Notes under the pieces: generated by a model
What the model was told of the DNA's origin: nothing
Databases searched by the model: none
The model's input: the letters and a program-made list of their open reading frames with translations, nothing else
Part shown: positions 1-64,000 of the stretch, in pieces
Layout of the letters: every line of letters starts with the position of its first letter
How positions within the stretch are numbered: the first letter of the stretch is position 1
Source of the DNA: Acidobacteriota bacterium
Lineage (GTDB): Bacteria > Acidobacteriota > Vicinamibacteria > Vicinamibacterales > UBA2999
Direction: 5' to 3'
NCBI GenBank assembly: GCA_030697165.1
Contig: JAUYQQ010000003.1
Coordinates: 62,001 to 126,000, forward strand
DNA length: 64,000 bases
Program-made: the position numbers and the translations under genes

Positions 1-1040
1 AGCAGGTTGATCAGCAACTGTTCGAGTTGGTCGGCGTCGGCGTCAACGGTCACGTCGGGCCCGGGCTTGACGAGCACCGGCACCCGCGTATCGAAGCCGG
101 CCACGCGCTGCAGCAGCGGCTTGAGCACGAGCGGCGCCAGCCGGGGCGCCGGCAGGCGGGCGAGCCGCGCGGAAGCGCCGGTGAAGCGGCTCAGCGAATC
201 GGTGCGCGACGCGATCACCTGCAGGCCGCGGGTCATGTCTTCGCGCCAGTCGCTCGGCGGCGGATCGCGGTGGAGCAGGGTTTCGAGCGTGCCGGCGATC
301 GACTTGATCGGGCCGAGCGAGTTGCCCAGCTCGTGGCCGATCACGCGGATCAGCCGCTGAAAGGCCTGCCGCTCCTGCTCGCGCAAGGGCCGGCTGACGT
401 CCGAGAGGACGAGCAGGTCGTGGCGCAATCCGCCCAGCCGGAACGTTGTCTTGCGCACTTCCCATCGGCCCGGTCCGCCGCCGGGAGGGGAGATGTCGAC
501 GACCCGGGGGGCGTCGCCGAACCAGTCCGCCAGCTGCAGTTCATCGGCGGTGCGGCCGAGCATATGCTCCATGCTCTTGCCCATCAGCCGCTCGCCGGTG
601 CGATTGACCATGCGCAGGCGTTGTTCCGGATCGAACGCGAATACAGCGACGTCGATCTGCTCCATCACCGTGCGTAGCAGGGCGGTCGCCTCGACCGCGC
701 CCAGCCGTTGTTCGTGCAGCGTTTCGGCGAGCGCGTTGACTTCAATCAGCGCGGCGCCCATGGGGTCGTCGGGATTATTGGTGCGGGCGCGAATGGAGAA
801 GTCGTCTTCGCGCAGCGCCGCCAACAGGTTCGCCAGCGTCTGCAGCGGCACCACCACCCGGGTGCGGACCGAGGAGGCCAGGCCAAACAGGGTCGTCAGG
901 ATGAGGGCGGTGAGCGTCCATTGCACTTTGGGGGTGTAAGCCTCGGTCCAGAGAATCCACAGCGCGGTGACGGCGCCTGGCACACCGGCGCCGAGGGCGA
1001 GGAGAAAGATCTGCTGGTCGAGGCGAAGGCGCCGCCACAC
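1..1040 (-). CDS. NtrY-like sensor histidine kinase (3' end outside window)
   Basis: This is the sensor of a two-component pair and should phosphorylate the NtrC-like regulator encoded immediately upstream. About 346 residues are visible and the frame runs open to the window edge, so most of the ATP-binding domain is missing. The start is taken as the GTG at 1040, just after the regulator's stop, because an in-frame stop lies further upstream. Two hydrophobic segments near residues 10-30 and 45-65 are followed by a HAMP-like linker, a PAS-like region and the H-box HELGNSLGPIKS, with the phosphoacceptor near His236. The H-box differs from the usual HEIKNPLTPI of NtrY but keeps its layout. The signal sensed is not evident. 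Confidence 0.85.
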   Translation of the reverse strand, partial: MWRRLRLDQQIFLLALGAGVPGAVTALWILWTEAYTPKVQWTLTALILTTLFGLASSVRTRVVVPLQTLANLLAALREDDFSIRARTNNPDDPMGAALIEVNALAETLHEQRLGAVEATALLRTVMEQIDVAVFAFDPEQRLRMVNRTGERLMGKSMEHMLGRTADELQLADWFGDAPRVVDISPPGGGPGRWEVRKTTFRLGGLRHDLLVLSDVSRPLREQERQAFQRLIRVIGHELGNSLGPIKSIAGTLETLLHRDPPPSDWREDMTRGLQVIASRTDSLSRFTGASARLARLPAPRLAPLVLKPLLQRVAGFDTRVPVLVKPGPDVTVDADADQLEQLLINL

Positions 1041-1042
1041 GG

Positions 1043-2410
1043 CTAAAGCTTATATCGTTCGAGACGGCGGTATAACGCGCTGCGGGACAGGCCGAGGGCT
1101 CGGGCGGCGTGGCTGACGTTGCCGTAGCGGGCCATCGCCTTCTTGATCAGGAACGCCTCGACTTCTTCCAGGCTCATGTCTTCGAGCCGGGCCGACGAGC
1201 CGCCCTCGACTCTGAGCCCGAGGTCACCGGCCCGAACGGTGGCGCCCTGCGACATCAGCACCGCGCGTTCGACCGAGTGGTCCATCTCGCGGACGTTGCC
1301 GGGCCAGCGATGGTCCATCAGCACCTGCATGGCCGCCGGGTCGAAGCCCGACAACGACTTGCGATAGCGCTGGGCGTGCTGGCGCAGGAAGTGCTTCGCG
1401 AGCAGCGGAATGTCTTCGCGCCGGTCGCGCAGTGGCGGCAGGTGAATTTCGATGGTGTTGAGGCGGAAGTACAGGTCCTGCCGGAAGCGGCTGGCTTCGA
1501 CTTCGGCGTTGAGATCGGCGTTGGTGGCCGAGATCAGGCGCACGCTGACCTTGCGGGTCTTCGACGATCCGAGACGTTCGAACTCGCCGGTCTCGATCAC
1601 GCGCAGCAGTTTCTGTTGCTGGGTCATCGGGACGTTGGCGATCTCGTCGAGGAACAACGTACTGCCATCGGCCAGTTCGAACCGGCCCACGCGATCGGCC
1701 TTGGCGTCGGTAAACGCGCCCTTGAGGTGGCCGAACAGTTCCGACTCGAACACGCCCTCGGCCATGCCGCCGGCGTTGACGGTCACCATGGGGCGGCCGG
1801 CCCGCGGCGAGACGCCGTGGACCGCCTGGGCCACCAGGCTCTTGCCGGTTCCGTTCTCGCCGGTGATCAGCACGTTGGCATCCGACGGCCCGACCCGCGC
1901 GATCATCTCCAGGACCGGCCGCATCGCCGCCGACTCGGCGAGAATCGGTGATCGGCCGTCTGACTGCAGCGCCTGGTTGGCGGCCTCGAGCTGACGGCCG
2001 CGGCGAATGGCGCGGCCGAGCTCGGTCTGCGTCCGCACAATCGACAGCAGCCGTTCGTTCTCCCACGGCTTCTGCACGAAGTCGCGCGCGCCCCGCCGCA
2101 TGGCCTCGACCGCGACGTTGACCGAGCCCCACGCCGTCATCACGACGACCGGCAGCGACTCGTCGCCGGTGTGGATCCGCTGCAGCAGGTCCAGGCCCTC
2201 GTCGCCCGACGTGGTGTCGCGGGTGTAATTCAGGTCCATCAGGACCACGTCGTAGTCCTTGAGCTCGAGCGCGCGCAGGATCTGCGCGGGCGAGGCCGCG
2301 GTGTCGATCACGAAGCCTTCCGGCTTCAGCAGCAACCGGAGCGCTTCGAGAACGTCGGCCTGGTCGTCGGCTATCAGTATTCGGGACGGCGGGTCAGTTC
2401 TCGTCGACAA
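1043..2410 (-). CDS. NtrC-family sigma-54-dependent response regulator
   Basis: This 455-residue activator has three parts: a receiver domain (Asp15/Asp16 acidic pocket, phosphoacceptor Asp59), an AAA+ sigma-54 interaction domain with Walker A GENGTGKS and the LFLDEI Walker B, and a C-terminal Fis-type helix-turn-helix (AARALGLSRSALYRRLERYK). The surface loop that contacts sigma-54 reads GAFTDA instead of the common GAFTGA. The gene overlaps the end of the upstream ATPase gene by 17 bp and is followed directly by its kinase, so the pair is probably co-transcribed with the exporter. Autoregulation of that operon is an inference. Confidence 0.95.
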   Translation of the reverse strand: MSTRTDPPSRILIADDQADVLEALRLLLKPEGFVIDTAASPAQILRALELKDYDVVLMDLNYTRDTTSGDEGLDLLQRIHTGDESLPVVVMTAWGSVNVAVEAMRRGARDFVQKPWENERLLSIVRTQTELGRAIRRGRQLEAANQALQSDGRSPILAESAAMRPVLEMIARVGPSDANVLITGENGTGKSLVAQAVHGVSPRAGRPMVTVNAGGMAEGVFESELFGHLKGAFTDAKADRVGRFELADGSTLFLDEIANVPMTQQQKLLRVIETGEFERLGSSKTRKVSVRLISATNADLNAEVEASRFRQDLYFRLNTIEIHLPPLRDRREDIPLLAKHFLRQHAQRYRKSLSGFDPAAMQVLMDHRWPGNVREMDHSVERAVLMSQGATVRAGDLGLRVEGGSSARLEDMSLEEVEAFLIKKAMARYGNVSHAARALGLSRSALYRRLERYKL

Positions 2411-3062
2411 TCCAACCGTCCTTCAGATTGATCACGCGCTTGCCGTAGGCGGCGTTGGCCTGCGAATGGGTGACCTGCACGATCGTGGTGCCGGCCTCGT
2501 TCAACTTCCTGAACAACTCCATGATTTCCTTGCCCTGGTCGGTGTGCAGGTTGCCGGTCGGCTCGTCGGCGAGGATCAGCGACGGCTTGGCCACGACCGC
2601 CCGCGCGATGGCCACCAGCTGCTGCTGGCCGCCCGACAGTTGGTTCGGGAACAGGTCCTTCTTGCCGACGATGTTGAAGCGGTCGAGGATGTCGGCGACC
2701 ATGCCTTCGCGTTCGGCCTTCTTGACGTCGCGGTACGACAGCGGCAGGTCGATGTTCTCGTAGACCGTCAGGTTGTCGAGCAGGTGATAGCTCTGGAACA
2801 CGAAGCCGATGTGCTGCTTCTGCACCCGCATCCGGTCCTTGGCCGACAGTTGGTGAATGGGGTCGTCAAACAGCCAGTACTCACCGGTCCAGGCACTGTC
2901 GTGCATGCCCATGATGTGGAGCAGCGTGCTCTTGCCGGCGCCCGACGGTCCCATGATCGATACGAAGTCGCCCTGCTTGATCTCGGCGTTGACGCGGCGC
3001 AGCACGAAGGTCTGCGACAGGCCGTGGCGATAGGACTTTTCAATACTGGTGAGTTTGATCAT
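2394..3062 (-). CDS. ABC transporter ATP-binding protein, MacB/LolD type
   Basis: This 222-residue ATPase has Walker A GPSGAGKST, signature LSGGQQQLVAIARA, Walker B LILADEPTGNL and H-loop His (VTHS). The start is the ATG at 3062 (MIKLTSIEKSYRHG); the longer open frame upstream runs through an intergenic repeat and has no homology. The residue after GNL is His where the family has Asp (D-loop), a small deviation. It lies downstream of a second, more canonical ATPase and a membrane fusion protein, so it should power export of a peptide, lipoprotein or toxic compound. The FtsX-type permease expected with such ATPases is not in the window. Confidence 0.93.
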   Translation of the reverse strand: MIKLTSIEKSYRHGLSQTFVLRRVNAEIKQGDFVSIMGPSGAGKSTLLHIMGMHDSAWTGEYWLFDDPIHQLSAKDRMRVQKQHIGFVFQSYHLLDNLTVYENIDLPLSYRDVKKAEREGMVADILDRFNIVGKKDLFPNQLSGGQQQLVAIARAVVAKPSLILADEPTGNLHTDQGKEIMELFRKLNEAGTTIVQVTHSQANAAYGKRVINLKDGWIVDEN

Positions 3063-3198
3063 GCTGGGTGTGGGAAACCGGGAATGGGGAGTCGGAGAGT
3101 CCGGACCATGGGCGTCTGCCACTTCCATCATGACCGAAGGCGAGGGCCGCGGGAAGGGCCGAGGGGTGCCACCGGCACACCCTCGGCGCCTGAAGTGC
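3063..3198. repeat. Intergenic spacer with degenerate GGGAGTC tract and hairpin
   Basis: This 136 bp gap separates the two ATPase genes. It holds a degenerate run related to the GGGAGTC heptamer found at 25243 and 27294 (near 3064-3105), then a GC-rich inverted repeat near 3159-3188 (GCCGAGGGGTGCC paired with GGCACACCCTCGGC). The hairpin has no T-run on either strand. No gene is seen. Confidence 0.55.
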
Positions 3199-3903
3199 CT
3201 AGACCACGGTTCCGACGTTCTCTTCGACGACGCGGCCGTCGAAGAGGTGAATCCCACGGTCGGCGTGCGCGGCGTAGCGCGGATCGTGCGTCACCATGCA
3301 GATCGTGGCACCGCCACGATGCAGCTCGCGCAGCAGATCCATCACGGCCTCGCCGTTCTTCGAGTCCAGGTTACCGGTCGGTTCGTCGGCCAGCAGGATC
3401 GACGGCTGGCCGCCGACGGCGCGGGCCACGGCGACGCGCTGCTGCTGACCGCCCGAGAGCTGCGAGGGCAGGTGCTTGGCGCGGTGGGCCATGCCGACGC
3501 GTTCGAGCGCGGCATTGGCGCGCTCGCGGCGCTCGGCCGCCTTCATACCGCGGTAAATCAGCGGCAGCTCCACGTTCTCGAAGACCGTCAGGTCGCCGAT
3601 CAGGTTGAAGCTCTGAAAGATGAACCCGATCTCGCGGTTGCGCACGCGCGCGCGTTCCGACAACGAGAGGTTGGCGACCTCGTTGCCGTTCAGCGTGTAG
3701 GTGCCTTCGCTGGCCGTGTCGAGCAGGCCGAGAATGGCGAGCAGCGTCGACTTGCCGCAGCCCGACGGTCCGGCAATGGCCACGTACTCGCCCTGCTGGA
3801 TCTCGAGGTGAATGCCGGCAAGTGCGTGGGTTTCCACTTCGTCCGTATAGAACACCTTCTTGATGCCATTCAGGCGAATCAGGGGCTGCGCGGAAGCGTT
3901 CAT
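3199..3903 (-). CDS. ABC transporter ATP-binding protein, MacB/LolD type
   Basis: This 234-residue ATPase has the full motif set: Walker A GPSGCGKST, signature LSGGQQQRVAVARA, Walker B ILLADEPTGNLD and H-loop MVTHD. The family energises FtsX-type permeases that work with a membrane fusion protein and an outer-membrane channel. It sits 26 bp downstream of the fusion-protein gene and upstream of a second ATPase of the same type, on the same strand. Two closely related ATPases in one operon without a permease between them is unusual; the permeases may lie beyond the left edge. Confidence 0.95.
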   Translation of the reverse strand: MNASAQPLIRLNGIKKVFYTDEVETHALAGIHLEIQQGEYVAIAGPSGCGKSTLLAILGLLDTASEGTYTLNGNEVANLSLSERARVRNREIGFIFQSFNLIGDLTVFENVELPLIYRGMKAAERRERANAALERVGMAHRAKHLPSQLSGGQQQRVAVARAVGGQPSILLADEPTGNLDSKNGEAVMDLLRELHRGGATICMVTHDPRYAAHADRGIHLFDGRVVEENVGTVV

Positions 3904-3929
3904 CAGAGGACTCCTTAAGTTGCCGAAAA

Positions 3930-5192
3930 CTACCGTAACCGAATGCGATCGAACTGGTCCCAGGCCGACATGTCAGACAGGACGACTTCGTCGCCTTCCG
4001 CCAGCCCGCTCAGAATCTCGATGGTGTTCACTGAGCTGCGGCCAAGCTGCACCTGCGCGCGCGAGGCCTCGCCGGTCTGCTTGTTGAGCTTGAAGAGGCC
4101 CACCGTGCTCTGTTCCTGCCCAAACGCCGGGCGTCCCACGTATAGGACGTTTTCCAGGCGATCCAGTTCAATGGTGCCGTCCACGCTCAGGTCGGGACGG
4201 GCCCCGCGGGGCAGCTCGCCCTCGAGCGCGACGTCGACCGTAACCGTACCGTTGGTCGCTGCCGGGTCAATGCGAACGACCCTGCCGGCGATGATCCCGT
4301 TGCGCGTGTCGACTTGCGCCGTCTGGCCGATCGTCAGGTCGCGCGCCTGGGTTTCCGCGATCCGCAGTTCGGCTTTGAGGCGGGTCGGGTCGGCGACACG
4401 CACCAGGTTGGTGCCCGGCTGCACCTGTTGGCCGACTTCCACCGGCACCTGCTCCAGCACTCCCGACATGCCGGCGCGGACGCGCAGCTGGTCGACCTGC
4501 TGGCGCCGCAGGGCCAGGTTCGACTTGCGCTGGTCCACCAGGGCCTGCGCCGAGGCCAACTGCGCGAGGGCGCTTTGCTCCGATACCTTCAGCCGATCCG
4601 TCTCGATGCCGTCGCGGGTCCTCAGCGACTCGGCGCGGACCACCGACTGCCTCAAGACCAGGTTAGACACCAGGCCGTCCTTGGCGAGGCCTTCGTTCAT
4701 CTCGCGTTCGGTCTGCGCATTCTGGAAATCGGCCCTGACGATGGCGGCCTGCGCACGCTGATTCAGGGTCTCGGCGTCGAGCCGGGCCTTCAGGCTGTTG
4801 AAATCGGCTTCCGACGCGCGCAGTTGCTGGTCGGCGTCATTGAGCGCCTGTTGCACCTGCGGGTCGCTCAGTTCGAGGACGACGGTGTCGGGGGTCACCT
4901 GGACGCCGGGACGCAGAATGATCCGCTCGACCCGTCCCTGGGTCGATGCCGGTACCCAGCGCCGCGCTTCGTCCACCGGAATGAGCGTGCCGAGGCCCCG
5001 GACCTGCCGGGGAATGGTGCCGCGCTTGACCGTATCGACCCAGACGGTGGCCCGTTCGACGGTGGGGGCGGCAGGCTGCAGCCTCGCCAGGAACACGGAA
5101 ACCAAACCGATGACCACGACGCCGACGACGCCGTACGTGATTTGACGGCGTTTCTTCGATTGCGCGACGGATGCGGGACGCTGAATGTCCAT
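3930..5192 (-). CDS. Efflux periplasmic adaptor (HlyD/MacA-type membrane fusion protein)
   Basis: This 420-residue protein should bridge an inner-membrane ABC exporter and an outer-membrane channel. The start is the ATG at 5192 (MDIQRPASVAQSKKRRQ); upstream codons in the same frame run through an intergenic repeat. A positively charged N-terminus is followed by one membrane anchor (residues about 17-38), a barrel-sandwich half, a long alpha-helical hairpin rich in Gln, Ala and Leu (about residues 120-260), the second lipoyl half (VEVGQQVQPGTNLVRVAD) and a beta-barrel/membrane-proximal region. It is the first gene of an operon with two ATPases and an NtrC/NtrY pair. Confidence 0.93.
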   Translation of the reverse strand: MDIQRPASVAQSKKRRQITYGVVGVVVIGLVSVFLARLQPAAPTVERATVWVDTVKRGTIPRQVRGLGTLIPVDEARRWVPASTQGRVERIILRPGVQVTPDTVVLELSDPQVQQALNDADQQLRASEADFNSLKARLDAETLNQRAQAAIVRADFQNAQTEREMNEGLAKDGLVSNLVLRQSVVRAESLRTRDGIETDRLKVSEQSALAQLASAQALVDQRKSNLALRRQQVDQLRVRAGMSGVLEQVPVEVGQQVQPGTNLVRVADPTRLKAELRIAETQARDLTIGQTAQVDTRNGIIAGRVVRIDPAATNGTVTVDVALEGELPRGARPDLSVDGTIELDRLENVLYVGRPAFGQEQSTVGLFKLNKQTGEASRAQVQLGRSSVNTIEILSGLAEGDEVVLSDMSAWDQFDRIRLR

Positions 5193-5461
5193 GTCTGTGA
5201 TTGCCCTACTTAGACGGTGATCGCCACCAAAAACGATGGCACCGATTTTAGAACCAGTAGCCGGTAGCCAGTAGCCCGTCTGGCATCTGGATACTGGCGT
5301 CTGGCTACGAAACATACTCAAGGGTTGTGCCAGCTTGCCGGACGAGCCCAACATATTGAGGAAACGAGAGTTAGTGGCCGAAGGTTCCATCAGGAGCCGA
5401 GCCGGGTGTTCGATCATGGGACGCCCTGGGCCGTCGATGGGACTGCCGGGCCGCCGCCCGG
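5193..5461. repeat. Intergenic region with TAGCCAGTAGCCGG-type repeat
   Basis: This 269 bp gap lies upstream of the exporter operon. Positions about 5247-5312 contain short repeated words (CAGTAGCC, GGTAGCCAGTAGCC) followed by their approximate complement (ACTGGCGTCTGGCTAC), so the region can fold on itself. It resembles in design, but not in sequence, the other short-unit tracts of the window. No gene is convincing; any operon promoter must also lie here. Confidence 0.5.
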
Positions 5462-7078
5462 CTATCTCAGCACTCGAAACACCACGTCGGGCCCCTTCGG
5501 CTCCGCAAATTGCCTCGTGAGTTCAAAGTCGGACCTCGTCATCAGGTCGCTGGTGAGAGCGCCAAAGGCGTCCGGCGCCATCAGGCCACCATGGATCACG
5601 ATCAGGTCCACTTGCCGCGCCTTCAGGTACGCAGTCGACGCGTCGTCCGGAAACGTCCTCATGCGTTCCGTCAATTCGAGATACGACTTCGGGAAGAAGC
5701 CGCTGTAGCCGTTCAGGCTCGGCTGCCAGTGTGCCGTGCTGCGGAACATGTAGATGCCGTCAGGCACGATGTCGAGTCGGTCGGCGGTGGTGAGCGGCAG
5801 TTCGAGCACCACCGATCGCGGTTCGCGGGCGAGCCACTCGTAGACGCCGGGTGGCCGGGGACCGGGGACGTACCAGTTCGCTTGCACGGTCGCGTACTCG
5901 GCGAGCAGCGCGATGGCGACGACCGCGGTGGCCACCGGCGCCCACCGACGAAGCCGCGATTCGAGCCGCGACCAGCCAAAGGCGGCCAGGCCGGCGAGTG
6001 CCAGGAAAACCAGGATGCTCGCGCGCGCCGGGGCCCGCAGGCCGTTGTAGATGAACAGGACCGATGTCAGCCACGAATAGAACGGCGTGTTCACACCGAG
6101 CGAGATCACGAAGCCGAGGGCGCCGATGGCCAGCAGCGTTGCGCGCCGCCGCTCCAGGCCGATCACTCCGATCGCCGCGATCGCCAGCGCCACCGCACCG
6201 GGGAACAGGCGCCGCTCGTTCTCGCCCAGCCGCCCGCTCCAACCACCATGAACGAGGTTCGCCGTGGGGGTCGCAAGATAGTTCTGCCACGTCGCCGAAT
6301 ACGCCTGGATGTCACGCGGGTCCCGCTCACCGAGGCTGCCGCGGTTCAGCATGTAGACCGCGAGGTAGGGCAGCACGACCACCGCGCCGGCGACCGACGC
6401 CGTGACGGCGGCCCGAAGTGCGCCGGCGCGCCGCTCGACTGGCACCTCGCGCCAGCGCCAGGGCACGGCCACGAGCAACGCCGTGGCGAGAAAGATCGCG
6501 TAGTAAATGCCGCAGTAGACCTGTGCGGCCACCGCCGCCACTGCCAGCCACACGTCACGCCTCGCGCCGGTGGCAAGGGCGCGATCGACCCAGAGCAAAG
6601 CCAGCGGCATGAACATCGTGGCCTGCAGTTCCAGGTGATGTAGGTGGTCGAACCGGAACGGGACGAATGCGAAGACGATGCCGGCGAGCACGCCCGCGGA
6701 GGCACTGCGCGTCAGGTGCCGCGCGTAGAGAAACATCGTCCAGCCTGACAGCGCGATCGACGCGAGGACAATCAGGTTGTAGGTCACCACGGGTGACAGG
6801 CCGGACCAGAGCAGCGGCGCGGCCGCCAGCCCCTGCATCAGCACTGCGTCCGTGTACGCGAGGGTTCGCGGCTCCGGATGGAAAATGTTGCCGTTCATCA
6901 GGTCGGCAGGGTTGACCGGCAGGATGTGCGCGATCCACGCGAGCCGCCAGATGCTGAGCAGCGGGTCGTCCGAGTCGGGCAGGTGCGTCGACAAGCGCGC
7001 GGCCTGCGGCCACGTCATCAGCACCGTGAGCGCGCCAAACAGCAGGAGCGCGCCCAGTCCAAACTTGTCGCGTCTCAT
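5462..7078 (-). CDS. Polytopic membrane protein, GT39-like architecture
   Basis: This protein has 538 residues, most of them in roughly ten to twelve hydrophobic helices. The early acidic motif SDDPLLSIWRLAW and the pattern of helices followed by a small periplasmic C-terminal domain resemble dolichyl-phosphate-mannose-type glycosyltransferases and related bacterial envelope proteins, but no decisive catalytic motif was identified. The start at 7078 forms an ATGA overlap with the stop of the upstream PLP lyase gene, so the two are probably translationally coupled. It is similar in layout to the proteins at 51283 and 59542. Function is unassigned. Confidence 0.8.
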   Translation of the reverse strand: MRRDKFGLGALLLFGALTVLMTWPQAARLSTHLPDSDDPLLSIWRLAWIAHILPVNPADLMNGNIFHPEPRTLAYTDAVLMQGLAAAPLLWSGLSPVVTYNLIVLASIALSGWTMFLYARHLTRSASAGVLAGIVFAFVPFRFDHLHHLELQATMFMPLALLWVDRALATGARRDVWLAVAAVAAQVYCGIYYAIFLATALLVAVPWRWREVPVERRAGALRAAVTASVAGAVVVLPYLAVYMLNRGSLGERDPRDIQAYSATWQNYLATPTANLVHGGWSGRLGENERRLFPGAVALAIAAIGVIGLERRRATLLAIGALGFVISLGVNTPFYSWLTSVLFIYNGLRAPARASILVFLALAGLAAFGWSRLESRLRRWAPVATAVVAIALLAEYATVQANWYVPGPRPPGVYEWLAREPRSVVLELPLTTADRLDIVPDGIYMFRSTAHWQPSLNGYSGFFPKSYLELTERMRTFPDDASTAYLKARQVDLIVIHGGLMAPDAFGALTSDLMTRSDFELTRQFAEPKGPDVVFRVLR

Positions 7079-8154
7079 CGCCGCGACATGACCGCGCTCC
7101 ACAGGCCGGGGTCGGTCACGCCTTCGCTGACGAGAACGAGGACCCGCGCACCGGGGCCCAGCCCGAGCGCCGCGCGCACGCGGGGCATGTCCGGATCGCG
7201 GCACACCGCGAGCAGCCCGCCGAGTGCGGCCGCGCCCGATGCCCCCGCGGCGACGGCCGGCTCGCCGGGCGCGGGCTGCGCCAGCGCGCGCATGGCGTCG
7301 TGCGCCCAGTGATCGTCGATCGCGAGATAGGCCGAGACCGTCTTCTGCACCGCATCAAATGCCAATGGCGATACTTCGCGATTGCGAAGGCCCGCCATCG
7401 TGGTGGTGAGCGGGCCGGCGACGGCAGTGGGCCGGCCGGCGCGGGCCGAGGCCAGCAGGCACGCCGCGGACGTGGGTTCCACCGAGACGACCTTGGTGGT
7501 TGGGGTATGAAACGCGCACCAACTCGCGACGCCGCACAGCAGTCCGCCAACGCCGCCCTGGACGAACACCACGTCGTGCGCTGCCGCGACCTCCGCGAGC
7601 ATCCTCGTGTAGCCGAGCATGATCAGCCGCGGAATGCGTTCGTAGCCGTCCCACGAAGTGTCCGACACGATGGTCCAGCCGTGTGCGGCCGCATCCGCGC
7701 CGAGCCGCCTCACCGCATCGTCATACGAGCCCTCGACCCGGATGACCGTGGCGCCCTCGCCGGCGATGGCATCGACGCGGGCCTGCGCCGCGTCAGCGGC
7801 CATGTACACGCGGGCATGGCACCGGGCGTCGCGTGCCGCTCGGGCCACGGCCCGGCCGTGGTTGCCCTCGCTGGCGCAGACCACGGTGTGGCCGGGGGGC
7901 AACGCGCCCTCGGCTTGCAGCGTCGCCATGGCGAACCGCGCGCCGAGCAGCTTGAAGGCGTTCAGGCCGAAACGGGCGGTTTCGTCCTTGACCATCAGCC
8001 GGCCGAGGTCGAGCGATTGGGCCAGGGTGGGCAGGTCGTGCAGCGGCGTCGGCGCCAGTTCAGGCCTGGCGTCGAAGAACGCCCGCACCTGCTGATACTC
8101 GTCGGCAGTGAAGAGGCCGCGGTCGACTGGTCCGCCTAAAGGCGGACGCCACAT
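7075..8154 (-). CDS. PLP-dependent diaminopropionate ammonia-lyase-like protein
   Basis: This fold-type II PLP enzyme has 359 residues from the ATG at 8154. The segment VKDETARFGLNAFKLLGARF carries the Schiff-base Lys (about Lys68) in the spacing typical of diaminopropionate ammonia-lyase; ASEGNHGRAVA and GGVGGLLCGV are the substrate and phosphate-binding loops. Family members deaminate 2,3-diaminopropionate to pyruvate and ammonia; a threonine/serine dehydratase role is the main alternative. The first ten residues (MWRPPLGGPV) are encoded by a dispersed palindrome, so the true start is uncertain; a GTG about 26 codons upstream is in frame. Conserved sequence begins near residue 20. Confidence 0.88.
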   Translation of the reverse strand: MWRPPLGGPVDRGLFTADEYQQVRAFFDARPELAPTPLHDLPTLAQSLDLGRLMVKDETARFGLNAFKLLGARFAMATLQAEGALPPGHTVVCASEGNHGRAVARAARDARCHARVYMAADAAQARVDAIAGEGATVIRVEGSYDDAVRRLGADAAAHGWTIVSDTSWDGYERIPRLIMLGYTRMLAEVAAAHDVVFVQGGVGGLLCGVASWCAFHTPTTKVVSVEPTSAACLLASARAGRPTAVAGPLTTTMAGLRNREVSPLAFDAVQKTVSAYLAIDDHWAHDAMRALAQPAPGEPAVAAGASGAAALGGLLAVCRDPDMPRVRAALGLGPGARVLVLVSEGVTDPGLWSAVMSRR

Positions 8155-8210
8155 CGGCTGTTCGCCTGAAGGTGAGGGCCAGATGTGGTGTCCGGCTTTA
8201 GCCGGACCAC
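8129..8210. repeat. Hyphenated palindrome pair (GTCCGCCTAAAGGCGGAC / GTCCGGCTTTAGCCGGAC)
   Basis: Two palindromes at 8129-8147 and 8190-8207 flank about 42 bp that is itself partly self-complementary. The same two palindromes recur at 51239-51293, and relatives at 39411 and 42941, so this is a dispersed element. Here it covers the presumed start region of the PLP lyase gene. Confidence 0.85.
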
Positions 8211-8258
8211 CTGGCACAAACGCGGTGACCGTCGCTTGGGAAGGAGTGATGGAGGGAT

Positions 8259-8264
8259 TATAGT
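8259..8264 (+). promoter_or_regulatory. -10 hexamer TATAGT, 8 nt before ATG (leaderless)
   Basis: TATAGT ends 8 nt before the ATG at 8273. That spacing would put transcription start at or next to the start codon. A GGAGGG lies further upstream but is too far away (about 16 nt) to be a good ribosome-binding site. Confidence 0.5.
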
Positions 8265-8272
8265 TGCGCGCG

Positions 8273-9958
8273 ATGACCCTGATCCGCGCGCTCGTCGTTC
8301 CCACGGTCGCGGGCCTGTGCCTCGCGGTGTTGGCCTGTGCGCCGGCGCAGGACCGATACGACGTGATCATCCGCGGGGGTGACGTCCTGGTGGGCGACGG
8401 CGGGCCGTCGCTTCGCGTGGACGTCGGCATCAGGGGCGACCGCATTGTCGCGATGAGCGACTTGTCGGCGGCCCAGGGCGGCCGGGTGATCGACGCCACC
8501 GGCCTGGTGGTGGCGCCCGGCTTCATCGACGTGCAAGGCCAGTCGGGCACGACGCTGCTGACCGATGGCAACGGCGAGAGCCACGTGCGCCAGGGCATCA
8601 CGACCGAGATCATCGGCGAGGGCGGGTCGCCGGCGTTCTGGACCAAGGACACCGCCGACGTGGACGCGCTGCGCGTGTTCGACGTGCCGTTCGACTGGAC
8701 CGGCTTCAGCGGCTACTTCGAGCGGTTGCGGCAGCGTGGCACGACCATCAACGTCGGCACCTTCGTGCCGGCCACCACCGTGCGGCGCGAGGTGATCGGC
8801 CTCGACAACCGTGCCCCGACGCCGGCGGAGCTGTCGCGCATGGAGGCGATGGTCGACCAGGCGATGCAGGACGGCGCGTTCGGACTCTCGAGCGCGCTGA
8901 TTTACGTGCCGGGGACGTTTGCCCAGACCAGCGAGCTGGTGGCGCTGGCCAGGGTGGCCGCCCGGCACAACGGCATCTACATTACCCACATCCGGGGTGA
9001 GAGCTTCAACCTGTTCAACGCGCTGGACGAAGCGATCGCGATTGGCCGCGAGGCCGGCCTGCCGGTCGTGGTGTTTCATCTGAAGGTGGCCGCCAAGGCC
9101 AACTGGGGCCGCATGAGCGAGGCGCTCGCCAAGCTTGACCAGGCGAACGCCGCCGGGATCCCGGTGACGGCGACCATGTATCCGTACACGGCGGGCGGCA
9201 CGGGACTCGCGGCGACGCTCCCGCTGTGGGTGCAGGAGGGCGGCCGCGACCGGATGCTGGCGCGCCTGGCCGACGCCGAAATCCGCAAGCGCGTTCGCGC
9301 GGAGATCGAAACCCAGCTCGATGGCTGGGAAAACCTGCTGCTGGCGACCACCTTCGACGGCATCCAGGTGGCGTCGGTTCCGCCGGCGATGGACCAGTCG
9401 ATCGTCGGCAAGCGGATCACGCAGATCGCCGCCGAGCGCAAGGCCGATCCGTGGGAGGTCTATTTCCAGTTGCTGATCGACAGCGGCGGCCGCATCGGCG
9501 CGCTGTACCACATGATGAGCGAGGCGGATGTGGCCACCGGGCTGCGATCGAGCCGGGTCACGATCGGTAGCGACTCGGCGGCGTTGCGCCGCGAAGGCGT
9601 CCTGGCGCAAGGGGCGCCACATCCGCGGGCCTACGGCACGTTTCCGCGCGTCTTGTCGAAGTACGTTCGGGACGACAAAGTCCTGTCGCTGAACGACGCG
9701 GTGAGGCGTATGACCGGGGCCGCCGCCGCGCAGATGGGCATCACCGACCGCGGCTCGATTCGCATTGGGCTACTGGCGGACGTCGTGGTCTTCAACCCCG
9801 CCACCATTCGCGATCATGCCACCTATGAGCAGCCGCATCAGTACGCGACCGGCATCGAGCATGTGATCGTCAATGGCGTGCCGGTGCTCGACCCCAAGGG
9901 GCTGACCGGCGCCCGCCCGGGCCGCCCGGTGTACGGCCCGGCTCGACGACCGCGTTAA
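8273..9958 (+). CDS. D-aminoacylase-like amidohydrolase, probable lipoprotein
   Basis: This 561-residue protein belongs to the amidohydrolase superfamily, subgroup of N-acyl-D-amino-acid deacylases. It has the N-terminal composite domain (DVIIRGGDVLVGDGG), the PGFIDV strand of the first metal-binding site, ITHIRGE and a C-terminal GLLADVVVFNP. The usual metal-binding HxH after GFIDV is replaced by QGQ. The N-terminus is a signal peptide ending in LAVLAC, which could be a lipobox (Cys near residue 22), so periplasmic or outer-membrane anchoring is likely. The ATG at 8273 was chosen over an in-frame TTG three codons earlier. Its stop codon overlaps that of the convergent amidohydrolase gene. 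Confidence 0.9.
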   Translation: MTLIRALVVPTVAGLCLAVLACAPAQDRYDVIIRGGDVLVGDGGPSLRVDVGIRGDRIVAMSDLSAAQGGRVIDATGLVVAPGFIDVQGQSGTTLLTDGNGESHVRQGITTEIIGEGGSPAFWTKDTADVDALRVFDVPFDWTGFSGYFERLRQRGTTINVGTFVPATTVRREVIGLDNRAPTPAELSRMEAMVDQAMQDGAFGLSSALIYVPGTFAQTSELVALARVAARHNGIYITHIRGESFNLFNALDEAIAIGREAGLPVVVFHLKVAAKANWGRMSEALAKLDQANAAGIPVTATMYPYTAGGTGLAATLPLWVQEGGRDRMLARLADAEIRKRVRAEIETQLDGWENLLLATTFDGIQVASVPPAMDQSIVGKRITQIAAERKADPWEVYFQLLIDSGGRIGALYHMMSEADVATGLRSSRVTIGSDSAALRREGVLAQGAPHPRAYGTFPRVLSKYVRDDKVLSLNDAVRRMTGAAAAQMGITDRGSIRIGLLADVVVFNPATIRDHATYEQPHQYATGIEHVIVNGVPVLDPKGLTGARPGRPVYGPARRPR

Positions 9959-11235
9959 AAAGCTTTTCGCCCGTTGATCCACACCTGTTCGATGCTGCGG
10001 GTGTTGCGAATGTTGTCGAGCGGGTTGGCGCCGAGCACGATCAGGTCGGCGGCCGCGCCGGCGGCGAGCGTGCCGAGCTGACCGGCGCGCTGATGGCACC
10101 TGGCGGCGTCGCCCGTCGCTGACACGAGCGCCTGCATCGGCGTCAGGCCGGCCTCGACCATCATTTCCAGCTCGAGGTGCTCAAAGAAGCCCTGAAAGCG
10201 CGCCGGCGGTCCGGAGTCGGTGCCGAACGCGATGCGCACGCCGCCATCGACCAGCGCCTTGAGATTCCGCTTGGCGACTTCGAGACCCGCCTTGTACTGC
10301 TGGCCGGCTTTCCAACCGGCGCTGTTACGGACCTGCGCGTGCCGCTTCGGATCCTTCAACTGCGCGACGATCTCGGGCGTCACGCCCTTGACGAAGAACG
10401 GATCGTCGATCCAGGCCGGTGTGGAATCGTAGATGAACGTCGAGATCTCGCGCGTGAACGTGGGGGAGTAGCAGACGTCGCGCGCCTTCATGGCTGCGAT
10501 GAACGCGGCATCCACCGGTTCGTCGCGCACGCTGTGGGCGATGAAGTCGGCGCCGCCGGCCAGCGTGGCCTTGGCATCGGCCAGCGAATAGATGTGGACG
10601 GCCACCTTCAGCCTGCGAGCATGCGCCTCGTCGATGACGGCGCGCCAGGCGGCTTCGGGCATCTTGCGGCCGGTGCCGAGGTTGTCATCGACGCGAATCT
10701 TGATCAGGTCGGGTTTCATCTCCGCGACCGTGCTGGTCATGGCGCGCGCCGCCTCGGCGGTGTCGCCCGTCACCACCGCGCCGCCCACGAACAGCCGGGC
10801 GCGGTCGAGCGGTCCGGACGACTGCTCGTTGCGCAACTCGAAGCCGAGCGCCTGGTCGTCGCCCAGGCTGAACACCGTGGTGACCCCGTACTGGGCGTAG
10901 GTCGTCAGCTGCCGCGTCAGGTTCTCGCGCGTGTACGACGCCGGGTCCGAGCGCAGGCCGGTCGTGGCGGCGACATGGCCATGGGCGTTGATCAGGCCCG
11001 GCAACAGCGTCTTGCCCGTGACGTCGATACGGGTGGCGCCCGCCGGCACCGGCGTCGAGGCCGCCGGCCCCGCCGCGACGATGCGGCCGCCGTCGATCAC
11101 GACCGTGCCGGCGTCGATGACGCGGCCGGTGCCATCGATGAGCCGCCCGCCGACGAAGGCGGTGGCTTGCGCCGCGGCCGGGGCGGCGGTCGAGACCACG
11201 AGGATTACGCTGGCGAACAGGGCAGCAATGCGCAT
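9955..11235 (-). CDS. Secreted amidohydrolase (imidazolonepropionase/prolidase-like)
   Basis: This 426-residue amidohydrolase has a cleavable signal peptide (MRIAALFASVILVVSTAAPAA, then AQA). The first metal site NAHGHV keeps HxH; later ligands are suggested by KVAVHIYSLADA, DFIAHSVRDE and the Asp of IAFGTDSGPP. The C-terminus GAAADLIVLGANPLDNI is standard for the family. Members hydrolyse cyclic amides or dipeptides; the substrate cannot be told. It is convergent with, and overlaps by 4 bp, another amidohydrolase gene that has lost HxH. Confidence 0.92.
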   Translation of the reverse strand: MRIAALFASVILVVSTAAPAAAQATAFVGGRLIDGTGRVIDAGTVVIDGGRIVAAGPAASTPVPAGATRIDVTGKTLLPGLINAHGHVAATTGLRSDPASYTRENLTRQLTTYAQYGVTTVFSLGDDQALGFELRNEQSSGPLDRARLFVGGAVVTGDTAEAARAMTSTVAEMKPDLIKIRVDDNLGTGRKMPEAAWRAVIDEAHARRLKVAVHIYSLADAKATLAGGADFIAHSVRDEPVDAAFIAAMKARDVCYSPTFTREISTFIYDSTPAWIDDPFFVKGVTPEIVAQLKDPKRHAQVRNSAGWKAGQQYKAGLEVAKRNLKALVDGGVRIAFGTDSGPPARFQGFFEHLELEMMVEAGLTPMQALVSATGDAARCHQRAGQLGTLAAGAAADLIVLGANPLDNIRNTRSIEQVWINGRKAF

Positions 11236-11243
11236 GGCGACAG

Positions 11244-11249
11244 AGCTTA
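11244..11249 (-). promoter_or_regulatory. -10-like TAAGCT, 8 nt before ATG
   Basis: TAAGCT lies 8 nt upstream of the ATG at 11235 with no Shine-Dalgarno sequence between. Match to the TANNNT leaderless pattern only. Confidence 0.4.
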
Positions 11250-11321
11250 TCACCGGCGGATGACCTGTCACGAGCGAGCCTGGGGTGCCGGCCCGGCCGG
11301 CATTCCGGGCGAGTCGAGTGA

Positions 11322-11327
11322 TAACAT
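11322..11327 (+). promoter_or_regulatory. -10-like TAACAT, 6 nt before ATG
   Basis: TAACAT lies 6 nt upstream of the ATG at 11334. No ribosome-binding site is visible between them, consistent with a leaderless mRNA. Confidence 0.4.
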
Positions 11328-11333
11328 TCACCA

Positions 11334-11984
11334 ATGCCTTCACTGCGCGTCCTGGTCGCCGATGACGAGCCGGTGTCGCGGACCGTCGTCGGTGCGATGT
11401 TGAAGAAGGCCGGGTACGAGGTCACGTTCGCGCCTGACGGCGAACAGGCCTGGCAGCAACTGACCGCGCCCAACCCGCCCGCGATCGCCTTGCTCGACTG
11501 GGAGATGCCGGGGCTGGCCGGCCCGGAAGTCGTGCAGCTGATCCGCGCCCGCGGCGAGCAGGCGCCGACTTACGTGATCCTGCTGACCTCGCGCGATTCC
11601 TCGGCCGATATCGTCACCGGCCTCAAGGCCGGCGCCAACGACTACGTGACCAAGCCGGCCAACGAGGACGAACTGGTCGCGCGCGTCAACGTCGGCGCCC
11701 GTGTCGTCGAACTGCAGCTGGCGCTGGCCGAGCGCGTGCGCAGCCTCGAAGAGGCCCTGGCCAACGTCAAGGCCCTGCAGACCCTGCTGCCGATGTGCGC
11801 CTACTGCAAGTCGATCCGCAACGACCAGAACTACTGGGAGAAGGTGGAGACTTATTTCCACGATCACTCGGGGGTGTCGTTCTCGCACAGCTATTGCCCG
11901 ACCTGTTACGAGCGCTTCGTCAAGCCGCAACTCGACGCGCTCGAGGACGTGTCGCAGGCGCAGAAGAAGCAGAAGGGGAGATGA
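11334..11984 (+). CDS. Response regulator with C-terminal Cys-rich domain
   Basis: A 216-residue protein. Residues 1-120 form a receiver domain (Asp10/Asp11, phosphoacceptor Asp55 in LLDWEMPG, conserved Lys in YVTKPAN). A short coiled coil (LQLALAERVRSLEEALANVK) leads to a compact module LPMCAYCKSIRNDQNYW followed by HSYCPTCYERF. The two CxxC pairs could bind zinc; this module is known as a C-terminal appendage of sensory proteins but has no assigned activity. No DNA-binding domain is present. The stop codon overlaps the start of an Hpt gene, which suggests a phosphorelay pair. Confidence 0.92.
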   Translation: MPSLRVLVADDEPVSRTVVGAMLKKAGYEVTFAPDGEQAWQQLTAPNPPAIALLDWEMPGLAGPEVVQLIRARGEQAPTYVILLTSRDSSADIVTGLKAGANDYVTKPANEDELVARVNVGARVVELQLALAERVRSLEEALANVKALQTLLPMCAYCKSIRNDQNYWEKVETYFHDHSGVSFSHSYCPTCYERFVKPQLDALEDVSQAQKKQKGR

Positions 11985-12340
11985 TGGCCGCGCCGGCGCT
12001 CGACCCCGTCGTCCTCGACAGCCTCCGCCAGTTGACGCCGCCAGGCGAACCTGACGTGCTGGCCGAGGTGCTCCAGCTCTTCACGACTGATGTGCCGGCG
12101 CGCATCGAACGGCTGCGGGCCGCCTGGCTGGCCGGAGATGCCGTCGCCGTGCAGCGTGCCGCCCATTCGCTGAAGGGCAGCGCCGGCAACATCGGTGCGA
12201 AGCAGCTGTTGGCCGTCTGCGCCCGGCTCGACGAGCTGGGGCGGTCGGGGGACCTGTCGGCCTTGGCGCCGGTGGTCGCGTCACTCGATGCCGAGTACGG
12301 TCGCGTCGAGGCCGAAATCTCACGCCTGATCAACGTTTAA
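11981..12340 (+). CDS. Hpt-domain phosphotransfer protein
   Basis: This 119-residue single-domain histidine phosphotransfer protein carries the motif RAAHSLKGSAGNIGA with the phosphoacceptor at about His62. The start ATG at 11981 overlaps the stop of the response regulator gene (ATGA) and is preceded by GGGGAG, so translation is probably coupled. It should shuttle phosphate between a hybrid kinase encoded elsewhere and the neighbouring receiver protein. An ATG three bases later is a possible alternative start. Confidence 0.93.
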   Translation: MMAAPALDPVVLDSLRQLTPPGEPDVLAEVLQLFTTDVPARIERLRAAWLAGDAVAVQRAAHSLKGSAGNIGAKQLLAVCARLDELGRSGDLSALAPVVASLDAEYGRVEAEISRLINV

Positions 12341-12395
12341 CAAGAGATCAAGAGATCACGAGAATAGATTTCTCGTGGTCTCCTGGTCTCCTGTT
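12341..12395. repeat. Hairpin of AAGAGATC-type tandem units between convergent genes
   Basis: The left arm contains two AAGAGATC units ending in ACGAGAA; the right arm is its imperfect complement (TTCTCGTGG then GTCTCCTG repeated). The arms span about 26 bp each around a 5 nt loop. The element starts directly after the Hpt stop codon and includes the last codons of the photolyase gene. Related elements occur at 18745, 49941 and 51892. Confidence 0.85.
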
Positions 12396-13846
12396 GCCGG
12401 ATTGCCATAGCGTTTGAGGTACTCGCGCAGTCGCAGCTTGCGCGCCGCGCTATCGGACGTCATGTAGCGCACCACTCCGAAGATGGGCCGCTCGGGAAAC
12501 CACGGCCGGTCGTAGCGCCCGAGGACCCAGAAGATGCCCGCGTACGAATTGGGATCGCGGCCATCGAGGGCGTACTTGTTGTTCAACTCGACCATCGCCG
12601 CCAGCGCTTCGCGCGGGGTGGCCGACCATTGCAGGATCTTCTTGCCCCATAGCATGCGCAGGTAGTTGTGCATGCGGCCCTCGCTCACGAGCTGGCGTTG
12701 CGCGGCGTTCCAGAGCGGATCATGAGTCCGGGCCTGCTCCAGGGTAGTCAGGTCGTAGACCCACTCGCGTTCGTCCACTTCATGCGCCTCGAGCGTCGCG
12801 AGCGCCCAGGCCGGCAACGACTCGAACACGTCGTAGTCGTCCCGCTGGCAGGCGAAGTTGAAGCCCAGCTCGCGCCAGGTGATCAGCTGATCGAGAAACG
12901 CCTCGGCGTTGGCGCCGACACCCCACCAGCCTTCGCGCGCGCCGGTGGCCCGCTGCGGTAAATCGCCAAGCCAGCCTTCGCGCGTCATGATCGCGTCGAA
13001 GACCTCGTGCGAGGAGAGGTGCCCCCAGTGCAGGTACGGCGACAGTCCGCTCGACACGTCGCGGTCGGGATGGTTGCGCGCGCTGCCGTAGTCCGCAAAG
13101 CCCCCCGACAGGAACTGCTGCAGCGCTTCGCTCGCGGCCACCGAGCCGCCGCGTTGCCCTACCGCCCGGACCCGCCGGTCGATGGGCAGGTCGTTCAGGC
13201 TGCCACCCCCGTCAAGCCAGCCAAGTGCGTCGGGCCAGCGCGCGGCTGTGCCCGGCGGCAAATCGGGCGGCGCTCCGGTCAGCGCCGCGAGCGGGTCGGG
13301 CAGTGGCCGGTGCGCCAGGTGCGCGGGCAACGCGCCCTGCAGGGCCCGGCGGAACGCGTAGGCGGTGGGATGCACCTTGGCGACCGCGCGCATGGGCAGC
13401 AGGCCGTTCGAATCGACGGCCTCCATGGCCACGTCCACGCGGGCCGCTGCCGTGGCGACCATGGCGGGCAGGAAGAAGCACGGGAAGTCGTCGGTCACGA
13501 CGACGGCCGCGCTGGCGGCGAGGTGGGCGAGCAGGCCGCGCCCGTCGCCGTCGTCCGGTTCGAGGTATGGATGGTAGCGAACGCCCCGCCGCTGAAACCC
13601 GCGGGCGTTATCGCGCATCCCATCGACAACGAACTGGTGAAAGCGCGCCGAGGCCCATTGATGGCCGGCGCGCAGCGCCTCGAGCACGAGCAGCGGCTTG
13701 CGGAGCTGGACGGCGTGTTCCACCGCCCGCTGGAGGGCAAAGTTATGCCTCGTGCGGCGGGTGGCGATCATCCAGTAGAGGATGTAGTCGCCGCCAGGCC
13801 GAACCGGCGCGCGGTTGAGCGGGGAGATCCGTTCGGGGGGCACCAT
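12356..13846 (-). CDS. phrB: Class II CPD photolyase
   Basis: This 496-residue protein repairs cyclobutane pyrimidine dimers with light, using FAD. Class II features are clear: the N-terminal alpha/beta domain (YWMIATRRTRHNFAL), the FAD region SGLSPYLHWGHLSSHEV, FLDQLITWRELGFNFA, the segment RMHNYLRMLWGKKILQWS, and DGRDPNSYAGIFWVLGRYD near the C-terminus. The last dozen residues after LKRYGNPA are encoded inside an intergenic hairpin tract, so the natural C-terminus has probably been replaced. The gene converges on the Hpt gene and diverges from a bacilliredoxin gene. Confidence 0.95.
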   Translation of the reverse strand: MVPPERISPLNRAPVRPGGDYILYWMIATRRTRHNFALQRAVEHAVQLRKPLLVLEALRAGHQWASARFHQFVVDGMRDNARGFQRRGVRYHPYLEPDDGDGRGLLAHLAASAAVVVTDDFPCFFLPAMVATAAARVDVAMEAVDSNGLLPMRAVAKVHPTAYAFRRALQGALPAHLAHRPLPDPLAALTGAPPDLPPGTAARWPDALGWLDGGGSLNDLPIDRRVRAVGQRGGSVAASEALQQFLSGGFADYGSARNHPDRDVSSGLSPYLHWGHLSSHEVFDAIMTREGWLGDLPQRATGAREGWWGVGANAEAFLDQLITWRELGFNFACQRDDYDVFESLPAWALATLEAHEVDEREWVYDLTTLEQARTHDPLWNAAQRQLVSEGRMHNYLRMLWGKKILQWSATPREALAAMVELNNKYALDGRDPNSYAGIFWVLGRYDRPWFPERPIFGVVRYMTSDSAARKLRLREYLKRYGNPATGDQETTRNLFS

Positions 13847-13903
13847 TCCAGTTACAATGATGAGACGTAGGACGCGAGTTTTTTCGAAGAGGATTCAAGA
13901 CAC

Positions 13904-14326
13904 ATGATCGTGCAACGCTATCCAGAACCGTTCATTGCGCCGATGCGGGCCGAACTGTCCCGATTGGGTTTCGAAGAGCTGAAGACGCCCGAGGCGGTCG
14001 AGACCACCGTCCAGCAGGCCGGCACGACGATGCTCGTAGTGAACTCGGTGTGCGGCTGCGCGGCCGGCAAGGCCCGCCCGGGTATTGCCCTCGCGCTCCG
14101 GCAGGGCAAGCGCCCCGACCGCCTGGCCACGGTGTTCGCCGGCGCCGACGTCGAAGCCACCGATGCCGCGCGCGCCCACTTCGCGCCATATCCGCCGTCG
14201 TCGCCATCGATTGGCCTGATGAAGGACGGCAAGCTGGTCTACCTGATGGAGCGTAAGGACATCGAGAACCGCTCGTCGGACCTGATCGCCGCCGAACTGC
14301 AGAAGGCGTTCGAAGAGCACTGCTAG
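13904..14326 (+). CDS. BrxA/BrxB-family bacilliredoxin (YphP/YqiW)
   Basis: This 140-residue thioredoxin-fold protein has the diagnostic CGC motif in NSVCGCAAGKARP (Cys50 and Cys52). Family members remove bacillithiol or related thiols from oxidised proteins. Length and the downstream FAGADVEATDAARAHF segment, with the PSSPSIGLMKDGKLVYLMER strand pair, match the family. A GAGG ribosome-binding site lies about 12 nt before the ATG. Which low-molecular-weight thiol this organism uses cannot be told here. Confidence 0.93.
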   Translation: MIVQRYPEPFIAPMRAELSRLGFEELKTPEAVETTVQQAGTTMLVVNSVCGCAAGKARPGIALALRQGKRPDRLATVFAGADVEATDAARAHFAPYPPSSPSIGLMKDGKLVYLMERKDIENRSSDLIAAELQKAFEEHC

Positions 14327-14471
14327 ACAGTTGAAAGTTGAAAAGTTGGTAGTTGGTAGTTGAAGTTAAAAGTTTCAGTTGCATTGGCAGTTGGTAGTTC
14401 ACTGGAACTGAAACTGAAACTGAAACTATTAACTACAACTACCAACTTTCAACTCGTAAACTTTCAACTCC
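14327..14471. repeat. Long hairpin of GTTGAAA / GGTAGTT units
   Basis: The 145 bp between convergent genes is almost entirely made of short AT-rich units: GTTGAAAGTTGAAAAGTT, GGTAGTTGGTAGTTG and AGTTTCAGTT on the left, and their complements (GAACTGAAACTGAAACTG, ACTACCAACTTTCAACTC) on the right. It would fold into one long stem. Base composition is far from the surrounding GC-rich DNA. A related run is at 47236. Confidence 0.9.
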
Positions 14472-15503
14472 CTAGCCGCCCCGTGTGTGCATCTCCAAGT
14501 GGGGGTCCCTTCGCAGGGTGCTCACCGGAATCAACGGTGACCGCTCGCGCTCGGTCAGCCGCGCTTCGGCGCCGCGGTCGGTGCGCGCGTGCCATACGCT
14601 GGTCACCAGGTCGCGCAGGGCTTCGTCACTGACGCCGCCGCGCAGCGGCCCCCGCAAGTCCACGCCACGCGCGCCATACAAGCACAAATACCAGAGTCCG
14701 TCGGCGGTCAGCCGGCTGCGATCGCACGACTTGCAGAACGGTTCGGTGGTCGAGGCGATGATGCCAAAGACCGTGCCGTCGGGCAGGCAATAGCGTTCGG
14801 CCGGCGCCGACGACGACTCGCGGACTGGCTCCACCGGTCCGTAGTGCGCGGCGATCGTTGCCAGCATGTCCTGGCGCGAGACGACCTGGCTCGTCGACCA
14901 GGTTGTGGCGCCGCCGACATCCATGTATTCGATGAACCGGATCTCGGCGCGCCGCTCCCGGGCAAATTCCAGCAACGGGATCAGCTCGTCGTCGTTGATG
15001 CCGCGGATCATCACCGTGTCGATCTTGAACCCCGGGAACACGTCGACCGCGGCATCGATGCCGGCGATGACGCGCGGCAACTCGTCGAAGCGCGCGAGCT
15101 TGACGAAGCGGTCACGCTGCAGGGTGTCGAGACTGATGGTGAGCCGGTGCAGGCCCGCCGTCTTGAGGCTGGCCACCGCCGGCGCCAGCAGTACCGCGTT
15201 GGTGGTCATGGCGAAGTCGCGAATGGCCGGCTTCGCCGCCAGCCGCGCCACCAGGTCCGGCAGGTCACGGCGCAGCAGCGGCTCGCCGCCGGTCAGCCGG
15301 ACCTTGTCGACACCCAGGTGCAGGAACTGATCGACCAGCCGCTCGATCTCCTCGAACTGCAGGATGTCTTCCCGCGGCAGCCACAAGTAGTCGGCCTCGG
15401 GCATGCAGTACTGGCACCGCAGGTTGCAGCGGTCCGTCACCGAAAGACGGAGATTACGCAGGGGCCGGCCGTGGAGGTCAGAAACTGACACGGCTTTGAT
15501 CAT
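14472..15503 (-). CDS. moaA: GTP 3',8-cyclase MoaA
   Basis: This 343-residue radical SAM enzyme makes the first intermediate of molybdenum cofactor from GTP. The N-terminal [4Fe-4S] motif is C26-x3-C30-x2-C33 (RCNLRCQYC). The C-terminal substrate-side cluster is seen in EPFCKSCDRSRLTADG with a third Cys in WYLCLYG. The protein ends in Gly-Gly, as MoaA requires. No other Mo-cofactor gene is adjacent, but a sulfite-oxidase-family molybdoenzyme is encoded at 26059. The gene is bracketed on both sides by hairpin repeats. Confidence 0.97.
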   Translation of the reverse strand: MIKAVSVSDLHGRPLRNLRLSVTDRCNLRCQYCMPEADYLWLPREDILQFEEIERLVDQFLHLGVDKVRLTGGEPLLRRDLPDLVARLAAKPAIRDFAMTTNAVLLAPAVASLKTAGLHRLTISLDTLQRDRFVKLARFDELPRVIAGIDAAVDVFPGFKIDTVMIRGINDDELIPLLEFARERRAEIRFIEYMDVGGATTWSTSQVVSRQDMLATIAAHYGPVEPVRESSSAPAERYCLPDGTVFGIIASTTEPFCKSCDRSRLTADGLWYLCLYGARGVDLRGPLRGGVSDEALRDLVTSVWHARTDRGAEARLTERERSPLIPVSTLRRDPHLEMHTRGG

Positions 15504-15604
15504 AGTGCCTAAGGTGCCTAGGGTGCCTAGAGTGCCTAGAGTGCCTAGAGTGCGTCGGGTGCACAGTAGGCACCCTAGGCACCCCTAGGCACTTTAGGCA
15601 CCCC
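15504..15604. repeat. Tandem GTGCCTAGA-unit tract with complementary arm
   Basis: Five to six near-identical 9 bp units (GTGCCTAAG, GTGCCTAGG, GTGCCTAGA) run from about 15507 to 15555, then complementary units (TAGGCACCC) to about 15601. The whole forms a hairpin of about 100 bp between moaA and the UPF0182 gene. The same units appear at 36108 (inside a gene) and at 37720. Confidence 0.9.
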
Positions 15605-15609
15605 AGTTT

Positions 15610-18333
15610 CTATCTGGGCTGCTTCATTCGCTCGAGCAACTCGCCGAGCCGCCTGATTTCTTCGCCGTACCGCGCCCAGTCGCCGGCGCGCTGGGCGTCG
15701 AGGGCGCGCTGATAGGTTGAGCGCGCCTCGTTCGCCATGCGGTCCCATTCGACGTTGCCGGTGCTGGCCGGTGCCGGCGCGATTTCACCCGGTGCCGGTG
15801 CCGCCCCGGCCGTCGTCGTCGCCGGCGCGGCCGCGCGCGGCGTTCGGGTGTTCTCGCCAAACAACCGGTCGATGGCTTCGTCCAGCGTCCGTTCCATGAC
15901 GATGCGGTTCTGGTAGGCGACGATGACGCGGGTCAGTTCGGGAATGCGGCCGGCCGGCGCGCGCAGGTAGAGCGGCCGCACGTAGATCAACGACTGCTCG
16001 ATTGGAATCACCATCAGCGTGCCCTGGATCACCTGGGAGCCCTGCTGGCTCCACAGCGTGATCTGCGGCGAGATGATTTGGTCCTGGTTGATGCGCGCGA
16101 CCACCTGTTGCGGGCCGAAGACCAGCGTCTGCTTGGAGAACTGGAACACCTGCAGCTTGCCGTAGTTGTCACCGTCGCTGCGGGCCACCATCCACGACGC
16201 CAGGTTGTCGCGGCGGCGCGGCGTGAAGGGTAGCATCTGGATGAACTCGGCCTCGGGTTCGCCCGGCAGCTTCATCATCGTGTAGTAAGGCTCCATGCGC
16301 CGGGTCTCGCCGCCGCTGTCCACCGCCGGCACTTCCCACTGGTCTTCCTTGTTGTAGAACACCGCCGGGTTGGTCATGTGGTAGGTCGCGTAGACCGACG
16401 ACTGGATCTGGAAGATGCCTTCCGGGTAGCGCACATGGGCGCGCAGGTCGGCAGGCATTTCGCTGAGCGGCCGCATCAGCGTCGGGAAAATCTTGCCGAT
16501 GGTCTGGATGATCGGATCGTTGGCGTCCGACTGGTAGAACTGCACCGTGCCGTGATACGCGTCAACCACGATCTTGACGGAGTTGCGGATGTAGTTCACG
16601 CCGCCGGCGGCGGTGGAGTAGGGATAGCGATCGGTGGCGGTGTAGGCGTCCTGGATCCAGAAGATGCGGCCGTCGCTGACCACCGCATACGGATCGTCGT
16701 CATACACGAGGAACGGCGCGATCTTCGCGACGCGGCGCCGAATCTGGCGGTCGAACATCAGCCGGCTCTCGCTGGTGATGTCGTCGCTCAACAGGATCTG
16801 GTACGACCGGAACCGCGCCGCGAACAACATCTTCCGCCACAGCGAATCAATGGGGATGCCGCCGGTGCCGGCGTACTGGTTGTAGACGTTGTCCTCGCCC
16901 TTCGGGTAGTGGAACTCCTGGGCGTTGGTGCGGACGATCACGTAGTCGCCGGCCAGCTCGCCGTAATAGATGCTGGGCTCGGTGATGTCGATGTCGACGG
17001 TGGTGACCGGCGGCAGGTCGCGCACGAACAGCACCGGCAAACCTTCGTTGGTGACCTCGTTCACCGGCCCGAGCGTCAGGCCGTGGCCATGCGTGAACAC
17101 CAGCCGCTCGTTGATCCAGGTGCGGTTGGGCAGCGACGCCGGATTCAACTCGCGCACCGACAACATGACCTGGCGGTTCTTCCCGTTGATCATGTAGCGG
17201 TCGTTGTCGACCGAGACGAAGTCGTAGTAGGTGCGGATCTCCTGGATCTGGCCGAACGTTTCGAGCAGCGGTTGGTGATCCCACAGGCGCACGTTATCGA
17301 GCGTGCCGCGGTTGGCCTCGAGGTCGGCGCGGGTCAGCGTGCCCTCGCCGGGCAACTCGCGTTCCTCGACCTGATCCAGCGCAAACGCCTCGCGGGTCGC
17401 GGTGATGTTGTACTCGATGTACGGGGTCTCGCGCACCTGCTCGTTCGGCGTCACCGCGAAGCGCTGCAGCATCGAGGCGTAGCCTTCGCCGCCGAGCAGG
17501 GCGATGGCATAGAGGCCGGCGCCGGCAATCAGCAGCCGGGCCGACGGGCCGGCGGCCGAGGCCGCGGCGAGGCCGGCGGCAATCAGGGCCGCCACCATCA
17601 CGACGAACGCGGCCGGCATGCGCGCGTGCACGTCGGCGTAGCTGGCGCCCTGGATGATCCCGGACGGCGACACGAGGTCGTTCAGGCGGCTCAGCCACGC
17701 GCCGAGCGCGAGCGTGAGGAAGAACGCCGCCGCGAGCCACGTCAGGTGGCGCCGGGCGCGGTCCTGGATGCTGATGCCGAACGGCGTCAGTGCCATCTGG
17801 CCGGCGGCGACGTAGAGGGCGCCGGCCCCGGCCGCGGCCAGCATGATCATGGCGATGGCCATCCCGCGGGCGAGCGTGAGCGCCGGCAACGTGAAGATGT
17901 ACAGGGCCGCGTCATTGCCGAGGATCGGATCGCTCTTACCGAAGGGGGTCTGGTGCCACCACGTCAGCAGCGTCATCCACTGGCTCGACGCGAACGAGGC
18001 CAGCAGGAACGCCGCCACCACGACCGCCATCATGACCAGGGGCCGCAGTTGATCGCGCGTCGGCAGCGAGACGGTGAACCCTTCACGGGTCGTGAAGGCG
18101 ACCGGGGTGGGGGAAATCGAGGTTAGCGCCAGGCGGACGTTGAACGCCAGCCACGCGACGGCCACGACGAACACCGCGACCGCCAGCCCGGCCCGGACCG
18201 TGATCTCGGTGGAATACACATCCCGGTAGCCGAGCTCGCCGAACCACATCCAGTCGGTGAGGAAGTCAGCGGTGAACGGCAGGAAGAAGAACAGGGCTCC
18301 AGCCAGCAGCAGGACGATGAATCGTAGGGGCAC
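15610..18333 (-). CDS. UPF0182-family membrane protein
   Basis: A 907-residue protein of a conserved family without an assigned function. The first third holds about seven membrane helices (from MPLRFIVLLLAGALFFFLPF); the remainder is a large extracytoplasmic domain with conserved stretches such as TPYIEYNITATREAFALD and TRDPLPP-like loops (LFVRDLPPVTTVDIDI). The C-terminus is Ala/Pro-rich and ends in a short charged helix. The start is a GTG at 18333. It lies between moaA and an S4-domain gene on the same strand; no functional link is evident. Confidence 0.92.
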   Translation of the reverse strand: MPLRFIVLLLAGALFFFLPFTADFLTDWMWFGELGYRDVYSTEITVRAGLAVAVFVVAVAWLAFNVRLALTSISPTPVAFTTREGFTVSLPTRDQLRPLVMMAVVVAAFLLASFASSQWMTLLTWWHQTPFGKSDPILGNDAALYIFTLPALTLARGMAIAMIMLAAAGAGALYVAAGQMALTPFGISIQDRARRHLTWLAAAFFLTLALGAWLSRLNDLVSPSGIIQGASYADVHARMPAAFVVMVAALIAAGLAAASAAGPSARLLIAGAGLYAIALLGGEGYASMLQRFAVTPNEQVRETPYIEYNITATREAFALDQVEERELPGEGTLTRADLEANRGTLDNVRLWDHQPLLETFGQIQEIRTYYDFVSVDNDRYMINGKNRQVMLSVRELNPASLPNRTWINERLVFTHGHGLTLGPVNEVTNEGLPVLFVRDLPPVTTVDIDITEPSIYYGELAGDYVIVRTNAQEFHYPKGEDNVYNQYAGTGGIPIDSLWRKMLFAARFRSYQILLSDDITSESRLMFDRQIRRRVAKIAPFLVYDDDPYAVVSDGRIFWIQDAYTATDRYPYSTAAGGVNYIRNSVKIVVDAYHGTVQFYQSDANDPIIQTIGKIFPTLMRPLSEMPADLRAHVRYPEGIFQIQSSVYATYHMTNPAVFYNKEDQWEVPAVDSGGETRRMEPYYTMMKLPGEPEAEFIQMLPFTPRRRDNLASWMVARSDGDNYGKLQVFQFSKQTLVFGPQQVVARINQDQIISPQITLWSQQGSQVIQGTLMVIPIEQSLIYVRPLYLRAPAGRIPELTRVIVAYQNRIVMERTLDEAIDRLFGENTRTPRAAAPATTTAGAAPAPGEIAPAPASTGNVEWDRMANEARSTYQRALDAQRAGDWARYGEEIRRLGELLERMKQPR

Positions 18334-18342
18334 CAGGGCATC

Positions 18343-18747
18343 TTACTCCCCCCGCTTCAATCGGCGCAGCGTGCGCCGCTGGTCGCGGTCGGGGCGGGTG
18401 GGAGGGGTCGCCGCGGCGCGGTAGATACGCTCGAGCTTGCGCAGCTCGATCTCCTCGGGGGTGGGCTTGGGCGACGTGTCGTCGTAGAGCAGCCGCGCCT
18501 CGGCCCGTGAAATGCTGCGATCGGCCACGCCGAGTACGGTCAGCAGCTGCTTGCGGCCCATCGGCCGCTGGATGATCAGCTGGTCACCGACCCGGACCTC
18601 GCGATGCGGCTTGGCGACCTGGCCGCCCACGCTGACCTTGCCCAGCTTGCAGGCTTTCTGGGCTTCGGAGCGGGTCTTGAACACGCACGCAACGTCGAGC
18701 CACACATCCAGACGGACCGATTCCACGCCCCGATCATAGTCAAACAC
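18343..18747 (-). CDS. S4-domain RNA-binding protein (Hsp15/HslR-like)
   Basis: A 134-residue protein with an S4 fold near residues 9-70 ([22 protein letters not shown] ... [10 protein letters not shown], described by its ends) and a basic C-terminal tail rich in Arg. Hsp15-type S4 proteins bind free 50S subunits carrying nascent chains; a role in ribosome rescue is therefore likely but not shown. The start is unclear: a GTG at 18747 falls in a hairpin repeat, and a second in-frame GTG at 18726 is also possible. It is divergent from ilvD. Confidence 0.85.
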
Positions 18748-18813
18748 AGGAGATCAGGAGTTCAAGAGCAAGGACTCGTAAAAAAATTGCTCCTGATCTC
18801 TCTATCTCCTGTG
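18745..18813. repeat. Hairpin of CAGGAGATC units between divergent genes
   Basis: The left arm (CACAGGAGATCAGGAGTTC) and the right arm (CTCCTGATCTCTCTATCTC then CTGTG) pair over about 27 bp around an A-rich loop. It occupies the divergent promoter region of the S4-domain gene and ilvD. Same family as 12341, 49941 and 51892. Confidence 0.85.
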
Positions 18814-18837
18814 AATTTATGGCAGGCTGTTGCACTT

Positions 18838-20508
18838 ATGAAGCGACCGCATTCATCTTTGGTGCTCGATGGCCCCGAACGCGCGCCGGGGCGCGCCATG
18901 TTGCACGCGGTGGGCTTTACGCGCGGCGACTTCCAAAAGTCACAGATCGGTGTCTGCTCGACCTGGAGCCAGGTGACGCCGTGCAACGTGCACATCGATG
19001 TGCTCGCGCGTCATGCCGCCGACGGCGTGAATGGCGCCGGCGGCAAGCCGTCGATCTTTGGCACCATCACCGTCTCGGACGGCATCTCGATGGGCACCGA
19101 GGGCATGAAGTACTCGCTGGTGTCGCGCGAGGTGATCGCCGACTCGATCGAGGTGGTGATGGGCGCCGAGGGGCTTGATGGCCTGGTCGCGATTGGTGGT
19201 TGCGACAAGAACATGCCGGCCTGCGTGATGGCGATGGCGCGCCTCAACCGGCCGGCGGTGTTCGTCTACGGCGGCACGATTATGCCCGGTATCTTCCAGA
19301 ACCGGCCCGTCGACATCGTCTCGGTGTTCGAGGCGGTGGGGCAGCACGCGGCGGGCAAGCTGACCGATGCGGCGCTGGCCGACCTCGAGCAGCACGCGTG
19401 CCCGGGCGCCGGGTCGTGCGGCGGCATGTATACCGCCAACACCATGGCCTCGGCGATCGAGGCGCTGGGCTTGAGCTTGCCCAACAGCTCGGCGCAGGCG
19501 GCGATCTCGGACGACAAGAAACGCGACTGCACCAACGCCGGCGCCGCGGTGGTGAGGCTGGTGCAGGACAACCTCCGGCCGCGCGACATCCTCACGCGAA
19601 AGGCGTTCGAGAACGCCATTACGACCGTGATTGCGCTTGGCGGCTCGACCAACGCCGTGCTGCACCTGCTGGCGATCGCGCACGAGGCGGACGTGAAGCT
19701 GACACTCGACGATTTCACCCGCATTGGCAAACGGGTGCCGGTACTGGCGGATCTCAAGCCGAGCGGCAAGTTCGTGATGGCCGAACTGGTCAGGATCGGC
19801 GGCCTGACGCCGCTCTTGAAGCGGCTGCTCGATGCCGGCCTGCTGCACGGCGATGCGATGACGGTGACCGGCCGCACGCTGGCCGACAACTTGCGCGACA
19901 CGGCCGACTACCCGGCGGGGCAGGAAGTGGTGCGGGCGGTGGCCGACCCGCTCAAGAAGGACAGCCACCTCGTCGTACTTCGCGGCAACCTCGCGCCCGA
20001 GGGCGCCGTGGCGAAGATCAGCGGCAAGGAAGGTGAGAAGTTCACCGGCCGCGCCCGAGTCTACGACCGCGAGGAGGCCGCACTGGCGGCGATTCTCGCC
20101 GGCAAGATCAAGAAGGGCGACGTGGTGGTCATCCGCTACGAGGGGCCGCAGGGCGGGCCGGGCATGCGCGAAATGCTGTCGCCAACGAGCGCCATCATGG
20201 GCCGCGGGCTGGGCGCCGACGTGGCATTGATCACCGACGGCCGGTTCAGCGGTGGCACCCACGGCTTCGTGGTCGGCCACATCACGCCGGAGGCGTTCGT
20301 CGGCGGGCCCCTGGCACTCGTCAAGAACGGCGATACCGTCACGATCGACGCGCGGACCCGGCAGCTACGCCTGGACATCCCTGAACGGGAGTGGCGAGTG
20401 CGCAAGAAGGCGTGGAAGACGCGCAAGCCGCGATACATCCGCGGCGTGCTGGCCAAGTATGCGCGGCAGGTTTCGACCGCCAGTTTGGGTGCGGTGACCG
20501 ACCTTTAG
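18838..20508 (+). CDS. ilvD: Dihydroxy-acid dehydratase
   Basis: This 556-residue enzyme dehydrates dihydroxy acids to 2-oxo acids in the branched-chain amino acid pathway. Iron-sulfur ligands are visible in [25 protein letters not shown] and [16 protein letters not shown]. The C-terminal swivelling domain carries [17 protein letters not shown] and [16 protein letters not shown]. The start at 18838 ([12 protein letters not shown]) fits family length; the in-frame extension upstream crosses the divergent gene and a hairpin repeat. No other ilv gene is next to it, so it is not in an ilv operon here. Confidence 0.97.
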
Positions 20509-20716
20509 GGGTCGGATTATCCAAAATTTTGTAGTGGGGGATGGTGTTCTGGCCTTGCAAAGGCCAAGCTGGGTGACCTACACTCCCGCATCTTTGTTAA
20601 CAAAACGTCTCAACAGCTCGCTCGTCGAATATTGTTTTGAACTTTGCGGCTGCGTTGTGTCTGTGACGCCGGGTGCGGCCTGGCGCCAGACTTCTTCGAT
20701 TTGGAGGAATGCGAGT
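20509..20716. other. 208 bp leader upstream of the Oar-like receptor
   Basis: This region is noticeably AT-richer than its neighbours and contains a small inverted repeat (GGCCTTGCAAAGGCC near 20553-20567). It probably holds the promoter and 5' leader of the receptor gene. No riboswitch class or conserved box was recognised. Confidence 0.3.
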
Positions 20717-23700
20717 ATGAGGAAATCCTTGTCACAGTGGTGCCTGCTGGCGCTGCTGATGGTTCCAGTGGTCTCGAGCACGGCGTGGGCTCAGACGTTC
20801 ACCGGCGGTCTGCGCGGCGCGGTCCGCGACAGCGGCGGTGTCGTCCCCGGCGTCACGGTCACACTGCTCAACGAAGGCAACGGCGCGACGCGCGACGCGG
20901 TCTCGAACGAGCAGGGCCAGTACAACTTTGCGGCGGTGCCACCGGGTACCTATACCGTCAAGGCTGAACTCGCTGGTTTCAAGACCTACGAGCAGAAAGC
21001 GATTCGGGTCGCGGCCCAGCAGTTCGTGACGCTGGACATCGGCCTCGAAGTCGGCCAGTTGCAGGAGACCATCACCGTGACGGGCGCGGCGCCGCTGATC
21101 GACACGTCCAATGCCACCGGCGGCGGCGTGATCAGCTCGCAGCAGTTGTCGACGCTGCCGAGCGGCGGCCGGTCGGCATTCCTGTTCGCCTTGACGCTGC
21201 CCACCGTGGTGGCTTCGGGCGACTCGCAGTTCAACCGCCAGCAGGACCAGACCAACGCCTCGCTGCTGTCGCTTGGCGGCGGCACGCGCCGCGGCAACAA
21301 CTACCTGGTGGACGGCGTGCCGGTCACCGACATCCGCAACCGCGCGTCGGCCAACCCTTCCATCGAGGCGCTCGATGACGTAGCCGTGCAGGTCCACCTG
21401 TATGACGCGGAAGCCGGCCGCACCGGCGGCGGCACGTTCAACGTGGCGACCAAGTCGGGCAGCAACAGCTTCAGCGGCAGCGGCTTCTATCAGGCCCGCC
21501 CACGCTGGGGCATGGCCAACAACTGGTTCTCGCAGAAGCAGAACATTCCGCTGCCCGAAACCTACTTCCACCTTGGCGGCGGCGGCTTCGGCGGCCCGGT
21601 CCTCCGTAACCGCACGTTCTTCTGGGGCTCGGTCGAAGGGTACGGTTCCAACACGACCCGCAACGGTTCCCAGAGGCTGCCGACGGCGCGCGAACGCGCC
21701 GGCGACTTCTCGCGCTCGTTTGATTCGAGCGGCAACCAGGTCGTGGTGTACGACCCGCTCACCGGCGACGCCAGCGGCAACGGTCGCACGCCGTTTCCCG
21801 GTAACGTCATTCCGGCCAACCGCCTGAACCCGATCGCGACCAAGATGCTCAGCTACCTGCCGGCGCCGACCAACGACGTCAGCAACGGCCAGTCGAACTT
21901 CTTCAGCGTGGCCCAGATCGAAGACCGGGCGATGATGTACACCGGCAAGCTCGATCATCGGTTCAGCGACAGCGTTTCGATGAGCGGCTTCTATCTCTAC
22001 AACACGACCGACGAGCCCTGCGCCAACTACCTGGAGCCCGGCCTGAGTGGTCCCAACCGGTTCATCGACAACGGCGACTACCTGCTCAAGCGCCGCATCC
22101 ACATGCTGGCCTTGAACAACACCTGGCTGCCGAGCAGCAACACGGTGGTGACCCTGCGTTACGGCCTGACCCAGTTCCGCGACGACGACACGCTGTCGAT
22201 CGACTTCGACCCGGCCAGCCTGGGCTTCGATTCGGCGTTCAGCAGCGCCATTCAGACCAAGAAGTTCCCCAACGTCAACATCACCGACTACTACTCGCTT
22301 GGCGCGATCGATCCGTCCGATCGCAACCTGTACTCGTGGAGCGCCAACGGCACGGTGTCGAAGCTGCTCGGCCGCCACACCATCAAGGCGGGTGTTGACT
22401 ACCGGACCATCGGTCTGGAGTCGCAGTCGTTCTCCAACGGTGCCGGTAATTTGAACTTCGACCGTCGCTATACGTCGGCCAACCCGGCCGTCAACGGCGT
22501 CAATGGCGCCTCGCCGTCCGGCAACGCGCTCGCCAGCCTGTTGCTCGGCTACCCCTCGGGCGACCCCGGCAACCAAAGCAGCATCGGCGTGTCGGCCCCG
22601 GCCAACTACTTCATCAACTACTTCGGCGCCTACCTGCAGGACGACTTCCGCGTGAACTCCAGCTTCACGTTGAACTATGGCCTGCGTATCGAGAGCGAGA
22701 CCGGCCTGCAGGAAGAAGAAAACCGCTTCACGGTGGCCTTCGACCGCGCGCTCAACCCGGGCGGCGCGCTCGGCAACATCGTCGTCAACGGCCGGCCGGT
22801 GCGTGGCGGCCTGGTCTATGCCGGCGTCAATGGCGCGCCCACCGAACAGGGCAACCAGCCGGCGTTGAAGTACTCGCCCCGCGTGGGCATGGTCTATTCG
22901 ATCAATCCCAAGACGGTCATCCGCGGCGGCTACGGCATCTACCAGGCACCGTGGAACTACCCGTTCCTCGGGTCGGCCAACTACGGCCAGGTGGGCTACA
23001 GCCAGAACACCTTCATTCAGCAGGGGCAGTTCGTGCCAACGACGTTGCTGAACAACCCCTTCCCCAGCGGCGTCGTGCAGCCTCGTGGTAACTCGCTCGG
23101 CGCCCTCGAGGGCGTGGGCAGCAACATCGAGTTCATCGACCAGGACAAGGGCGCGCCCTACGTGCAGCAGTACTCGTTCGATCTCAACCGCGAGATGCCC
23201 GGCAACATCGCGATTGGCTTCGAGTACTCCGGCGCGACCGGCCGTAACCTCGGCTACGGCGGCGCCAACGATTCAGCGACGATCAACATCAACACGCTGG
23301 ATCCCTCTCACCTGGCGCTCGGCGCGGCGCTGTCGCAGCAGGTGCCGAACCCGTTCTTCGGCACCGGCACCGGCTTCTCGCCGAACAGCCCGACCATCAC
23401 GCGTGCCCAGTCACTGCGTCCGTTCCCGCAGTTTGGCAACATCCTGATGCGCCAGACCACGGGCGGCAAGAATCAGTACCACGCCGCCATCCTGAAGTTC
23501 GAGAAGCGCATGAGCAACGGCTGGGGCGGTCGCATCAACTACACCCGCAGCAAGCTGATGGACAACCAGTTCGGCGAGGGCAACTCGTTCTCGGCCACGA
23601 ACGGCAATGCCCAGAACCCGTACGACCTGGATGCCGAGTATTCGATCGGCCTCCTCGATGTGCCGCACAAGATCTCCATCTCGCCGATCATCGAACTGCC

Positions 23701-24235
23701 GTTCGGCGAGGGCAAGCGCTGGGCGCAGAGCGGCGTCGGCGCCGCCATCCTCGGCGACTGGACGGTCTCGTCGATCATCGCCTTCGAGAGCGGCTTCCCG
23801 ATTTCGGTGTCGAACAGCTCGAACAACAACTCGAGCGCGTTCTACCCGATGCAGCGGCCCAACCTCACCGGCAGCGATCCGCTGACCAGTGGCAACCGCG
23901 AGGACCGTCTGTTCTACACCCCGCAGCCGAACCCCGGCGTGTGGCTCAATTCGGCGGCCTACTCCAACCCGGGGGCCTTCACGTTCGGCAACTCGCCGAG
24001 GACCAACGGCGACGTTCGCACGCCGCACCGCAACAACTGGGACTTTGTGGCGTCGAAGGACGTCCGCATGGGTTCGCGCATGCGCGGCCAGATCAAGATT
24101 GAAGTGTTGAACATCACCAACACGGTCAAGACGGTCGGTCCGAACACCTCGTTCGGCAGCTCGGCGTTCGGCCGCATCACCGCGCAGCGCGGCTTCATGC
24201 GCCTGACGCAGATGATGTTCCGCCTGTCCTTCTAA
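20717..24235 (+). CDS. Oar-like TonB-dependent receptor with carboxypeptidase-regulatory-like domain
   Basis: A 1172-residue outer-membrane protein. A signal peptide (MRKSLSQWCLLALLMV, cleavage after AWA) is followed by a beta-sandwich carboxypeptidase-regulatory-like domain (about residues 30-110, with VVPGVTVTL and GTYTVKAELAGF), a plug region (LDGVP-like YLVDGVPVTDIR) and a long 22-strand-type barrel ending in an aromatic-rich strand and terminal Phe. This class is greatly expanded in Acidobacteriota and imports large or oligomeric substrates; the ligand is unknown. A GGAGGA ribosome-binding site lies 8 nt before the ATG, and a strong terminator follows the stop. Confidence 0.95.
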   Translation: MRKSLSQWCLLALLMVPVVSSTAWAQTFTGGLRGAVRDSGGVVPGVTVTLLNEGNGATRDAVSNEQGQYNFAAVPPGTYTVKAELAGFKTYEQKAIRVAAQQFVTLDIGLEVGQLQETITVTGAAPLIDTSNATGGGVISSQQLSTLPSGGRSAFLFALTLPTVVASGDSQFNRQQDQTNASLLSLGGGTRRGNNYLVDGVPVTDIRNRASANPSIEALDDVAVQVHLYDAEAGRTGGGTFNVATKSGSNSFSGSGFYQARPRWGMANNWFSQKQNIPLPETYFHLGGGGFGGPVLRNRTFFWGSVEGYGSNTTRNGSQRLPTARERAGDFSRSFDSSGNQVVVYDPLTGDASGNGRTPFPGNVIPANRLNPIATKMLSYLPAPTNDVSNGQSNFFSVAQIEDRAMMYTGKLDHRFSDSVSMSGFYLYNTTDEPCANYLEPGLSGPNRFIDNGDYLLKRRIHMLALNNTWLPSSNTVVTLRYGLTQFRDDDTLSIDFDPASLGFDSAFSSAIQTKKFPNVNITDYYSLGAIDPSDRNLYSWSANGTVSKLLGRHTIKAGVDYRTIGLESQSFSNGAGNLNFDRRYTSANPAVNGVNGASPSGNALASLLLGYPSGDPGNQSSIGVSAPANYFINYFGAYLQDDFRVNSSFTLNYGLRIESETGLQEEENRFTVAFDRALNPGGALGNIVVNGRPVRGGLVYAGVNGAPTEQGNQPALKYSPRVGMVYSINPKTVIRGGYGIYQAPWNYPFLGSANYGQVGYSQNTFIQQGQFVPTTLLNNPFPSGVVQPRGNSLGALEGVGSNIEFIDQDKGAPYVQQYSFDLNREMPGNIAIGFEYSGATGRNLGYGGANDSATININTLDPSHLALGAALSQQVPNPFFGTGTGFSPNSPTITRAQSLRPFPQFGNILMRQTTGGKNQYHAAILKFEKRMSNGWGGRINYTRSKLMDNQFGEGNSFSATNGNAQNPYDLDAEYSIGLLDVPHKISISPIIELPFGEGKRWAQSGVGAAILGDWTVSSIIAFESGFPISVSNSSNNNSSAFYPMQRPNLTGSDPLTSGNREDRLFYTPQPNPGVWLNSAAYSNPGAFTFGNSPRTNGDVRTPHRNNWDFVASKDVRMGSRMRGQIKIEVLNITNTVKTVGPNTSFGSSAFGRITAQRGFMRLTQMMFRLSF

Positions 24236-24258
24236 CGAACGGACAGACGGCGACTCTG

Positions 24259-24291
24259 ACGGGGCGCCCCAAACGGGGCGCCCCGTTTTCT
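24259..24291 (+). terminator. Rho-independent terminator
   Basis: A 12 bp GC stem (ACGGGGCGCCCC paired with GGGGCGCCCCGT) around an AAAC loop is followed by TTTTCTTTTT. It begins 23 bp after the receptor gene stop. Confidence 0.9.
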
Positions 24292-24299
24292 TTTTGCGC

Positions 24300-24305
24300 T
24301 AACCT
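24300..24305 (+). promoter_or_regulatory. -10-like TAACCT, 8 nt before ATG
   Basis: TAACCT lies 8 nt before the ATG at 24314, directly after the terminator. Weak match to the leaderless pattern. Confidence 0.3.
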
Positions 24306-24313
24306 TGTCTGAC

Positions 24314-25966
24314 ATGCGTCCCTTTCTTGCCTTGGCCCTCGCGTGCGCCGCTTTGGTCTCCCCGCTTGCCCAATCCGGCGCCCAGTTGGGCCGCGCTTAC
24401 TTTGCCAACTCCGGCAGTCCGGCCGCCCAGGCCGACTTCCAGCGCGGCATCGCGTGGCTGCATAGCTTTGGCTACGAAGACGCCATTGATGCCTTCCGCG
24501 CGGCGCAGAAGGTCGATCCCGGCTTTGCCCTGGCCTACTGGGGCGAGGCGATGAGCTTCAGCCAGCCGTTGTGGTTCTACGAGGAGCTGCCGCAGGGGCG
24601 GGCGGCGCTCGCGAAGCTGGGCGCCACGCCGGGTGCGCGACTGGCGAAGGCGAAGACGCCGCGTGAGCAGGGCTTCATGCGAGCGGTCGACGCCTTGTTC
24701 GGGCCGGGTGACCAAGGCGCGCGGCACAAGGCGTATTCCAGCGTGATGGCCAAGCTCGCGGCCGACTACCCGGCGGACGATGAGGCGCAGACGTTCTACG
24801 CGCTGTCGCTGCTGGCCATGTTGCCGCGCGGCGATGCGGCGCTGCCGCTGCGGCGCCAGGCGGGCGCCATCGCCGAGAAGGTCTTTGCCCGCAGTCCGCG
24901 GCACCCCGGTGCGGCACACTATATTCTGCACGCCTACGATCACGGCACGCTCGCCGGCCGCGCACTGCCGGCCGCGCGCGCCTACGCGAAGATTGCGCCG
25001 GCCGCGAGCCACGCCCTGCACATGCCGGCCCACACCTTCCTCCAGGTCGGATTGTGGGATGAGGCGGCGGAGTCGGACGAGGCGTCGTGGAATGCCTCGA
25101 TCGCGTGGGCGAAGCGGCGCGGCCTGCCGATCAGCAGCCGCGACTTTCACAGCCTGGCCTGGCTGCAGTACGAGTGGACGCAGCAGGGACGGTTCTCGAA
25201 GACGCGCGAAGCGATTGCGTTTGTCAACGAGGCGATGAAGGCGGGAGTCGGGAGTCGGGAGTCGGGAGTCGGCGTGCCCCTGATTCAATCGCCGCAGCAT
25301 GCCGGCGGCCACGGCTATGGCGAGCAGAGTGAGATTGGGCGGGGCAGCGGCCTGGACGCCTTGCGCAACGATCGCGGCTCCATGCGCGCGCGCTACATCA
25401 TCGAGAGCGAGCGATGGAGCGAGTTGAAGGGTCAGTCGACCTTCGACAACATCGAGGAGTTGTTTGCCGTGGGCCTGAGCGCGGTCAATCTCGGCGACGC
25501 CGCCCGCGTGCAGGCCACCATCGCCGAGTTCCGCAACGCCTCGGCGCCGGCACAGGCGGCCGAACTGCGAGAGCAGGCCGAGGTGATGCTGCGCCAGATG
25601 GAAGCGCTCGACCTGTTCGCGCGCGGCCAGCACGCTGCCGCCTTCGCGATGATGGATCGCGCCGTGGCCTTGCAGGCCCGCATGCCCCGGCCCATTGGCC
25701 GGCCGTTTCCGGTGAAGGGCGCCGACGAGTTGTACGGCGAGTTATTGTTCCAGGTCGGCCGCGCGAAAGAGGCCGTCGTGTGGTTCGATCGCGCGCTGGC
25801 GAGGACGCCCAATCGCAGCCGGGCAGTGCTGGGCCTGGCCCGTGCCTATCGTAACGCCGGCGACTCGGCCTCGGCCCGCGCGACCTACAGGCGGTTCCTG
25901 GCGAATTGGCGCCTGGCGGATCCGGGACTACCGGAGATTACCGAAGCGCGCGACGCGGTCAAGTAA
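24314..25966 (+). CDS. Secreted TPR-repeat protein
   Basis: A 550-residue protein with a signal peptide (MRPFLALALACAALVSPLAQ) and helical repeats of TPR type, for example AAQADFQRGIAWLHSFGYED and FRAAQKVDPGFALAYWG near the N-terminus and GRAKEAVVWFDRALARTPNR near the C-terminus. Such proteins are periplasmic scaffolds; no catalytic motif is seen. Around residues 310-321 the sequence AGVGSRESGVGVP is encoded by four copies of the heptamer GGGAGTC, in frame, which looks like an insertion into an otherwise helical protein. It is convergent with the molybdoenzyme gene. Confidence 0.87.
   Translation: MRPFLALALACAALVSPLAQSGAQLGRAYFANSGSPAAQADFQRGIAWLHSFGYEDAIDAFRAAQKVDPGFALAYWGEAMSFSQPLWFYEELPQGRAALAKLGATPGARLAKAKTPREQGFMRAVDALFGPGDQGARHKAYSSVMAKLAADYPADDEAQTFYALSLLAMLPRGDAALPLRRQAGAIAEKVFARSPRHPGAAHYILHAYDHGTLAGRALPAARAYAKIAPAASHALHMPAHTFLQVGLWDEAAESDEASWNASIAWAKRRGLPISSRDFHSLAWLQYEWTQQGRFSKTREAIAFVNEAMKAGVGSRESGVGVPLIQSPQHAGGHGYGEQSEIGRGSGLDALRNDRGSMRARYIIESERWSELKGQSTFDNIEELFAVGLSAVNLGDAARVQATIAEFRNASAPAQAAELREQAEVMLRQMEALDLFARGQHAAAFAMMDRAVALQARMPRPIGRPFPVKGADELYGELLFQVGRAKEAVVWFDRALARTPNRSRAVLGLARAYRNAGDSASARATYRRFLANWRLADPGLPEITEARDAVK
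25243..25272. repeat. Four GGGAGTC heptamers inside a coding sequence
   Basis: GGGAGTC is repeated four times without gaps (25243-25270) within the TPR protein gene. Seven is not a multiple of three, so each unit gained or lost would shift the frame. The same heptamer occurs at 27294-27332, with its complement at 27424-27448. Confidence 0.92.
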
Positions 25967-26058
25967 CCACGAAGAACCGAACTTCTGGACGCCCGAAGCA
26001 CACGAAGAAAACCAAAGTTGATTCGTGTTCTTCGTGGTGGCCTTCGTGTCCTTCGTGG
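25967..26058. repeat. Hairpin of CACGAAG units between convergent genes
   Basis: The left half carries ACCACGAAGAA and GCACACGAAGAA; the right half carries the complement (TTCGTGTTCTTCGTGG, CCTTCGTGTCCTTCGTGG). The 92 bp spans the entire gap between the TPR gene and the molybdoenzyme gene. Confidence 0.85.
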
Positions 26059-27279
26059 TTAGACCTCGTCGACCGTGACCTGGCGCATGTAGTATCCCGA
26101 CTCGAGCCGGCGCTGTGGCACTGACGCATCAGCTACTTTCAGCGCGATGTCGTAAGTGCCAGGCGCGGTGGGCTTCCAGCGGTACTCCCACAGGTTCCAG
26201 GTGGCGTGCGTCTTGGGCGTGGGGCAGACCGCGAATGGAGCGAACTCGCCACTCTTGCTGTCGAATTGCTGCGGTGTCTGTGCCGCAGGCGTGATCCGGA
26301 CTGCCAGGCGATCGACGGCCTTGGTACCGCCCCAGACGATGCCGACGATACGGTATTCGAGACCACTTGCGGTACGACGCTTTTCAATTCGCACTGGCGT
26401 GGCGGCGGTCTGGATGTCGGCCGGCGTGTAATCGCGCGCGAACTTGTGCGGGACGGCCTGGTGCGTTCGGTTCGCAAACTCCACCATCTGCGTCGTCGCG
26501 GGTTCGTCGGGGCCGACCAGGCGAATTTCGTTGACCCACTTGATCCACGTGCAGCCATACCACCCGGGGACGACCAGGCGGACGGGCTTGCCGTGATCGG
26601 CCGGCACCGGTTCGCCGTTCATGCGCACGGCCAGGAAGGCGCCGAGCTGGTCGAGCGAGGCCAGTGGAAACACCCAGCTCGCGCCGACGATCGAACGCTG
26701 CGACACCTGGCCAATGTGGTCGAACCCGCTCACCAGCACCGCGGTGGCGTCCTTGGTGGGCTTCAGGCCGGCGACGATATCGGCGAGGGGGATGCCGTCC
26801 CATTCGGCCACGCTCATCAGGCCGAAGTTCGATGGGTTGGCGTTGCCGGAACACTCAAACAGGTGGGCGCCGTAGCTCCTGGACTGTTTGGCAATCGCGT
26901 CGAGCTCGAGCAGGCCGTCCGTGGCGAGCAGGCCACTGGTCTCGATGGTCCACGGACCGGTGTGGTTCGCCGCCGCGGCCGGGATCTCGGTGCGGATGTA
27001 GGCGAGCTCGTTGGGGGTGATCAGCTTGCCGGGTTCGAGAATCGACAGGTCGGTGACCATGCGGGCATCCAGACCGGGGCCGCCGTACTTCACGCCGAAG
27101 GCTTGAACCTGGGGCTTGTTACGGAACAGCGGCAACGTGCCGAGCAACTCGCCGGCCGGAGCGGCCCCGGTGCAGGGGACGTCGGCCGCCAGCTTGGCCA
27201 GCACGTGACCGGGGTCAACCAGGGTGGCAGCGCTGGCCGCGGCGAGGGTGCCCAGGACTTGTCGGCGGGTCGGATGCAT
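26059..27279 (-). CDS. Sulfite-oxidase-family molybdopterin oxidoreductase, Tat signal
   Basis: A 406-residue enzyme of the sulfite oxidase/YedY fold. The N-terminus MHPTRRQVLGTLAAASAA looks like a twin-arginine signal, so the protein is probably exported folded. The Mo ligand is the Cys in HLFECSGNANP. Later conserved pieces are GASWVFPLASLDQLGAFLA, DHGKPVRLVVPGWYGCTWIK and a C-terminal immunoglobulin-like dimerisation domain (WNLWEYRWKPTAPGTYDI). The substrate (sulfite, methionine sulfoxide or other) is not evident. The ATG at 27279 was chosen because a TATAAT lies 7 nt before it; an ATG three codons upstream overlaps that box. Confidence 0.92.
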   Translation of the reverse strand: MHPTRRQVLGTLAAASAATLVDPGHVLAKLAADVPCTGAAPAGELLGTLPLFRNKPQVQAFGVKYGGPGLDARMVTDLSILEPGKLITPNELAYIRTEIPAAAANHTGPWTIETSGLLATDGLLELDAIAKQSRSYGAHLFECSGNANPSNFGLMSVAEWDGIPLADIVAGLKPTKDATAVLVSGFDHIGQVSQRSIVGASWVFPLASLDQLGAFLAVRMNGEPVPADHGKPVRLVVPGWYGCTWIKWVNEIRLVGPDEPATTQMVEFANRTHQAVPHKFARDYTPADIQTAATPVRIEKRRTASGLEYRIVGIVWGGTKAVDRLAVRITPAAQTPQQFDSKSGEFAPFAVCPTPKTHATWNLWEYRWKPTAPGTYDIALKVADASVPQRRLESGYYMRQVTVDEV

Positions 27280-27286
27280 GAGCGAC

Positions 27287-27292
27287 ATTATA
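27287..27292 (-). promoter_or_regulatory. -10 hexamer TATAAT, 7 nt before ATG (leaderless)
   Basis: A perfect TATAAT is placed 7 nt before the ATG at 27279, leaving no room for a 5' leader. One arm of a GGGAGTC hairpin lies just upstream. Confidence 0.6.
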
Positions 27293-27293
27293 C

Positions 27294-27332
27294 GGGACGG
27301 GAGTCGGGAGTCGGGAGTCGGGAGTGGGGAGT
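27294..27332. repeat. GGGAGTC heptamer tract (left arm) in divergent promoter
   Basis: Units of GGGAGTC (three good copies, then GGGAGTG and GGGAGTG) fill most of the gap between the molybdoenzyme gene and the VWA gene. The complementary arm lies at 27424-27448 inside the next gene. Confidence 0.9.
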
Positions 27333-28643
27333 GGGCAGCAGACACTATACTGTCGTCATGAAGTTCAGGTTTGCCCTGGCGGCCGCGTGCTTGGCTGTTG
27401 TCGCGGCTGGCGCTCAATCCCTCGACTCCCGACTCCCGACTCCCGGCCTGCGCAGAACCAACAGCCCACGTTCCGGGCCGGTGTGACCCTGGTCACGACC
27501 GACGTGATTCCGCGCGACGACAAGGGCCAGTTCATCTCGGACCTGACGGCGGCCGACTTCACCGTTCTCGAAGATGGCGTTCAGCAGACGGTGACGTCAT
27601 TCTCACTGGTGCATGGCGGGCGGACCTTCAACTTATTGCAGCCGGCCCCGGCGGCCGCAGTGCCTGAGGGCATCGTCTTGCCGGCGGCGCGGCGCAGCAT
27701 GGCCGACACGGCGGGTCGCATCTTCCTGATCTTCATTGACGACTTGCATTTCGAGCCCGAGTTGACGCCCCACGTTCGCCGCCTGCTGGAGACCGTCCTT
27801 AACACGCTGATCCACGACGGCGACTTCGTCGCCGTCGTCTCGAGCGGGCCCTCCTACCTGGAAGTGGGACCGACTTACGATCGCAAGCTCCTCGCCGAGG
27901 CGCCCCGGAAGATTCGCGGCTCGGGGTACCTGCCGCGAGAGATCTTCAAGATGATGGAGAACTCGCAGGGGCCAGGCGACATCCGCGCCAGGGCGCAGAT
28001 GGCGTTCTACACGGCGTATGACATCCTGGGCGACATCGAGAAGGTGGCCAACCGGCGCAAGGCCGTGATTTACATCAGTACCGGTTATGACTTCGACCCG
28101 TTTGCCGCGGGCCGCAGCAGCAGCGACCGGGTGATGGGCGGGCGGTATGCCGACCCGATGGCCTTCGCACTGGATGACGAGAACCCGTATTTCAAGATGG
28201 GGGCGGTGACCGCCGACCTCGACTTGCACCGGCTGATGCGCGAGCTGACGTTGTCGGCGAATCGCGCCAATGCCAGCATTTACACCATCGACCCGCGCGG
28301 CCTGGCCGGCATTACCGACGTCGGCGAGTACGTCGACCAGAGCGACTGGCGGACCTACGTGCAGAAGACGACCAGCTCGTTGCGCTACCTCGCCGAGGAA
28401 ACCGGCGGCTTCGCGGTGGTGAACACCAACGACTTTGCCACCGAGCTGCGGCGCATCGACGCCGAGACCAGTGACTATTACGTGCTGGGGTTTTACTCGA
28501 CCAATCCGGACCCGACCAAGCGCACGCGCCAGCTCGAAGTCAAAGTGAACCGCCCGAACATCACGGCGGCATCGCGCCGCGCCTACTCGCTGAAGACCGA
28601 AGGCGCGCCGAAGCCGCCCCCGGCACTCAAGCTCAAGAAATAG
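27324..28643 (+). CDS. VWFA-related Acidobacterial-type protein, 5' end frameshifted
   Basis: The open frame encodes a VWA protein of the Acidobacterial VWFA-related type. It starts with the strand region FRAGVTLVTTDVIPRDDKG, has the MIDAS-like RIFLIFIDDLHFEPE and ends in a basic ...PALKLKK tail, about 390 residues of conserved sequence. The frame has no credible start: upstream codons from 27324 cross a repeat. A good signal peptide (MKFRFALAAACLAVVAAGAQ, ATG at 27358) lies in another frame that ends at 27486. The two frames are separated by a tract of three CGACTCC heptamers. Removing the 38 bp at 27417-27454 would join them cleanly as ...AAGAQNQQPTFRAGV. One more heptamer would also restore the frame. 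Confidence 0.85.
   Translation: MGSGQQTLYCRHEVQVCPGGRVLGCCRGWRSIPRLPTPDSRPAQNQQPTFRAGVTLVTTDVIPRDDKGQFISDLTAADFTVLEDGVQQTVTSFSLVHGGRTFNLLQPAPAAAVPEGIVLPAARRSMADTAGRIFLIFIDDLHFEPELTPHVRRLLETVLNTLIHDGDFVAVVSSGPSYLEVGPTYDRKLLAEAPRKIRGSGYLPREIFKMMENSQGPGDIRARAQMAFYTAYDILGDIEKVANRRKAVIYISTGYDFDPFAAGRSSSDRVMGGRYADPMAFALDDENPYFKMGAVTADLDLHRLMRELTLSANRANASIYTIDPRGLAGITDVGEYVDQSDWRTYVQKTTSSLRYLAEETGGFAVVNTNDFATELRRIDAETSDYYVLGFYSTNPDPTKRTRQLEVKVNRPNITAASRRAYSLKTEGAPKPPPALKLKK
27346..27351 (+). promoter_or_regulatory. -10 hexamer TATACT, 6 nt before ATG (leaderless)
   Basis: TATACT lies 6 nt before the ATG at 27358, which begins a signal-peptide reading frame. It supports 27358 as the original start of the VWA gene. 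Confidence 0.5.
27358..27486 (+). pseudogene. Out-of-frame signal-peptide fragment of the VWA gene
   Basis: The frame reads MKFRFALAAACLAVVAAGAQ, then SLDSRLPTPGLRRTN across the heptamer tract, and stops at 27486. It has the form of a cleavable signal peptide and is preceded by a TATACT box. It most likely represents the true start of the downstream VWA protein, separated by the tract. Confidence 0.7.
27424..27448. repeat. CGACTCC heptamer tract (right arm) inside the VWA gene
   Basis: Three copies of CGACTCC plus a partial fourth, complementary to the GGGAGTC tract at 27294. The two arms could pair across the promoter and signal-peptide region. Confidence 0.9.
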
Positions 28644-28680
28644 GTTCTGAGAGGTTCGGAGAGGTTCGGAGAGGTTCAGC
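28644..28680. repeat. GAGAGGTTCG tandem tract (left arm)
   Basis: About three decamers (GAGAGGTTCG) directly follow the VWA stop codon. They are complementary to the longer GAACCCTTCC tract at 29199-29281; the four-helix-bundle gene lies between the arms. Confidence 0.9.
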
Positions 28681-29089
28681 GGCGCTTCTGCGCTGATCGC
28701 GTCTTGGTCTTTGGAGGCTCTGCCGTTCGTAAGTACCCATGCAAGCGAGCTGAGGCGATCGCGGCTCTGGCAGCGAGGTGACTGAGTTCGGCGTGTCTTG
28801 CCTCACTGATGAGTCTTCGGTCCTTGGCGTCGGTCAAATGAATGCCGACCTCTGCGAGCGAACCGCGTGCGTATTTCATGAACTGCGAGAACTCGCCAGG
28901 ATTAAACCGTTTGAATCCCTCTGCGATGTTCGCCGATGCCGAGTTGGCGGCAGCCCGGATCTGCGCGCAGAGCCTGTAGTCCTGAGCAAACGGGGCCTCC
29001 GCCGATGTCGCAACGATCTGCCGGCGTAGGTCGTCGGCCAGTTGCCAGGCGACGATGTCTTGATAGCGCTTTGCCACGTCGCGGGCCAC
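28676..29089 (-). CDS. Four-helix-bundle protein (23S rRNA intervening-sequence/S23 family)
   Basis: This 137-residue all-helical protein matches the S23/IVS family, which includes proteins encoded in 23S rRNA intervening sequences and the DGR accessory protein Avd. Signatures are YQDIVAWQLADDLRRQI at the N-terminus and ANSASANIAEGFKRF in helix 2, followed by FMKYARGSLAEVGIHL. The start is a GTG at 29089. The gene is bracketed by complementary tandem tracts (28644-28680 and 29199-29281), so a transcript would place it in the loop of a hairpin, like an IVS. No reverse transcriptase or template repeat of a DGR is present nearby. Confidence 0.88.
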   Translation of the reverse strand: MARDVAKRYQDIVAWQLADDLRRQIVATSAEAPFAQDYRLCAQIRAAANSASANIAEGFKRFNPGEFSQFMKYARGSLAEVGIHLTDAKDRRLISEARHAELSHLAARAAIASARLHGYLRTAEPPKTKTRSAQKRR

Positions 29090-29198
29090 AGCATGCCCCG
29101 TACCAAAGTGGCGCGGTCAATTCGGCCCCAGAAAGAGGCTGTCCTGAGAAATGGTGCTAAGTTGTTGCAGGGTAACCTATTCCCACGCGGGTAGCGGG
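29090..29198. other. Non-coding spacer between S23-family gene and repeat tract
   Basis: This short stretch lies upstream of the four-helix-bundle gene and inside the bracketing arms. No gene, promoter consensus or repeat was recognised in it. Confidence 0.3.
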
Positions 29199-29281
29199 TT
29201 CTCTGAACCCTTCGAACCTTTCCGAACCCTTCCGAACCCTTCCGAACCCTTCAGAACCCTTCAGAACCCTTCAGAACCCTG
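29199..29281. repeat. GAACCCTTCC/GAACCCTTCA tandem tract (right arm)
   Basis: Seven to eight decamers of GAACCCTTC plus one variable base run from about 29204 to 29279. They complement the tract at 28644. The last units encode the final residues (LKGSEGF) of the convergent TPR-like gene. Confidence 0.92.
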
Positions 29282-31260
29282 ATCCACTCCGCGGCGAGTT
29301 CCGCATGGGCGCCGCCGGCCGCGATGTACGCCTTTGCAAGGTCAGTGAAGCGATCGCGATCGGTGCCGCCGTCCCGGGCCAGGCGGCCGTAGAGCGCTTG
29401 TAACTGGAGCCAGCGTCCGTCGAGGTCGTCGGGCGCCCTTGCCAACTGGGCCTCGAGCACGGCGAGCGCTTCCTGGGTGCGGCCGCTGGCGAGGTGCGAG
29501 GCCGCCAGCGCGCGCGCCCACGTCCCCTCGGCCGGCCGTCCGCCCAGTTCCGCCAACACCAGCGCTGAGGCCCGCGCGCCGTCCCCGCGACGCAGATACG
29601 CTTCGGCCAGGAAGGGCGCGACGAAGTTTACGCCTTCGTCCCGGGCCGATTGCCAGGCGGCAATCGCATCCGGATCACGGCCCTGGATCGCACGGACCGC
29701 GCCGATCAAGAACTGGAGTGGGCCGCCAGGTCCGCCAAGCGCGAGCGCCTGCTGAAACCGGGCCAGGGCCGAGACGTCGCCGATGGCGTAAAGCGCCAGG
29801 CCGGTCAGCGCGGTGCGCGTGGCCTGCTCGCCCGGTGGCACCGGCTCTTCGGCCAGCAGGTCGATGAACGCGCGGCTGGCGACCTGGTCGAGGGCGCGGC
29901 GCAAGGCCGGCGACGGCGAGGCCGGCGTGAATGCTTTGACCAGCTCGGCCAGCACGGCGTCCGCGATCGCGTCTTCGCGGCGAAAGCGCCGGCCGAGCGG
30001 CGGGGCTTCATTCAGCAATGACAGCGGCGTGCCAATGACGTTGAACTCAACCGCGCTGTGCGTGGTCGTGGTGGTGCCGTGGTCGGTCGCCGCGATATGC
30101 AGCCGGTAGGCGCCGCGGGTCAACGTACCCAGTGGCACCGACATGGCGGCGATCAGGGGATGGCCCAGCCGCACGTCGAAATCTGGCGGCAGGGTAGTCC
30201 TGTCGTAGCGGAGCGGGGTGAGGGTGGCGACCTGCTCCTCGCGGCTTCCCGCCTGCCGGGTGATCCGGAAGTTGACCGTCACGTCGGGTTTGCCGGTGTC
30301 GGGGGCCCGCGCGTTGATCACCTGAAAGGCGAGCGACAACGCGTCGCTGTTGGCGAACACCGCATCACGCGCCGGCCGGATCTCGGTGACGCCGAGGGCG
30401 TAGGGATGGGCGCGCTGTTCGAGGGCGGTGTAGGGCGTCTCGCGAACCGTCACACTCTCGGCGACGACGACCGAGCTGAGCCTGAAGTCGTCGGCCCACG
30501 CGGGCGGCAGGTCCAGCGTCCGGTGGGCCACGTGCACCGGGGCCTGGCCCGGCTTGGCCGCGGCATCGACCCAGGCGACGGAGAGCCGATATTGGCCGGG
30601 CCCCGCGGTCAGCGCGCGCTGGATGGCCGGGGTGCCGTCGGCGAACTGCGGCGGAGCGATCAGGTCGAAGTCTTCAAAGGGCAGCAAGGTCGCGCCATCG
30701 GGCCCGGCGCCTGCCAGGCTCGCCGTCCGATCCCGTTCCTCTTGTTCCTTGCGCTGCCGCTCACGCTCCCGCTGCAGGCCCATGATCTGGAGGTCGGCGG
30801 ATCCGACCGTGGCAGCACCGCCGCCACCAGCGGTCGCGGCGCCCATCGCGGGCATCTCGCCGACGGCGAACCCGCGCCGGGACCGTACGAGCCGCGGATC
30901 AGTGCGCGAGCCGCCCAGCCATTCGCGGACGCTCGAGCGCGCCACCCTCACCCCTGGTGCCGGCGAGACGACGGACAGTCGCACGTAGATCAGAACGCGG
31001 TTGGCGGCGATCGGCGCCGTCGGCGACGAGGCGACCGAGAAGGCGACATAGTGGGAGCCGTCCGAGGCGCGCAGGACGTGGGTTTGCCACGAGTCCGGCG
31101 TCGCGTCGGCTGGTGGTGGAGCGGCATCGACGGCGGCGAGCAGTGCCGTGAGCAGTGCACGCTGGTCGTTGTTGAGGGTGGGCATCGATTGCCCGACGGC
31201 GGACGCGGCCAGGCCAAGACAACAAAAGACAACAACTCCGCGCGCGATCATTTTGTTCAT
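29251..31260 (-). CDS. Secreted protein with C-terminal TPR-like repeats
   Basis: A 669-residue protein with an N-terminal signal peptide (MNKMIARGVVVFCCLGLAAS, then AVGQ). The first half is beta-rich and contains a Gly-rich linker and a short charged helix (RERERQRKEQEERDRTA). The C-terminal third consists of helical pairs of TPR type (TALTGLALYAIGDVSALARF, AEAYLRRGDGARASALVLAE, ARALAASHLASGRTQEALAV). VWA and TPR proteins of this kind are often encoded together in Acidobacteriota; no enzyme motif is seen. Its last seven residues come from the decamer tract. It diverges from the DUF5916 gene. Confidence 0.82.
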   Translation of the reverse strand: MNKMIARGVVVFCCLGLAASAVGQSMPTLNNDQRALLTALLAAVDAAPPPADATPDSWQTHVLRASDGSHYVAFSVASSPTAPIAANRVLIYVRLSVVSPAPGVRVARSSVREWLGGSRTDPRLVRSRRGFAVGEMPAMGAATAGGGGAATVGSADLQIMGLQRERERQRKEQEERDRTASLAGAGPDGATLLPFEDFDLIAPPQFADGTPAIQRALTAGPGQYRLSVAWVDAAAKPGQAPVHVAHRTLDLPPAWADDFRLSSVVVAESVTVRETPYTALEQRAHPYALGVTEIRPARDAVFANSDALSLAFQVINARAPDTGKPDVTVNFRITRQAGSREEQVATLTPLRYDRTTLPPDFDVRLGHPLIAAMSVPLGTLTRGAYRLHIAATDHGTTTTTHSAVEFNVIGTPLSLLNEAPPLGRRFRREDAIADAVLAELVKAFTPASPSPALRRALDQVASRAFIDLLAEEPVPPGEQATRTALTGLALYAIGDVSALARFQQALALGGPGGPLQFLIGAVRAIQGRDPDAIAAWQSARDEGVNFVAPFLAEAYLRRGDGARASALVLAELGGRPAEGTWARALAASHLASGRTQEALAVLEAQLARAPDDLDGRWLQLQALYGRLARDGGTDRDRFTDLAKAYIAAGGAHAELAAEWIRVLKGSEGF

Positions 31261-31362
31261 CGCGTCACCCCATTGTCACGGTCGAGGCCATGTCATACAC
31301 TGCGATTCGCCTCTCAGCCATCTAAACTTCTTGTCAAGAACCAGTTTAGTACGAATAGAACT

Positions 31363-33654
31363 ATGTGTAGATCGCACCGCTGTCGTGTCCAGGTCGTCCG
31401 GCTCGTCCTTGCCACCTCCATCAGCCTCCTGCCCCACACCGTATCTGCCCAACAGACCGCGCCGCCGACGTTCACGGTTGGCAAGCTCGCCGATTCCGCC
31501 GAAGCACCGGTGATCGACGGCCGCGTCGACGAGGCTGTCTGGCAGACCGTACAACCGTACGGCAACTTTACGCAACAGGACCCGATCGAAGGCGCTCCCG
31601 CCAGCGAGAAGACCGAGGTGCGGATGCTGGTCGGCCGCGGCACCCTGTATATCAGCGTGATCGCCTTCGACAGCGATCCGTCGAAGATCATCGTGTCGCA
31701 GGCCCGTCGCGACGCCTCGTTGAACGAGACGGATTCGATTGTCATCGCCTTGGACACCTTTAACGACAGCCAGAACGCCTTCGTGTTCGGCACCAATCCG
31801 CTGGGCATCGAGTACGACGGCCAGGTGGCGCGCGAGGGGCAGAGCAGCGGCGTGTCGTTCGGCGGCGGCGGCGCCGGCACGCAACGCGGCGGCATCAGTG
31901 CCTTCAACCCGAACTGGGACGGTGACTGGACGGTCCGTTCGCAGATCACGGATCGCGGGTGGGAGACCGAGTTGGCCATCCCGCTGAAGACCTTGCGCTA
32001 CCAGACCGGCACCGACCAGACCTGGGGCTTCAACGTGATGCGCAACATCCGTCACAAGAACGAGCAGGTCTACCTGGCGCCGATCCCGCGCGGCTTCGAC
32101 ATTTATCGCGTCTCGCTGGCCGCCAAGGTGACCGGCCTGGACCTGCCGCCTCGTCGCGACATCAAGTTCATCCCGTACGCCCTGGGCTCGGTCAACAAGG
32201 ACTACACCCGGCTGTCGGGGGACCTGGTCGACAAGAAAGCGGACGTCGGCCTGGACTTCAAGTGGGGTATCCGTCCCAACCTGACGTTCGATGCGACGAT
32301 CAATACCGACTTCGCGCAGGTGGAGGCCGACGAAGAGCAGGTCAACCTGACGAGGTTTGACCTGTTTTTTCCGGAAAAACGGCCATTCTTCCTCGAGAAC
32401 GCATCCACGTTCCAGTTTGGCAACCCGCAGAGCATCGACCTGTTCTTCTCGCGTCGCGTTGGCCTGTCGTCGAGCGGGGTGCCCATCGACATCATCGCCG
32501 GCGCCCGCCTCAGCGGGAAACTCGGCGGCTGGAATGTCGGCGCGCTGAACATCCAGACCGATGACGCCGAGAACGCCGCCGGCACCCAGGTGGTGGGGCA
32601 GGCCAACAACTTCACCACCTTGCGTGTCCAGCGCGAGGTGGGCCGATCGAGCTACGGCGCCATTTTCGTCAACCGGCAGGGCACGGGCAGTTTCGCGCCG
32701 AGCGCCGACTTCAACCGCGCGTACGGTGTGGATGCCAATATCCAGTTATCGTCGAGTCAGCGGTTGTCGGGTTTCCTGGCGCGCACTGATTCGGGCGGCG
32801 CCAACGCCGTCTTCGGCAGCGACTACGCCGGCCGGGCGTTCTACAATTTCACGAATAATCTCTGGCAGGTGTCTGGCGGCTTTTCGCAAGTGGGCGAGAC
32901 GTTCAACCCCGAGGTCGGCTTTCTGCCGCGTCGCGGCTACCGGCGTCCCGAGTTCCGCGCATTCTTTCAGCCCCAGCCCAAGAACATCCCGTGGATCCGG
33001 CGCTTCGCGCCCCACTACTCGTATAACTCGTACTATGACTTCAACGGCGAGCTCCAAAGCCAGGGCATGCACATTCATCCGTTCGAGATCCAGCCGCGGC
33101 AGGGCGGCCGTTTCGGATGGGCGGTGGACCTGACCAAGGACAACCCGCTGGCGCCCTTCCAGGTGTACAACCGCGACGGCAATCGCGTGGTGATCCCGGC
33201 CGGGGAGTACTCGTGGTTGCAGCATTTCTTCGAGTTCCAACACAACCCCAGTGCGCGCATCACCGGAACGGCCCGGGTTCGTGTCGGCAGCTACTACGAC
33301 GGTGACTTCAAGAGCTTTGAGCTCACGAGCGACTATCGGATCTCGCCCAAGGCGACGGCCAGCGTCGGGTGGACCCGGCAGGATGTCGACCTGCCGTATG
33401 GCTCGTTTGTCAACAACCTCGTGCCGATCAAGGCCAACTACTCCTTCACCACCCTGGCCAACATTTCGGCGCTGCTGCAGTACAACGGGCAGACCGGCCA
33501 GTTCTCGTCAAACGTGCGGCTGGCGTTGCTGAACCGCAGCGGCACCGGCCTGTTTGTCGTGTTCAACGATCGCCGCGACCTGCTCAGTTCGACCACCGCC
33601 GAGACCCTCGGCCGTTCGTTCGTCGTCAAGTACACGCGGCTGATCGACTTCTAG
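31363..33654 (+). CDS. DUF5916-family outer-membrane protein with CBM9-like domain
   Basis: A 763-residue protein with a signal peptide (start MCRSHRCRVQVVRLVLATS; cleavage after VSA). Residues about 35-230 form a CBM9-like sandwich (APVIDGRVDEAVWQTVQPYG, GWETELAIPLKTLRY). The rest is a beta-barrel typical of DUF5916, with TFDATINTDFAQVEADEEQV and LFFPEKRPFFLENASTFQFG as hallmarks, ending in alternating strands and a terminal Phe. Proteins of this family sit in the outer membrane; the carbohydrate-binding-like domain suggests glycan or metabolite interaction. The ATG at 31363 was chosen to give the signal peptide. Confidence 0.92.
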   Translation: MCRSHRCRVQVVRLVLATSISLLPHTVSAQQTAPPTFTVGKLADSAEAPVIDGRVDEAVWQTVQPYGNFTQQDPIEGAPASEKTEVRMLVGRGTLYISVIAFDSDPSKIIVSQARRDASLNETDSIVIALDTFNDSQNAFVFGTNPLGIEYDGQVAREGQSSGVSFGGGGAGTQRGGISAFNPNWDGDWTVRSQITDRGWETELAIPLKTLRYQTGTDQTWGFNVMRNIRHKNEQVYLAPIPRGFDIYRVSLAAKVTGLDLPPRRDIKFIPYALGSVNKDYTRLSGDLVDKKADVGLDFKWGIRPNLTFDATINTDFAQVEADEEQVNLTRFDLFFPEKRPFFLENASTFQFGNPQSIDLFFSRRVGLSSSGVPIDIIAGARLSGKLGGWNVGALNIQTDDAENAAGTQVVGQANNFTTLRVQREVGRSSYGAIFVNRQGTGSFAPSADFNRAYGVDANIQLSSSQRLSGFLARTDSGGANAVFGSDYAGRAFYNFTNNLWQVSGGFSQVGETFNPEVGFLPRRGYRRPEFRAFFQPQPKNIPWIRRFAPHYSYNSYYDFNGELQSQGMHIHPFEIQPRQGGRFGWAVDLTKDNPLAPFQVYNRDGNRVVIPAGEYSWLQHFFEFQHNPSARITGTARVRVGSYYDGDFKSFELTSDYRISPKATASVGWTRQDVDLPYGSFVNNLVPIKANYSFTTLANISALLQYNGQTGQFSSNVRLALLNRSGTGLFVVFNDRRDLLSSTTAETLGRSFVVKYTRLIDF

Positions 33655-33707
33655 AGGTCGCCTTTTCGGCGACTTTCGTCGCGTCCAGCTGGTCTTTGGT
33701 CTCGCCA

Positions 33708-33995
33708 ATGGCAGCCGGATCGGCCGGATACCGGGAATTTGCGTGGCGAAACGGCGAGTCCGTGTCCGGAACCCTGGCGCTCGGAGAGTTGACCGGCCCG
33801 GTCACCGGAGTCATCGCAAACGGGCTGCTGACCTTGCGCGGCTCGGTCGGCAGCAGTTCAGTGCAGGTGACGACGGTGCATTGGAGTAGCCGGGTGATTG
33901 GCCGAACGATGGACGGCGTTGCCGCCTACAACGTCGCCTTGCCGGGCTTCCCGGGAACGGGCGTGCTGCAGACGACGCAGGTGGTGAATAAGTAG
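33708..33995 (+). CDS. Small hypothetical protein, possibly a gene remnant
   Basis: A 95-residue reading frame (MAAGSAGYREFAWRNGESVS to the end QTTQVVNK). The alternating pattern with repeated Gly, Thr and Val (GELTGPVTGVIANGLLTLRG) suggests a beta-rich fragment. There is no signal peptide and no ribosome-binding site, and the frame is also open upstream into the end of the DUF5916 gene. It could be the C-terminal remnant of a beta-sheet protein rather than an intact gene. Confidence 0.35.
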   Translation: MAAGSAGYREFAWRNGESVSGTLALGELTGPVTGVIANGLLTLRGSVGSSSVQVTTVHWSSRVIGRTMDGVAAYNVALPGFPGTGVLQTTQVVNK

Positions 33996-34132
33996 GGAGG
34001 TCCGCCTTTGCCTGCATTCCCGAATGACGCTGGCTTGCTCAGCCGAAGCTCAGGAACCGCCACTTCAGTCCGCCTTCGCAAGGCGCATTGCTTGGCCTTT
34101 GCTACGGCGGGACAGCCTTCGCGAACTGATGT

Positions 34133-34165
34133 TGGCGGGCTGGTTTACCGAGCCGAAGCCCGCCA
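34133..34165. repeat. Palindrome GGCGGGCT...AGCCCGCC upstream of tRNA-Phe
   Basis: TGGCGGGCT and AGCCCGCCA flank a 14 nt loop that itself holds the CGAGCCGAAG word. The 190 bp from 33996 to 34185 otherwise contains no gene. It lies on the 3' side of the tRNA and may help termination, but has no T-run. Confidence 0.55.
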
Positions 34166-34185
34166 AGTGTTACGCGGGCGAAGGC

Positions 34186-34261
34186 TGGTGGCCAGGGAGG
34201 GAATCGAACCCCCGACACTGCGATTTTCAATCGCATGCTCTACCAACTGAGCTACCTGGCC
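34186..34261 (-). tRNA. tRNA-Phe (GAA)
   Basis: The 76 nt cloverleaf reads, on the minus strand, acceptor stem GGCCAGG paired with CCTGGCC, D-arm AGCTCAGTTGGTAGAGC, anticodon loop with GAA flanked by ATT and AAT, and T-arm GGGGGTTCGATTCCC. Discriminator A and the 3' CCA are encoded in the DNA. Confidence 0.97.
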
Positions 34262-34295
34262 TCAGGAGAGACTTACGAGTATATCGCGGAGGTTT

Positions 34296-34790
34296 TTAGG
34301 TGTGCAACCGCTGTCTGATGCCGCCCAGCACAAACCACGCGCAGGCAAGGCCCACCACGGCGCCGAAGATGACGTCGGAAGGCCAGTGGACCCCGATGTA
34401 GACGCGCGACGCCATGACCAGGGCGGCAAACGGCCACAGCAGCCAGCCGGCGGCCGGTATCATCCGGGTTGCGGCAATCGATGCGGCCACCGCCCGCGCG
34501 GCGTGGCCCGAGGGCATCGACGAACTGGCCGGCTTGCCGTCGATGACCGGCAGGTCAACGATGGTCGTGAAGGGACGTGGCCGGTCGAAGATGGGTTTCA
34601 GGAGGACGTCGGAGACCAGCAGGCTGAAGCCGACCGTGAGGAGCAGCCGCCAGGCGTGCGCCCGGTAACGCGGGTACACGGATGCGATCAGCGCGAGGAC
34701 GATCCACAGGAATCCGCCGGCCGCGAGGGCACTGGCTAGAATCATCACGTCGTCCAGCCACGGCGTGCGTAGCTGGACGACGGAATACAT
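34296..34790 (-). CDS. PAP2-family membrane phosphatase
   Basis: A 164-residue membrane protein with the three PAP2 signatures: K-x6-RP in KPIFDRPRP, PSGH in MPSGHAARA, and SR-x5-H-x3-D in SRVYIGVHWPSD. Four to five helices surround them. Family members dephosphorylate lipid phosphates such as undecaprenyl diphosphate or phosphatidic acid on the outer face of the inner membrane; the substrate is not clear. It starts 17 bp after the recA stop with a GGAG ribosome-binding site, so it may be co-transcribed with recA. Confidence 0.92.
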   Translation of the reverse strand: MYSVVQLRTPWLDDVMILASALAAGGFLWIVLALIASVYPRYRAHAWRLLLTVGFSLLVSDVLLKPIFDRPRPFTTIVDLPVIDGKPASSSMPSGHAARAVAASIAATRMIPAAGWLLWPFAALVMASRVYIGVHWPSDVIFGAVVGLACAWFVLGGIRQRLHT

Positions 34791-34807
34791 GAGCGAGGTC
34801 TCCAGTG

Positions 34808-35842
34808 TTACGCCCCGACCGTGGCGGGCTCTGGTTCGCGCGACATGCCGAGCGCCTTGCGCACCTTCTCTTCGATCACGGTGCGTAACTCGACGTGCTC
34901 CTTGAGGTAGGTCTTGACGTTCTCGCGGCCCTGGCCGAGACGCTCGCCGCTGTAGGCAAACCACGCGCCGCTCTTCTCGATGATCTTGTGCTCGACGGCA
35001 ATGTCGATGAGGTCGCCTTCGCGCGACACGCCCTCGCCGTACATGATGTCGAACTCGGCCTCGCGGAAGGGCGCCGCCATCTTGTTCTTGACGATCTTGA
35101 CGCGGGTACGCCCGCCGACGACGGCGTCGCCGTCCTTGATTGCGCCAATGCGGCGAATGTCGATGCGGACCGACGAATAGAACTTCAGCGCGCGGCCGCC
35201 GGTGGTGGTTTCGGGGTTGCCGAACATCACGCCGATCTTCTCGCGCAGCTGATTGATGAAGATGAGCGAGGTTTTCGACTTGGACACCGCGCCGGTGAGC
35301 TTGCGCAGCGCCTGCGACATGAGTCGCGCCTGCAGGCCCATTTGCGCCTCGCCCATGTCGCCCTCGATTTCGGCCTTCGGCACGAGCGCCGCCACGGAGT
35401 CGACGACGCAGACATCGACGCTGTTGGAGCGGATCAGGACCTCGACGATTTCAAGCGCCTGCTCGCCGTTGTCAGGCTGCGACACCAGCAGGTTGTCGAT
35501 GTCGACGCCCAGTTTCTTGGCGTAGGCCGCGTCGAGCGCGTGCTCGGCGTCGACAAAGGCCGCCAGGCCACCCGTCTTTTGTGCTTCGGCAATGACCTGG
35601 AGGGCGAGGGTGGTCTTGCCTGACGATTCCGGGCCGAAGATCTCGATGACGCGTCCCCGCGGGACGCCGCCAATGCCCAGCGCGTAGTCGATGCTGAGCG
35701 CGCCGGTGGAGATCACGTCCACGGGGGCCACGGCCTTGTTCTGGCCGAGCCGCATGATCGATCCCTTGCCGAACTGTTTTTCAATTTGGCCGACGGCAAT
35801 GTCGAGGGCCTTGATGCGTTCCTGTCGTTCGTCTAGTGGCAT
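34808..35842 (-). CDS. recA: Recombinase RecA
   Basis: A 344-residue RecA with Walker [10 protein letters not shown] (residues 70-78), the Walker B region [12 protein letters not shown], the DNA-binding loop segment [20 protein letters not shown] and loop 2 region [19 protein letters not shown]. The start ATG at 35842 ([16 protein letters not shown]) fits the family length and is preceded by AAAGGA. It drives homologous recombination and co-protease cleavage of LexA-type repressors. No recX follows; a PAP2 gene does. No clear SOS box was recognised upstream. Confidence 0.98.
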
Positions 35843-36046
35843 GTGAATGGGTCCTTTCAGGACAGGACTGATCCTAGAAACGCGCCAAGCGAAAGTCAAG
35901 CGTAAATCTGTGCACCCATTCGCCGCTTTAGGTTCATTTTCAACACTTTAGGGGAACTGACCACTTTCGCCTGTTTTCTGGCCGGATCGCAGGGTCTGCC
36001 ACATGCCGGTTTGACCCATAACGCAGAAACCTCGTACGGTGGAGGG
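35843..36046. other. Divergent intergenic region recA / DUF457-like gene
   Basis: About 200 bp holding the recA promoter region. A TAGGAT box lies about 31 nt before the recA start. Repeated words TTTAG and CGCCG are present, but I see no LexA box that I can name, and no small gene. Confidence 0.3.
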
Positions 36047-36574
36047 ATGCCCAGCCCCGTCGGACATGCGCTTGGCGGCCTGATTGTCGGGTTGGCCCTG
36101 ACCCCCCGCACCTTAGGCACCTTAGGCACTCGAGGCACCCTGGGCACCATTGCCCTTGCAGCTGTTTTGCCCGACCTGGATTTCTTGTGGGGCCGGCACA
36201 ACATGGAGACCCATAGCCTGGGGGCGGCCGTATTCGCGGGGCTGGCAGTGCTGGCTTACAACCGCGGCAAGAACCCGCAGCTGGCGCTGGCCGTGACCCT
36301 GGCCTGGGCGAGCCACGTTCTGTTTGATTGGCTGGGATCCGATACTACGCCGCCGCTTGGCGTCATGGCCCTATGGCCGCTGACGACGACGTACTACTTT
36401 GCGGATGCGTTTGTGTTCGAGGCGATCTCGCGGCGCTACTGGCTGCCGAACTTCATCCCACACAACGCGTGGGCCGTGATCAAGGAAACCCTGATCCTCG
36501 GCCCACCGGTCCTCTTGCTTACTGCACTTCGATGGCGAGCGCGACGCCGTTCCCGCCGCCCAGGCACAACGTAG
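36047..36574 (+). CDS. DUF457/YdjM-like membrane-bound metal-dependent hydrolase
   Basis: A 175-residue membrane protein. The N-terminus [18 protein letters not shown], then [15 protein letters not shown] and [11 protein letters not shown], follow the family pattern in which His and Asp residues near membrane helices form a metal site. Between the first helix and [11 protein letters not shown] lies [15 protein letters not shown], encoded by GCACCTTAG-type 9 bp repeats in frame, which looks like an insertion. The start has a strong GGTGGAGGG. Its 3' end overlaps the convergent thiolase gene by 56 bp. Confidence 0.88.
36108..36148. repeat. GCACCTTAG-type 9 bp tract inside the DUF457-like gene
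   Basis: Four to five units (GCACCTTAG, GCACCTTAG, GCACTCGAG, GCACCCTGG) lie in frame near the 5' end of the gene. They are the same unit as at 15504 and 37720; only one arm is present here. Confidence 0.88.
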
Positions 36575-37700
36575 CCACCCCGCGCTTCAGGCCGCGATCC
36601 TTCAACGCATAGATCAGTGTCGTCAGGATGCGCGCGCCCGAGGCGCCGATCGGGTGGCCGAGGGCCACGGCGCCGCCGTTGACGTTGACCTTCGCGGGGT
36701 CGATGCCCAGTTCCTGCATGACCGCCACCGCCTGAACAGCGAACGCCTCGTTCAGTTCCATGAGGTCGACGTCGTTGATGGACCAACCGGCCTTCTTCAA
36801 CACCTTGCGGGTGGCTTCGACCGGTGTCATGAGCAGCATCTTCGGCGCGAGGCCACTGGTGGCCTGGGCCACGATCCGCGCCAAAGGCGTCACGCCGAGG
36901 GCGCTCATCTTGTCGTCGGCCATCACGACCAACGCGGCGGCGCCGTCGTTGACCGGCGGCGCATTGCCGGCGGTGACCGAGCCGTCTTTTTTGAAGGCCG
37001 GCTTCAACTTGCGCAGCACGTCGGCGGTGGTGTCGGCGCGGACGGACTCGTCGGCCGCGAAGCTGATCGGATCGCCCTTCTTCTGGGGGATGGCGACGGG
37101 CAGGATCTCGGCCGCGAACTTGCCGGCGGCCTGCGCGGCGGCGGCCTTCTGGTGGCTGCCGGCCGAGTACTCATCCTGCTGATCGCGGGTGACCTTGAAG
37201 AGGTCCGCGACGGTTTCGCCGGCATTGCCCATGTGCCAGTTTTCGAACGGGCACCACAGGCCGTCGTGAATCATCAGGTCCACGACGCTGCCGTTGCCCA
37301 TGCGCAGGCCCTCGCGGACCTTGGGGATGATGTACGGGCAGTTGCTCATCGACTCCATGCCGCCGGCCACCGCGATGTCGATGTCGCCGGTCTGGATGCC
37401 TTGCTGCGCGAGCATCACGGCCTTGAGGCCGGAGCCGCAGACCTTGTTGATGGTGAGCGCGGCGACATGGTCGGCGAGCCCGCCCTTGAGCGCGGCCTGC
37501 CGCGCCGGCGCCTGGCCGACGCCGCCCGACACGACGTTGCCCATGATGCACTCGTCCACGATGGCGGGATCAATCCCTGCGCGCAGGACCGCCTCGCGAA
37601 CCACCATGGCGCCCAGTTCGGGAGCGGCGAAGTCCTTCAGCGTGCCGAGAAACTTGCCGGTAGGGATACGTGCTGCACTGACGATAAATGCGCTTCGCAT
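36519..37700 (-). CDS. Acetyl-CoA C-acetyltransferase (thiolase)
   Basis: A 393-residue thiolase. The acylated nucleophile is Cys88 in [10 protein letters not shown], the His of [16 protein letters not shown] is the second catalytic residue, and the C-terminal CLGGGNGVA carries the third. It condenses two acetyl-CoA to acetoacetyl-CoA or cleaves 3-ketoacyl-CoA; which direction it serves is not indicated by neighbours. Length and the motif [10 protein letters not shown] are standard. A TAAGAT box is 9 nt before the ATG at 37700, and a long GTGCCTAAG tract lies just upstream. Confidence 0.96.
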
Positions 37701-37709
37701 AATGGGGCT

Positions 37710-37715
37710 ATCTTA
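37710..37715 (-). promoter_or_regulatory. -10-like TAAGAT, 9 nt before ATG
   Basis: TAAGAT is 9 nt upstream of the thiolase ATG at 37700, without a ribosome-binding site between. It lies at the edge of a repeat tract. Confidence 0.45.
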
Positions 37716-37719
37716 TCAA

Positions 37720-37859
37720 GGTGCCTAAGGTGCCTAAGGTGCCTAAGGTGCCTAAGGTGGCTAAGGTGCCTAAGGTGCGACCGAGGGTCGTGCACTCTAG
37801 GCACTCTAGTCTAGGCACTCTAGGCACTCTAGGCACTCTAGGCACCCTAGGCACCCTAG
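37720..37859. repeat. Long GTGCCTAAG / CTCTAGGCA hairpin tract
   Basis: Seven GTGCCTAAG units (one with GTGGCTAAG) at about 37720-37780 are followed by a short spacer and then CACTCTAGG-type complementary units to 37858. The whole 140 bp gap is repeat. It ends exactly at the DUF721 gene stop codon. Confidence 0.93.
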
Positions 37860-38153
37860 TTATCTGACCTCAAGTCTTTTGACCAAGTTCTCACCAAGCA
37901 AGTCGCCCATGCGGATGTGGATGAGGGAGGTCGACTTGCGGACCGCGTCGATCCAGGCCTGCGATTCGGCCTTGATGTGCAGCGTGCCGTCGGGCACCAG
38001 CCGGACGGTGGTGACCTTGGCAATCTGCGGCCCGACGGCCAGCCGCCAGGCCAGCGTCACCTTCTCGTCGCACATCGGCCCCTTGCGGATGATCTCCGCC
38101 ACGACGGCGGGCATCACTTTGTTCGCCAGAATCACGGTGCTCAAGAATATCAT
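37860..38153 (-). CDS. DUF721 (DciA-like) protein
   Basis: A 97-residue protein matching the DUF721 core: the pattern LAWRLAVGPQIAKVTTVRLV followed by GTLHIKAESQAWIDAVRKST and a final amphipathic segment. DciA in this family recruits the replicative helicase in bacteria lacking DnaC; that role here is an inference from family membership. The protein is short and ends at the edge of the 37720 repeat. The start ATG at 38153 has only a weak GGCGA upstream. Confidence 0.75.
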   Translation of the reverse strand: MIFLSTVILANKVMPAVVAEIIRKGPMCDEKVTLAWRLAVGPQIAKVTTVRLVPDGTLHIKAESQAWIDAVRKSTSLIHIRMGDLLGENLVKRLEVR

Positions 38154-38194
38154 TCGCCGGACGGGCCAACGCCCGCCCTACCTCGGGAGCGTGT

Positions 38195-39409
38195 ATGCGC
38201 AGGACTGTGACCGGACTATTCGGAGCGGCGATCGCGGCGTCAATCGGGCTGGTGCAGGCCCAGGGCCCGGCGGCGCCGTGGAACCTGGTCGCGCACGAGG
38301 TGGCGACCGGCCTGCGCGGCGGGTACCACGTCACCGCCGCCGACATCAACAAGGACGGCAAGGTCGATCTTCTGGCAGTGGCCACCGGCGCCAAGGTGGA
38401 TCTGGTCTGGTACGAGAATCCCACCTGGACGCCGCACGTGATGGCCTCGGGCTTCCCGGGCATGATCAACGCCGACGCCTTCGACGTCGACGGCGATGGC
38501 TATCCCGAGATTGCCCTGCAAAGCGGGTTCAGCACGACGCCGGCCAAGGGCAACGGCGTCATGACCATGTTGAGCAAGGGGCCGGACGTGAACGCGCCCT
38601 GGGTTGCGAAGGAATTTGATCGCATGCCGTCCGTGCATCGCGTGCGGTGGATTGATGCGGAAGGCACGGGCCGCAAGATGGTCGTCAACGGGCCGCTCGG
38701 CGGCGTGGCCGGGGTCCCGCCCGACTACAAGGACAAGGTCTCCATCTACGCCTATCGCACCCCGGACCTGAAGCGCGAGACGGTGACCGATGCGGACGAG
38801 GGGGTGTTGCACGGCCTGCAGGTCGTCGATTGGGACGGCCAGGGCCGCGAGGCGCTGCTCGGCGCCAGCTTCATGGGCATTCATCTCTACCGGTATGCAA
38901 ACGGCACGTGGCAGACGACGCGACTGACCGCCGGCAATCCCGAGCCATGGCCGAAGAACGGCTCGAGCGACGTCGCGGTGTTAAGGACCAAGGCCGGCCG
39001 TCAACTGGCGTCGATTGAGCCCTGGCACGGCAACCAGGTCGTGATCTATCGGGCGGGTGGGGCTGGTAAGGCGGGTGGGGCTGGTAAGGCTGGTGGGGAT
39101 CAGGACTGGAGCGTCCGGACGGTCATCGACGACACGTTGAACGATGGCCACACCCTGCAGTCGGGCGATCTTGATGGCGACGGTGTCGATGAAATCGTGG
39201 CCGGCTATCGAGGGGGTGGCGGCGGTGTGAACATCTATCGCCTCGGCGCGGATGGCACCTGGACGAAGTTCGTGCTCGAAGGGCAGAAGAGCATGGCGGC
39301 CGCCGGCTGCGCCTTCGCGCACCTGAATGGCGACACGCGCATCGACCTGGCGTGCATCGGGACGTCGACGGCCAACTTGAAGTGGTACGAGAACCTTCCA
39401 TCGAAGTAG
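38195..39409 (+). CDS. Secreted FG-GAP/VCBS-repeat protein
   Basis: A 404-residue protein with a signal peptide (MRRTVTGLFGAAIAASIGLV, then QAQ). Beta-propeller FG-GAP repeats are marked by calcium-loop sequences: ADINKDGKVDLL, DVDGDGYPEIAL, DLDGDGVDEIVA and LNGDTRIDLAC. Such propellers bind ligands or other proteins outside the cytoplasm. Between residues about 286-302 lies RAGGAGKAGGAGKAGGDQD, encoded by a tract of repeated GCTGGTAAGGC units, in frame. The 3' end overlaps the frame of the maf gene. Confidence 0.88.
   Translation: MRRTVTGLFGAAIAASIGLVQAQGPAAPWNLVAHEVATGLRGGYHVTAADINKDGKVDLLAVATGAKVDLVWYENPTWTPHVMASGFPGMINADAFDVDGDGYPEIALQSGFSTTPAKGNGVMTMLSKGPDVNAPWVAKEFDRMPSVHRVRWIDAEGTGRKMVVNGPLGGVAGVPPDYKDKVSIYAYRTPDLKRETVTDADEGVLHGLQVVDWDGQGREALLGASFMGIHLYRYANGTWQTTRLTAGNPEPWPKNGSSDVAVLRTKAGRQLASIEPWHGNQVVIYRAGGAGKAGGAGKAGGDQDWSVRTVIDDTLNDGHTLQSGDLDGDGVDEIVAGYRGGGGGVNIYRLGADGTWTKFVLEGQKSMAAAGCAFAHLNGDTRIDLACIGTSTANLKWYENLPSK
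39052..39099. repeat. GGTAAGGCGGGTGGGGCT tract inside the FG-GAP gene
   Basis: An 18 bp unit (GGTAAGGCGGGTGGGGCT) is repeated about two and a half times in frame. It falls between two predicted propeller blades. Confidence 0.85.
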
Positions 39410-40032
39410 CGTCCGGCTTTCTTGTCCGCCGTAGCCTTGGCGGAGGTGGAAGCCGGACCCTTCTGCTCGCGAGCCGCTCGCCGCGGCGCGCGGAGTTGCT
39501 GGCGGCTGCCGGCATCGCGTTCGAGGTGCTCGCGGCCGACATCGACGAAACGCCGCGCGTCGGCGAGGCGCCGGACGCGTACGTGGAGCGGCTGGCGATC
39601 GAGAAGGCGCGCGCCGTACTGGCCCTCCGTCCCGACGCCACCGTGCTCGGCGCCGACACCACGGTCACCATCGACGGACTGATCTTGGGCAAGCCGGTTG
39701 ACGCGAGCGAGGCCACGGCCATGCTGAGACGGCTGCAGGCGCGCGCCCACGACGTGTTCACGGGCGTGGCGCTGGTCAGCACTAGAGGCGTCCAAGCGGC
39801 GGTCGATCGCACGCGCGTCTGGTTCAATCCGATGACAGACGAAGACATCTCGTGGTACGTCGAGAGCGGCGAGCCCGTCGATCGCGCTGGCGCCTACGCC
39901 ATCCAGGGGCTGGCGTCGCGTTTTATTCCCAGAATCGAGGGTTCGTACTCGAACGTGGTGGGGTTGCCGGTCGCGCTCGTCAGTAGTATCCTGAGGCAGA
40001 GGAAGCCACTTCGGCAAAGTCCAAAAACATGA
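39352..40032 (+). CDS. maf: Maf-family nucleotide pyrophosphatase
   Basis: The conserved Maf sequence begins at about residue 36 (TLLLASRSPRRAELL) and includes the ITPA-like loop DIDETPRVGEAP, LGADTTVTIDG, GKPVDASEA, and the C-terminal GAYAIQGLASRFI and GSYSNVVGLP. Family members hydrolyse dTTP/UTP or modified nucleotides. The start is uncertain: a dispersed palindrome (39411-39459) covers the expected position, and the only starts in frame are GTG codons at 39352 and 39382. The natural N-terminus may have been displaced. The stop overlaps the ccmE start (ATGA). Confidence 0.88.
   Translation: MHRDVDGQLEVVREPSIEVASGFLVRRSLGGGGSRTLLLASRSPRRAELLAAAGIAFEVLAADIDETPRVGEAPDAYVERLAIEKARAVLALRPDATVLGADTTVTIDGLILGKPVDASEATAMLRRLQARAHDVFTGVALVSTRGVQAAVDRTRVWFNPMTDEDISWYVESGEPVDRAGAYAIQGLASRFIPRIEGSYSNVVGLPVALVSSILRQRKPLRQSPKT
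39411..39459. repeat. Dispersed palindrome at the maf start
   Basis: GTCCGGCTTTCTTGTCCGCC pairs with GGCGGAGGTGGAAGCCGGAC, enclosing GTAGCCTTG. The reverse strand resembles the element at 42941 (CTCCGCTAAAGCTACGGTGG). Confidence 0.8.
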
Positions 40033-40454
40033 GCTATAAAGCCGTCAAGATCGGTCTCACCAGCCTGGTTCTCGCCCTGACCTTCGGCGGTCTGCTGTAC
40101 ACGACGATGGCCGAGGGCACCGAGTACTACAAGCACGTTGATGAAGTGATGGTGCAGCCTGAGCCGTGGTACGGCAAGAAGCTGCAGATGCACGGCTTCG
40201 TCGTGCCCGACTCGATCAAGAGGCGGCCCAACAGCCTGGACTACATCTTCCAGGTCCAGAGCAACGGCCACATCGTCAACGCCAGCTATACCGGTGTCGT
40301 GCCCGATACGTTCAAGAGCGACTCCGAAGTCGTGCTGAAGGGGATCCTCTCGGCCGATGGCTTCACCGTGCAGCCCAACGGCGTGATGGCGAAATGCCCG
40401 TCGAAGTACGAAGCCAAACCCGGAGGCGCCACCGGGCCCTCGGACAAGTTCTGA
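40029..40454 (+). CDS. ccmE: Cytochrome c maturation heme chaperone CcmE, cysteine type
   Basis: A 141-residue protein with one N-terminal membrane anchor (KIGLTSLVLALTFGGLLYTT) and an OB-fold domain, which carries heme between CcmC and the CcmF lyase. The usual heme-binding motif (H-x3-Y) is replaced by Cys: MAKCPSKY gives C123-x3-Y127. This CxxxY form is known from archaea and sulfate reducers and marks a variant System I. It overlaps maf by 4 bp at the start and is followed by ccmF. Confidence 0.95.
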   Translation: MSYKAVKIGLTSLVLALTFGGLLYTTMAEGTEYYKHVDEVMVQPEPWYGKKLQMHGFVVPDSIKRRPNSLDYIFQVQSNGHIVNASYTGVVPDTFKSDSEVVLKGILSADGFTVQPNGVMAKCPSKYEAKPGGATGPSDKF

Positions 40455-40464
40455 GGCGGCCGCG

Positions 40465-42936
40465 ATGGCCTCCCTCGGCGCCCTCATCCTCCTGATCACG
40501 TTCGTGACCGCGGCCTACGCGGTCGCGGCCTCGGTCGCCGGCGCCCGTCGGCGCAACAACCGCCTCATCGAAAGCGGCATCGGCGCCTTCTACACCGTCG
40601 CCGCGCTCATGACGGTGGCGTCGGGCATCATCATCTACGCCTTCGTGGCCGGCGACTATTCCATCCGCTACGTCCAGCGCTACTCCGACAGCGTGCAGCC
40701 GGTCTTCTACAAGATCACCTCGTATTGGGGCGGTCTCGACGGCTCGGTCATGTTCTGGGTGTTCCTGCTGTCGCTGTTCGGGTCGGTGGCGGTGAAGATC
40801 AATCGCGACAGCAATCGCGAGCTGATTCCGTATGTGGTGGCCGTGATCGGGGCGGTGGAGATGTTCTTCCTCTTCCTGATGATCATCCACAACAACCCTT
40901 TTGCGACCTACCTCACCGAGACGCCGGTCGATGGCCGCGGCCTGAACCCGTTGTTGCAGAACTTCTACATGGCGATCCATCCGCCGACCATGTACCTCGG
41001 GTTCGTCGGGCTCACCATTCCGTTCGCGTTCGGCATGGCGGCGCTGATCACGGGCCACCTGGACGACTCGTGGCTGCGCGCGGTGCGGCGTTGGACGATG
41101 TTCTCCTGGTTCTTCCTGTCGCTGGGGCTCGTCCTCGGCATGATCTGGGCCTACGAAGAGCTCGGCTGGGGCGGCTACTGGGGCTGGGACCCGGTCGAGA
41201 ACGCCGGCATGCTGCCGTGGTTCACGGCCACGGCCTTCCTGCACTCGGTGATGGTCCAGGAGCGGCGCGGCATGCTGCGCGTCTGGAACGTGTCGCTCGT
41301 CATCATCACGTTCCTGCTGACCATCGTCGGCACCTTCCTCACACGCTCGGGCGTGGTGCAGTCGATTCACGCCTTCGGCGAGGACCCGGAACTGGCGCGC
41401 TACTTCGTCGCGTTCATGATGTTCACGCTGACCTTCAGTTTCGGCTGGGTGATCTACCGCCTGCCCATGCTGAAGGCCCGGCATGAGCTCGACTCGTGGA
41501 TGTCGAAGGAAGCGGCGTTTCTCGCCAACAACTGGGTGCTGCTGTTTTCAGCGCTGTTCATTCTGTTCGCGACGTTGTTCCCGACCATTACCGAGGCCAT
41601 CAACGGCGAGCGGCTGACGGTCGGACCGCCGTTCTTCAATCGCTGGATGGTGCCGATCGGCTTGATCCTGCTGGTGCTGACGGGCACCGGGCCCCTGCTG
41701 GCCTGGCGCAAGTCGACCATCATGAACTTGAAGGAGTCGTTCCTGTGGCCGGTGTTGAGCGGCCTCGTGGTGGGCGGCATCGTCGTGGCCATGGGCGTGC
41801 GCGTCTGGGGCTCGGGCCTGTGCTTTGCGCTGAGCGCCTACGTGATGGCCACGCTGATCCAGGAATTCATCCGTGGCTCGCACGTGCGACGTGGCATGAC
41901 CGGCACGGACCTGCTGACCGCGATGATCGGCCTCGTCTCGCGCAACAAGCGGCGCTACGGCGGCTACATCGTCCACGTCGGCATCGTCCTGATGTTCCTC
42001 GGCTTCGCGGGCGAGGGGTTCAGCCGCGACCAGCAGTTGCTGCTGAAGCCCGGCGAAGAAGCCACGGTGGGCGACTACACCCTGCATCTCGACGCCATTC
42101 GCGTCACCGACGACGGCCAGAAGCAGATGGTGACCGGTCACATCACGGTGAAGGACAAGAACGGCGCCGTGCTGGAGACGATGCGCCCGGCGAAGTGGTA
42201 CTTCCGCAAGCACGAGGAGGAGCCGACCACCGAGGTGGCCATCCGCCGCATGTTTGCCGAAGACCTCTATGTCGTGATGCCGGCGTTCGAACTCGAAGAG
42301 CAGACGGCGAGCGTCGAAGTGCACATCAACCCGCTCGTCAACTGGGTGTGGTTTGGCTTCGCCATCATGGCCATCGGCACCGGCATTGCACTGCTGCCGG
42401 AGACGGCGGTGAGCTTCGCCGTGGTGAAGATGCCGGCCGGCGCGGTCACCGCGTCGTTGTTGCTGATTAGCCTGCTGCTGCCGGCGGCGCGGGTGACGGC
42501 GCAACACGTCGAGACGGGGCAGGATCCGCGGCTCGAAACCATCAACACGCCCGAGGCGCGGGAAGTGGCCCACAAGCTGGCGTGCTGGTGCGGCGGTTGT
42601 TCGAAATTGCCGGTGGGGCAGTGTTCCTGTGGTCACTGCGCGGTCGAGCGCGCGAAGATCGACGTGATGCTGAAGGAAGGCAAGAGCGAGAGCGAGATCC
42701 TGAAGTTCTACGTCGACACTTTTGGCGGCAACCATATTTTGAGCGAGCCGCCGAACAGCGGTTCCGGGCGCGTCGTCTGGCTGATGCCGATCGTGGTCGG
42801 CCTTGGCGGCCTGCTCACTGCGGCCTACCTGGCTTTGCGATGGTCATCACAAAAGGCGGCGGTGGCCGGCATGCCGGATGGCGAAGATCCCGGAATGGCG
42901 GCGCGTCTCAACGACGAACTGCGTAACCTCGATTAA
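40465..42936 (+). CDS. ccmF: Heme lyase CcmF fused to a CcmH-like domain
   Basis: An 823-residue fusion. Residues 1 to about 650 are CcmF: many membrane helices, the WWD heme-handling motif WGGYWGWDPVENAGMLPW, and conserved HPPTMYLGF and LTRSGVVQSIHAFGE with heme-ligand His. The last 170 residues resemble CcmH: a signal-like helix, then LACWCGGCSKLPVGQCSCG with six clustered Cys (including GHC), a helix ERAKIDVMLKEGKSESEIL and a C-terminal membrane helix. Standard CcmH has only one LRCxxC pair, so this domain is Cys-rich. Fusion should bring apocytochrome reduction next to heme ligation. Confidence 0.95.
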   Translation: MASLGALILLITFVTAAYAVAASVAGARRRNNRLIESGIGAFYTVAALMTVASGIIIYAFVAGDYSIRYVQRYSDSVQPVFYKITSYWGGLDGSVMFWVFLLSLFGSVAVKINRDSNRELIPYVVAVIGAVEMFFLFLMIIHNNPFATYLTETPVDGRGLNPLLQNFYMAIHPPTMYLGFVGLTIPFAFGMAALITGHLDDSWLRAVRRWTMFSWFFLSLGLVLGMIWAYEELGWGGYWGWDPVENAGMLPWFTATAFLHSVMVQERRGMLRVWNVSLVIITFLLTIVGTFLTRSGVVQSIHAFGEDPELARYFVAFMMFTLTFSFGWVIYRLPMLKARHELDSWMSKEAAFLANNWVLLFSALFILFATLFPTITEAINGERLTVGPPFFNRWMVPIGLILLVLTGTGPLLAWRKSTIMNLKESFLWPVLSGLVVGGIVVAMGVRVWGSGLCFALSAYVMATLIQEFIRGSHVRRGMTGTDLLTAMIGLVSRNKRRYGGYIVHVGIVLMFLGFAGEGFSRDQQLLLKPGEEATVGDYTLHLDAIRVTDDGQKQMVTGHITVKDKNGAVLETMRPAKWYFRKHEEEPTTEVAIRRMFAEDLYVVMPAFELEEQTASVEVHINPLVNWVWFGFAIMAIGTGIALLPETAVSFAVVKMPAGAVTASLLLISLLLPAARVTAQHVETGQDPRLETINTPEAREVAHKLACWCGGCSKLPVGQCSCGHCAVERAKIDVMLKEGKSESEILKFYVDTFGGNHILSEPPNSGSGRVVWLMPIVVGLGGLLTAAYLALRWSSQKAAVAGMPDGEDPGMAARLNDELRNLD

Positions 42937-43556
42937 TGGCCTCCACCTCCGCTAAAGCTACGGTGGACAAGAACCGTCCATCCCAGGAAGACTTGTCCTC
43001 CGAAGCGCAGAGCGCGAAGGAGGAACCGTTTCTTCAGCCGTGGCAGTTCTTCCTGCTGGGCGGCATGCTGGCAGCCACCGCGACGGTGATCGTCGCGACC
43101 GGCCAGTCGCCCGCCAATATCATCATCCTCAGCCTGACCGTCGTGTCGGTCAGTTTCGTCGGGCTGGGCGCCTACCGGACCCTGTCGCCCCTGGTGTCGC
43201 CCGATGTCGATGCGCCGGTCACGGTGGGCGGCCGGACGCGGGTCGCGCTCGAACGCGAGAAGGCGCTCGTGCTGCGGTCGATCAAGGAACTGGAATTCGA
43301 CTTCGCGATGCGCAAGATGTCGCAGGCCGACTTCGACGAGATGGCCGGCCGCTTGCGCCAGCGGGCTCTCGGCTTGATGGAGCAGCTCGACCTGAGCGGT
43401 GGCTATCACGATCAGATCGAGCAAGAAGTCGCGAAGCGGCTCGGCGGCGCGGACCCGGCTGAGCCAGCTGCAGCCGAGGCTCCGTTCTGCACGCAGTGCG
43501 GCAAAGCGAACGACCCCGACGCGAAGTTCTGCAAAGCATGTGGGTCCAAACTATGA
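42936..43556 (+). CDS. CcmI-like zinc-ribbon membrane protein
   Basis: A 206-residue protein in the ccm operon. Two membrane helices lie near residues 38-78 (FFLLGGMLAATATVIVATG, IIILSLTVVSVSFVGLGAY), then a coiled helix pair (KALVLRSIKELEFDFAMRKM, then SQADFDEMAGRLRQRALGLM) like the N-terminal domain of CcmI, and a C-terminal zinc ribbon with CTQCGKANDPDAKFCKACG. I infer a CcmI-like role in holding apocytochrome. The first dozen residues (MASTSAKATVDKN) are encoded by a dispersed palindromic element, in frame. The start overlaps the ccmF stop, and its own stop overlaps the next start. Confidence 0.82.
   Translation: MASTSAKATVDKNRPSQEDLSSEAQSAKEEPFLQPWQFFLLGGMLAATATVIVATGQSPANIIILSLTVVSVSFVGLGAYRTLSPLVSPDVDAPVTVGGRTRVALEREKALVLRSIKELEFDFAMRKMSQADFDEMAGRLRQRALGLMEQLDLSGGYHDQIEQEVAKRLGGADPAEPAAAEAPFCTQCGKANDPDAKFCKACGSKL
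42941..42983. repeat. Dispersed element at the start of the zinc-ribbon gene
   Basis: CTCCACCTCCGCTAAAGCTA followed by CGGTGGACAAGAACCGTCCA is a relative of the reverse complement of the element at 39411. It supplies the N-terminal codons of the gene. Confidence 0.6.
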
Positions 43557-44782
43557 AAGGCCATATGGCCGGGACTGAAGTCCCGGCCCTCCTGGCGGCG
43601 CTGCTGGTGGCGGTGTTCATGTCCACGGCGGTCGTTGCGCAGATCGCTACGCCCGATGCCGGCGCGATGGCCGGCGTGCCGTTGCCGGCCAGCGATCTAC
43701 CAGACGCCAGCGTGACCGTTCGCGTCCTTCGCGAGCGCATGGGCAACAACATTGAAGGCCAGCTGGTGACGTTGCGGGTCGGCAGCGACTCGCGCACGGC
43801 CACCACCGACGCCCAGGGCCGCGCCGAGTTCACGGGTCTCACGGTCGGCGCCAGCGTCCAGGCCTCGGCAACCGTTGACGGCGAACTGCTCACGTCGCAG
43901 GCCTTCCCGGTGCCCGCCAAGGGCGGCATTCGCGTCGCGCTGATTTCCGGGATCCAGAAGGCCGCCGAAGCGGAGCTGGCTGCCGCGACGGCCGCCGCGA
44001 AAGAACCGGCGCGGCCGGGCGTCGTCGAGTTTGGTCCCGAGTCGCGCATCATCTTCGAGTTCCAGGACGACACCCTGACGGTGTTCTACCTGCTCGAGGT
44101 GGTCAACAACGCGCGCACCCCGATCGACATCGGCGGGCCGATTCTCATGGAACTGCCGACCGGCGCGTCGGGCGCGTCGGTGATGCAGGGGTCGTCGCCG
44201 TCGGCGTCGGTACGCGGCGACATGCTGACGATCACGGGCCCGTTCGCGCCCGGCAAGACCCTGGCGCAGATCGGCTTCTCGCTGCCGCAGGCCGGCGCGG
44301 CCACGACCATCCAGCAGAAGTGGCCGATCGCCCTCGGACAGTTGTTTGTGGCGGCCGAGAAGGTGGGCGCCATGGAGATGGCGTCACCCCAGCTCACCGA
44401 GACGCGCGACATGACGTCGGACGGGCAGGTTTTTATCATGGGCAACGGCGGGCGGTTGAATGCCGGCGACACGCTGGTGGTGAACCTGTCGGGCTTGCCG
44501 GCGCACAGCCTGTGGCCGCGCAATGTCGCCCTGGCCGCTGCCGTGCTGATCTTCGCAGTGGGCTTGTGGATGGCCGTGTCGCCCACGGCCGCTCGGGCGA
44601 CGGAAGATGCCAGGCTCGAAACCCGGCGCGAGCGGCTGCTGAACGACATCGTCGCGCTCGAGCGCAAGAAGCGACAGAAGGCGCTGTCCACGGCCGACCA
44701 GGCGCGGCTGCAGCGGTTGACGTCGGACCTCGAGAAGGTGATGGCGGCACTCGATCTCGGCCCTCATGAGCAGCGACTTTGA
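43553..44782 (+). CDS. Exported protein of the ccm operon, unknown function
   Basis: A 409-residue protein with a signal peptide, a carboxypeptidase-regulatory-like beta-sandwich (SVTVRVLRERMGNNIEGQLV, TTDAQGRAEFTGL), a second beta domain, one membrane helix (ALAAAVLIFAVGLWMAV) and a cytoplasmic coiled coil (RRERLLNDIVALERKKRQKA ... TSDLEKVMAALD). The coil resembles that of the preceding CcmI-like protein. The first residues (KGHMAGTEVPALL) come from a GC-rich palindrome. Tight overlaps with its neighbours make it part of the ccm operon; a CcmI-like or periplasmic holdase role is possible but not shown. Confidence 0.75.
   Translation: MKGHMAGTEVPALLAALLVAVFMSTAVVAQIATPDAGAMAGVPLPASDLPDASVTVRVLRERMGNNIEGQLVTLRVGSDSRTATTDAQGRAEFTGLTVGASVQASATVDGELLTSQAFPVPAKGGIRVALISGIQKAAEAELAAATAAAKEPARPGVVEFGPESRIIFEFQDDTLTVFYLLEVVNNARTPIDIGGPILMELPTGASGASVMQGSSPSASVRGDMLTITGPFAPGKTLAQIGFSLPQAGAATTIQQKWPIALGQLFVAAEKVGAMEMASPQLTETRDMTSDGQVFIMGNGGRLNAGDTLVVNLSGLPAHSLWPRNVALAAAVLIFAVGLWMAVSPTAARATEDARLETRRERLLNDIVALERKKRQKALSTADQARLQRLTSDLEKVMAALDLGPHEQRL
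43567..43588. repeat. Palindrome GGCCGGGACT-GAAGTCCCGGCC in a signal peptide
   Basis: A perfect 10 bp inverted repeat with a 2 nt loop lies 14 bp after the start codon. It encodes AGTEVPA and may hinder initiation. Confidence 0.75.
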
Positions 44783-45467
44783 CCAACTCGCCGTCGTAGA
44801 CCTCGCGCGCCACTACGGGCGCCGCAAGGCGCTGTCCCAAGTCAATTTCACGTGCGCTGCCGGCGACATGGTCGGGCTGCTCGGGCCGAATGGCGCCGGC
44901 AAGTCGACGCTGCTGAACATTCTCGCCACGCTGATCAGCCCGTCCCGGGGCCAGGTCCTGTACGGCGCGCGCACGGCCGCCCAGGGGGGCGCCGAAGTCC
45001 GCGGCCGCATCGGCATGCTGGGCCACGATCTGTTTCTCTATCCCGAACTCACGGCGCGCGAGAACCTGGTGTTCTTCGCGCAGCTATACGGGCTGGCCGA
45101 TCCCCTGGCCGCGGCACGCACGAGCCTGGAGCGCGCTGGCCTCGCCGATCGTGGTGACGACCTGGTGTCGGGATTCTCGCGCGGGATGCGCCAGCGCGCG
45201 GCGCTCGAGCGGGCGCTGCTGCATGACCCGCGGCTGGTGTTGCTCGACGAGCCATTCACGGGACTGGATCAGGCTTCGACAACGGCCCTGGTGGCGCGGT
45301 TACGCGAGCGGCAGCAGGCCGGCTGCATCCTGGTGATTGCGACCCACGATCTCGAGGTCGCCGACGGCTTGTTGAGCCGCGCCATCTACCTGAAGAACGG
45401 CCGCATTGTCGGCACCGATTCCGATAGCCGCGGCCTGAGCGATCGCTACCGGCTCGCCATCCAATGA
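44766..45467 (+). CDS. ccmA: Heme exporter ATP-binding protein CcmA
   Basis: A 233-residue ABC ATPase with Walker A GLLGPNGAGKST (residues 37-48), signature VSGFSRGMRQRAALERAL, Walker B LVLLDEPFTGLD and H-loop IATHD. It works with CcmB and CcmC to release holo-CcmE. It overlaps the preceding gene by 17 bp and ccmB by 4 bp. Alternative assignments as another exporter are unlikely given the operon. Confidence 0.95.
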   Translation: MSSDFDQLAVVDLARHYGRRKALSQVNFTCAAGDMVGLLGPNGAGKSTLLNILATLISPSRGQVLYGARTAAQGGAEVRGRIGMLGHDLFLYPELTARENLVFFAQLYGLADPLAAARTSLERAGLADRGDDLVSGFSRGMRQRAALERALLHDPRLVLLDEPFTGLDQASTTALVARLRERQQAGCILVIATHDLEVADGLLSRAIYLKNGRIVGTDSDSRGLSDRYRLAIQ

Positions 45468-46150
45468 TTGGCAGTTTCTTCCGGGTGGCCTGGCACGTGA
45501 TGCGCAAGGACCTGACGGTCGAGGTGCGCAGCAAGGAAGTGCTGCTCACGACCCTGTTCTTTGCGGTGTCGGTGGTGCTGGTCTTCTCGTTCGCGATCGT
45601 GCGCGAGGGCCGGGCGCCAGACGATGTCGCGGCGGGCATCCTGTGGGTGGCGGTTTCGTTCTCGGGCACCCTCGCCATGGCGCGCACGTTCGAGCGCGAG
45701 CGCTATAACGACACGCTGCGGGCGCTGCTCCTGGCGCCATCGGACCGGCCGGCGATCTACGCCGGCAAGCTGCTCGGTCTCCTCGTCCTGCTGGCCCTCG
45801 TGGAGATCGTGCTGGTGCCGCTGGTCGGACTGCTCTTTAACGCCCCGGTCCTGGCCTATCCGGGGCGGCTGGCGGCACTGCTGGCCCTTGGTACCCTCGG
45901 CTTTGCCGCCGTCGGCACGTTGTTCGCGGCCATGCTGGTGCGGGTGCGCAGCCGGGACACGCTGTTGCCGGTCCTGCTGTATCCGATCACCATTCCCGTA
46001 ATGATCGCCGGCGTCCGCGGCACCGCGGCCTTGTTCCAGACCACGCCCGACCTGCCGATGGCGCAGTTCTGGATCGGCCTGCTGGTCTTCTGGGACGTCA
46101 TTTTCATCACCCTCGCACTCTGGACGTTCGAACCGGTGATGACGGAGTAG
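45464..46150 (+). CDS. ccmB: Heme exporter membrane protein CcmB
   Basis: A 228-residue membrane protein with six hydrophobic helices. The N-terminal stretch ends in KDLTVEVRSKEVLLTTLFFA and is followed by FSGTLAMARTFERERYNDT, both typical of CcmB. It forms the permease with CcmA. Stop and start codons of ccmA and ccmB overlap (ATGA). Confidence 0.95.
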   Translation: MIGSFFRVAWHVMRKDLTVEVRSKEVLLTTLFFAVSVVLVFSFAIVREGRAPDDVAAGILWVAVSFSGTLAMARTFERERYNDTLRALLLAPSDRPAIYAGKLLGLLVLLALVEIVLVPLVGLLFNAPVLAYPGRLAALLALGTLGFAAVGTLFAAMLVRVRSRDTLLPVLLYPITIPVMIAGVRGTAALFQTTPDLPMAQFWIGLLVFWDVIFITLALWTFEPVMTE

Positions 46151-46164
46151 AATTTCAGGCAGCC

Positions 46165-46824
46165 ATGACGAAATTGAACCCGGTGCTCATCGGCCTCTCG
46201 GCCGTCATGCTTGGCGTGGCGCCCTGGATGATCAACGCCGCGCCCTACGAGTCGACGATGGGCCTCGTCCAGAAGATCTTCTACTTTCACTTTCCGGCGG
46301 CGATCCTGTTCCTGATTGCGGCGCTCATCTGCGGCGTGGCCAGCGCGATCTTCCTGTTCGGCAAGAAGGCGTCGGCGGATGGCTGGGCGATTGCGGCGGC
46401 TGAGCTGGGTTTCGTGTTCGGCACCCTGACGCTCGTCACCGGACCGCTGTGGGCCCGCAAGGCGTGGGGCGTGTGGTGGGTGTGGGATCCGCGGCTGACG
46501 TCGAGCTTGTTGCTGTGGATGATCTTCAGCGCGTACCTGTTGCTGCGCCGCTACGGCGGTCCCGGTTCCGACAAGCTCGCCGCGGGCATGGCCCTGTTCG
46601 GCATGGCGAACGTGCCGTTTATCTACGTGTCGGTCAACGTCTGGCGGACGTTGCATCCGCAGACCTCGGTTGTGCCCACCTTGCCGACGGACATGGGCAT
46701 TCCGCTGTGGTTCTGCTTCGCGGCGTTCACCATGCTGTTTGTGGCCCTGCTCAACCTGCGTGCCCGGCTCGAGCACCAGCGCAGCCGGGTCGAAGCCCTT
46801 TACCTTGCCGAGGACGAAGCGTGA
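46165..46824 (+). CDS. ccmC: Heme handling protein CcmC
   Basis: A 219-residue protein with six membrane helices and the WWD motif WGVWWVWDPRLTSSLLLW. Flanking His residues that bind heme are in FYFHFPAAI and in VNVWRTLHPQTS. It loads heme onto CcmE. The gene follows ccmB by 14 bp and overlaps the next gene by one base (TGATG). Confidence 0.96.
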   Translation: MTKLNPVLIGLSAVMLGVAPWMINAAPYESTMGLVQKIFYFHFPAAILFLIAALICGVASAIFLFGKKASADGWAIAAAELGFVFGTLTLVTGPLWARKAWGVWWVWDPRLTSSLLLWMIFSAYLLLRRYGGPGSDKLAAGMALFGMANVPFIYVSVNVWRTLHPQTSVVPTLPTDMGIPLWFCFAAFTMLFVALLNLRARLEHQRSRVEALYLAEDEA

Positions 46825-47090
46825 TGCGATTCAGTCGAGTATTGCTCCTGCTCATGGTGCTGGCTCCCGCCGTATGGCCGGCGGCCCTCCACGCGATGCA
46901 ACCGCCCCCGCAAGGCGAGTTCCTCCCGGTGTCGGACATCCCGGCCGGCGAGCAGATTCCCGCCTTCACCATGGTCGGCGGCGCGTACGGGTTTGTCTGG
47001 GTCGTGTTGCTCGGCTATGTCTGGTCGATTGCGCGCCGCCTGCAGAAGGTCGAAGCGGAACTAACCGCACTCGAACGCCGGGGCCAGTAG
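46824..47090 (+). CDS. CcmD-like small membrane protein
   Basis: An 88-residue protein with an N-terminal signal-like helix (MRFSRVLLLLMVLAPAVWPA) and a second helix GGAYGFVWVVLLGYVWSIAR followed by a charged helix (LQKVEAELTALERRG). The second part matches CcmD, which stabilises CcmC-CcmE. The added N-terminal helix is unusual. Position after ccmC supports the assignment. Confidence 0.82.
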   Translation: MRFSRVLLLLMVLAPAVWPAALHAMQPPPQGEFLPVSDIPAGEQIPAFTMVGGAYGFVWVVLLGYVWSIARRLQKVEAELTALERRGQ

Positions 47091-47249
47091 ATGGAGGGCA
47101 TGACCTCATCGCACTTCATCTTCATTCCCGGCGTGCTGATCGTCGGCGTGGTGATCGGCTGGATTCTCGGCTCGCGCGCCGCGCAAGACGCGCTAGCGTC
47201 GGAGTTGCGGAAGCGGGAAGAGCGCGCGAAGAAGAAAGTGGAAAGTTGA
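47091..47249 (+). CDS. 52-residue membrane peptide at the end of the ccm operon
   Basis: A short gene that begins directly after the stop of the CcmD-like gene. It encodes one membrane helix (FIFIPGVLIVGVVIGWILGS) and a charged tail (ASELRKREERAKKK). The last residues and the stop codon fall in a GTTGAAA repeat tract. The arrangement of one helix and a Lys/Arg-rich coil again recalls CcmD. Function unknown. Confidence 0.65.
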   Translation: MEGMTSSHFIFIPGVLIVGVVIGWILGSRAAQDALASELRKREERAKKKVES

Positions 47250-47305
47250 AAAGTTGAAAGTTGGTAGTTTTAGTTGAAAGTTGCCGTGGCAGTTTCAGTT
47301 GAAAG
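47236..47305. repeat. GTTGAAAGTT tract between convergent genes
   Basis: Repeated GTTGAAA and AGTTGAAAGTTG words with GGTAGTT and AGTTTCAGTT, as in the tract at 14327. Mostly one orientation is present. It lies between the ccm operon end and the metallophosphoesterase gene. Confidence 0.85.
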
Positions 47306-48049
47306 TTACCGGCCGAGCGCGAGGCGCTGGGCCAGCACGTCGGGCAGGCCCTCCTCGAGAATTCTCGCCTGCGCCTTCGCGATCGGGTATTCCACCCGGT
47401 AGATCGTCACTTCGCGCGCCGCCGTGTCGGCGATCGCGAACCCGGCTCGCGGATCGCCATCGCGCGGCTGGCCCACTGAACCAGGATTGACCAGGTACCG
47501 ATTCGTCTCGTCCAGGCTGATCGTCAACGGCCGGCGGTCGTCGGCGGTCGACAGCCCGAACTGATCGCGCGACAGGAAATGGCCGACCTGCACGTGGGTG
47601 TGGCCGAACATGCAGAGCGGCCGCCGCGCCGCGTGCATGGCGCGCAGCGCGTCAAGGTCGTCGAAGACGTACGCGTCTTCGTCGAACGGCGTGCCGTGGC
47701 AAATCTCGATGAAGTCATCGACGACCAGGGGACCGGCCGGCAGGCCGGCCAGCCACTCGCGGTTCTCCGGCGTCAGCTGGTCGTAGGTCCAGCGAATGGC
47801 GCTGCGGGCCACGGCGTTGAACCCTTCCGGGCTCTCGACCCCGGAGCCGACCTTGTCGTGGTTGCCGCGAATCAATGCCTCGGGCGCCAGCGCGCGCACG
47901 CGGTCGCAAATCGCATTGGGGTCGGCGCCGTAGCCGACGAGGTCGCCGAGCACCAGGACCCGCTCGTACTTGAGGGGGCCCGCGGCGGCCATGACCGTCT
48001 CATAGGCCTCGAGATTCGCGTGTATGTCGCTGATGACCAAATAGCGCAT
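47306..48049 (-). CDS. Calcineurin-like metallophosphoesterase
   Basis: A 247-residue phosphoesterase of the YfcE/MJ0936 type. Metal ligands are visible in ISDIHANLEA, VLGDLVGYG, RGNHD and the paired His of FGHTHVQ; ICHGTP precedes them. Family members act on phosphodiesters, sometimes cyclic nucleotides or diadenosine tetraphosphate. It starts one base after the aroK stop, so it is likely in an operon aroA-aroK-phosphoesterase. Confidence 0.92.
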   Translation of the reverse strand: MRYLVISDIHANLEAYETVMAAAGPLKYERVLVLGDLVGYGADPNAICDRVRALAPEALIRGNHDKVGSGVESPEGFNAVARSAIRWTYDQLTPENREWLAGLPAGPLVVDDFIEICHGTPFDEDAYVFDDLDALRAMHAARRPLCMFGHTHVQVGHFLSRDQFGLSTADDRRPLTISLDETNRYLVNPGSVGQPRDGDPRAGFAIADTAAREVTIYRVEYPIAKAQARILEEGLPDVLAQRLALGR

Positions 48050-48550
48050 TTAGGTGTCCAACCATTCCACGATCGCGTCAACGAGCCCCTCAACGGAGCC
48101 GCGTCCTGCGTCCACCCTGAAGTGCGCCTGGCGGTAAGCCGCGAGGCGCTGATTATAAAGCTGTTCCATCTCCAGGCGGTCGGCCGCGAGCGGCCGGCGG
48201 CCGTCCAGGGGTATTCGCGTCAGAATGGTGGCGAGCGGGGCGTCGAGCCACACCACCGCGCCGTCCTTGAGCATCAACTCGCGATTGGCCGGGTCCACGA
48301 AGGTGCCGCCGCCCGACGCCACGACCACGCCGCGCTCGGGGAGCAGGCCGATCAGCACCTCGCGTTCGCGGCTGCGGAAGTAGGGTTCGCCGTCCTGCCG
48401 GAAGATGGTCGGGATGTCACGCCGTTCGGCGCGCTCGATGCACGCGTCGATGTCTTCCACCTTCCAGTCGAGCCGCTTGCCGAGGGCGCGCGCCGCCGTG
48501 GTCTTGCCGGCGCCCATGAAGCCAACCAGGTAAACCTTGTCAGCCCTCAC
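48050..48550 (-). CDS. aroK: Shikimate kinase
   Basis: A 166-residue P-loop kinase with Walker A GFMGAGKTT (residues 10-18), shikimate-binding Asp and Arg in VEDIDACIE and EPYFRSREREVL, the GGG loop ASGGGTF, and the lid DGRRPLA. It phosphorylates shikimate in chorismate synthesis. The gene overlaps the end of aroA by 11 bp on the same strand, so both act in the same pathway. Confidence 0.96.
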   Translation of the reverse strand: MRADKVYLVGFMGAGKTTAARALGKRLDWKVEDIDACIERAERRDIPTIFRQDGEPYFRSREREVLIGLLPERGVVVASGGGTFVDPANRELMLKDGAVVWLDAPLATILTRIPLDGRRPLAADRLEMEQLYNQRLAAYRQAHFRVDAGRGSVEGLVDAIVEWLDT

Positions 48551-49856
48551 GCGTCAGCCTCTCGAGGTCGTCGAAGAAGGCCGGATAGGACACCGCGACC
48601 GCGTCGGCGCCGTCAATCATCGTCGGGCCGCTGGCGCCGAGCGCGGCGATGGCAAAGGCCATGGCCAGCCGGTGGTCGTGGTGGGCGTGGACGGTGCCGC
48701 CGGTCAAGCGGCCCCCCGAACGGACCTGGAAGCCGTCGGACCGCTCCTCGGCATCCGCGCCCATCGCCCGCAGCCCGGCGACGAGTTCGGCAATGCGGTC
48801 GCTCTCTTTCACGCGCAGTTCGCCGGCGCCGGAGACGGTGACGCTGCCGCCGAAGGTGCCGAGCGTGGCGAGCACGGGGAGTTCATCGATCACCTCGGGC
48901 ACTTCGGCCGGGGTGATGACGAGGTCGCGCATGGCGCCGTGCCGCACACGCAGGCGCCCGACCGGCTCGCCCTGCCACTCGTCCTCGATCGTGGTGTCGA
49001 CCACCGCGCCGAAGCGGCGCAGCACGTCGAGCAGCCCGGCGCGGCTTGGATTCAAGCCGACTTCGGTGATGGTGACGTCCGAGCCGGCGAGGGCTGCGGC
49101 CGCCACGGCCATGAACGCAGCCGACGAAAGGTCGCCCGGCACGCGCAGATGGCGGCCGGCCAGGCGCTGGCCGCCGCGCAGGGTGATCGTCCGGCCTTCG
49201 ATGGTGACCGTCGCGCCAAACGCGGCCAGCGCCCGTTCCGTATGATCACGGGTCGATGCCGGCTCGATGACGCGGGTCTCGCCCGCGGCCTGGAGGCCGG
49301 CCAGCAGCACCGCCGACTTGACCTGGGCGCTGGGGGTGTCGGGCGAGAACTGGATGCCGGCCAGGTCGGCGCCGTGAATGACCACGGGCGGGCGGTCGCC
49401 GGGGCCGGCGGTGACCGTGGCACCCATTTGCGTCAGGGGGCCGATGATTCGGCGCATGGGCCGCCGCGAGAGTGATGCATCGCCGACAAGGGTCGATATG
49501 AAGGGATGAGCGGCGACGACCCCGCCCAGCATCCGCATGGTGCTCCCCGAATTGCCGCAGTCGAGGGGGGCGGCCGGCACGGCCAGCCCGCGCCGGCCGC
49601 GGCCCTCGATGGTGACGATTGGCGGATCTCCATCGTCTGGGGCCGGGGTTCGTGAGACGATAGCGCCCAGGGACGCCAGGCAGGTGAGCGTCGATGCGCA
49701 GTCGGCGCCGGGTGCATAGTTGGCAATCGTGGAAGGGCCATCGGCAATGGCCGCAAGCAAGGCGTAACGGTGCGAGATGGATTTGTCCCCCGGCATTCGC
49801 AGCACGCCGGTGACGGCGCGCGCGGGGGATACGGCAATTCGGTCGGCCACTCGCAT
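48540..49856 (-). CDS. aroA: 3-phosphoshikimate 1-carboxyvinyltransferase (EPSP synthase)
   Basis: A 438-residue enzyme that transfers enolpyruvyl from PEP to shikimate 3-phosphate. Motifs include PGDKSISHRYALLA, the LDCGNSGSTMRML phosphate loop, SAQVKSAVLLAGL and the C-terminal VKESDRIAELVAGL and HDHRLAMAFAI. The start region has TTG and two ATG codons; the ATG at 49856 is chosen because a TATAGT box lies 8 nt before it (49859 gives 5 nt). The glyphosate-contact loop has GNSGST, as in class II-like enzymes; sensitivity cannot be judged. Confidence 0.96.
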   Translation of the reverse strand: MRVADRIAVSPARAVTGVLRMPGDKSISHRYALLAAIADGPSTIANYAPGADCASTLTCLASLGAIVSRTPAPDDGDPPIVTIEGRGRRGLAVPAAPLDCGNSGSTMRMLGGVVAAHPFISTLVGDASLSRRPMRRIIGPLTQMGATVTAGPGDRPPVVIHGADLAGIQFSPDTPSAQVKSAVLLAGLQAAGETRVIEPASTRDHTERALAAFGATVTIEGRTITLRGGQRLAGRHLRVPGDLSSAAFMAVAAAALAGSDVTITEVGLNPSRAGLLDVLRRFGAVVDTTIEDEWQGEPVGRLRVRHGAMRDLVITPAEVPEVIDELPVLATLGTFGGSVTVSGAGELRVKESDRIAELVAGLRAMGADAEERSDGFQVRSGGRLTGGTVHAHHDHRLAMAFAIAALGASGPTMIDGADAVAVSYPAFFDDLERLTREG

Positions 49857-49864
49857 CATGTTCA

Positions 49865-49870
49865 ACTATA
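49865..49870 (-). promoter_or_regulatory. -10 hexamer TATAGT, 8 nt before ATG (leaderless)
   Basis: TATAGT is followed by TGAAC and two consecutive ATG codons, 5 and 8 nt away. No Shine-Dalgarno site is possible in this space. Confidence 0.5.
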
Positions 49871-49940
49871 GCAACTTGACCGGCTTTGAAGCGCTATGGT
49901 ACTTAGAGGCCGGGCATGAGATGCTGTTTTGCGCGAAACC

Positions 49941-49999
49941 AACAGGAGACCAAGAGTTCAGGAGGAAAATTTATTTCTCTTGATCTTCTTACCTCCTGT
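49941..49999. repeat. Hairpin of CAGGAGACC units between divergent genes
   Basis: AACAGGAGACCAAGAGTTC and AGGAGG pair with TTCTCTTGATC, CTTCTTACCTCCTG on the right. It fills much of the gap between aroA and the RsbW-like gene. Family of 12341. Confidence 0.8.
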
Positions 50000-50013
50000 G
50001 GATTGTTCCCCCG

Positions 50014-50454
50014 ATGATCCCACCGCACACGGTCCGTCTTGAGTTCAACAGCGCGTTCGACATGCTCGACTTCGTACAGGTCGTGAGTGACCACGTCGGC
50101 AAGATGGCGGGGCTCGATGAGGACCAACTCCACTGGGTCAGCGTCGCGGTCCGTGAATCGGTGGTCAATGCCATCAAGCACGGGAACAAGAACGACCGCA
50201 GCAAGCGCGTGCTGGTTGAGTTCAGCCCGGTGCCGCCGACCGATGCCGGCGAATTGGTCATTCGCATCGAAGACCAGGGTGAGGGCTTCGTGCCCGAAGA
50301 AGTCGCCGACCCGCTGGCGCCCGAGAACATCCTCAAGTCGAGCGGCCGCGGCATCTTCCTGATCCGCAACTTCATGGACGAAACGGTGCTGAAGAAGGTG
50401 CCGGGCGGCATGGAGATCCGGATGGTCAAGAAAATCGCCAAGGCCACCGCGTAG
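50014..50454 (+). CDS. RsbW-like anti-sigma factor ATPase (GHKL fold)
   Basis: A 146-residue single-domain ATPase. The N-box is RESVVNAIKHGNK, the G1 box EDQGEGFVPEEV, and the G2 region SGRGIFLIRNFMDE. Such proteins phosphorylate or sequester STAS antagonists and sigma factors. No sigma factor or STAS gene is adjacent, so the partner lies elsewhere. The ATG at 50014 has no clear ribosome-binding site. Confidence 0.9.
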   Translation: MIPPHTVRLEFNSAFDMLDFVQVVSDHVGKMAGLDEDQLHWVSVAVRESVVNAIKHGNKNDRSKRVLVEFSPVPPTDAGELVIRIEDQGEGFVPEEVADPLAPENILKSSGRGIFLIRNFMDETVLKKVPGGMEIRMVKKIAKATA

Positions 50455-50467
50455 CCATCGATTCCAG

Positions 50468-51250
50468 TTGAGCCTCCCACCAGCATTTCTTGCGACGGCC
50501 GTCGAAGCCGTGATTCGTGCCGGCGAACTGCAGATGGCCAAGTTTGGCACGGGTGTGCGCGTCGATAAGAAGGGCGCCATCGACCTGGTGACCGAAGTGG
50601 ACGTCGAGGTGGAACGCATGTTCCGCGCGATGGTCGCCGAGCGATTCCCCAATCACGACGTGCTCGCCGAGGAATTCGACACGCCGCCGACCGGCGCCAG
50701 TCACCGCTGGGTGTTCGATCCGCTCGACGGCACCACCAATTTCGCGCACGGCGTGCCGATCTTCTGCGCGTCGCTGGCGCTCGAGATCGACGGGCAGGCC
50801 GTGATTGGCGCGGTCTACGATCCCAATCGCGAGGAGTTGTTTACGGCCGAGGCCGGCGAGGGCGCGCGGATGAACGGGCGCCGCCTGCAGGTGTCCACCA
50901 ATGCGATCGTGCTCGACTCGATGCTCGTGACGGGGTTTCCGTACCACGTGCAGCAGGATCCCGACGAGCTGGTCCGCGTGTTCGGCCAGGTGCTGCGGCG
51001 CGCGCGCGCGGTCCGGCGCCTGGGGTCGGCCGCGATCGATCTGTGCTGGGTCGCGGCCGGGCGCATGGAAGGCTTCTGGGAAGCGAGCCTGAAGCCGTGG
51101 GACACGCGCGCCGCGGCCCTGATCCTCGAGGAGGCCGGCGGCCGGGTCACCGCCACGGACGGCGGCCCGTGGGATCCCTATGCCGGCGACATCCTTGGCA
51201 CCAACGGCCACATTCACGACGAAGTTCTCGAGATTCTCGGGTCCGCCTAA
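50468..51250 (+). CDS. Inositol monophosphatase family protein (SuhB-like)
   Basis: A 260-residue Mg-dependent phosphatase. Metal ligands are in AEEFDTPPTG, DPLDGTTNFAHG and LKPWDTRAAALILEEAGG. It may act on inositol phosphates, fructose 1,6-bisphosphate or 3'-phosphoadenosine phosphate. The start is taken as TTG at 50468 (MSLPPAFLATAVEAVIRAGE). The stop codon lies inside a dispersed palindrome (51239-51258). Confidence 0.92.
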   Translation: MSLPPAFLATAVEAVIRAGELQMAKFGTGVRVDKKGAIDLVTEVDVEVERMFRAMVAERFPNHDVLAEEFDTPPTGASHRWVFDPLDGTTNFAHGVPIFCASLALEIDGQAVIGAVYDPNREELFTAEAGEGARMNGRRLQVSTNAIVLDSMLVTGFPYHVQQDPDELVRVFGQVLRRARAVRRLGSAAIDLCWVAAGRMEGFWEASLKPWDTRAAALILEEAGGRVTATDGGPWDPYAGDILGTNGHIHDEVLEILGSA

Positions 51251-51293
51251 AGGCGGACACTTCATCGATGTGGCGTCCGGCTTTAGCCGGACC
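51239..51293. repeat. Palindrome pair identical in type to 8129
   Basis: GGGTCCGCCTAAAGGCGGAC and GTCCGGCTTTAGCCGGAC again occur as a pair, here 16 nt apart. The first provides the stop codon of the phosphatase gene; the second overlaps the 3' end of the convergent membrane-protein gene. Confidence 0.88.
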
Positions 51294-52833
51294 TTCGTCG
51301 GTAGAGAGCCACATTCCCGCCCTCGCACACCCGCTCGAAGCCCGCTAAGAACCCTGGCCAGGTCGTGACCTTTTGATGCAGCATGTCGCCGCCCTCGGCG
51401 GCTTCCTCGATTAACACCCAGCCGGTGAATGCGGCGGGGCCCGACGCGTAGGCGGCCTGCCAGGTCGGACCGCTGCCTTCATGAAGGAAGTCAGCGATGT
51501 GAAAGCCCGCGAGCGAGAGCTCCTGCATGTAGTGCGCGAGCGCGCCCATGCTCGCCATGATGGTCGTATCGTCGTACGCCTCGCGCAGGCAGGCCGTCAC
51601 CGCCTGCCGGCCAATGCCGTTTTGACGATCGAGCTGGGCCTCAACGATCATCGGCGCCTGGCGATCGAACGGCCGCGCCTGCCAAACGATGGCCACAAAC
51701 AGCAGCAGCGCGATGGGCGCTGCCGCGCGACGCGCCATGCCCACGGCCGCACCGATGCAGGCAGCGGAGCCCAGGATCAGCGGCACCTCGTAGCGAATCC
51801 GGAAGGGATGGCCCGAGACGAACGCGTAGAACGGCAGGGCCACCGAAGCGAGAAGAGCGAGCGGCATCAGCAGGGCCGCTGGGTGAGTCTGACAGGAGGT
51901 CAAGAGATCAGGAGTCAGGCCTTGAAGAGAAGAAGGCACTCCTGATCTCTTGATCTCCTGTTTGAAAATCACCCCCGCCACGAGCAATGCGGCGGCCGAG
52001 ACGCCTGCCGCAAGGACCAGGCGTGGCCCGCCGAGGTCGGCCACGCCTTCGAGAATCGCTTCAATGACCACGAGGGGTTGTCCCTGAAGCTTGGGATCGG
52101 GAACGTAGAAGCCGCCCGTCACGAACCACTCGCCGATGCTCGCGAAGCTCATGCCCATGAAGAACAGCACGGCGCCGGCGGGGTAGCGCAGCAACCACGC
52201 GGTGCTTTCCACGACGCGCGCCAGCGGCGTGCCCAGGCGCCACTTCACCCAAGCGGCCAGCACCATGGCCGCACCGACGATGGGCCAGGCTTCGTAACGG
52301 GTCAGGCATGCGGCGACGATGGTCCAGCCCGCCGCGCGCGGGACCGCCACGGCGTCCGACAGCGCCCACTGCGCCAGGTGCAACACGACCAGGCTCGAGA
52401 GCGCGAACAGCAAGGGCTCCGTCATCGGCGTGCTCTGCAGGTAGAGCACGTTCGGGTTGGCGGCGAATAAGGCGGCCGCCAGGGCCGCGCCCCAGGGCGA
52501 CCCGGTCACCCGCAGCACCAGGGCCGAAAGGCAGGCAACGGTCACCGCAAACGAGACAATCGAAATGAAGATGGCCGAGGCACCCGTCTGGTACATCCAG
52601 TCGATCTGCACTGGCAGGGCGTTCAGTAGGTGAGGCAAGGGGAGCCAGACGGCGCCAATCTGCTCCCAGCTTGGCGTCAGGCTGTCGAGGATGCGCCTGG
52701 CCACGACCAGGTGCGCCTTGGCGTCGTAGTGGCTCAGGGTGAGGCCCGCGGACCAATACCAGGCCGCTGCGACCGTGCCCAGCAGGGCGGCCACGGCGCC
52801 CAGCGCACGCGAAAGGGGATCGAAACGGGGCAC
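51283..52833 (-). CDS. Polytopic membrane protein, GT39-like architecture
   Basis: A 516-residue protein with about ten membrane helices. The acidic motif SHYDAKAHLVVARRILDS after the first helix and WEQIGAVWLPLPHLL are typical of GT39-like mannosyltransferases that use lipid-linked sugars, though the catalytic pair cannot be proven. The start GTG at 52833 is supported by TATATA 8 nt upstream. Inside the gene, KQEIKRSGVPSSLQGLTPDL and the following LLTSCQT are encoded by a full hairpin element (51892-51961), in frame, between two predicted helices. Confidence 0.82.
   Translation of the reverse strand: MPRFDPLSRALGAVAALLGTVAAAWYWSAGLTLSHYDAKAHLVVARRILDSLTPSWEQIGAVWLPLPHLLNALPVQIDWMYQTGASAIFISIVSFAVTVACLSALVLRVTGSPWGAALAAALFAANPNVLYLQSTPMTEPLLFALSSLVVLHLAQWALSDAVAVPRAAGWTIVAACLTRYEAWPIVGAAMVLAAWVKWRLGTPLARVVESTAWLLRYPAGAVLFFMGMSFASIGEWFVTGGFYVPDPKLQGQPLVVIEAILEGVADLGGPRLVLAAGVSAAALLVAGVIFKQEIKRSGVPSSLQGLTPDLLTSCQTHPAALLMPLALLASVALPFYAFVSGHPFRIRYEVPLILGSAACIGAAVGMARRAAAPIALLLFVAIVWQARPFDRQAPMIVEAQLDRQNGIGRQAVTACLREAYDDTTIMASMGALAHYMQELSLAGFHIADFLHEGSGPTWQAAYASGPAAFTGWVLIEEAAEGGDMLHQKVTTWPGFLAGFERVCEGGNVALYRRRSG
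51892..51961. repeat. Complete AGGAGATCAAGAG hairpin inside a coding sequence
   Basis: ACAGGAGGTCAAGAGATCAG and GAGT pair with ACTCCTGATCTCTTGATCTC and CTGT over about 24 bp with one or two mismatches. It is the same family as three intergenic hairpins (12341, 18745, 49941) but lies in frame in the membrane-protein gene. Confidence 0.9.
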
Positions 52834-52841
52834 GGTCTCGC

Positions 52842-52847
52842 TATATA
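52842..52847 (-). promoter_or_regulatory. -10 hexamer TATATA, 8 nt before GTG (leaderless)
   Basis: TATATA lies 8 nt before the GTG at 52833. On the opposite strand TATAAT (52844-52849) lies 15 nt before the GT2 start codon, so the same AT box could serve both directions. Confidence 0.5.
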
Positions 52848-52864
52848 ATGCCCTGTCCCGCTCA

Positions 52865-53836
52865 ATGAAACCTGAGCTTTCGATCGTCATTCCCGTCCAC
52901 AACGAGTCGCCCAACATCAAGCCCCTGTATGAGGAGCTGACCGAGACGTTGAGCCAGTACGGCCGCGCCTACGAACTCATCATCGTGGACGATGGGAGCA
53001 CGGACGATTCGTTCGAGCGGTTGGCCGCGTTGCAGGCAAGCGATCCGCGGCTGCGGGTCATCCGCTTCCGCCGCAATTTCGGGCAGACGGCCGCTTTCGC
53101 GGCCGGGATTGCCCACGCGCGCGGCCGCCTGGTCGTCACCTCCGACGGCGATCTGCAGAACGACCCGCGCGACATTCCCGCGATGGTCGCGCTGATCGAT
53201 CAGGGCCACGACATCGTGTGCGGCTGGCGCAAGGACCGCAAGGACACGTTCATCACGCGGCGGGTGCCGTCGATCCTGGCCAACAAGCTGATTTCGTGGG
53301 CGACCGGAGTGCCGCTGCACGACTACGGCTGTTCGCTCAAGGTGTTCCGGTCGGAAGTGATCAAGCCGCTGCGCCTCTACGGCGAGATGCACCGGTTCCT
53401 GCCGGCGATTGCCAGCCAGATTGGCGTGAAGATCGCCGAGATGGAAGTGAACCACCGCGCCCGCCGCGCCGGCGTCACCAAGTACGGGCTGTCGCGGATC
53501 GTTCGCGTGGTGCTCGACCTGGCGACCGTGAAATTCCTGCTGAGCTACTCGACTCGCCCGCTGCACATCTTCGGGCTGCTCGGCCTGATTGCCGGCGGCC
53601 TGGGCACGGCGATCACCGGCTGGCTTGCCTATGTCCGCTTGGTCCTGCATCAGGGGATTGCCGATCGCCCGTTGCTGTTGTTGGGTGTGATGCTGGTCTT
53701 CATCGGGGTGCAGCTCGTCACCTTTGGCCTGCTCGCCGAGGTGATGACGCGGACTTATTACGAATCCCAGGACAAGCCCACTTACGTGATTCGCGAGGTG
53801 CGCGAGTCGCCTGACCTGGCACTGGTCGCCCGCTGA
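52865..53836 (+). CDS. Family 2 glycosyltransferase, DPM/ArnC-like
   Basis: A 323-residue GT-A enzyme with two C-terminal membrane helices (LHIFGLLGLIAGGLGTAITG and the following one). Donor-binding motifs are IIVDDGSTDDSFERL and TSDGDLQNDPRDIP; NFGQTAAFAAGI is typical of polyprenyl-phosphate glycosyltransferases. It should transfer a sugar from a nucleotide to undecaprenyl phosphate, providing a donor for GT39-like proteins such as that encoded divergently. It overlaps the next gene by 1 bp. Confidence 0.94.
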   Translation: MKPELSIVIPVHNESPNIKPLYEELTETLSQYGRAYELIIVDDGSTDDSFERLAALQASDPRLRVIRFRRNFGQTAAFAAGIAHARGRLVVTSDGDLQNDPRDIPAMVALIDQGHDIVCGWRKDRKDTFITRRVPSILANKLISWATGVPLHDYGCSLKVFRSEVIKPLRLYGEMHRFLPAIASQIGVKIAEMEVNHRARRAGVTKYGLSRIVRVVLDLATVKFLLSYSTRPLHIFGLLGLIAGGLGTAITGWLAYVRLVLHQGIADRPLLLLGVMLVFIGVQLVTFGLLAEVMTRTYYESQDKPTYVIREVRESPDLALVAR

Positions 53837-54606
53837 TGACCGCCCGTCCCCCGCGCGAGCACGACCCGCGGATTACGGTGATCCAGCAGGAGCTGTTCAA
53901 CGAGACGCGATCGAACGCCGACAAGTACCGCGAGCTGTTCGTGGGCCGGCCCGGGACCTGGGCGCTCGTCAAGTACGAGCTGGCGATGGTGCTGGCGAGC
54001 TGGGTCCCCGGTGCGATCGGGCTGCTGCTGCGCAAGAAGCTGTACCCGCTGGTGCTGGGCTCGGTCGGCCGCAACGTGGTGTTCGGCGTCGGCGTCACGC
54101 TGCGCCATCCTCATAAGATCCACATCGGCGACAACGTCGTCATCGACGACTTGTGCTGCCTCGACGCCAAGGGCACCGACAACCAGGGCATCCGGATCGG
54201 CAGCGGCGTGTTCGTCGGCCGCAACACCATTCTCAGCTGTAAGAACGGCGACATCGTCATCGACGACCGCGCCAACATCGGCTTCAACTGCGAGATCTTC
54301 TCGGCCTCGCGGGTCCACGTCGGCAAGGACATCCTGATGGCGGCCTATACCTACCTGGTGGGCGGCGATCACCTTTACGACCGCACTGATATCCCGGTGC
54401 TGGCGCAAGGGCGCACGGCGCGCGGCATCGACGTGGCCGACAATGTCTGGCTCGGTACGCACGTGGTCGTGACCGACGGCTCCACGATCGGTCGCGACGC
54501 CATTATCGGCGCCGGCGCGGTCGTGGTCGGGGCGGTTCCGGAGTTTGCCATCGCGACAGGGATTCCCGCGAAAGTCGTCAGGGATCGCCGGGAACCGCAG
54601 GCGTAG
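53836..54606 (+). CDS. Hexapeptide-repeat acyltransferase
   Basis: A 256-residue protein with a left-handed beta-helix: repeated [LIV]-G-x4 turns in IHIGDNVVIDDLC, IRIGSGVFVGRNTI, IVIDDRANIGFNC and VWLGTHVVVTDGSTIGRDAI, ending GIPAKVVRDR. An N-terminal helical part (LVKYELAMVLASWVPGAIGL) may touch the membrane. Such enzymes O-acetylate sugars in surface polysaccharides. It overlaps the GT2 gene and is 2 bp from asnB, so all three are one operon. Confidence 0.92.
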   Translation: MTARPPREHDPRITVIQQELFNETRSNADKYRELFVGRPGTWALVKYELAMVLASWVPGAIGLLLRKKLYPLVLGSVGRNVVFGVGVTLRHPHKIHIGDNVVIDDLCCLDAKGTDNQGIRIGSGVFVGRNTILSCKNGDIVIDDRANIGFNCEIFSASRVHVGKDILMAAYTYLVGGDHLYDRTDIPVLAQGRTARGIDVADNVWLGTHVVVTDGSTIGRDAIIGAGAVVVGAVPEFAIATGIPAKVVRDRREPQA

Positions 54607-54608
54607 TC

Positions 54609-56495
54609 ATGTGCGGCATCGTCGGGATTGTCGACCGTGATCTCAGCCGGCCGGTCGGTGACGGTGAACTGCAGCAGATGGTGCGCATGCTGCACCACCG
54701 CGGCCCGGATGAAGAGGGCAGCATCACGCTCCCCGGCGTCGGCCTGGCCATGCGGCGGCTGGCGATCGTCGACCTGGCCACCGGCCAGCAGCCGATCTTG
54801 AATGAGGCCGGCGACATCAAGATCGTCGCCAACGGCGAGATCTACAACTTCCAGGCGCTGCGCGACGAGCTCGAGGGCCTCGGGCACACCTTCCGGTCGC
54901 GCCGATCCGACATCGAAGTGTTGGTCCACGCCTACGAGCAGTGGGGCGAGGAGTTCCTGCCGAAGCTGCGCGGCATGTTCGCGCTCGCGATCTGGGATGG
55001 CCGCACCGAGACGCTGATCGCCGCGCGCGATCGCGCCGGCGAGAAGCCGCTCTATTGGACGCTGACGCCGAAGGGGCTGCTGCTGGCGTCCGAGGTCAAG
55101 GCGTTGCTCGTGCGGCCCGAGGTGACGCGCGAACTCGATCCGATCGCGTTGGACCAGTTCCTCACCTACGAATACGTGCTTGCGCCACGCACGATGATCA
55201 AGGGCATCCACAAGCTGCCCCCGGCCCACTTCCTGAAGTACCGGGCGGGCGAAGTCACCGTGCACCGCTACTGGGATGCGGCCGAGGTGCCGCTGCGCGA
55301 GTGGGACGACCGCGAGGCGGCCGAGGCCCTGCGCGTTGCCCTGCGCAAGGCGGTCACGAGCCAGCTGATGGCCGACGTGCCGCTCGGCGCGTTTCTGTCG
55401 GGCGGCATTGACTCGAGCTCGCTCGTCGCGTTCATGAGCGAGGCGGTGTCGCAGCCGGTCAACAGCTTCAGCATCGGCTTCAGCGACGGCACCTATAACG
55501 AACTGCCATACGCCCGCGACGTGGCGGCGCTGTTCAAGACCAATCATCGGGAGCGCAGCGTCTCGCCCGACCTGGGTGATCTGTTCGAGCGCCTGGTCGT
55601 GCACCTGGACGAGCCGTTCGCCGACGTCTCGATGTTTCCGACCTTCAGCGTGTCGGAACTGGCGCGCGAGCACGTCAAGGTGGTGTTGTCCGGGGATGGC
55701 GGCGACGAACTGTTTGGCGGCTATGACGCCTACCAGGCCCAGTCGCTGTCGACGAAGCTGGGTTGGATGGGCGACGCCCTCATGCCGGCGCTGGCCGGGG
55801 TCGCCTCGGCGCTGCCGCCCACCGGGAAGAAGAAAGGCCTCGTCAACAAGGTGAAGCGCTTCAGTGCCGGCGCGACCGCGGCACCGGCCGATCTCGGGCA
55901 CTACCGCTGGATGGTGTACTTGAGCGCGCGTGACAAGACGCGGCTGTACCGGGGCGGCTTACGCGACGCGCTGGGCGCCACCGACGTGTATGCGCCGGTG
56001 CGCGATGCGCTCGGCCGTTTTGGCCAGGACGATGCGCTCAACCGGCAGCTCTATGCGGATCTCTGCTTGTACCTCGCCGACGACATCCTGGTGAAGGTCG
56101 ATCGCATGAGCATGGCGACGTCGCTCGAAACCCGCGCGCCGTTTCTCGACGGCGACCTGATGGAACTGGCGTTCTCGATGCCCGGGCACCTGAAGATCCG
56201 CAACGGCGAGCGCAAGTGGATCCTCAAGCAGGTGATGCAGGGTATCCTGCCGGACCGCATCCTGTCGCGGCGCAAGGAAGGGTTCAGCATCCCGATGAAG
56301 AACTGGCTGCGGCGCGAACTGCAGCCGCTGATGCGCGACCTGCTGTCGCCCGAACGCGTCGCCCGCCGGGGCCTGTTCGATCCGGCCGCGGTGACCGCGC
56401 TGATGGACGCCCACACCGCCGGCCGCGAGAACCACGCGCACACGCTGTTCCCGCTGATGGTGTTCGAACGCTGGGCGACCGCGCATTTACGATAA
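54609..56495 (+). CDS. asnB: Glutamine-hydrolysing asparagine synthase (AsnB type)
   Basis: A 628-residue two-domain enzyme. Cys2 of MCGIVGIVDRD is the N-terminal glutaminase nucleophile; HHRGPDEEGS and NGEIYNF belong to the same domain. The ATP-pyrophosphatase domain has the P-loop FLSGGIDSSSLVA and later VLSGDGGDELFGGYDAY. Paralogues in glycan clusters amidate sugar acids or act on peptide side chains rather than making free asparagine, which fits the neighbours. A long inverted repeat begins at the last base of its stop codon. Confidence 0.94.
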   Translation: MCGIVGIVDRDLSRPVGDGELQQMVRMLHHRGPDEEGSITLPGVGLAMRRLAIVDLATGQQPILNEAGDIKIVANGEIYNFQALRDELEGLGHTFRSRRSDIEVLVHAYEQWGEEFLPKLRGMFALAIWDGRTETLIAARDRAGEKPLYWTLTPKGLLLASEVKALLVRPEVTRELDPIALDQFLTYEYVLAPRTMIKGIHKLPPAHFLKYRAGEVTVHRYWDAAEVPLREWDDREAAEALRVALRKAVTSQLMADVPLGAFLSGGIDSSSLVAFMSEAVSQPVNSFSIGFSDGTYNELPYARDVAALFKTNHRERSVSPDLGDLFERLVVHLDEPFADVSMFPTFSVSELAREHVKVVLSGDGGDELFGGYDAYQAQSLSTKLGWMGDALMPALAGVASALPPTGKKKGLVNKVKRFSAGATAAPADLGHYRWMVYLSARDKTRLYRGGLRDALGATDVYAPVRDALGRFGQDDALNRQLYADLCLYLADDILVKVDRMSMATSLETRAPFLDGDLMELAFSMPGHLKIRNGERKWILKQVMQGILPDRILSRRKEGFSIPMKNWLRRELQPLMRDLLSPERVARRGLFDPAAVTALMDAHTAGRENHAHTLFPLMVFERWATAHLR

Positions 56496-56546
56496 CGCCG
56501 GGTGTAATTTCCTCGAACACATCGGAAATTACACCCGGCGTTTTCG
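56495..56546 (+). terminator. 18 bp perfect inverted repeat with T-run
   Basis: ACGCCGGGTGTAATTTCC and GGAAATTACACCCGGCGT pair perfectly around an 11 nt loop, followed by TTTC. The element lies between convergent genes. The low GC of the stem centre is unlike typical terminators here; it may be a dispersed element as well. Confidence 0.75.
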
Positions 56547-56602
56547 TACAAAAGAAAAGGCGCACGGTTGACCCGTGCGCCCGTGATCTTCAGAAGCTAT
56601 GA

Positions 56603-56896
56603 CTACTTCAGGTGCTTGCTGACCAGCTTGGTCATCTCGAACATGTTGACCGTGGCCTTGCCACCGAAGACGGGCTTCAGTGCGGCGTCAGCTTTGATCA
56701 TGCGCTTGTTCTTCGCGTCCTGCAGGCCGTTCTTCTTGATGTAGGCCCAGAGCTTCTTGGTGACCTCGGTACGCGGAATCGGCTTGCTGCCGACAACTTC
56801 CGCCAGGGCGGCGCTCGGCGTCACGGGCTTCATGAACGCGGCGTTCGCTTTACGCGCCGGCTTCTTCGCGGCTTTCTTCTTCGCAGTCTTGGCCAT
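56603..56896 (-). CDS. SWIB/MDM2-domain protein with histone-like tail
   Basis: A 97-residue protein. The N-terminal 20 residues (MAKTAKKKAAKKPARKANAA) are Lys/Ala-rich like a histone H1 tail. The rest is a SWIB domain: LAEVVGSKPIPRTEVTKKLW, then YIKKNGLQDAKNKRMIKADA. SWIB proteins occur in chlamydiae and scattered bacteria and probably bind DNA or condense the chromosome; the role is not known. The start at 56896 has GGAG upstream and a TATAGG box 7 nt before the ATG. Confidence 0.94.
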   Translation of the reverse strand: MAKTAKKKAAKKPARKANAAFMKPVTPSAALAEVVGSKPIPRTEVTKKLWAYIKKNGLQDAKNKRMIKADAALKPVFGGKATVNMFEMTKLVSKHLK

Positions 56897-57061
56897 CTGT
56901 TCTCCTATAGGCAATCGCTCAACGACAGCGTTGCAGTGGGGAGGTTACTATAAGTTCGCACTTTTTCTCTATGAAAAGTGCGCCCGCTCCCTCTGAAAAC
57001 GGTGTTCGGACGACATTTTCCCCTCTGGGAGACCCTCCCGGGGAGCCTCCCAGGGCCCGCG
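56897..57061. other. Promoter region upstream of SWIB gene / downstream of glpD
   Basis: The first part holds the SWIB leader. The remainder contains short repeats of GAAAAAGTGCGAAC-like and CCTCCCGGGGAGCCTCCC words; the latter is a GC-rich inverted repeat near 57035-57055. No gene seen. Confidence 0.3.
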
Positions 57062-58702
57062 CTAGTCTCTGGGCAGGCGGTAGAACGCTTCGACCTCGGC
57101 GACTTCGTTGCGCACGCGCCACTCGTCCCATGCATGCGCCCGGGCCATGATCGCGGCGGCCCGCTCGAGGGCGTCGGTGCCGGGGTGCCCGGCGGCGCCG
57201 GCTTCAGTTCGCCTGATGACGGCGTCCCCCAGCTTGAGGGCCATTTCAGAGCGCGCCGCATAGAGGATTTCGGCCCCGAGCACGTCGCAGTTGCGGCCGA
57301 GCGGACGCGCCAGCGCCGGCACGTCGCGGGCCATCTGCAGCACCCGGTCGTAGCCGGTGCCATAGGTCGTGGCGATGCGGCGCAGGGTCTCGGTGGGGAC
57401 GCCCTCGACGTCGCGCAGGAGGACGGCCTTCAGGAAGTTGTCGACGTGGTTCATGCTGCCGCCAAGCAACGGCGTCTCGGCGGTGCGGCAGGGGGGCGGC
57501 GTGGCATGGCCCATCGACCGGAAGACCGCGTCGACCGCCTGTTCGGCGGTGTGCCGCGCCGTCGTGTAGCGGACGCCGAACACCGAGACCAACCCCGCCA
57601 GGCCGTGGCGGCTGTGGTCGACGACCCGGCTGTCCTTGAGCAGGCGAACATGATGGCCGTCGCCCGACACCATGGGCAGCAGCCCGCGGTGAATCAGTCG
57701 CACGTCGGCGGTCGTCAGGCCGGCGTGGGGAAAGGCCTCGCGCGCGTCCTTCAGGAACGCCTCGAGGTCCCAGCGGGTCACTTTCAGCTGGTCAGGCGAC
57801 CCGTCGTAGGCATCGTGGCTCGTACCCAACATCGAGACGTCGCGCCACGGGACGATCAGCAGGTAACGTCCGCCGGCCATGCTGCCGCAGGCGTGCGATC
57901 CGACCACTTTGCGGGTCACGACGTTCATGGCCCGCGACAACCGCGGTGGCGGTGTCCCCTGCGCTGCCAGCGGCAGGTCGGTGAGCATCGACGCGGCCCA
58001 CGGCCCGGCGCAGTTGACGACCACCGTCGCGCGCAGGTCGAAGGTGTTGCCGGTCAAGCCGTCTTCGGCCTGCACGCCGACGATGCGGTCGCCCTCGCGA
58101 ATGAAGCGGTTGGCCTTGACGTAATTGGCGGCGGTCGCGCCGGCGTCGACCGCGGAGAGCAGGAACGACAGCGTCACGCGGTCGGTGCTCACCATCTGGT
58201 AGTCGTACCACATGGCGCCCCCGGTCACCCCCTTGGGGTCAATGATCGGGTTGAGTCGAAGCGTCTCCTCCTTCGACAGGATCTGGCTGTCAGGCAGGTG
58301 GGTGCCGGGGTCGGCGAGGCCTTCGTTCCGGTCGCTGCCGATCGCGTCGTTAATCGCCAGTCCGACCCGCATGACCAACGCGTTGCGTTTCAGGGTCCTC
58401 GTCGTCGGCACCACGAACGGCAGCGGCCGGACCAGGTGGGGCAGGATGCGGGCGAGGGCACGCCGCTCGCGGATGAACAGGCGCATCTGCCGGAAGTTCA
58501 GGCTCTGGAGCGAGCGCAGGCCGCCGTGCAGCGTCTTCAGGTTGTTGAACGAGGTCGCCGCGCCAAAGTCGTCCTTGTCGATAATGGCGACCGCCAGGCC
58601 CCGTTGGGCGGCATCCCAGGCGACCGTCACGCCGTAAAAGCCGCCGCCGACCACGATCACATCAAATTTCGTGTCGGCCAGCCGGCTGAGGTCGCGCACC
58701 AT
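57062..58702 (-). CDS. glpD: FAD-dependent glycerol-3-phosphate dehydrogenase-like protein
   Basis: A 546-residue flavoprotein. FAD is bound by DVIVVGGGFYGVTVAWDAAQ at the N-terminus; FGAATSFNNLKTLHGGLRSL is the GlpD/GlpA-type signature after it. The C-terminal helical domain is present (FLKAVLLRDVEG, EILYAARSEMALKLGDAVIR). It should oxidise glycerol 3-phosphate to dihydroxyacetone phosphate with electrons to quinone. No glpK or glpF lies here. Its promoter overlaps that of the divergent methyltransferase gene. Confidence 0.9.
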   Translation of the reverse strand: MVRDLSRLADTKFDVIVVGGGFYGVTVAWDAAQRGLAVAIIDKDDFGAATSFNNLKTLHGGLRSLQSLNFRQMRLFIRERRALARILPHLVRPLPFVVPTTRTLKRNALVMRVGLAINDAIGSDRNEGLADPGTHLPDSQILSKEETLRLNPIIDPKGVTGGAMWYDYQMVSTDRVTLSFLLSAVDAGATAANYVKANRFIREGDRIVGVQAEDGLTGNTFDLRATVVVNCAGPWAASMLTDLPLAAQGTPPPRLSRAMNVVTRKVVGSHACGSMAGGRYLLIVPWRDVSMLGTSHDAYDGSPDQLKVTRWDLEAFLKDAREAFPHAGLTTADVRLIHRGLLPMVSGDGHHVRLLKDSRVVDHSRHGLAGLVSVFGVRYTTARHTAEQAVDAVFRSMGHATPPPCRTAETPLLGGSMNHVDNFLKAVLLRDVEGVPTETLRRIATTYGTGYDRVLQMARDVPALARPLGRNCDVLGAEILYAARSEMALKLGDAVIRRTEAGAAGHPGTDALERAAAIMARAHAWDEWRVRNEVAEVEAFYRLPRD

Positions 58703-58711
58703 CAGCCGGTC

Positions 58712-58717
58712 ATTGTA
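58712..58717 (-). promoter_or_regulatory. -10 hexamer TACAAT, 9 nt before ATG (leaderless)
   Basis: TACAAT on the minus strand lies 9 nt before the glpD ATG at 58702. Its last bases overlap the plus-strand box at 58716. Confidence 0.5.
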
Positions 58718-58721
58718 CGAT
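58716..58721 (+). promoter_or_regulatory. -10 hexamer TACGAT, 8 nt before GTG (leaderless)
   Basis: TACGAT lies 8 nt before the GTG at 58730. The divergent genes are separated by 27 bp only, so both promoters share it. Confidence 0.5.
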
Positions 58722-58729
58722 ACAGGGTC

Positions 58730-59491
58730 GTGATCAACGAGATTCAACGCTACTGGAACCACCGCATCCACGACCTGGAGATGACCGACGCGCCGGTCGG
58801 CACCAAGGCCTTCTTCGACGACCTCGACGACTACCGCTACGACAAGCTGCGCTACCTGCCCCAGTTGGTGGATTTCCCGTCCTACAAGGGCCAGCGTCTG
58901 CTCGAAGTGGGGTGCGGGATTGGCACCGACCTGGTCCGCTTCGCCGTCGGCGGGGCCCGCGTCACGGGCGTCGACCTGGCGCAGACCGCGATCGACCTCG
59001 CACGGAATAACTTCGCGCTGCATGGCCTGGAAGCCGAGGAACTGCGTGTCGCCAATGGCGAGGCCCTGCCGTACCCGGACCAGTCATTCGACGTGGCCTA
59101 CGGCCACGGCGTGGTCCAGTACACGGCCGACGCAGCGCAGCTGATTCGCGAGTGCCACCGGGTGCTCAAGCCGGGCGGCACCGGCATTTTCATGGTCTAC
59201 AACCGCGTCTCGTGGCTGAATGCCTTGTCGAAGGTGATGAAGGTGCCGCTCGAGCACGAGGATGCGCCGGTGCTGGTGAAATACTCGATCGGCGAGTTCA
59301 AGGCCCTGCTGGCGCCGTTCGCCGAAGTGCGGATCGTGCCGGAGCGGTTCCCGGTCAAGTCGCGCCTGCACGGCGGCTGGAAGGGGCTGGCGTTCAACAC
59401 GTTCTTCGTCGGCACCTTTAACGCCCTGCCGCGAGAGTGGGTCCGGCCGCTCGGCTGGCACCTGATGGCGTTTTGTCGCAAGGGCCGCTAG
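58730..59491 (+). CDS. Class I SAM-dependent methyltransferase
   Basis: A 253-residue methyltransferase. Motif I is LLEVGCGIGTDLVRFA, then VTGVDLAQTAIDLAR, and YGHGVVQYTADAAQLIRECH with RVLKPGGTGIFM. A conserved N-terminal block (YWNHRIHDLEMTDAPVGTKA) is a feature of a family found next to glycan or lipid genes. A GTG at 58730 is the start; an ATG exists only 21 residues later, inside conserved sequence. Substrate unknown. Confidence 0.92.
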   Translation: MINEIQRYWNHRIHDLEMTDAPVGTKAFFDDLDDYRYDKLRYLPQLVDFPSYKGQRLLEVGCGIGTDLVRFAVGGARVTGVDLAQTAIDLARNNFALHGLEAEELRVANGEALPYPDQSFDVAYGHGVVQYTADAAQLIRECHRVLKPGGTGIFMVYNRVSWLNALSKVMKVPLEHEDAPVLVKYSIGEFKALLAPFAEVRIVPERFPVKSRLHGGWKGLAFNTFFVGTFNALPREWVRPLGWHLMAFCRKGR

Positions 59492-59492
59492 G

Positions 59493-59522
59493 CCACAGAT
59501 TCGCACCGATTAAACACCGATG
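59493..59522. repeat. CACCGATTAA-type repeat remnant
   Basis: CACAGATTCGCACCGATTAA then ACACCGATG is a short run of CACCGAT units after the methyltransferase stop. A single-arm relative of the other tracts. Confidence 0.6.
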
Positions 59523-59541
59523 CTCGGGTAAGCGCCTGGTC

Positions 59542-61581
59542 CTAGCGCGAGGTCTTCACCCCGTAGATCGAGATGGTGCCGTTGCGAAAGAGCAGCGGCA
59601 TCAGTTCCGGAAGCGAGTCGAGCCGCTCGGTCACGCCCGGGTGCGTGTCGAGCTCGGGAGGACCGACCAGCACGTAGTTGATGCCGGAACGGACCGCTCG
59701 TTCGTACGCCGACAGCGGGGGCTCGTCGAAAATCGATCGCACTTCTTCGGACGCTTCCTGATATTTCTTCAACGGCACCATGGAGATGGGCAGGCCGGCC
59801 GCCATGCGGCGCTCGGCGAACGCCGGCAGGTAGGCCCAGGTCTCGGCATCGCGGGCGAAGGGATCGACCTGGATGATGGCGTCTGGTTCGGTGTTGAGTC
59901 GAATCCAATGGAACGCCTGCCGATCATCGGGGGTCAGGCGCAGTGTCCAGCGAAACCCAGGGGCCTCTCGGTTATTGGTGATGTCCTGCGTGTTGTAGAT
60001 ATCGATGATGGTGGTGGGCAATCCCGCCACGAAGACCGCCACGATTGCCGCCACGGCGATCCGCCGGTGGGGCATGGTCGGCAGCCGGTCGAAGAGGATG
60101 CCGGCGAGCACCGTCGCCGCCATGAACAGCAGGTGGCCGACGCGCCAGCCGACGTAGACGTCCTGGTGATCGCGGACGTTGATGAAAAAATAGAACACGC
60201 CGCAGGCAGCCGCCAGGGCGGCGAGTCCGCCGATATCCTGGCGCTTCTGGCGCAGAATTACGGCGATGGCTGCGGCCGACACGATCAGGACTGGACCGAA
60301 GCTAAGCGCCGTGACCAGCCAGAAGCTCTGGGTCGCGAGCTGGTTCACGCCGAACTGCACGATGCTGGCATCGGCGTCCACGTAGCGAAGCGCGAACACC
60401 ATGCCACTGGCCAGAGCCAGGGGAATTGCGCTCGACACCGCGTGTGCCAGCCCACGCCGCCAGTCTGCCTGCCGCGCGACCGAGACGGCCTCGAAGAGCG
60501 CGGCGCCGGCTGTGAACATGACGCCCGCAAACGAACTGATCGCGATCGACAGCCCCAGCAACAGGCCCGCCACCGCCATCACCACGGGATCGAATGCCCG
60601 GGAACGCTGCGACACCGCCAGCACGCCCATGAGGCCGGCGGCATAGCCGACCACGTGGTGCGGCTGGTAGAACAAGAGGCGTTGGAGGCCGTCGATCGGG
60701 ATGCCGCGGAGGTACCAGCGGGTGATCGCATCGATATTCAAGTTGGTGAGCTCGTGCGCCGGTACGCCGTGACTTGCGAAATCCAGCCACGCGTAGAGCC
60801 CCTCGAAACTCGACGACAGGATGACGAAGGCGACGCCGGCCGCGGAGGCCCAGGGCCGCACGCCGAACACCCGCACCACCCCATAGAGGAAGGTGACGAG
60901 GAAGGCGTCGATGCACACCGAGCGGATCAGCAGCAACTCGTCGAGCGTGGCCCACGCGCCGGCAAAGCGGTACTGTGCTGCGGTCAGCAGGTGCGGCATC
61001 CAGTAGTAGTTCAACGTATCGGAAAAAAGGTAGGGGTTGACGGGCAGGAACGCGCCCTTGGCCAGTTCGGCCACCACCGCGCGCCGCCACACGTAATCGG
61101 CGGTGAAGTACGCGCGATAGAACTGTCCGTCAGCGGTGATCTCGCCAACGTGCGCAAACGGTAGTCCGACCACCACCGGCACAATCAGCAACAGGGCCGC
61201 CAGCGCCAGGCGATCGCCGGGCGCCGTGGCGGGCAGCCGCCAGCGCCCTTGCAGTCGCCTGGCGGGCACGATCGCACCCGCGGCCAGTAGCGACGCCGCC
61301 AGCACCACCCAAATTCCGCGCCCGCCCGCCGCCCAGACGGCCGTCAGCGCCAGGCTGGCCAGTGCCTGCCCGAGCAGCGGTCCGACGGCGAGCGGCACCA
61401 GCCATCCAAGCGCCGGCCCGGCGACGGCCCGGGCAATCGCAATGCCTGGCAGGATGAACGCGATCTGCAGGCTGACGCCAAACAGCAGGACGGCCGGCGC
61501 GGCGACCGCCGCCAGCAGGCCCAGGAACCCGATGGCCGTGACGGCGACCACGACCTGGCTGATCTTTCCCTCGCTCATCAT
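59542..61581 (-). CDS. Large polytopic membrane protein, unknown transferase-like
   Basis: A 679-residue protein with about 13 helices in its first 510 residues and a soluble C-terminal domain. Between helices, EITADGQFYRAYFTADYVWR and LNYYWMPHLLTAAQYRF occupy the positions of the acidic loop of GT-C transferases. The C-terminal part (EPDAIIQVDPFARDAETWAY) resembles the periplasmic domain of such proteins. No definite donor is known. It follows a methyltransferase gene by 7 bp in the same direction. Confidence 0.8.
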   Translation of the reverse strand: MMSEGKISQVVVAVTAIGFLGLLAAVAAPAVLLFGVSLQIAFILPGIAIARAVAGPALGWLVPLAVGPLLGQALASLALTAVWAAGGRGIWVVLAASLLAAGAIVPARRLQGRWRLPATAPGDRLALAALLLIVPVVVGLPFAHVGEITADGQFYRAYFTADYVWRRAVVAELAKGAFLPVNPYLFSDTLNYYWMPHLLTAAQYRFAGAWATLDELLLIRSVCIDAFLVTFLYGVVRVFGVRPWASAAGVAFVILSSSFEGLYAWLDFASHGVPAHELTNLNIDAITRWYLRGIPIDGLQRLLFYQPHHVVGYAAGLMGVLAVSQRSRAFDPVVMAVAGLLLGLSIAISSFAGVMFTAGAALFEAVSVARQADWRRGLAHAVSSAIPLALASGMVFALRYVDADASIVQFGVNQLATQSFWLVTALSFGPVLIVSAAAIAVILRQKRQDIGGLAALAAACGVFYFFINVRDHQDVYVGWRVGHLLFMAATVLAGILFDRLPTMPHRRIAVAAIVAVFVAGLPTTIIDIYNTQDITNNREAPGFRWTLRLTPDDRQAFHWIRLNTEPDAIIQVDPFARDAETWAYLPAFAERRMAAGLPISMVPLKKYQEASEEVRSIFDEPPLSAYERAVRSGINYVLVGPPELDTHPGVTERLDSLPELMPLLFRNGTISIYGVKTSR

Positions 61582-61587
61582 CCGCGG

Positions 61588-62403
61588 TCAGCGCGTCGTC
61601 GCCCGGCGCGGCTTCTCAACCTCAACCGACATCGTTTCGTAGGCGCTCCAGCGCGCGTTCACGCCGGTATCCCGCTGTTCCAGGTCGGCCAGGTGCGGGT
61701 CGTTGCTGAGGTTCGCCTCAAATTCCTGCACGTTGCGGAATCCTGCTCGTGTCAGCGCGCCCCCGAGCGTGGCCACGTCGTACATGAACTTGTGGCCCCA
61801 CGACGACATTTGCAGGTTGAGGATGATCGCCGCGGAGTTCGGTTCGGTCGGCCATTCATGCCACTGCAGCTTGCCGACGATGAATGCCTTGGCGTCGTCG
61901 CTTGGATCCTTGGAGAACAAGTCGATGAACCTCGTCAGGTTCGGCGTGGAGGTGCGCATTCGTCCGCCTGGGGCCAGGACGCGGTAGGCCTCGGCCATCG
62001 CCGCCTTACCCTCGTCGTAGGTCAGGTGCTCAATAACGTGTTCGCTGAAGATGTAGTGGATCGACTCATCCTCTAATGGGAAGCGCTTGGTGGCGTCGAG
62101 GAACGCCAGCCCGTCTCCCGGCTCGATGTCGGTGTTGAGCCAACCGGGCGGCCGGCTGCTCCCGGCGCCGATCTGCAGCTTTCTCACTTGGTGTTGACGC
62201 AGGTAGGTGTCGATCACGGCGGGACTGCGGTCCTTGAACGCCGCGAGGGCTTCTGCCACTGGCCCCACGGGTGGCTCTCCCACAACCGCGGCCCCTGGCG
62301 GCAGGTCCCGTGCGGCGTCGCGCCACTGCTGAGTGACGAGCAGCGCTAAGGCCACCCCCACGGCCATTCCGAAAATCGAACCGACAGCAAACGATTGTCG
62401 CAT
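61588..62403 (-). CDS. Membrane-anchored SAM-dependent methyltransferase-like protein
   Basis: A 271-residue protein with one N-terminal membrane helix (FGMAVGVALALLVTQQW) and a methyltransferase fold: LQIGAGSSRPPGWLNTDIEP, YIFSEHVIEHLTYDEGKAAM and EAYRVLAPGGRMRTSTPN. The later HKFMYDVATLGGALTRAGF is typical of methyltransferases acting on glycans. The helix makes it a membrane-bound enzyme, which fits the neighbouring glycan-related proteins. A TAAGCT box lies 8 nt before the ATG. Confidence 0.88.
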   Translation of the reverse strand: MRQSFAVGSIFGMAVGVALALLVTQQWRDAARDLPPGAAVVGEPPVGPVAEALAAFKDRSPAVIDTYLRQHQVRKLQIGAGSSRPPGWLNTDIEPGDGLAFLDATKRFPLEDESIHYIFSEHVIEHLTYDEGKAAMAEAYRVLAPGGRMRTSTPNLTRFIDLFSKDPSDDAKAFIVGKLQWHEWPTEPNSAAIILNLQMSSWGHKFMYDVATLGGALTRAGFRNVQEFEANLSNDPHLADLEQRDTGVNARWSAYETMSVEVEKPRRATTR

Positions 62404-62411
62404 CGCTTTGC

Positions 62412-62417
62412 AGCTTA
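62412..62417 (-). promoter_or_regulatory. -10-like TAAGCT, 8 nt before ATG
   Basis: TAAGCT is 8 nt upstream of the ATG at 62403, the same hexamer and spacing as at 11244. Confidence 0.4.
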
Positions 62418-62452
62418 CCGCACAGAGGCCAGACCAGCGCAGGCAGAGGAGG

Positions 62453-63598
62453 TTATGCGGGCGCGGGCACGGCGAGGGTGGGGCGGCGGCGTTTTTCCAT
62501 CGAGGCGCGCACCAGGAAGCGCGCGTAGGGCACGACCTGCTTGATGGCGGCCACGTTCATCTGGCACGGGCTCAGGCAGGTCGGGCACTTGTGATCGCGA
62601 ATCTCGCGCCGATGTGCCTGCGAGGACTCGCGGAAGTAGATGGCCTCCGCGTCTTCTTGCGTCACGTTGCCCATGATCTCGCTGAGCTCGCAAAAAAACA
62701 GGTCGCCGTTCGGGTTCAACATGACGCCCTGGGTCTGGAACGGGCAGGGCGCGGTGCGGTGATAGCCGTTGGCGATCATGTCCGCATAGTGCATATAGAT
62801 GTAGTTCTGGCCGTCGAGCAACGGATCCTGCCGCACGCGGTCCAGGAAGAACTTGCGCATGGTCTGCTCTTCGACGCCGATCGGCTTCAGGCCGGCCTCG
62901 AGCTCGCTGTTACCCAGCATGGCGTCGGTGAAGCGCACCATGTTGAAGACGATGTCGAGCTTCTCCTTTTTCGCCCACGCCAGGATGTTGTCGGCGTCTT
63001 CGAGGTTCTTGGAGAAGATGGTCGAGGAGATGCCGAAGTTGAACTTGTGGGTCTTCTGCAGTTCCTGCATCGCGGCAATCGTCTTGCCGGCCTTTTCGAA
63101 CGCGTTGCGCACGTTGCGGACGGAGCCATGCATCTCGTTCACGCCATCGATCGAGACGCGCATCGAGAAGATGATGTTGCGCTCGTTGCACAGCTGCACC
63201 ACCTTGGTCAGCATCGGGATGGCACGGTGATGCGTGATGCCGGTGGTGTTGAGCGTGAGCTTGCGCAGTTTCGGGAACTTGTCGATCATCACGCGGCAGA
63301 TCTCGACCATGTCGTTGCGGGTGGTCGGCTCGCCGCCCGAGAGCGACGCGTTCTCGATGTCCTTCCACAGCGGCGAGCTGAACGCCTGCTCGATCTGCTC
63401 CAGCGTCATGTCCTCCTTGCGGTTGCCACGCGTCCAGTTGCTGCACATTTCACAACGGGCGTCGCAGACGAACGTGCAATGGAAGATGAAGACGGTGGGG
63501 TGGAGCGGGGTGTACTTGGCGACCATGCCGCGGACGAGATCGCGCGGGGCGCTCATCGCCGCTTTGGCGAGATACTTGGCAGCGTAAACCTGAGCCAT
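62453..63598 (-). CDS. Radical SAM protein with SPASM-like C-terminus
   Basis: A 381-residue radical SAM enzyme. The cluster motif is CDARCEMC within HCTFVCDARCEMCSNWTRGN, followed by NASLSGGEPTTRNDM. The C-terminal region has Cys in TAPCPFQTQGV, FFCELSE and CPTCLSPCQM, as expected of a SPASM or twitch domain binding further clusters. Such proteins modify peptides, lipids or sugars; the neighbours favour a glycan or lipid substrate. No precursor peptide gene was identified nearby. Confidence 0.92.
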   Translation of the reverse strand: MAQVYAAKYLAKAAMSAPRDLVRGMVAKYTPLHPTVFIFHCTFVCDARCEMCSNWTRGNRKEDMTLEQIEQAFSSPLWKDIENASLSGGEPTTRNDMVEICRVMIDKFPKLRKLTLNTTGITHHRAIPMLTKVVQLCNERNIIFSMRVSIDGVNEMHGSVRNVRNAFEKAGKTIAAMQELQKTHKFNFGISSTIFSKNLEDADNILAWAKKEKLDIVFNMVRFTDAMLGNSELEAGLKPIGVEEQTMRKFFLDRVRQDPLLDGQNYIYMHYADMIANGYHRTAPCPFQTQGVMLNPNGDLFFCELSEIMGNVTQEDAEAIYFRESSQAHRREIRDHKCPTCLSPCQMNVAAIKQVVPYARFLVRASMEKRRRPTLAVPAPA

Positions 63599-63610
63599 GC
63601 TAAGTACAAG

Positions 63611-63698
63611 ATTCTACAGGATTTCGACGAACAAACCTACAGGATTGTCCCCACGTAATGCCCCCGAGAACCGTGGCGACAAACCTTCAGGTTTGTCG
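63611..63698. repeat. CCTACAGGATT repeats and palindrome CGACAAACCT/AGGTTTGTCG
   Basis: TCTACAGGATTTCGACGAAC and CCTACAGGATTGTC occur as a direct pair, then a palindrome at 63677-63698. The palindrome supplies the stop codon and last residues (RQT) of the flippase-like gene. Confidence 0.75.
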
Positions 63699-64000
63699 AG
63701 GCTGCCTGGCTTTCAACCACAGCAATAACCCGGGAAGGTTGCCGGCAAGACCGGTCAAAACGATGAGGGTCGAGAGCGCCAGCGCGGTGCTCTCGGGCAC
63801 GCCAGCCGGCTGCAACATCCAGACAATCGCGGCCTGGGGCGCGCCGAAGCCGCTAATCGACACCGGCAGCAGCAACATCAGCAGCCCCGCCGGCATGAAC
63901 AGCAGGAAGTAGCCGAACGGCACCGTCATGCCGAGGCCCAGGGCGAGGATGTAGGCCTGCACAATCCGCAGCACCTGGACGACCAGCGACCACGCCATGA
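63687..64000 (-). CDS. LPG-synthase-TM/flippase-like membrane protein (5' end outside window)
   Basis: About 104 C-terminal residues are visible. They contain three helices with the pattern GMTVPFGYFLLFMPAGLLML, LPVSISGFGAPQAAIVWML and the final ALALSTLIVLTGLAGNLPGL typical of the lysylphosphatidylglycerol-synthase membrane domain and related lipid flippases. An ATG at 63998 is in frame, but family length (about 300 residues) shows the gene extends past the right edge. Its last residues come from a palindrome. Confidence 0.82.
   Translation of the reverse strand, partial: MAWSLVVQVLRIVQAYILALGLGMTVPFGYFLLFMPAGLLMLLLPVSISGFGAPQAAIVWMLQPAGVPESTALALSTLIVLTGLAGNLPGLLLWLKARQPRQT

What the first reader, a model, noticed from the sequence alone, without database searches (positions are those of the whole stretch)
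28644..29281. Four-helix-bundle (23S-IVS family) gene enclosed by complementary tandem arms
The gene at 28676-29089 lies between GAGAGGTTCG units and GAACCCTTCC units that are complementary. An RNA through this region would place the gene in the loop of a hairpin, the same layout as 23S rRNA intervening sequences that encode this protein family. Here it sits between two protein genes instead of in rRNA. It could be a free-standing IVS-like element, and the protein might handle such hairpins.
Basis: partly seen in the sequence, partly recalled or inferred. Interest (0 to 1): 0.72.

Follow-up and report, generated by a model that had tools for sequence, protein, structure and literature searches.

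The report
Mobile hairpin gene with matching arms
A small protein gene sits between two mirror-image runs of a short repeated word, forming an insertion that close relatives lack, and the same layout, with a different word for each protein lineage, recurs in many bacterial groups, which suggests an overlooked kind of mobile element.

Summary
The focal gene (PF05635, the 23S-IVS or S23 family) lies between inverted tandem arms of a 10-nt unit. Two-sided arms flank 49 of 72 family genes in the genus, 26 of 30 fetched across the phylum, 60 of 80 in named genomes of many phyla and 9 of 12 on cyanobacterial plasmids; random intervals in the genus give 20 of 2820. Units differ between loci, often 7 nt, but follow the protein: related proteins at unrelated sites tend to share them, in fixed orientation. 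All 7 testable congeners lack the focal element, 4 lack a second one, and plasmids give filled/empty pairs. Gene-less arrays of the focal unit occur in one congener only, the one with the nearest homologue. Arrays match their own genome's elements beyond label shuffles. Best reading: a free-standing IVS-like mobile element with dispersed satellites, organised like RAYT/REPIN but with a four-helix-bundle protein. Unit binding and transposition chemistry are inferred. GxxExxY genes share the layout.

The parts
28676..29089 (-). S23 / 23S-IVS family four-helix-bundle gene, 137 aa (start codon GTG as listed); its stop overlaps the end of the 3' arm by two bases
   Evidence: AlphaFold2 mean pLDDT 90.3, four helices; PDB neighbours 2gsc, 2rld, and weaker Avd 4dwl/8ub7
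29205..29280 (-). upstream (5') arm in gene orientation: 7.7 copies of a 10-nt unit, sense strand AGGGTTCGGA
28642..28677 (+). downstream (3') arm: 3.6 copies of AGGTTCGGAG on + strand, inverted relative to the other arm
29090..29204 (-). leader between 5' arm and gene
   Evidence: sequence; leaders of other elements compared
28642..29280 (.). whole element (639 bp), absent at this site in 7 of 7 testable congeners
27324..28643 (+). left neighbour gene; its stop codon abuts the arm (host gene, not part of the element)
29251..31260 (-). right neighbour gene; its last codons and stop now lie in the arm (host gene)
   Evidence: congener C-terminus read
15504..15604 (.). gene-less hairpin, GGTGCCTA-type unit; matches arms of own-genome element L007
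37718..37859 (.). gene-less hairpin, same GGTGCC family (L007)
36108..36148 (.). single gene-less array, GGTGCC family (L007)
14329..14427 (.). gene-less arrays AGTTGAA/ACTGAA; match arms of own-genome element L009
47234..47283 (.). gene-less array GAAAGTT; matches L009

Best explanation
This is a free-standing IVS-like mobile element of about 640 bp here and 470 bp in the commonest form: arm, short leader, S23 gene, arm. The arms are inverted tandem runs of a short unit. Gene and arms are inherited and moved as one unit. The element enters gaps between genes, sparing or re-supplying stop and start codons, and is accompanied by gene-less satellites (hairpins and single arrays of the same unit) elsewhere in the genome; formally this is the RAYT/REPIN relationship. 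Shown here by comparison: the insertions, the coupling of protein lineage to unit, the fixed orientation, the genome-specific satellites, purifying selection on the gene. Inferred: that the S23 protein, whose solved relatives crystallised with five chains, binds the repeated unit of its own arms and so marks copies for dispersal, with host or unknown enzymes doing the cutting and joining. To my knowledge the family has no known catalytic site (recalled), and this genome has no PF00078 reverse transcriptase match.
For: Arms: 8/10 own genome, 49/72 genus, 26/30 fetched in the phylum, 60/80 many phyla, 9/12 cyanobacterial plasmids. Nulls: 20/2820 random intervals in the genus; mispaired flanks 29/1260 on the first 36 genus loci, of which 23 score with their own partner, 16/870 in the phylum set. 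Coupling: at non-homologous sites, pairs with protein identity 0.5 or more share the arm unit in 23/58, below 0.4 in 2/1038; Mantel 0/2000; antisense matches none at identity 0.4 or more. Empty sites: 7/7 focal, 4 for L007, plasmid pairs. Focal unit in 2 of 9 genomes, those with the focal protein and its nearest homologue L036 (65% identity; next best 49%), with 18 gene-less places in G007. Own-genome match of arrays 97/236, shuffled labels 59.8 +/- 10.7, maximum 95, 0/5000. No internal stops in the matched part of 72 genes; pN/pS 0.07-0.34 in 13 pairs. In the cross-phylum set the period is 7 or a multiple in 59/60, median arm 31 nt, 4.4 copies, consensus near AGTGRNN (phase chosen towards AGTG, so inflated). 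PDB 2gsc and 2rld each hold 5 chains, and XCC0516 is described as a homopentamer (PMC4990558, passage).
Against: 23 of 72 genus loci fail the two-sided threshold; some have one arm only (L006), some none (L010). 139 of 236 arrays match no element of their own genome; the frequent GGGAGTC family in G000 has no master found. Mispaired matches are common in the cross-phylum set (558/6320) and present on the plasmids (8 of 132), because heptamers resemble each other. 35 of 58 pairs of related proteins at unrelated sites do not share the unit at the threshold. No consistent target-site duplication: overlaps of 3 and 10 nt in two comparisons, gaps of 7 to 32 nt in the other six clean ones. At the L007 site the congeners' empty sites hold palindromes resembling part of that element's leader, so those sites may not be virgin. 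No binding, expression or movement was observed.
Confidence: 0.7

Rival explanations
1. The arrays are independent simple repeats (for example spread or grown by slippage) and the S23 gene merely prefers to land inside them.
For: Many arrays match no element of their genome (139 of 236). Single arrays without a mirror arm exist. Unit differences at homologous sites show that arms change fast.
Against: Related proteins at unrelated sites in different genomes often carry the same unit, in the same orientation. At the focal site, at L007 and at four plasmid sites the alleles without the gene show no arms either. Across phyla the arms keep a common heptamer form.
Confidence: 0.12
2. An ordinary host gene with terminator- or stability-type hairpins on both sides.
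For: Arms sit at gene ends, and in a predicted RNA fold of the element they pair with each other (no shuffle control was run for that fold). Cyanobacterial 7-bp STRR hairpins have been read as possible transcript stabilisers (PMC2670836, passages).
Against: Species-specific presence and empty sites, 1 to 15 matches per genome in the genus, coupling of protein and unit, S23 genes between cas genes and between nrdB and nrdA.
Confidence: 0.06
3. An RNA-level element: RNase III excises the hairpin as in 23S IVSs, and an RNA copy is reverse transcribed back, with S23 acting like Avd in diversity-generating retroelements.
For: Fold neighbours include Avd and the DGR ribonucleoprotein (E 0.4, TM-score to the query 0.63-0.68). 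The 23S IVS of Coxiella is cut out by RNase III and has tandem heptamers before its S23 gene (PMC4990558, passages). Fixed orientation of unit and gene fits a stranded (RNA or ssDNA) target.
Against: No PF00078 reverse transcriptase match in the own genome. Gene-less satellites and single arrays do not need an RNA step.
Confidence: 0.08

Closest known systems
23S rRNA intervening sequences (IVS) with S23p ORF
   Same: Same protein family; ORF enclosed by inverted ends; similar length (Coxiella IVS 428 nt, against a median of 471 bp here); tandem heptamers reported before the Coxiella ORF.
   Different: Free-standing between protein genes; no rRNA found around 80 relatives; both arms built of tandem units; satellites; unit follows protein lineage.
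RAYT / REPIN (REP-associated tyrosine transposase)
   Same: A gene associated with a repeat family that also occurs as dispersed inverted doublets (PMC3116915, abstract).
   Different: RAYTs are Y1 transposases and REPs are palindromes. Here the protein is a four-helix bundle and the repeats are tandem unit arrays. The same genome also has 6 Y1_Tnp genes; four have inverted flanks scoring 55-82, of which only L140 shows a short (15-nt) unit and L142 longer ones.
Avd of diversity-generating retroelements
   Same: Similar fold (4dwl_D TM-score to the query 0.68, E 0.4).
   Different: No reverse transcriptase match in the genome; template and variable repeats were not looked for.
Cyanobacterial STRR and Xanthomonas/Nostoc heptameric repeats
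   Same: 7-bp tandem repeats between genes, in part paired as hairpins, function unknown (PMC2670836 and PMC4692102, passages).
   Different: In the passages I saw, no cognate protein gene is named. Here S23 genes on cyanobacterial plasmids are flanked by heptamers of that general kind; identity with the published STRR units was not tested.
GxxExxY / PDDEXK_3 genes (PF13366, TIGR04256)
   Same: Same layout: 23 of 30 loci have inverted flanks at the threshold, mostly about three 8-10-nt units.
   Different: Unrelated protein, nuclease fold by family name; other units.

Membership tests
23S rRNA IVS | encodes S23-family protein | tested here: met
23S rRNA IVS | complementary ends enclosing the ORF | tested here: met
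23S rRNA IVS | located inside an rRNA gene | tested here: not met
   focal site between two protein genes; no rRNA in the window; no rRNA match in the DNA held for 80 relatives
23S rRNA IVS | excised by RNase III | not testable with these tools
   needs RNA work
RAYT/REPIN | Y1 (HUH) transposase gene | tested here: not met
   the only Pfam match of the protein is PF05635
RAYT/REPIN | dispersed gene-less copies of the flanking repeat in the same genome | tested here: inconclusive
   met for the same unit family in G007 and for other units in G000; in G000 the focal unit itself occurs only in the two focal arms
MITE / DDE transposon | target-site duplication of fixed length | tested here: not met
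   overlaps 3 and 10 nt, gaps of 7 to 32 nt in six other clean comparisons of plasmid elements; not resolvable at the focal site
MITE / DDE transposon | terminal inverted repeats | tested here: met
Diversity-generating retroelement accessory protein (Avd) | linked reverse transcriptase | tested here: not met
   no PF00078 match in the own genome
PF05635 / TIGR02436 | curated score cut-off and four-helix fold | tested here: met
   81.8 vs 33.8 bits; 71.3 vs 24; fold

The most novel reading that the evidence does not exclude
A bacterium-wide class of transposase-less mobile elements: each S23 lineage reads its own short unit, perhaps one subunit of the pentamer per unit along one strand of the arm (4 to 5 units in the commonest form), and thereby spreads and homogenises arrays of that unit. 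Many orphan heptamer repeats described in bacteria (cyanobacterial STRRs, Xanthomonas GGGAATC arrays) would be satellites of such elements, 23S IVSs would be the subset that landed in rRNA, and the S23 genes reported in cas loci would be insertions. GxxExxY elements would be a second, nuclease-based branch of the same strategy.
Probability: 0.4. Interest if true: 0.96.

Novelty: categorically new. Interest (0 to 1): 0.9.

Why it matters
It would give a function to a protein family known mainly as a passenger of fragmented 23S rRNA. It would explain where many short tandem repeats between bacterial genes come from and why S23 genes turn up in cas operons. It also offers many natural protein/unit pairs from which a recognition code could be read. 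It makes old open questions testable: what S23 proteins bind, and how IVSs spread without a transposase.

Tried and rejected
Reverse transcriptase in the own genome: no PF00078 match. DUF559 as a third partner family: no match in the own genome. Y1 transposases as hidden movers of the arrays: 6 genes, inverted flanks scoring 55-82 in four, of which L140 carries a 15-nt unit and L142 units of 34-36 nt. GxxExxY expansion in genome G105 (40 matches): the copies I fetched proved to be a dispersed repeat of about 1.4 kb carrying a GxxExxY fragment, so not evidence for arm-driven movement. A conserved leader palindrome as an element signature: strict motif in 3 of 49 leaders (about 7 kb) against 6 in 464 kb; enriched, but similar palindromes also stand at the L007 empty sites, so left unexplained. 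IVS in the own 23S rRNA: none in the assembled part. S23 in phage records: no match with one query. L364 (cas6-cas4, Anabaena sp. 90) against Dolichospermum gave no clean empty site, because other sequence fills the place. A test on Xanthomonas XCC0516, whose host carries published GGGAATC arrays, was not run (one search failed).

A pentamer-to-unit register was considered. Arms in the genus set are longer (median 58 nt) than in the cross-phylum set (31 nt), so five units per arm is not a rule.

Selection effects and dropped rows: one search listed 73 genus matches; I used 72, leaving out one that overlaps L044. Loci were taken best-score first; of the many phylum matches I used the 30 fetched, and one search kept the best 80 of 526. 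Some loci are near-duplicates by their arms and were counted apart (L193/L196, L262/L268, L266/L272, L311/L313). Of 25 plasmid records I used 12; L370, between cas10 and cmr3, scores 29, below the threshold, though both its flanks carry an octamer. The coupling test used only the 49 of 72 loci with two-sided arms, and the period test only those with a clear period. One search used 35 elements with two-sided arms, GxxExxY ones only for G000; with S23 alone it gave 95 against 57.0 +/- 11.0, 0 of 5000. In one search, both within-locus scores exceeded both between-locus scores in 7 of 10 homologous-site pairs; all loci had been chosen for within-locus score, which favours this result. The 20/2820 null was measured in the genus only.

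Full report
What is there. Gene 28676-29089 (minus strand) encodes a 137-aa protein of PF05635 (E 4.8e-23) and TIGR02436. It is predicted as four helices with mean pLDDT 90.3; its nearest solved structures are 2gsc (XCC0516) and 2rld (BT_0352), with Avd (4dwl, 8ub7; E 0.4) further down. Both 2gsc and 2rld hold five chains. The gene is enclosed by two tandem arrays of a 10-nt unit in opposite orientation, 28642-28677 and 29205-29280. The inverted match of the flanks beyond the ORF scores 36, equal to the best of 1000 dinucleotide shuffles.

It is not alone. The genome G000 has 10 PF05635 matches, 9 over the cut-off. In 8 of 10, the flanks match each other in inverted orientation with scores 41 to 123, while mispaired flanks stay at 29 or below except one pair (60) between two neighbouring copies, L003 and L006. 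Apart from that pair, the units differ from locus to locus. In the genus, 72 loci from 9 genomes give 49 with two-sided arms (48 of the 67 with full flanks). The 30 fetched loci of the phylum sample give 26, mispaired 16 of 870. Eighty loci from named genomes, whose titles include Acidobacteria, Verrucomicrobia, Planctomycete groups, Chloroflexi, Proteobacteria, Clostridia, Flavobacteriaceae, Synergistaceae, Fibrobacter, Omnitrophota and Kaiserbacteria, give 60, mispaired 558 of 6320. Random 300-bp intervals in three genomes of the genus give 20 of 2820. No rRNA was found in the DNA held for the 80 loci, which is up to 2 kb on each side and less at contig ends.

The common form. In the 60 cross-phylum loci with arms, 59 have period 7, 14 or 21; the median aligned arm of these is 31 nt, or 4.4 heptamers; the consensus is near AGTGRNN on the sense strand of the upstream arm (the phase was chosen towards AGTG, which inflates the figures). 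The whole element has a median of 471 bp, with a median of 26 nt from upstream arm to ATG (50 loci where an ATG was found) and 10.5 nt from stop to downstream arm.

Gene and unit travel together. Over 49 genus elements, protein similarity and arm similarity correlate (Mantel, Spearman 0.29, 0 of 2000 permutations). Leaving out pairs at homologous sites, 23 of 58 pairs with protein identity of 0.5 or more share the unit, against 4 of 67 at 0.4-0.5 and 2 of 1038 below 0.4. No pair at 0.4 or more matches in antisense, so the unit has a fixed orientation relative to the gene. Period also follows the protein: among elements with a clear period, 17 of 24 pairs at 0.5 or more have the same period, 109 of 474 below 0.4. 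In 7 of ten homologous-site pairs the two arms of one locus resemble each other more than they resemble the arms of the other locus, which suggests concerted change of the two arms.

It is an insertion. A DNA search across the genus found both neighbour genes adjacent in 7 congeners without the element (G001, G002, G004-G008); in G003 the contig ends at the site. In G002 the two convergent genes end within a few bases of each other. In G000 the right gene has lost its last codons and ends in the arm. A second element, L007, is absent (arms and gene) in G001, G003, G006 and G007; G002 has another right neighbour and no arms; G008 has the element with a 144-bp deletion inside the gene; G004 and G005 could not be judged. 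On cyanobacterial plasmids, 9 of 12 examined S23 loci (of 25 records found) have arms at the threshold, mispaired 8 of 132. S23 genes sit there between cas6 and cas4 (L364, L369), between cas10 and cmr3 (L370, arm score 29) and between nrdB and nrdA (L365). Records lacking the element are known for four loci (L365, L367, L370, L371), with flanks 85-97% identical and insertions of 408 to 516 nt: PCC 7003 against PCC 7002, Nostoc edaphicum against Calothrix NIES-4105, and two Nostoc plasmid sites with three comparisons each. There is no target duplication of fixed length (3 and 10 nt in two comparisons, gaps of 7 to 32 nt in six).

Satellites. The focal unit pattern occurs in 2 of 9 genomes: in G000 only in the two focal arms, in G007 at the gene-bearing copy L036 and at 18 further places; 0 in seven genomes, reversed-pattern control 0. 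L036 is the nearest homologue of the focal protein in the genus set (65%; next 49%). Some G007 places are hairpins with back-to-back arms, others single arrays. In random stretches of G000, G007 and G005, 97 of 236 arrays match an element of their own genome; shuffled genome labels give 59.8 +/- 10.7 and never 97 in 5000. The other 139 are unexplained, some of them perhaps coding repeats judging by their period. In the window, arrays at 15504-15604, 36108-36148 and 37718-37859 match L007, and those at 14329-14427 and 47234-47283 match L009.

Selection. No internal stops in the matched part of 72 genes; pN/pS of 0.07-0.34 in 13 pairs (uncorrected; pS 0.44-0.80). So the protein seems maintained although insertions are patchy.

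A second family with the same plan. GxxExxY genes (PF13366): 8 in G000, 5 of 8 with two-sided inverted flanks; 23 of 30 in the phylum sample, mostly about three copies of 8-10-nt units such as CACAGAGGA, CACGAAGGA, CGCAGATTA (mispaired 40 of 870).

How it probably works. The coupling of protein lineage and unit, the fixed orientation, and the pentameric solved relatives suggest that the protein binds the repeated unit of its own arms, on one strand or on the duplex. In DNA terms the arms are terminal inverted repeats made of tandem binding sites; in RNA terms they are the stem of an IVS-like hairpin. Which of the two matters is open. The family has no known catalytic centre (recalled) and the genome has no reverse transcriptase match, so cutting and joining must be done by something else. 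The lack of a fixed target duplication argues against a standard DDE reaction.

Relation to what is known. IVSs of 23S rRNA share protein, inverted ends and size; the Coxiella IVS has tandem GACAGAT heptamers before its S23p ORF and is cut out by RNase III (PMC4990558, passages). S23 genes occur in rRNA insertions of CPR bacteria (PMC11270868, passages), have been reported in cas loci (PMC3936711, passages) and appear as 23S rRNA IVP in a figure legend of a CRISPR survey (PMC10910872, passages). Tandem heptamers are described in cyanobacteria as STRRs (PMC2670836, passages), in the Nostoc tRNA-Leu intron (PMC3488679, passage), in Xanthomonas and Nostoc, where 70 and 75 inverted pairs were noted in two Xanthomonas genomes and generally no association with mobile elements was seen (PMC4692102, passages), and in Beggiatoaceae (PMC4679880, passages). 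I found no paper linking such arrays to S23 or GxxExxY genes in the listings of searches of the open PMC library; subscription papers and bioRxiv were not covered. RAYT/REPIN is the nearest analogue in organisation (PMC3116915, abstract).

Verdict. The anatomy, its recurrence, the insertions and the protein-unit coupling are solid for comparative data. Mobility driven by the protein, and unit recognition, are inferences that simple binding and movement tests can settle.

Noticed in passing
L011-L018; L295-L323: GxxExxY (PF13366) genes are also enclosed by inverted flanks, mostly about three 8-10-nt units (5 of 8 in the own genome; 23 of 30 in the phylum sample).
   Followed up: partly
window 25242-25272, 27298-27332, 27423-27445: CGGGAGT/CGACTCC arrays, frequent in G000 (29 matches listed, a capped list), have no S23 or GxxExxY element with that unit among those found in this genome; one array lies inside the ORF 24305-25966.
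   Followed up: no
L364, L369, L370: S23 genes sit between cas6 and cas4 or between cas10 and cmr3 on cyanobacterial plasmids, which may explain the published presence of this family in cas loci.
   Followed up: yes
L365: S23 element inserted between nrdB and nrdA on a Nostoc plasmid; a Calothrix plasmid has the uninterrupted pair.
   Followed up: yes
L139-L144: Six Y1 (RAYT-like) transposase genes in the same genome; four have inverted flanks scoring 55-82, so two different repeat-plus-protein systems may coexist.
   Followed up: partly
L324-L343 (G105): A repeat of about 1.4 kb in many near-identical copies carries a GxxExxY fragment; probably an insertion sequence that picked it up.
   Followed up: partly
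L007, L009, L020, L116, L120, L124 leaders; L346-L350: Several leaders between arm and gene hold GCAG..CTGC-like palindromes, and similar palindromes stand at the L007 empty sites of congeners; meaning unknown.
   Followed up: partly
L003 and L006 (G000:C23:267950-270915): Two related S23 genes 2.7 kb apart share an 18-nt unit; L006 has a downstream arm only.
   Followed up: no
L345/L353 (G008): An S23 gene with an internal 144-bp deletion between its arms, in a genome with many further matches to those arms: perhaps a decayed master copy.
   Followed up: partly
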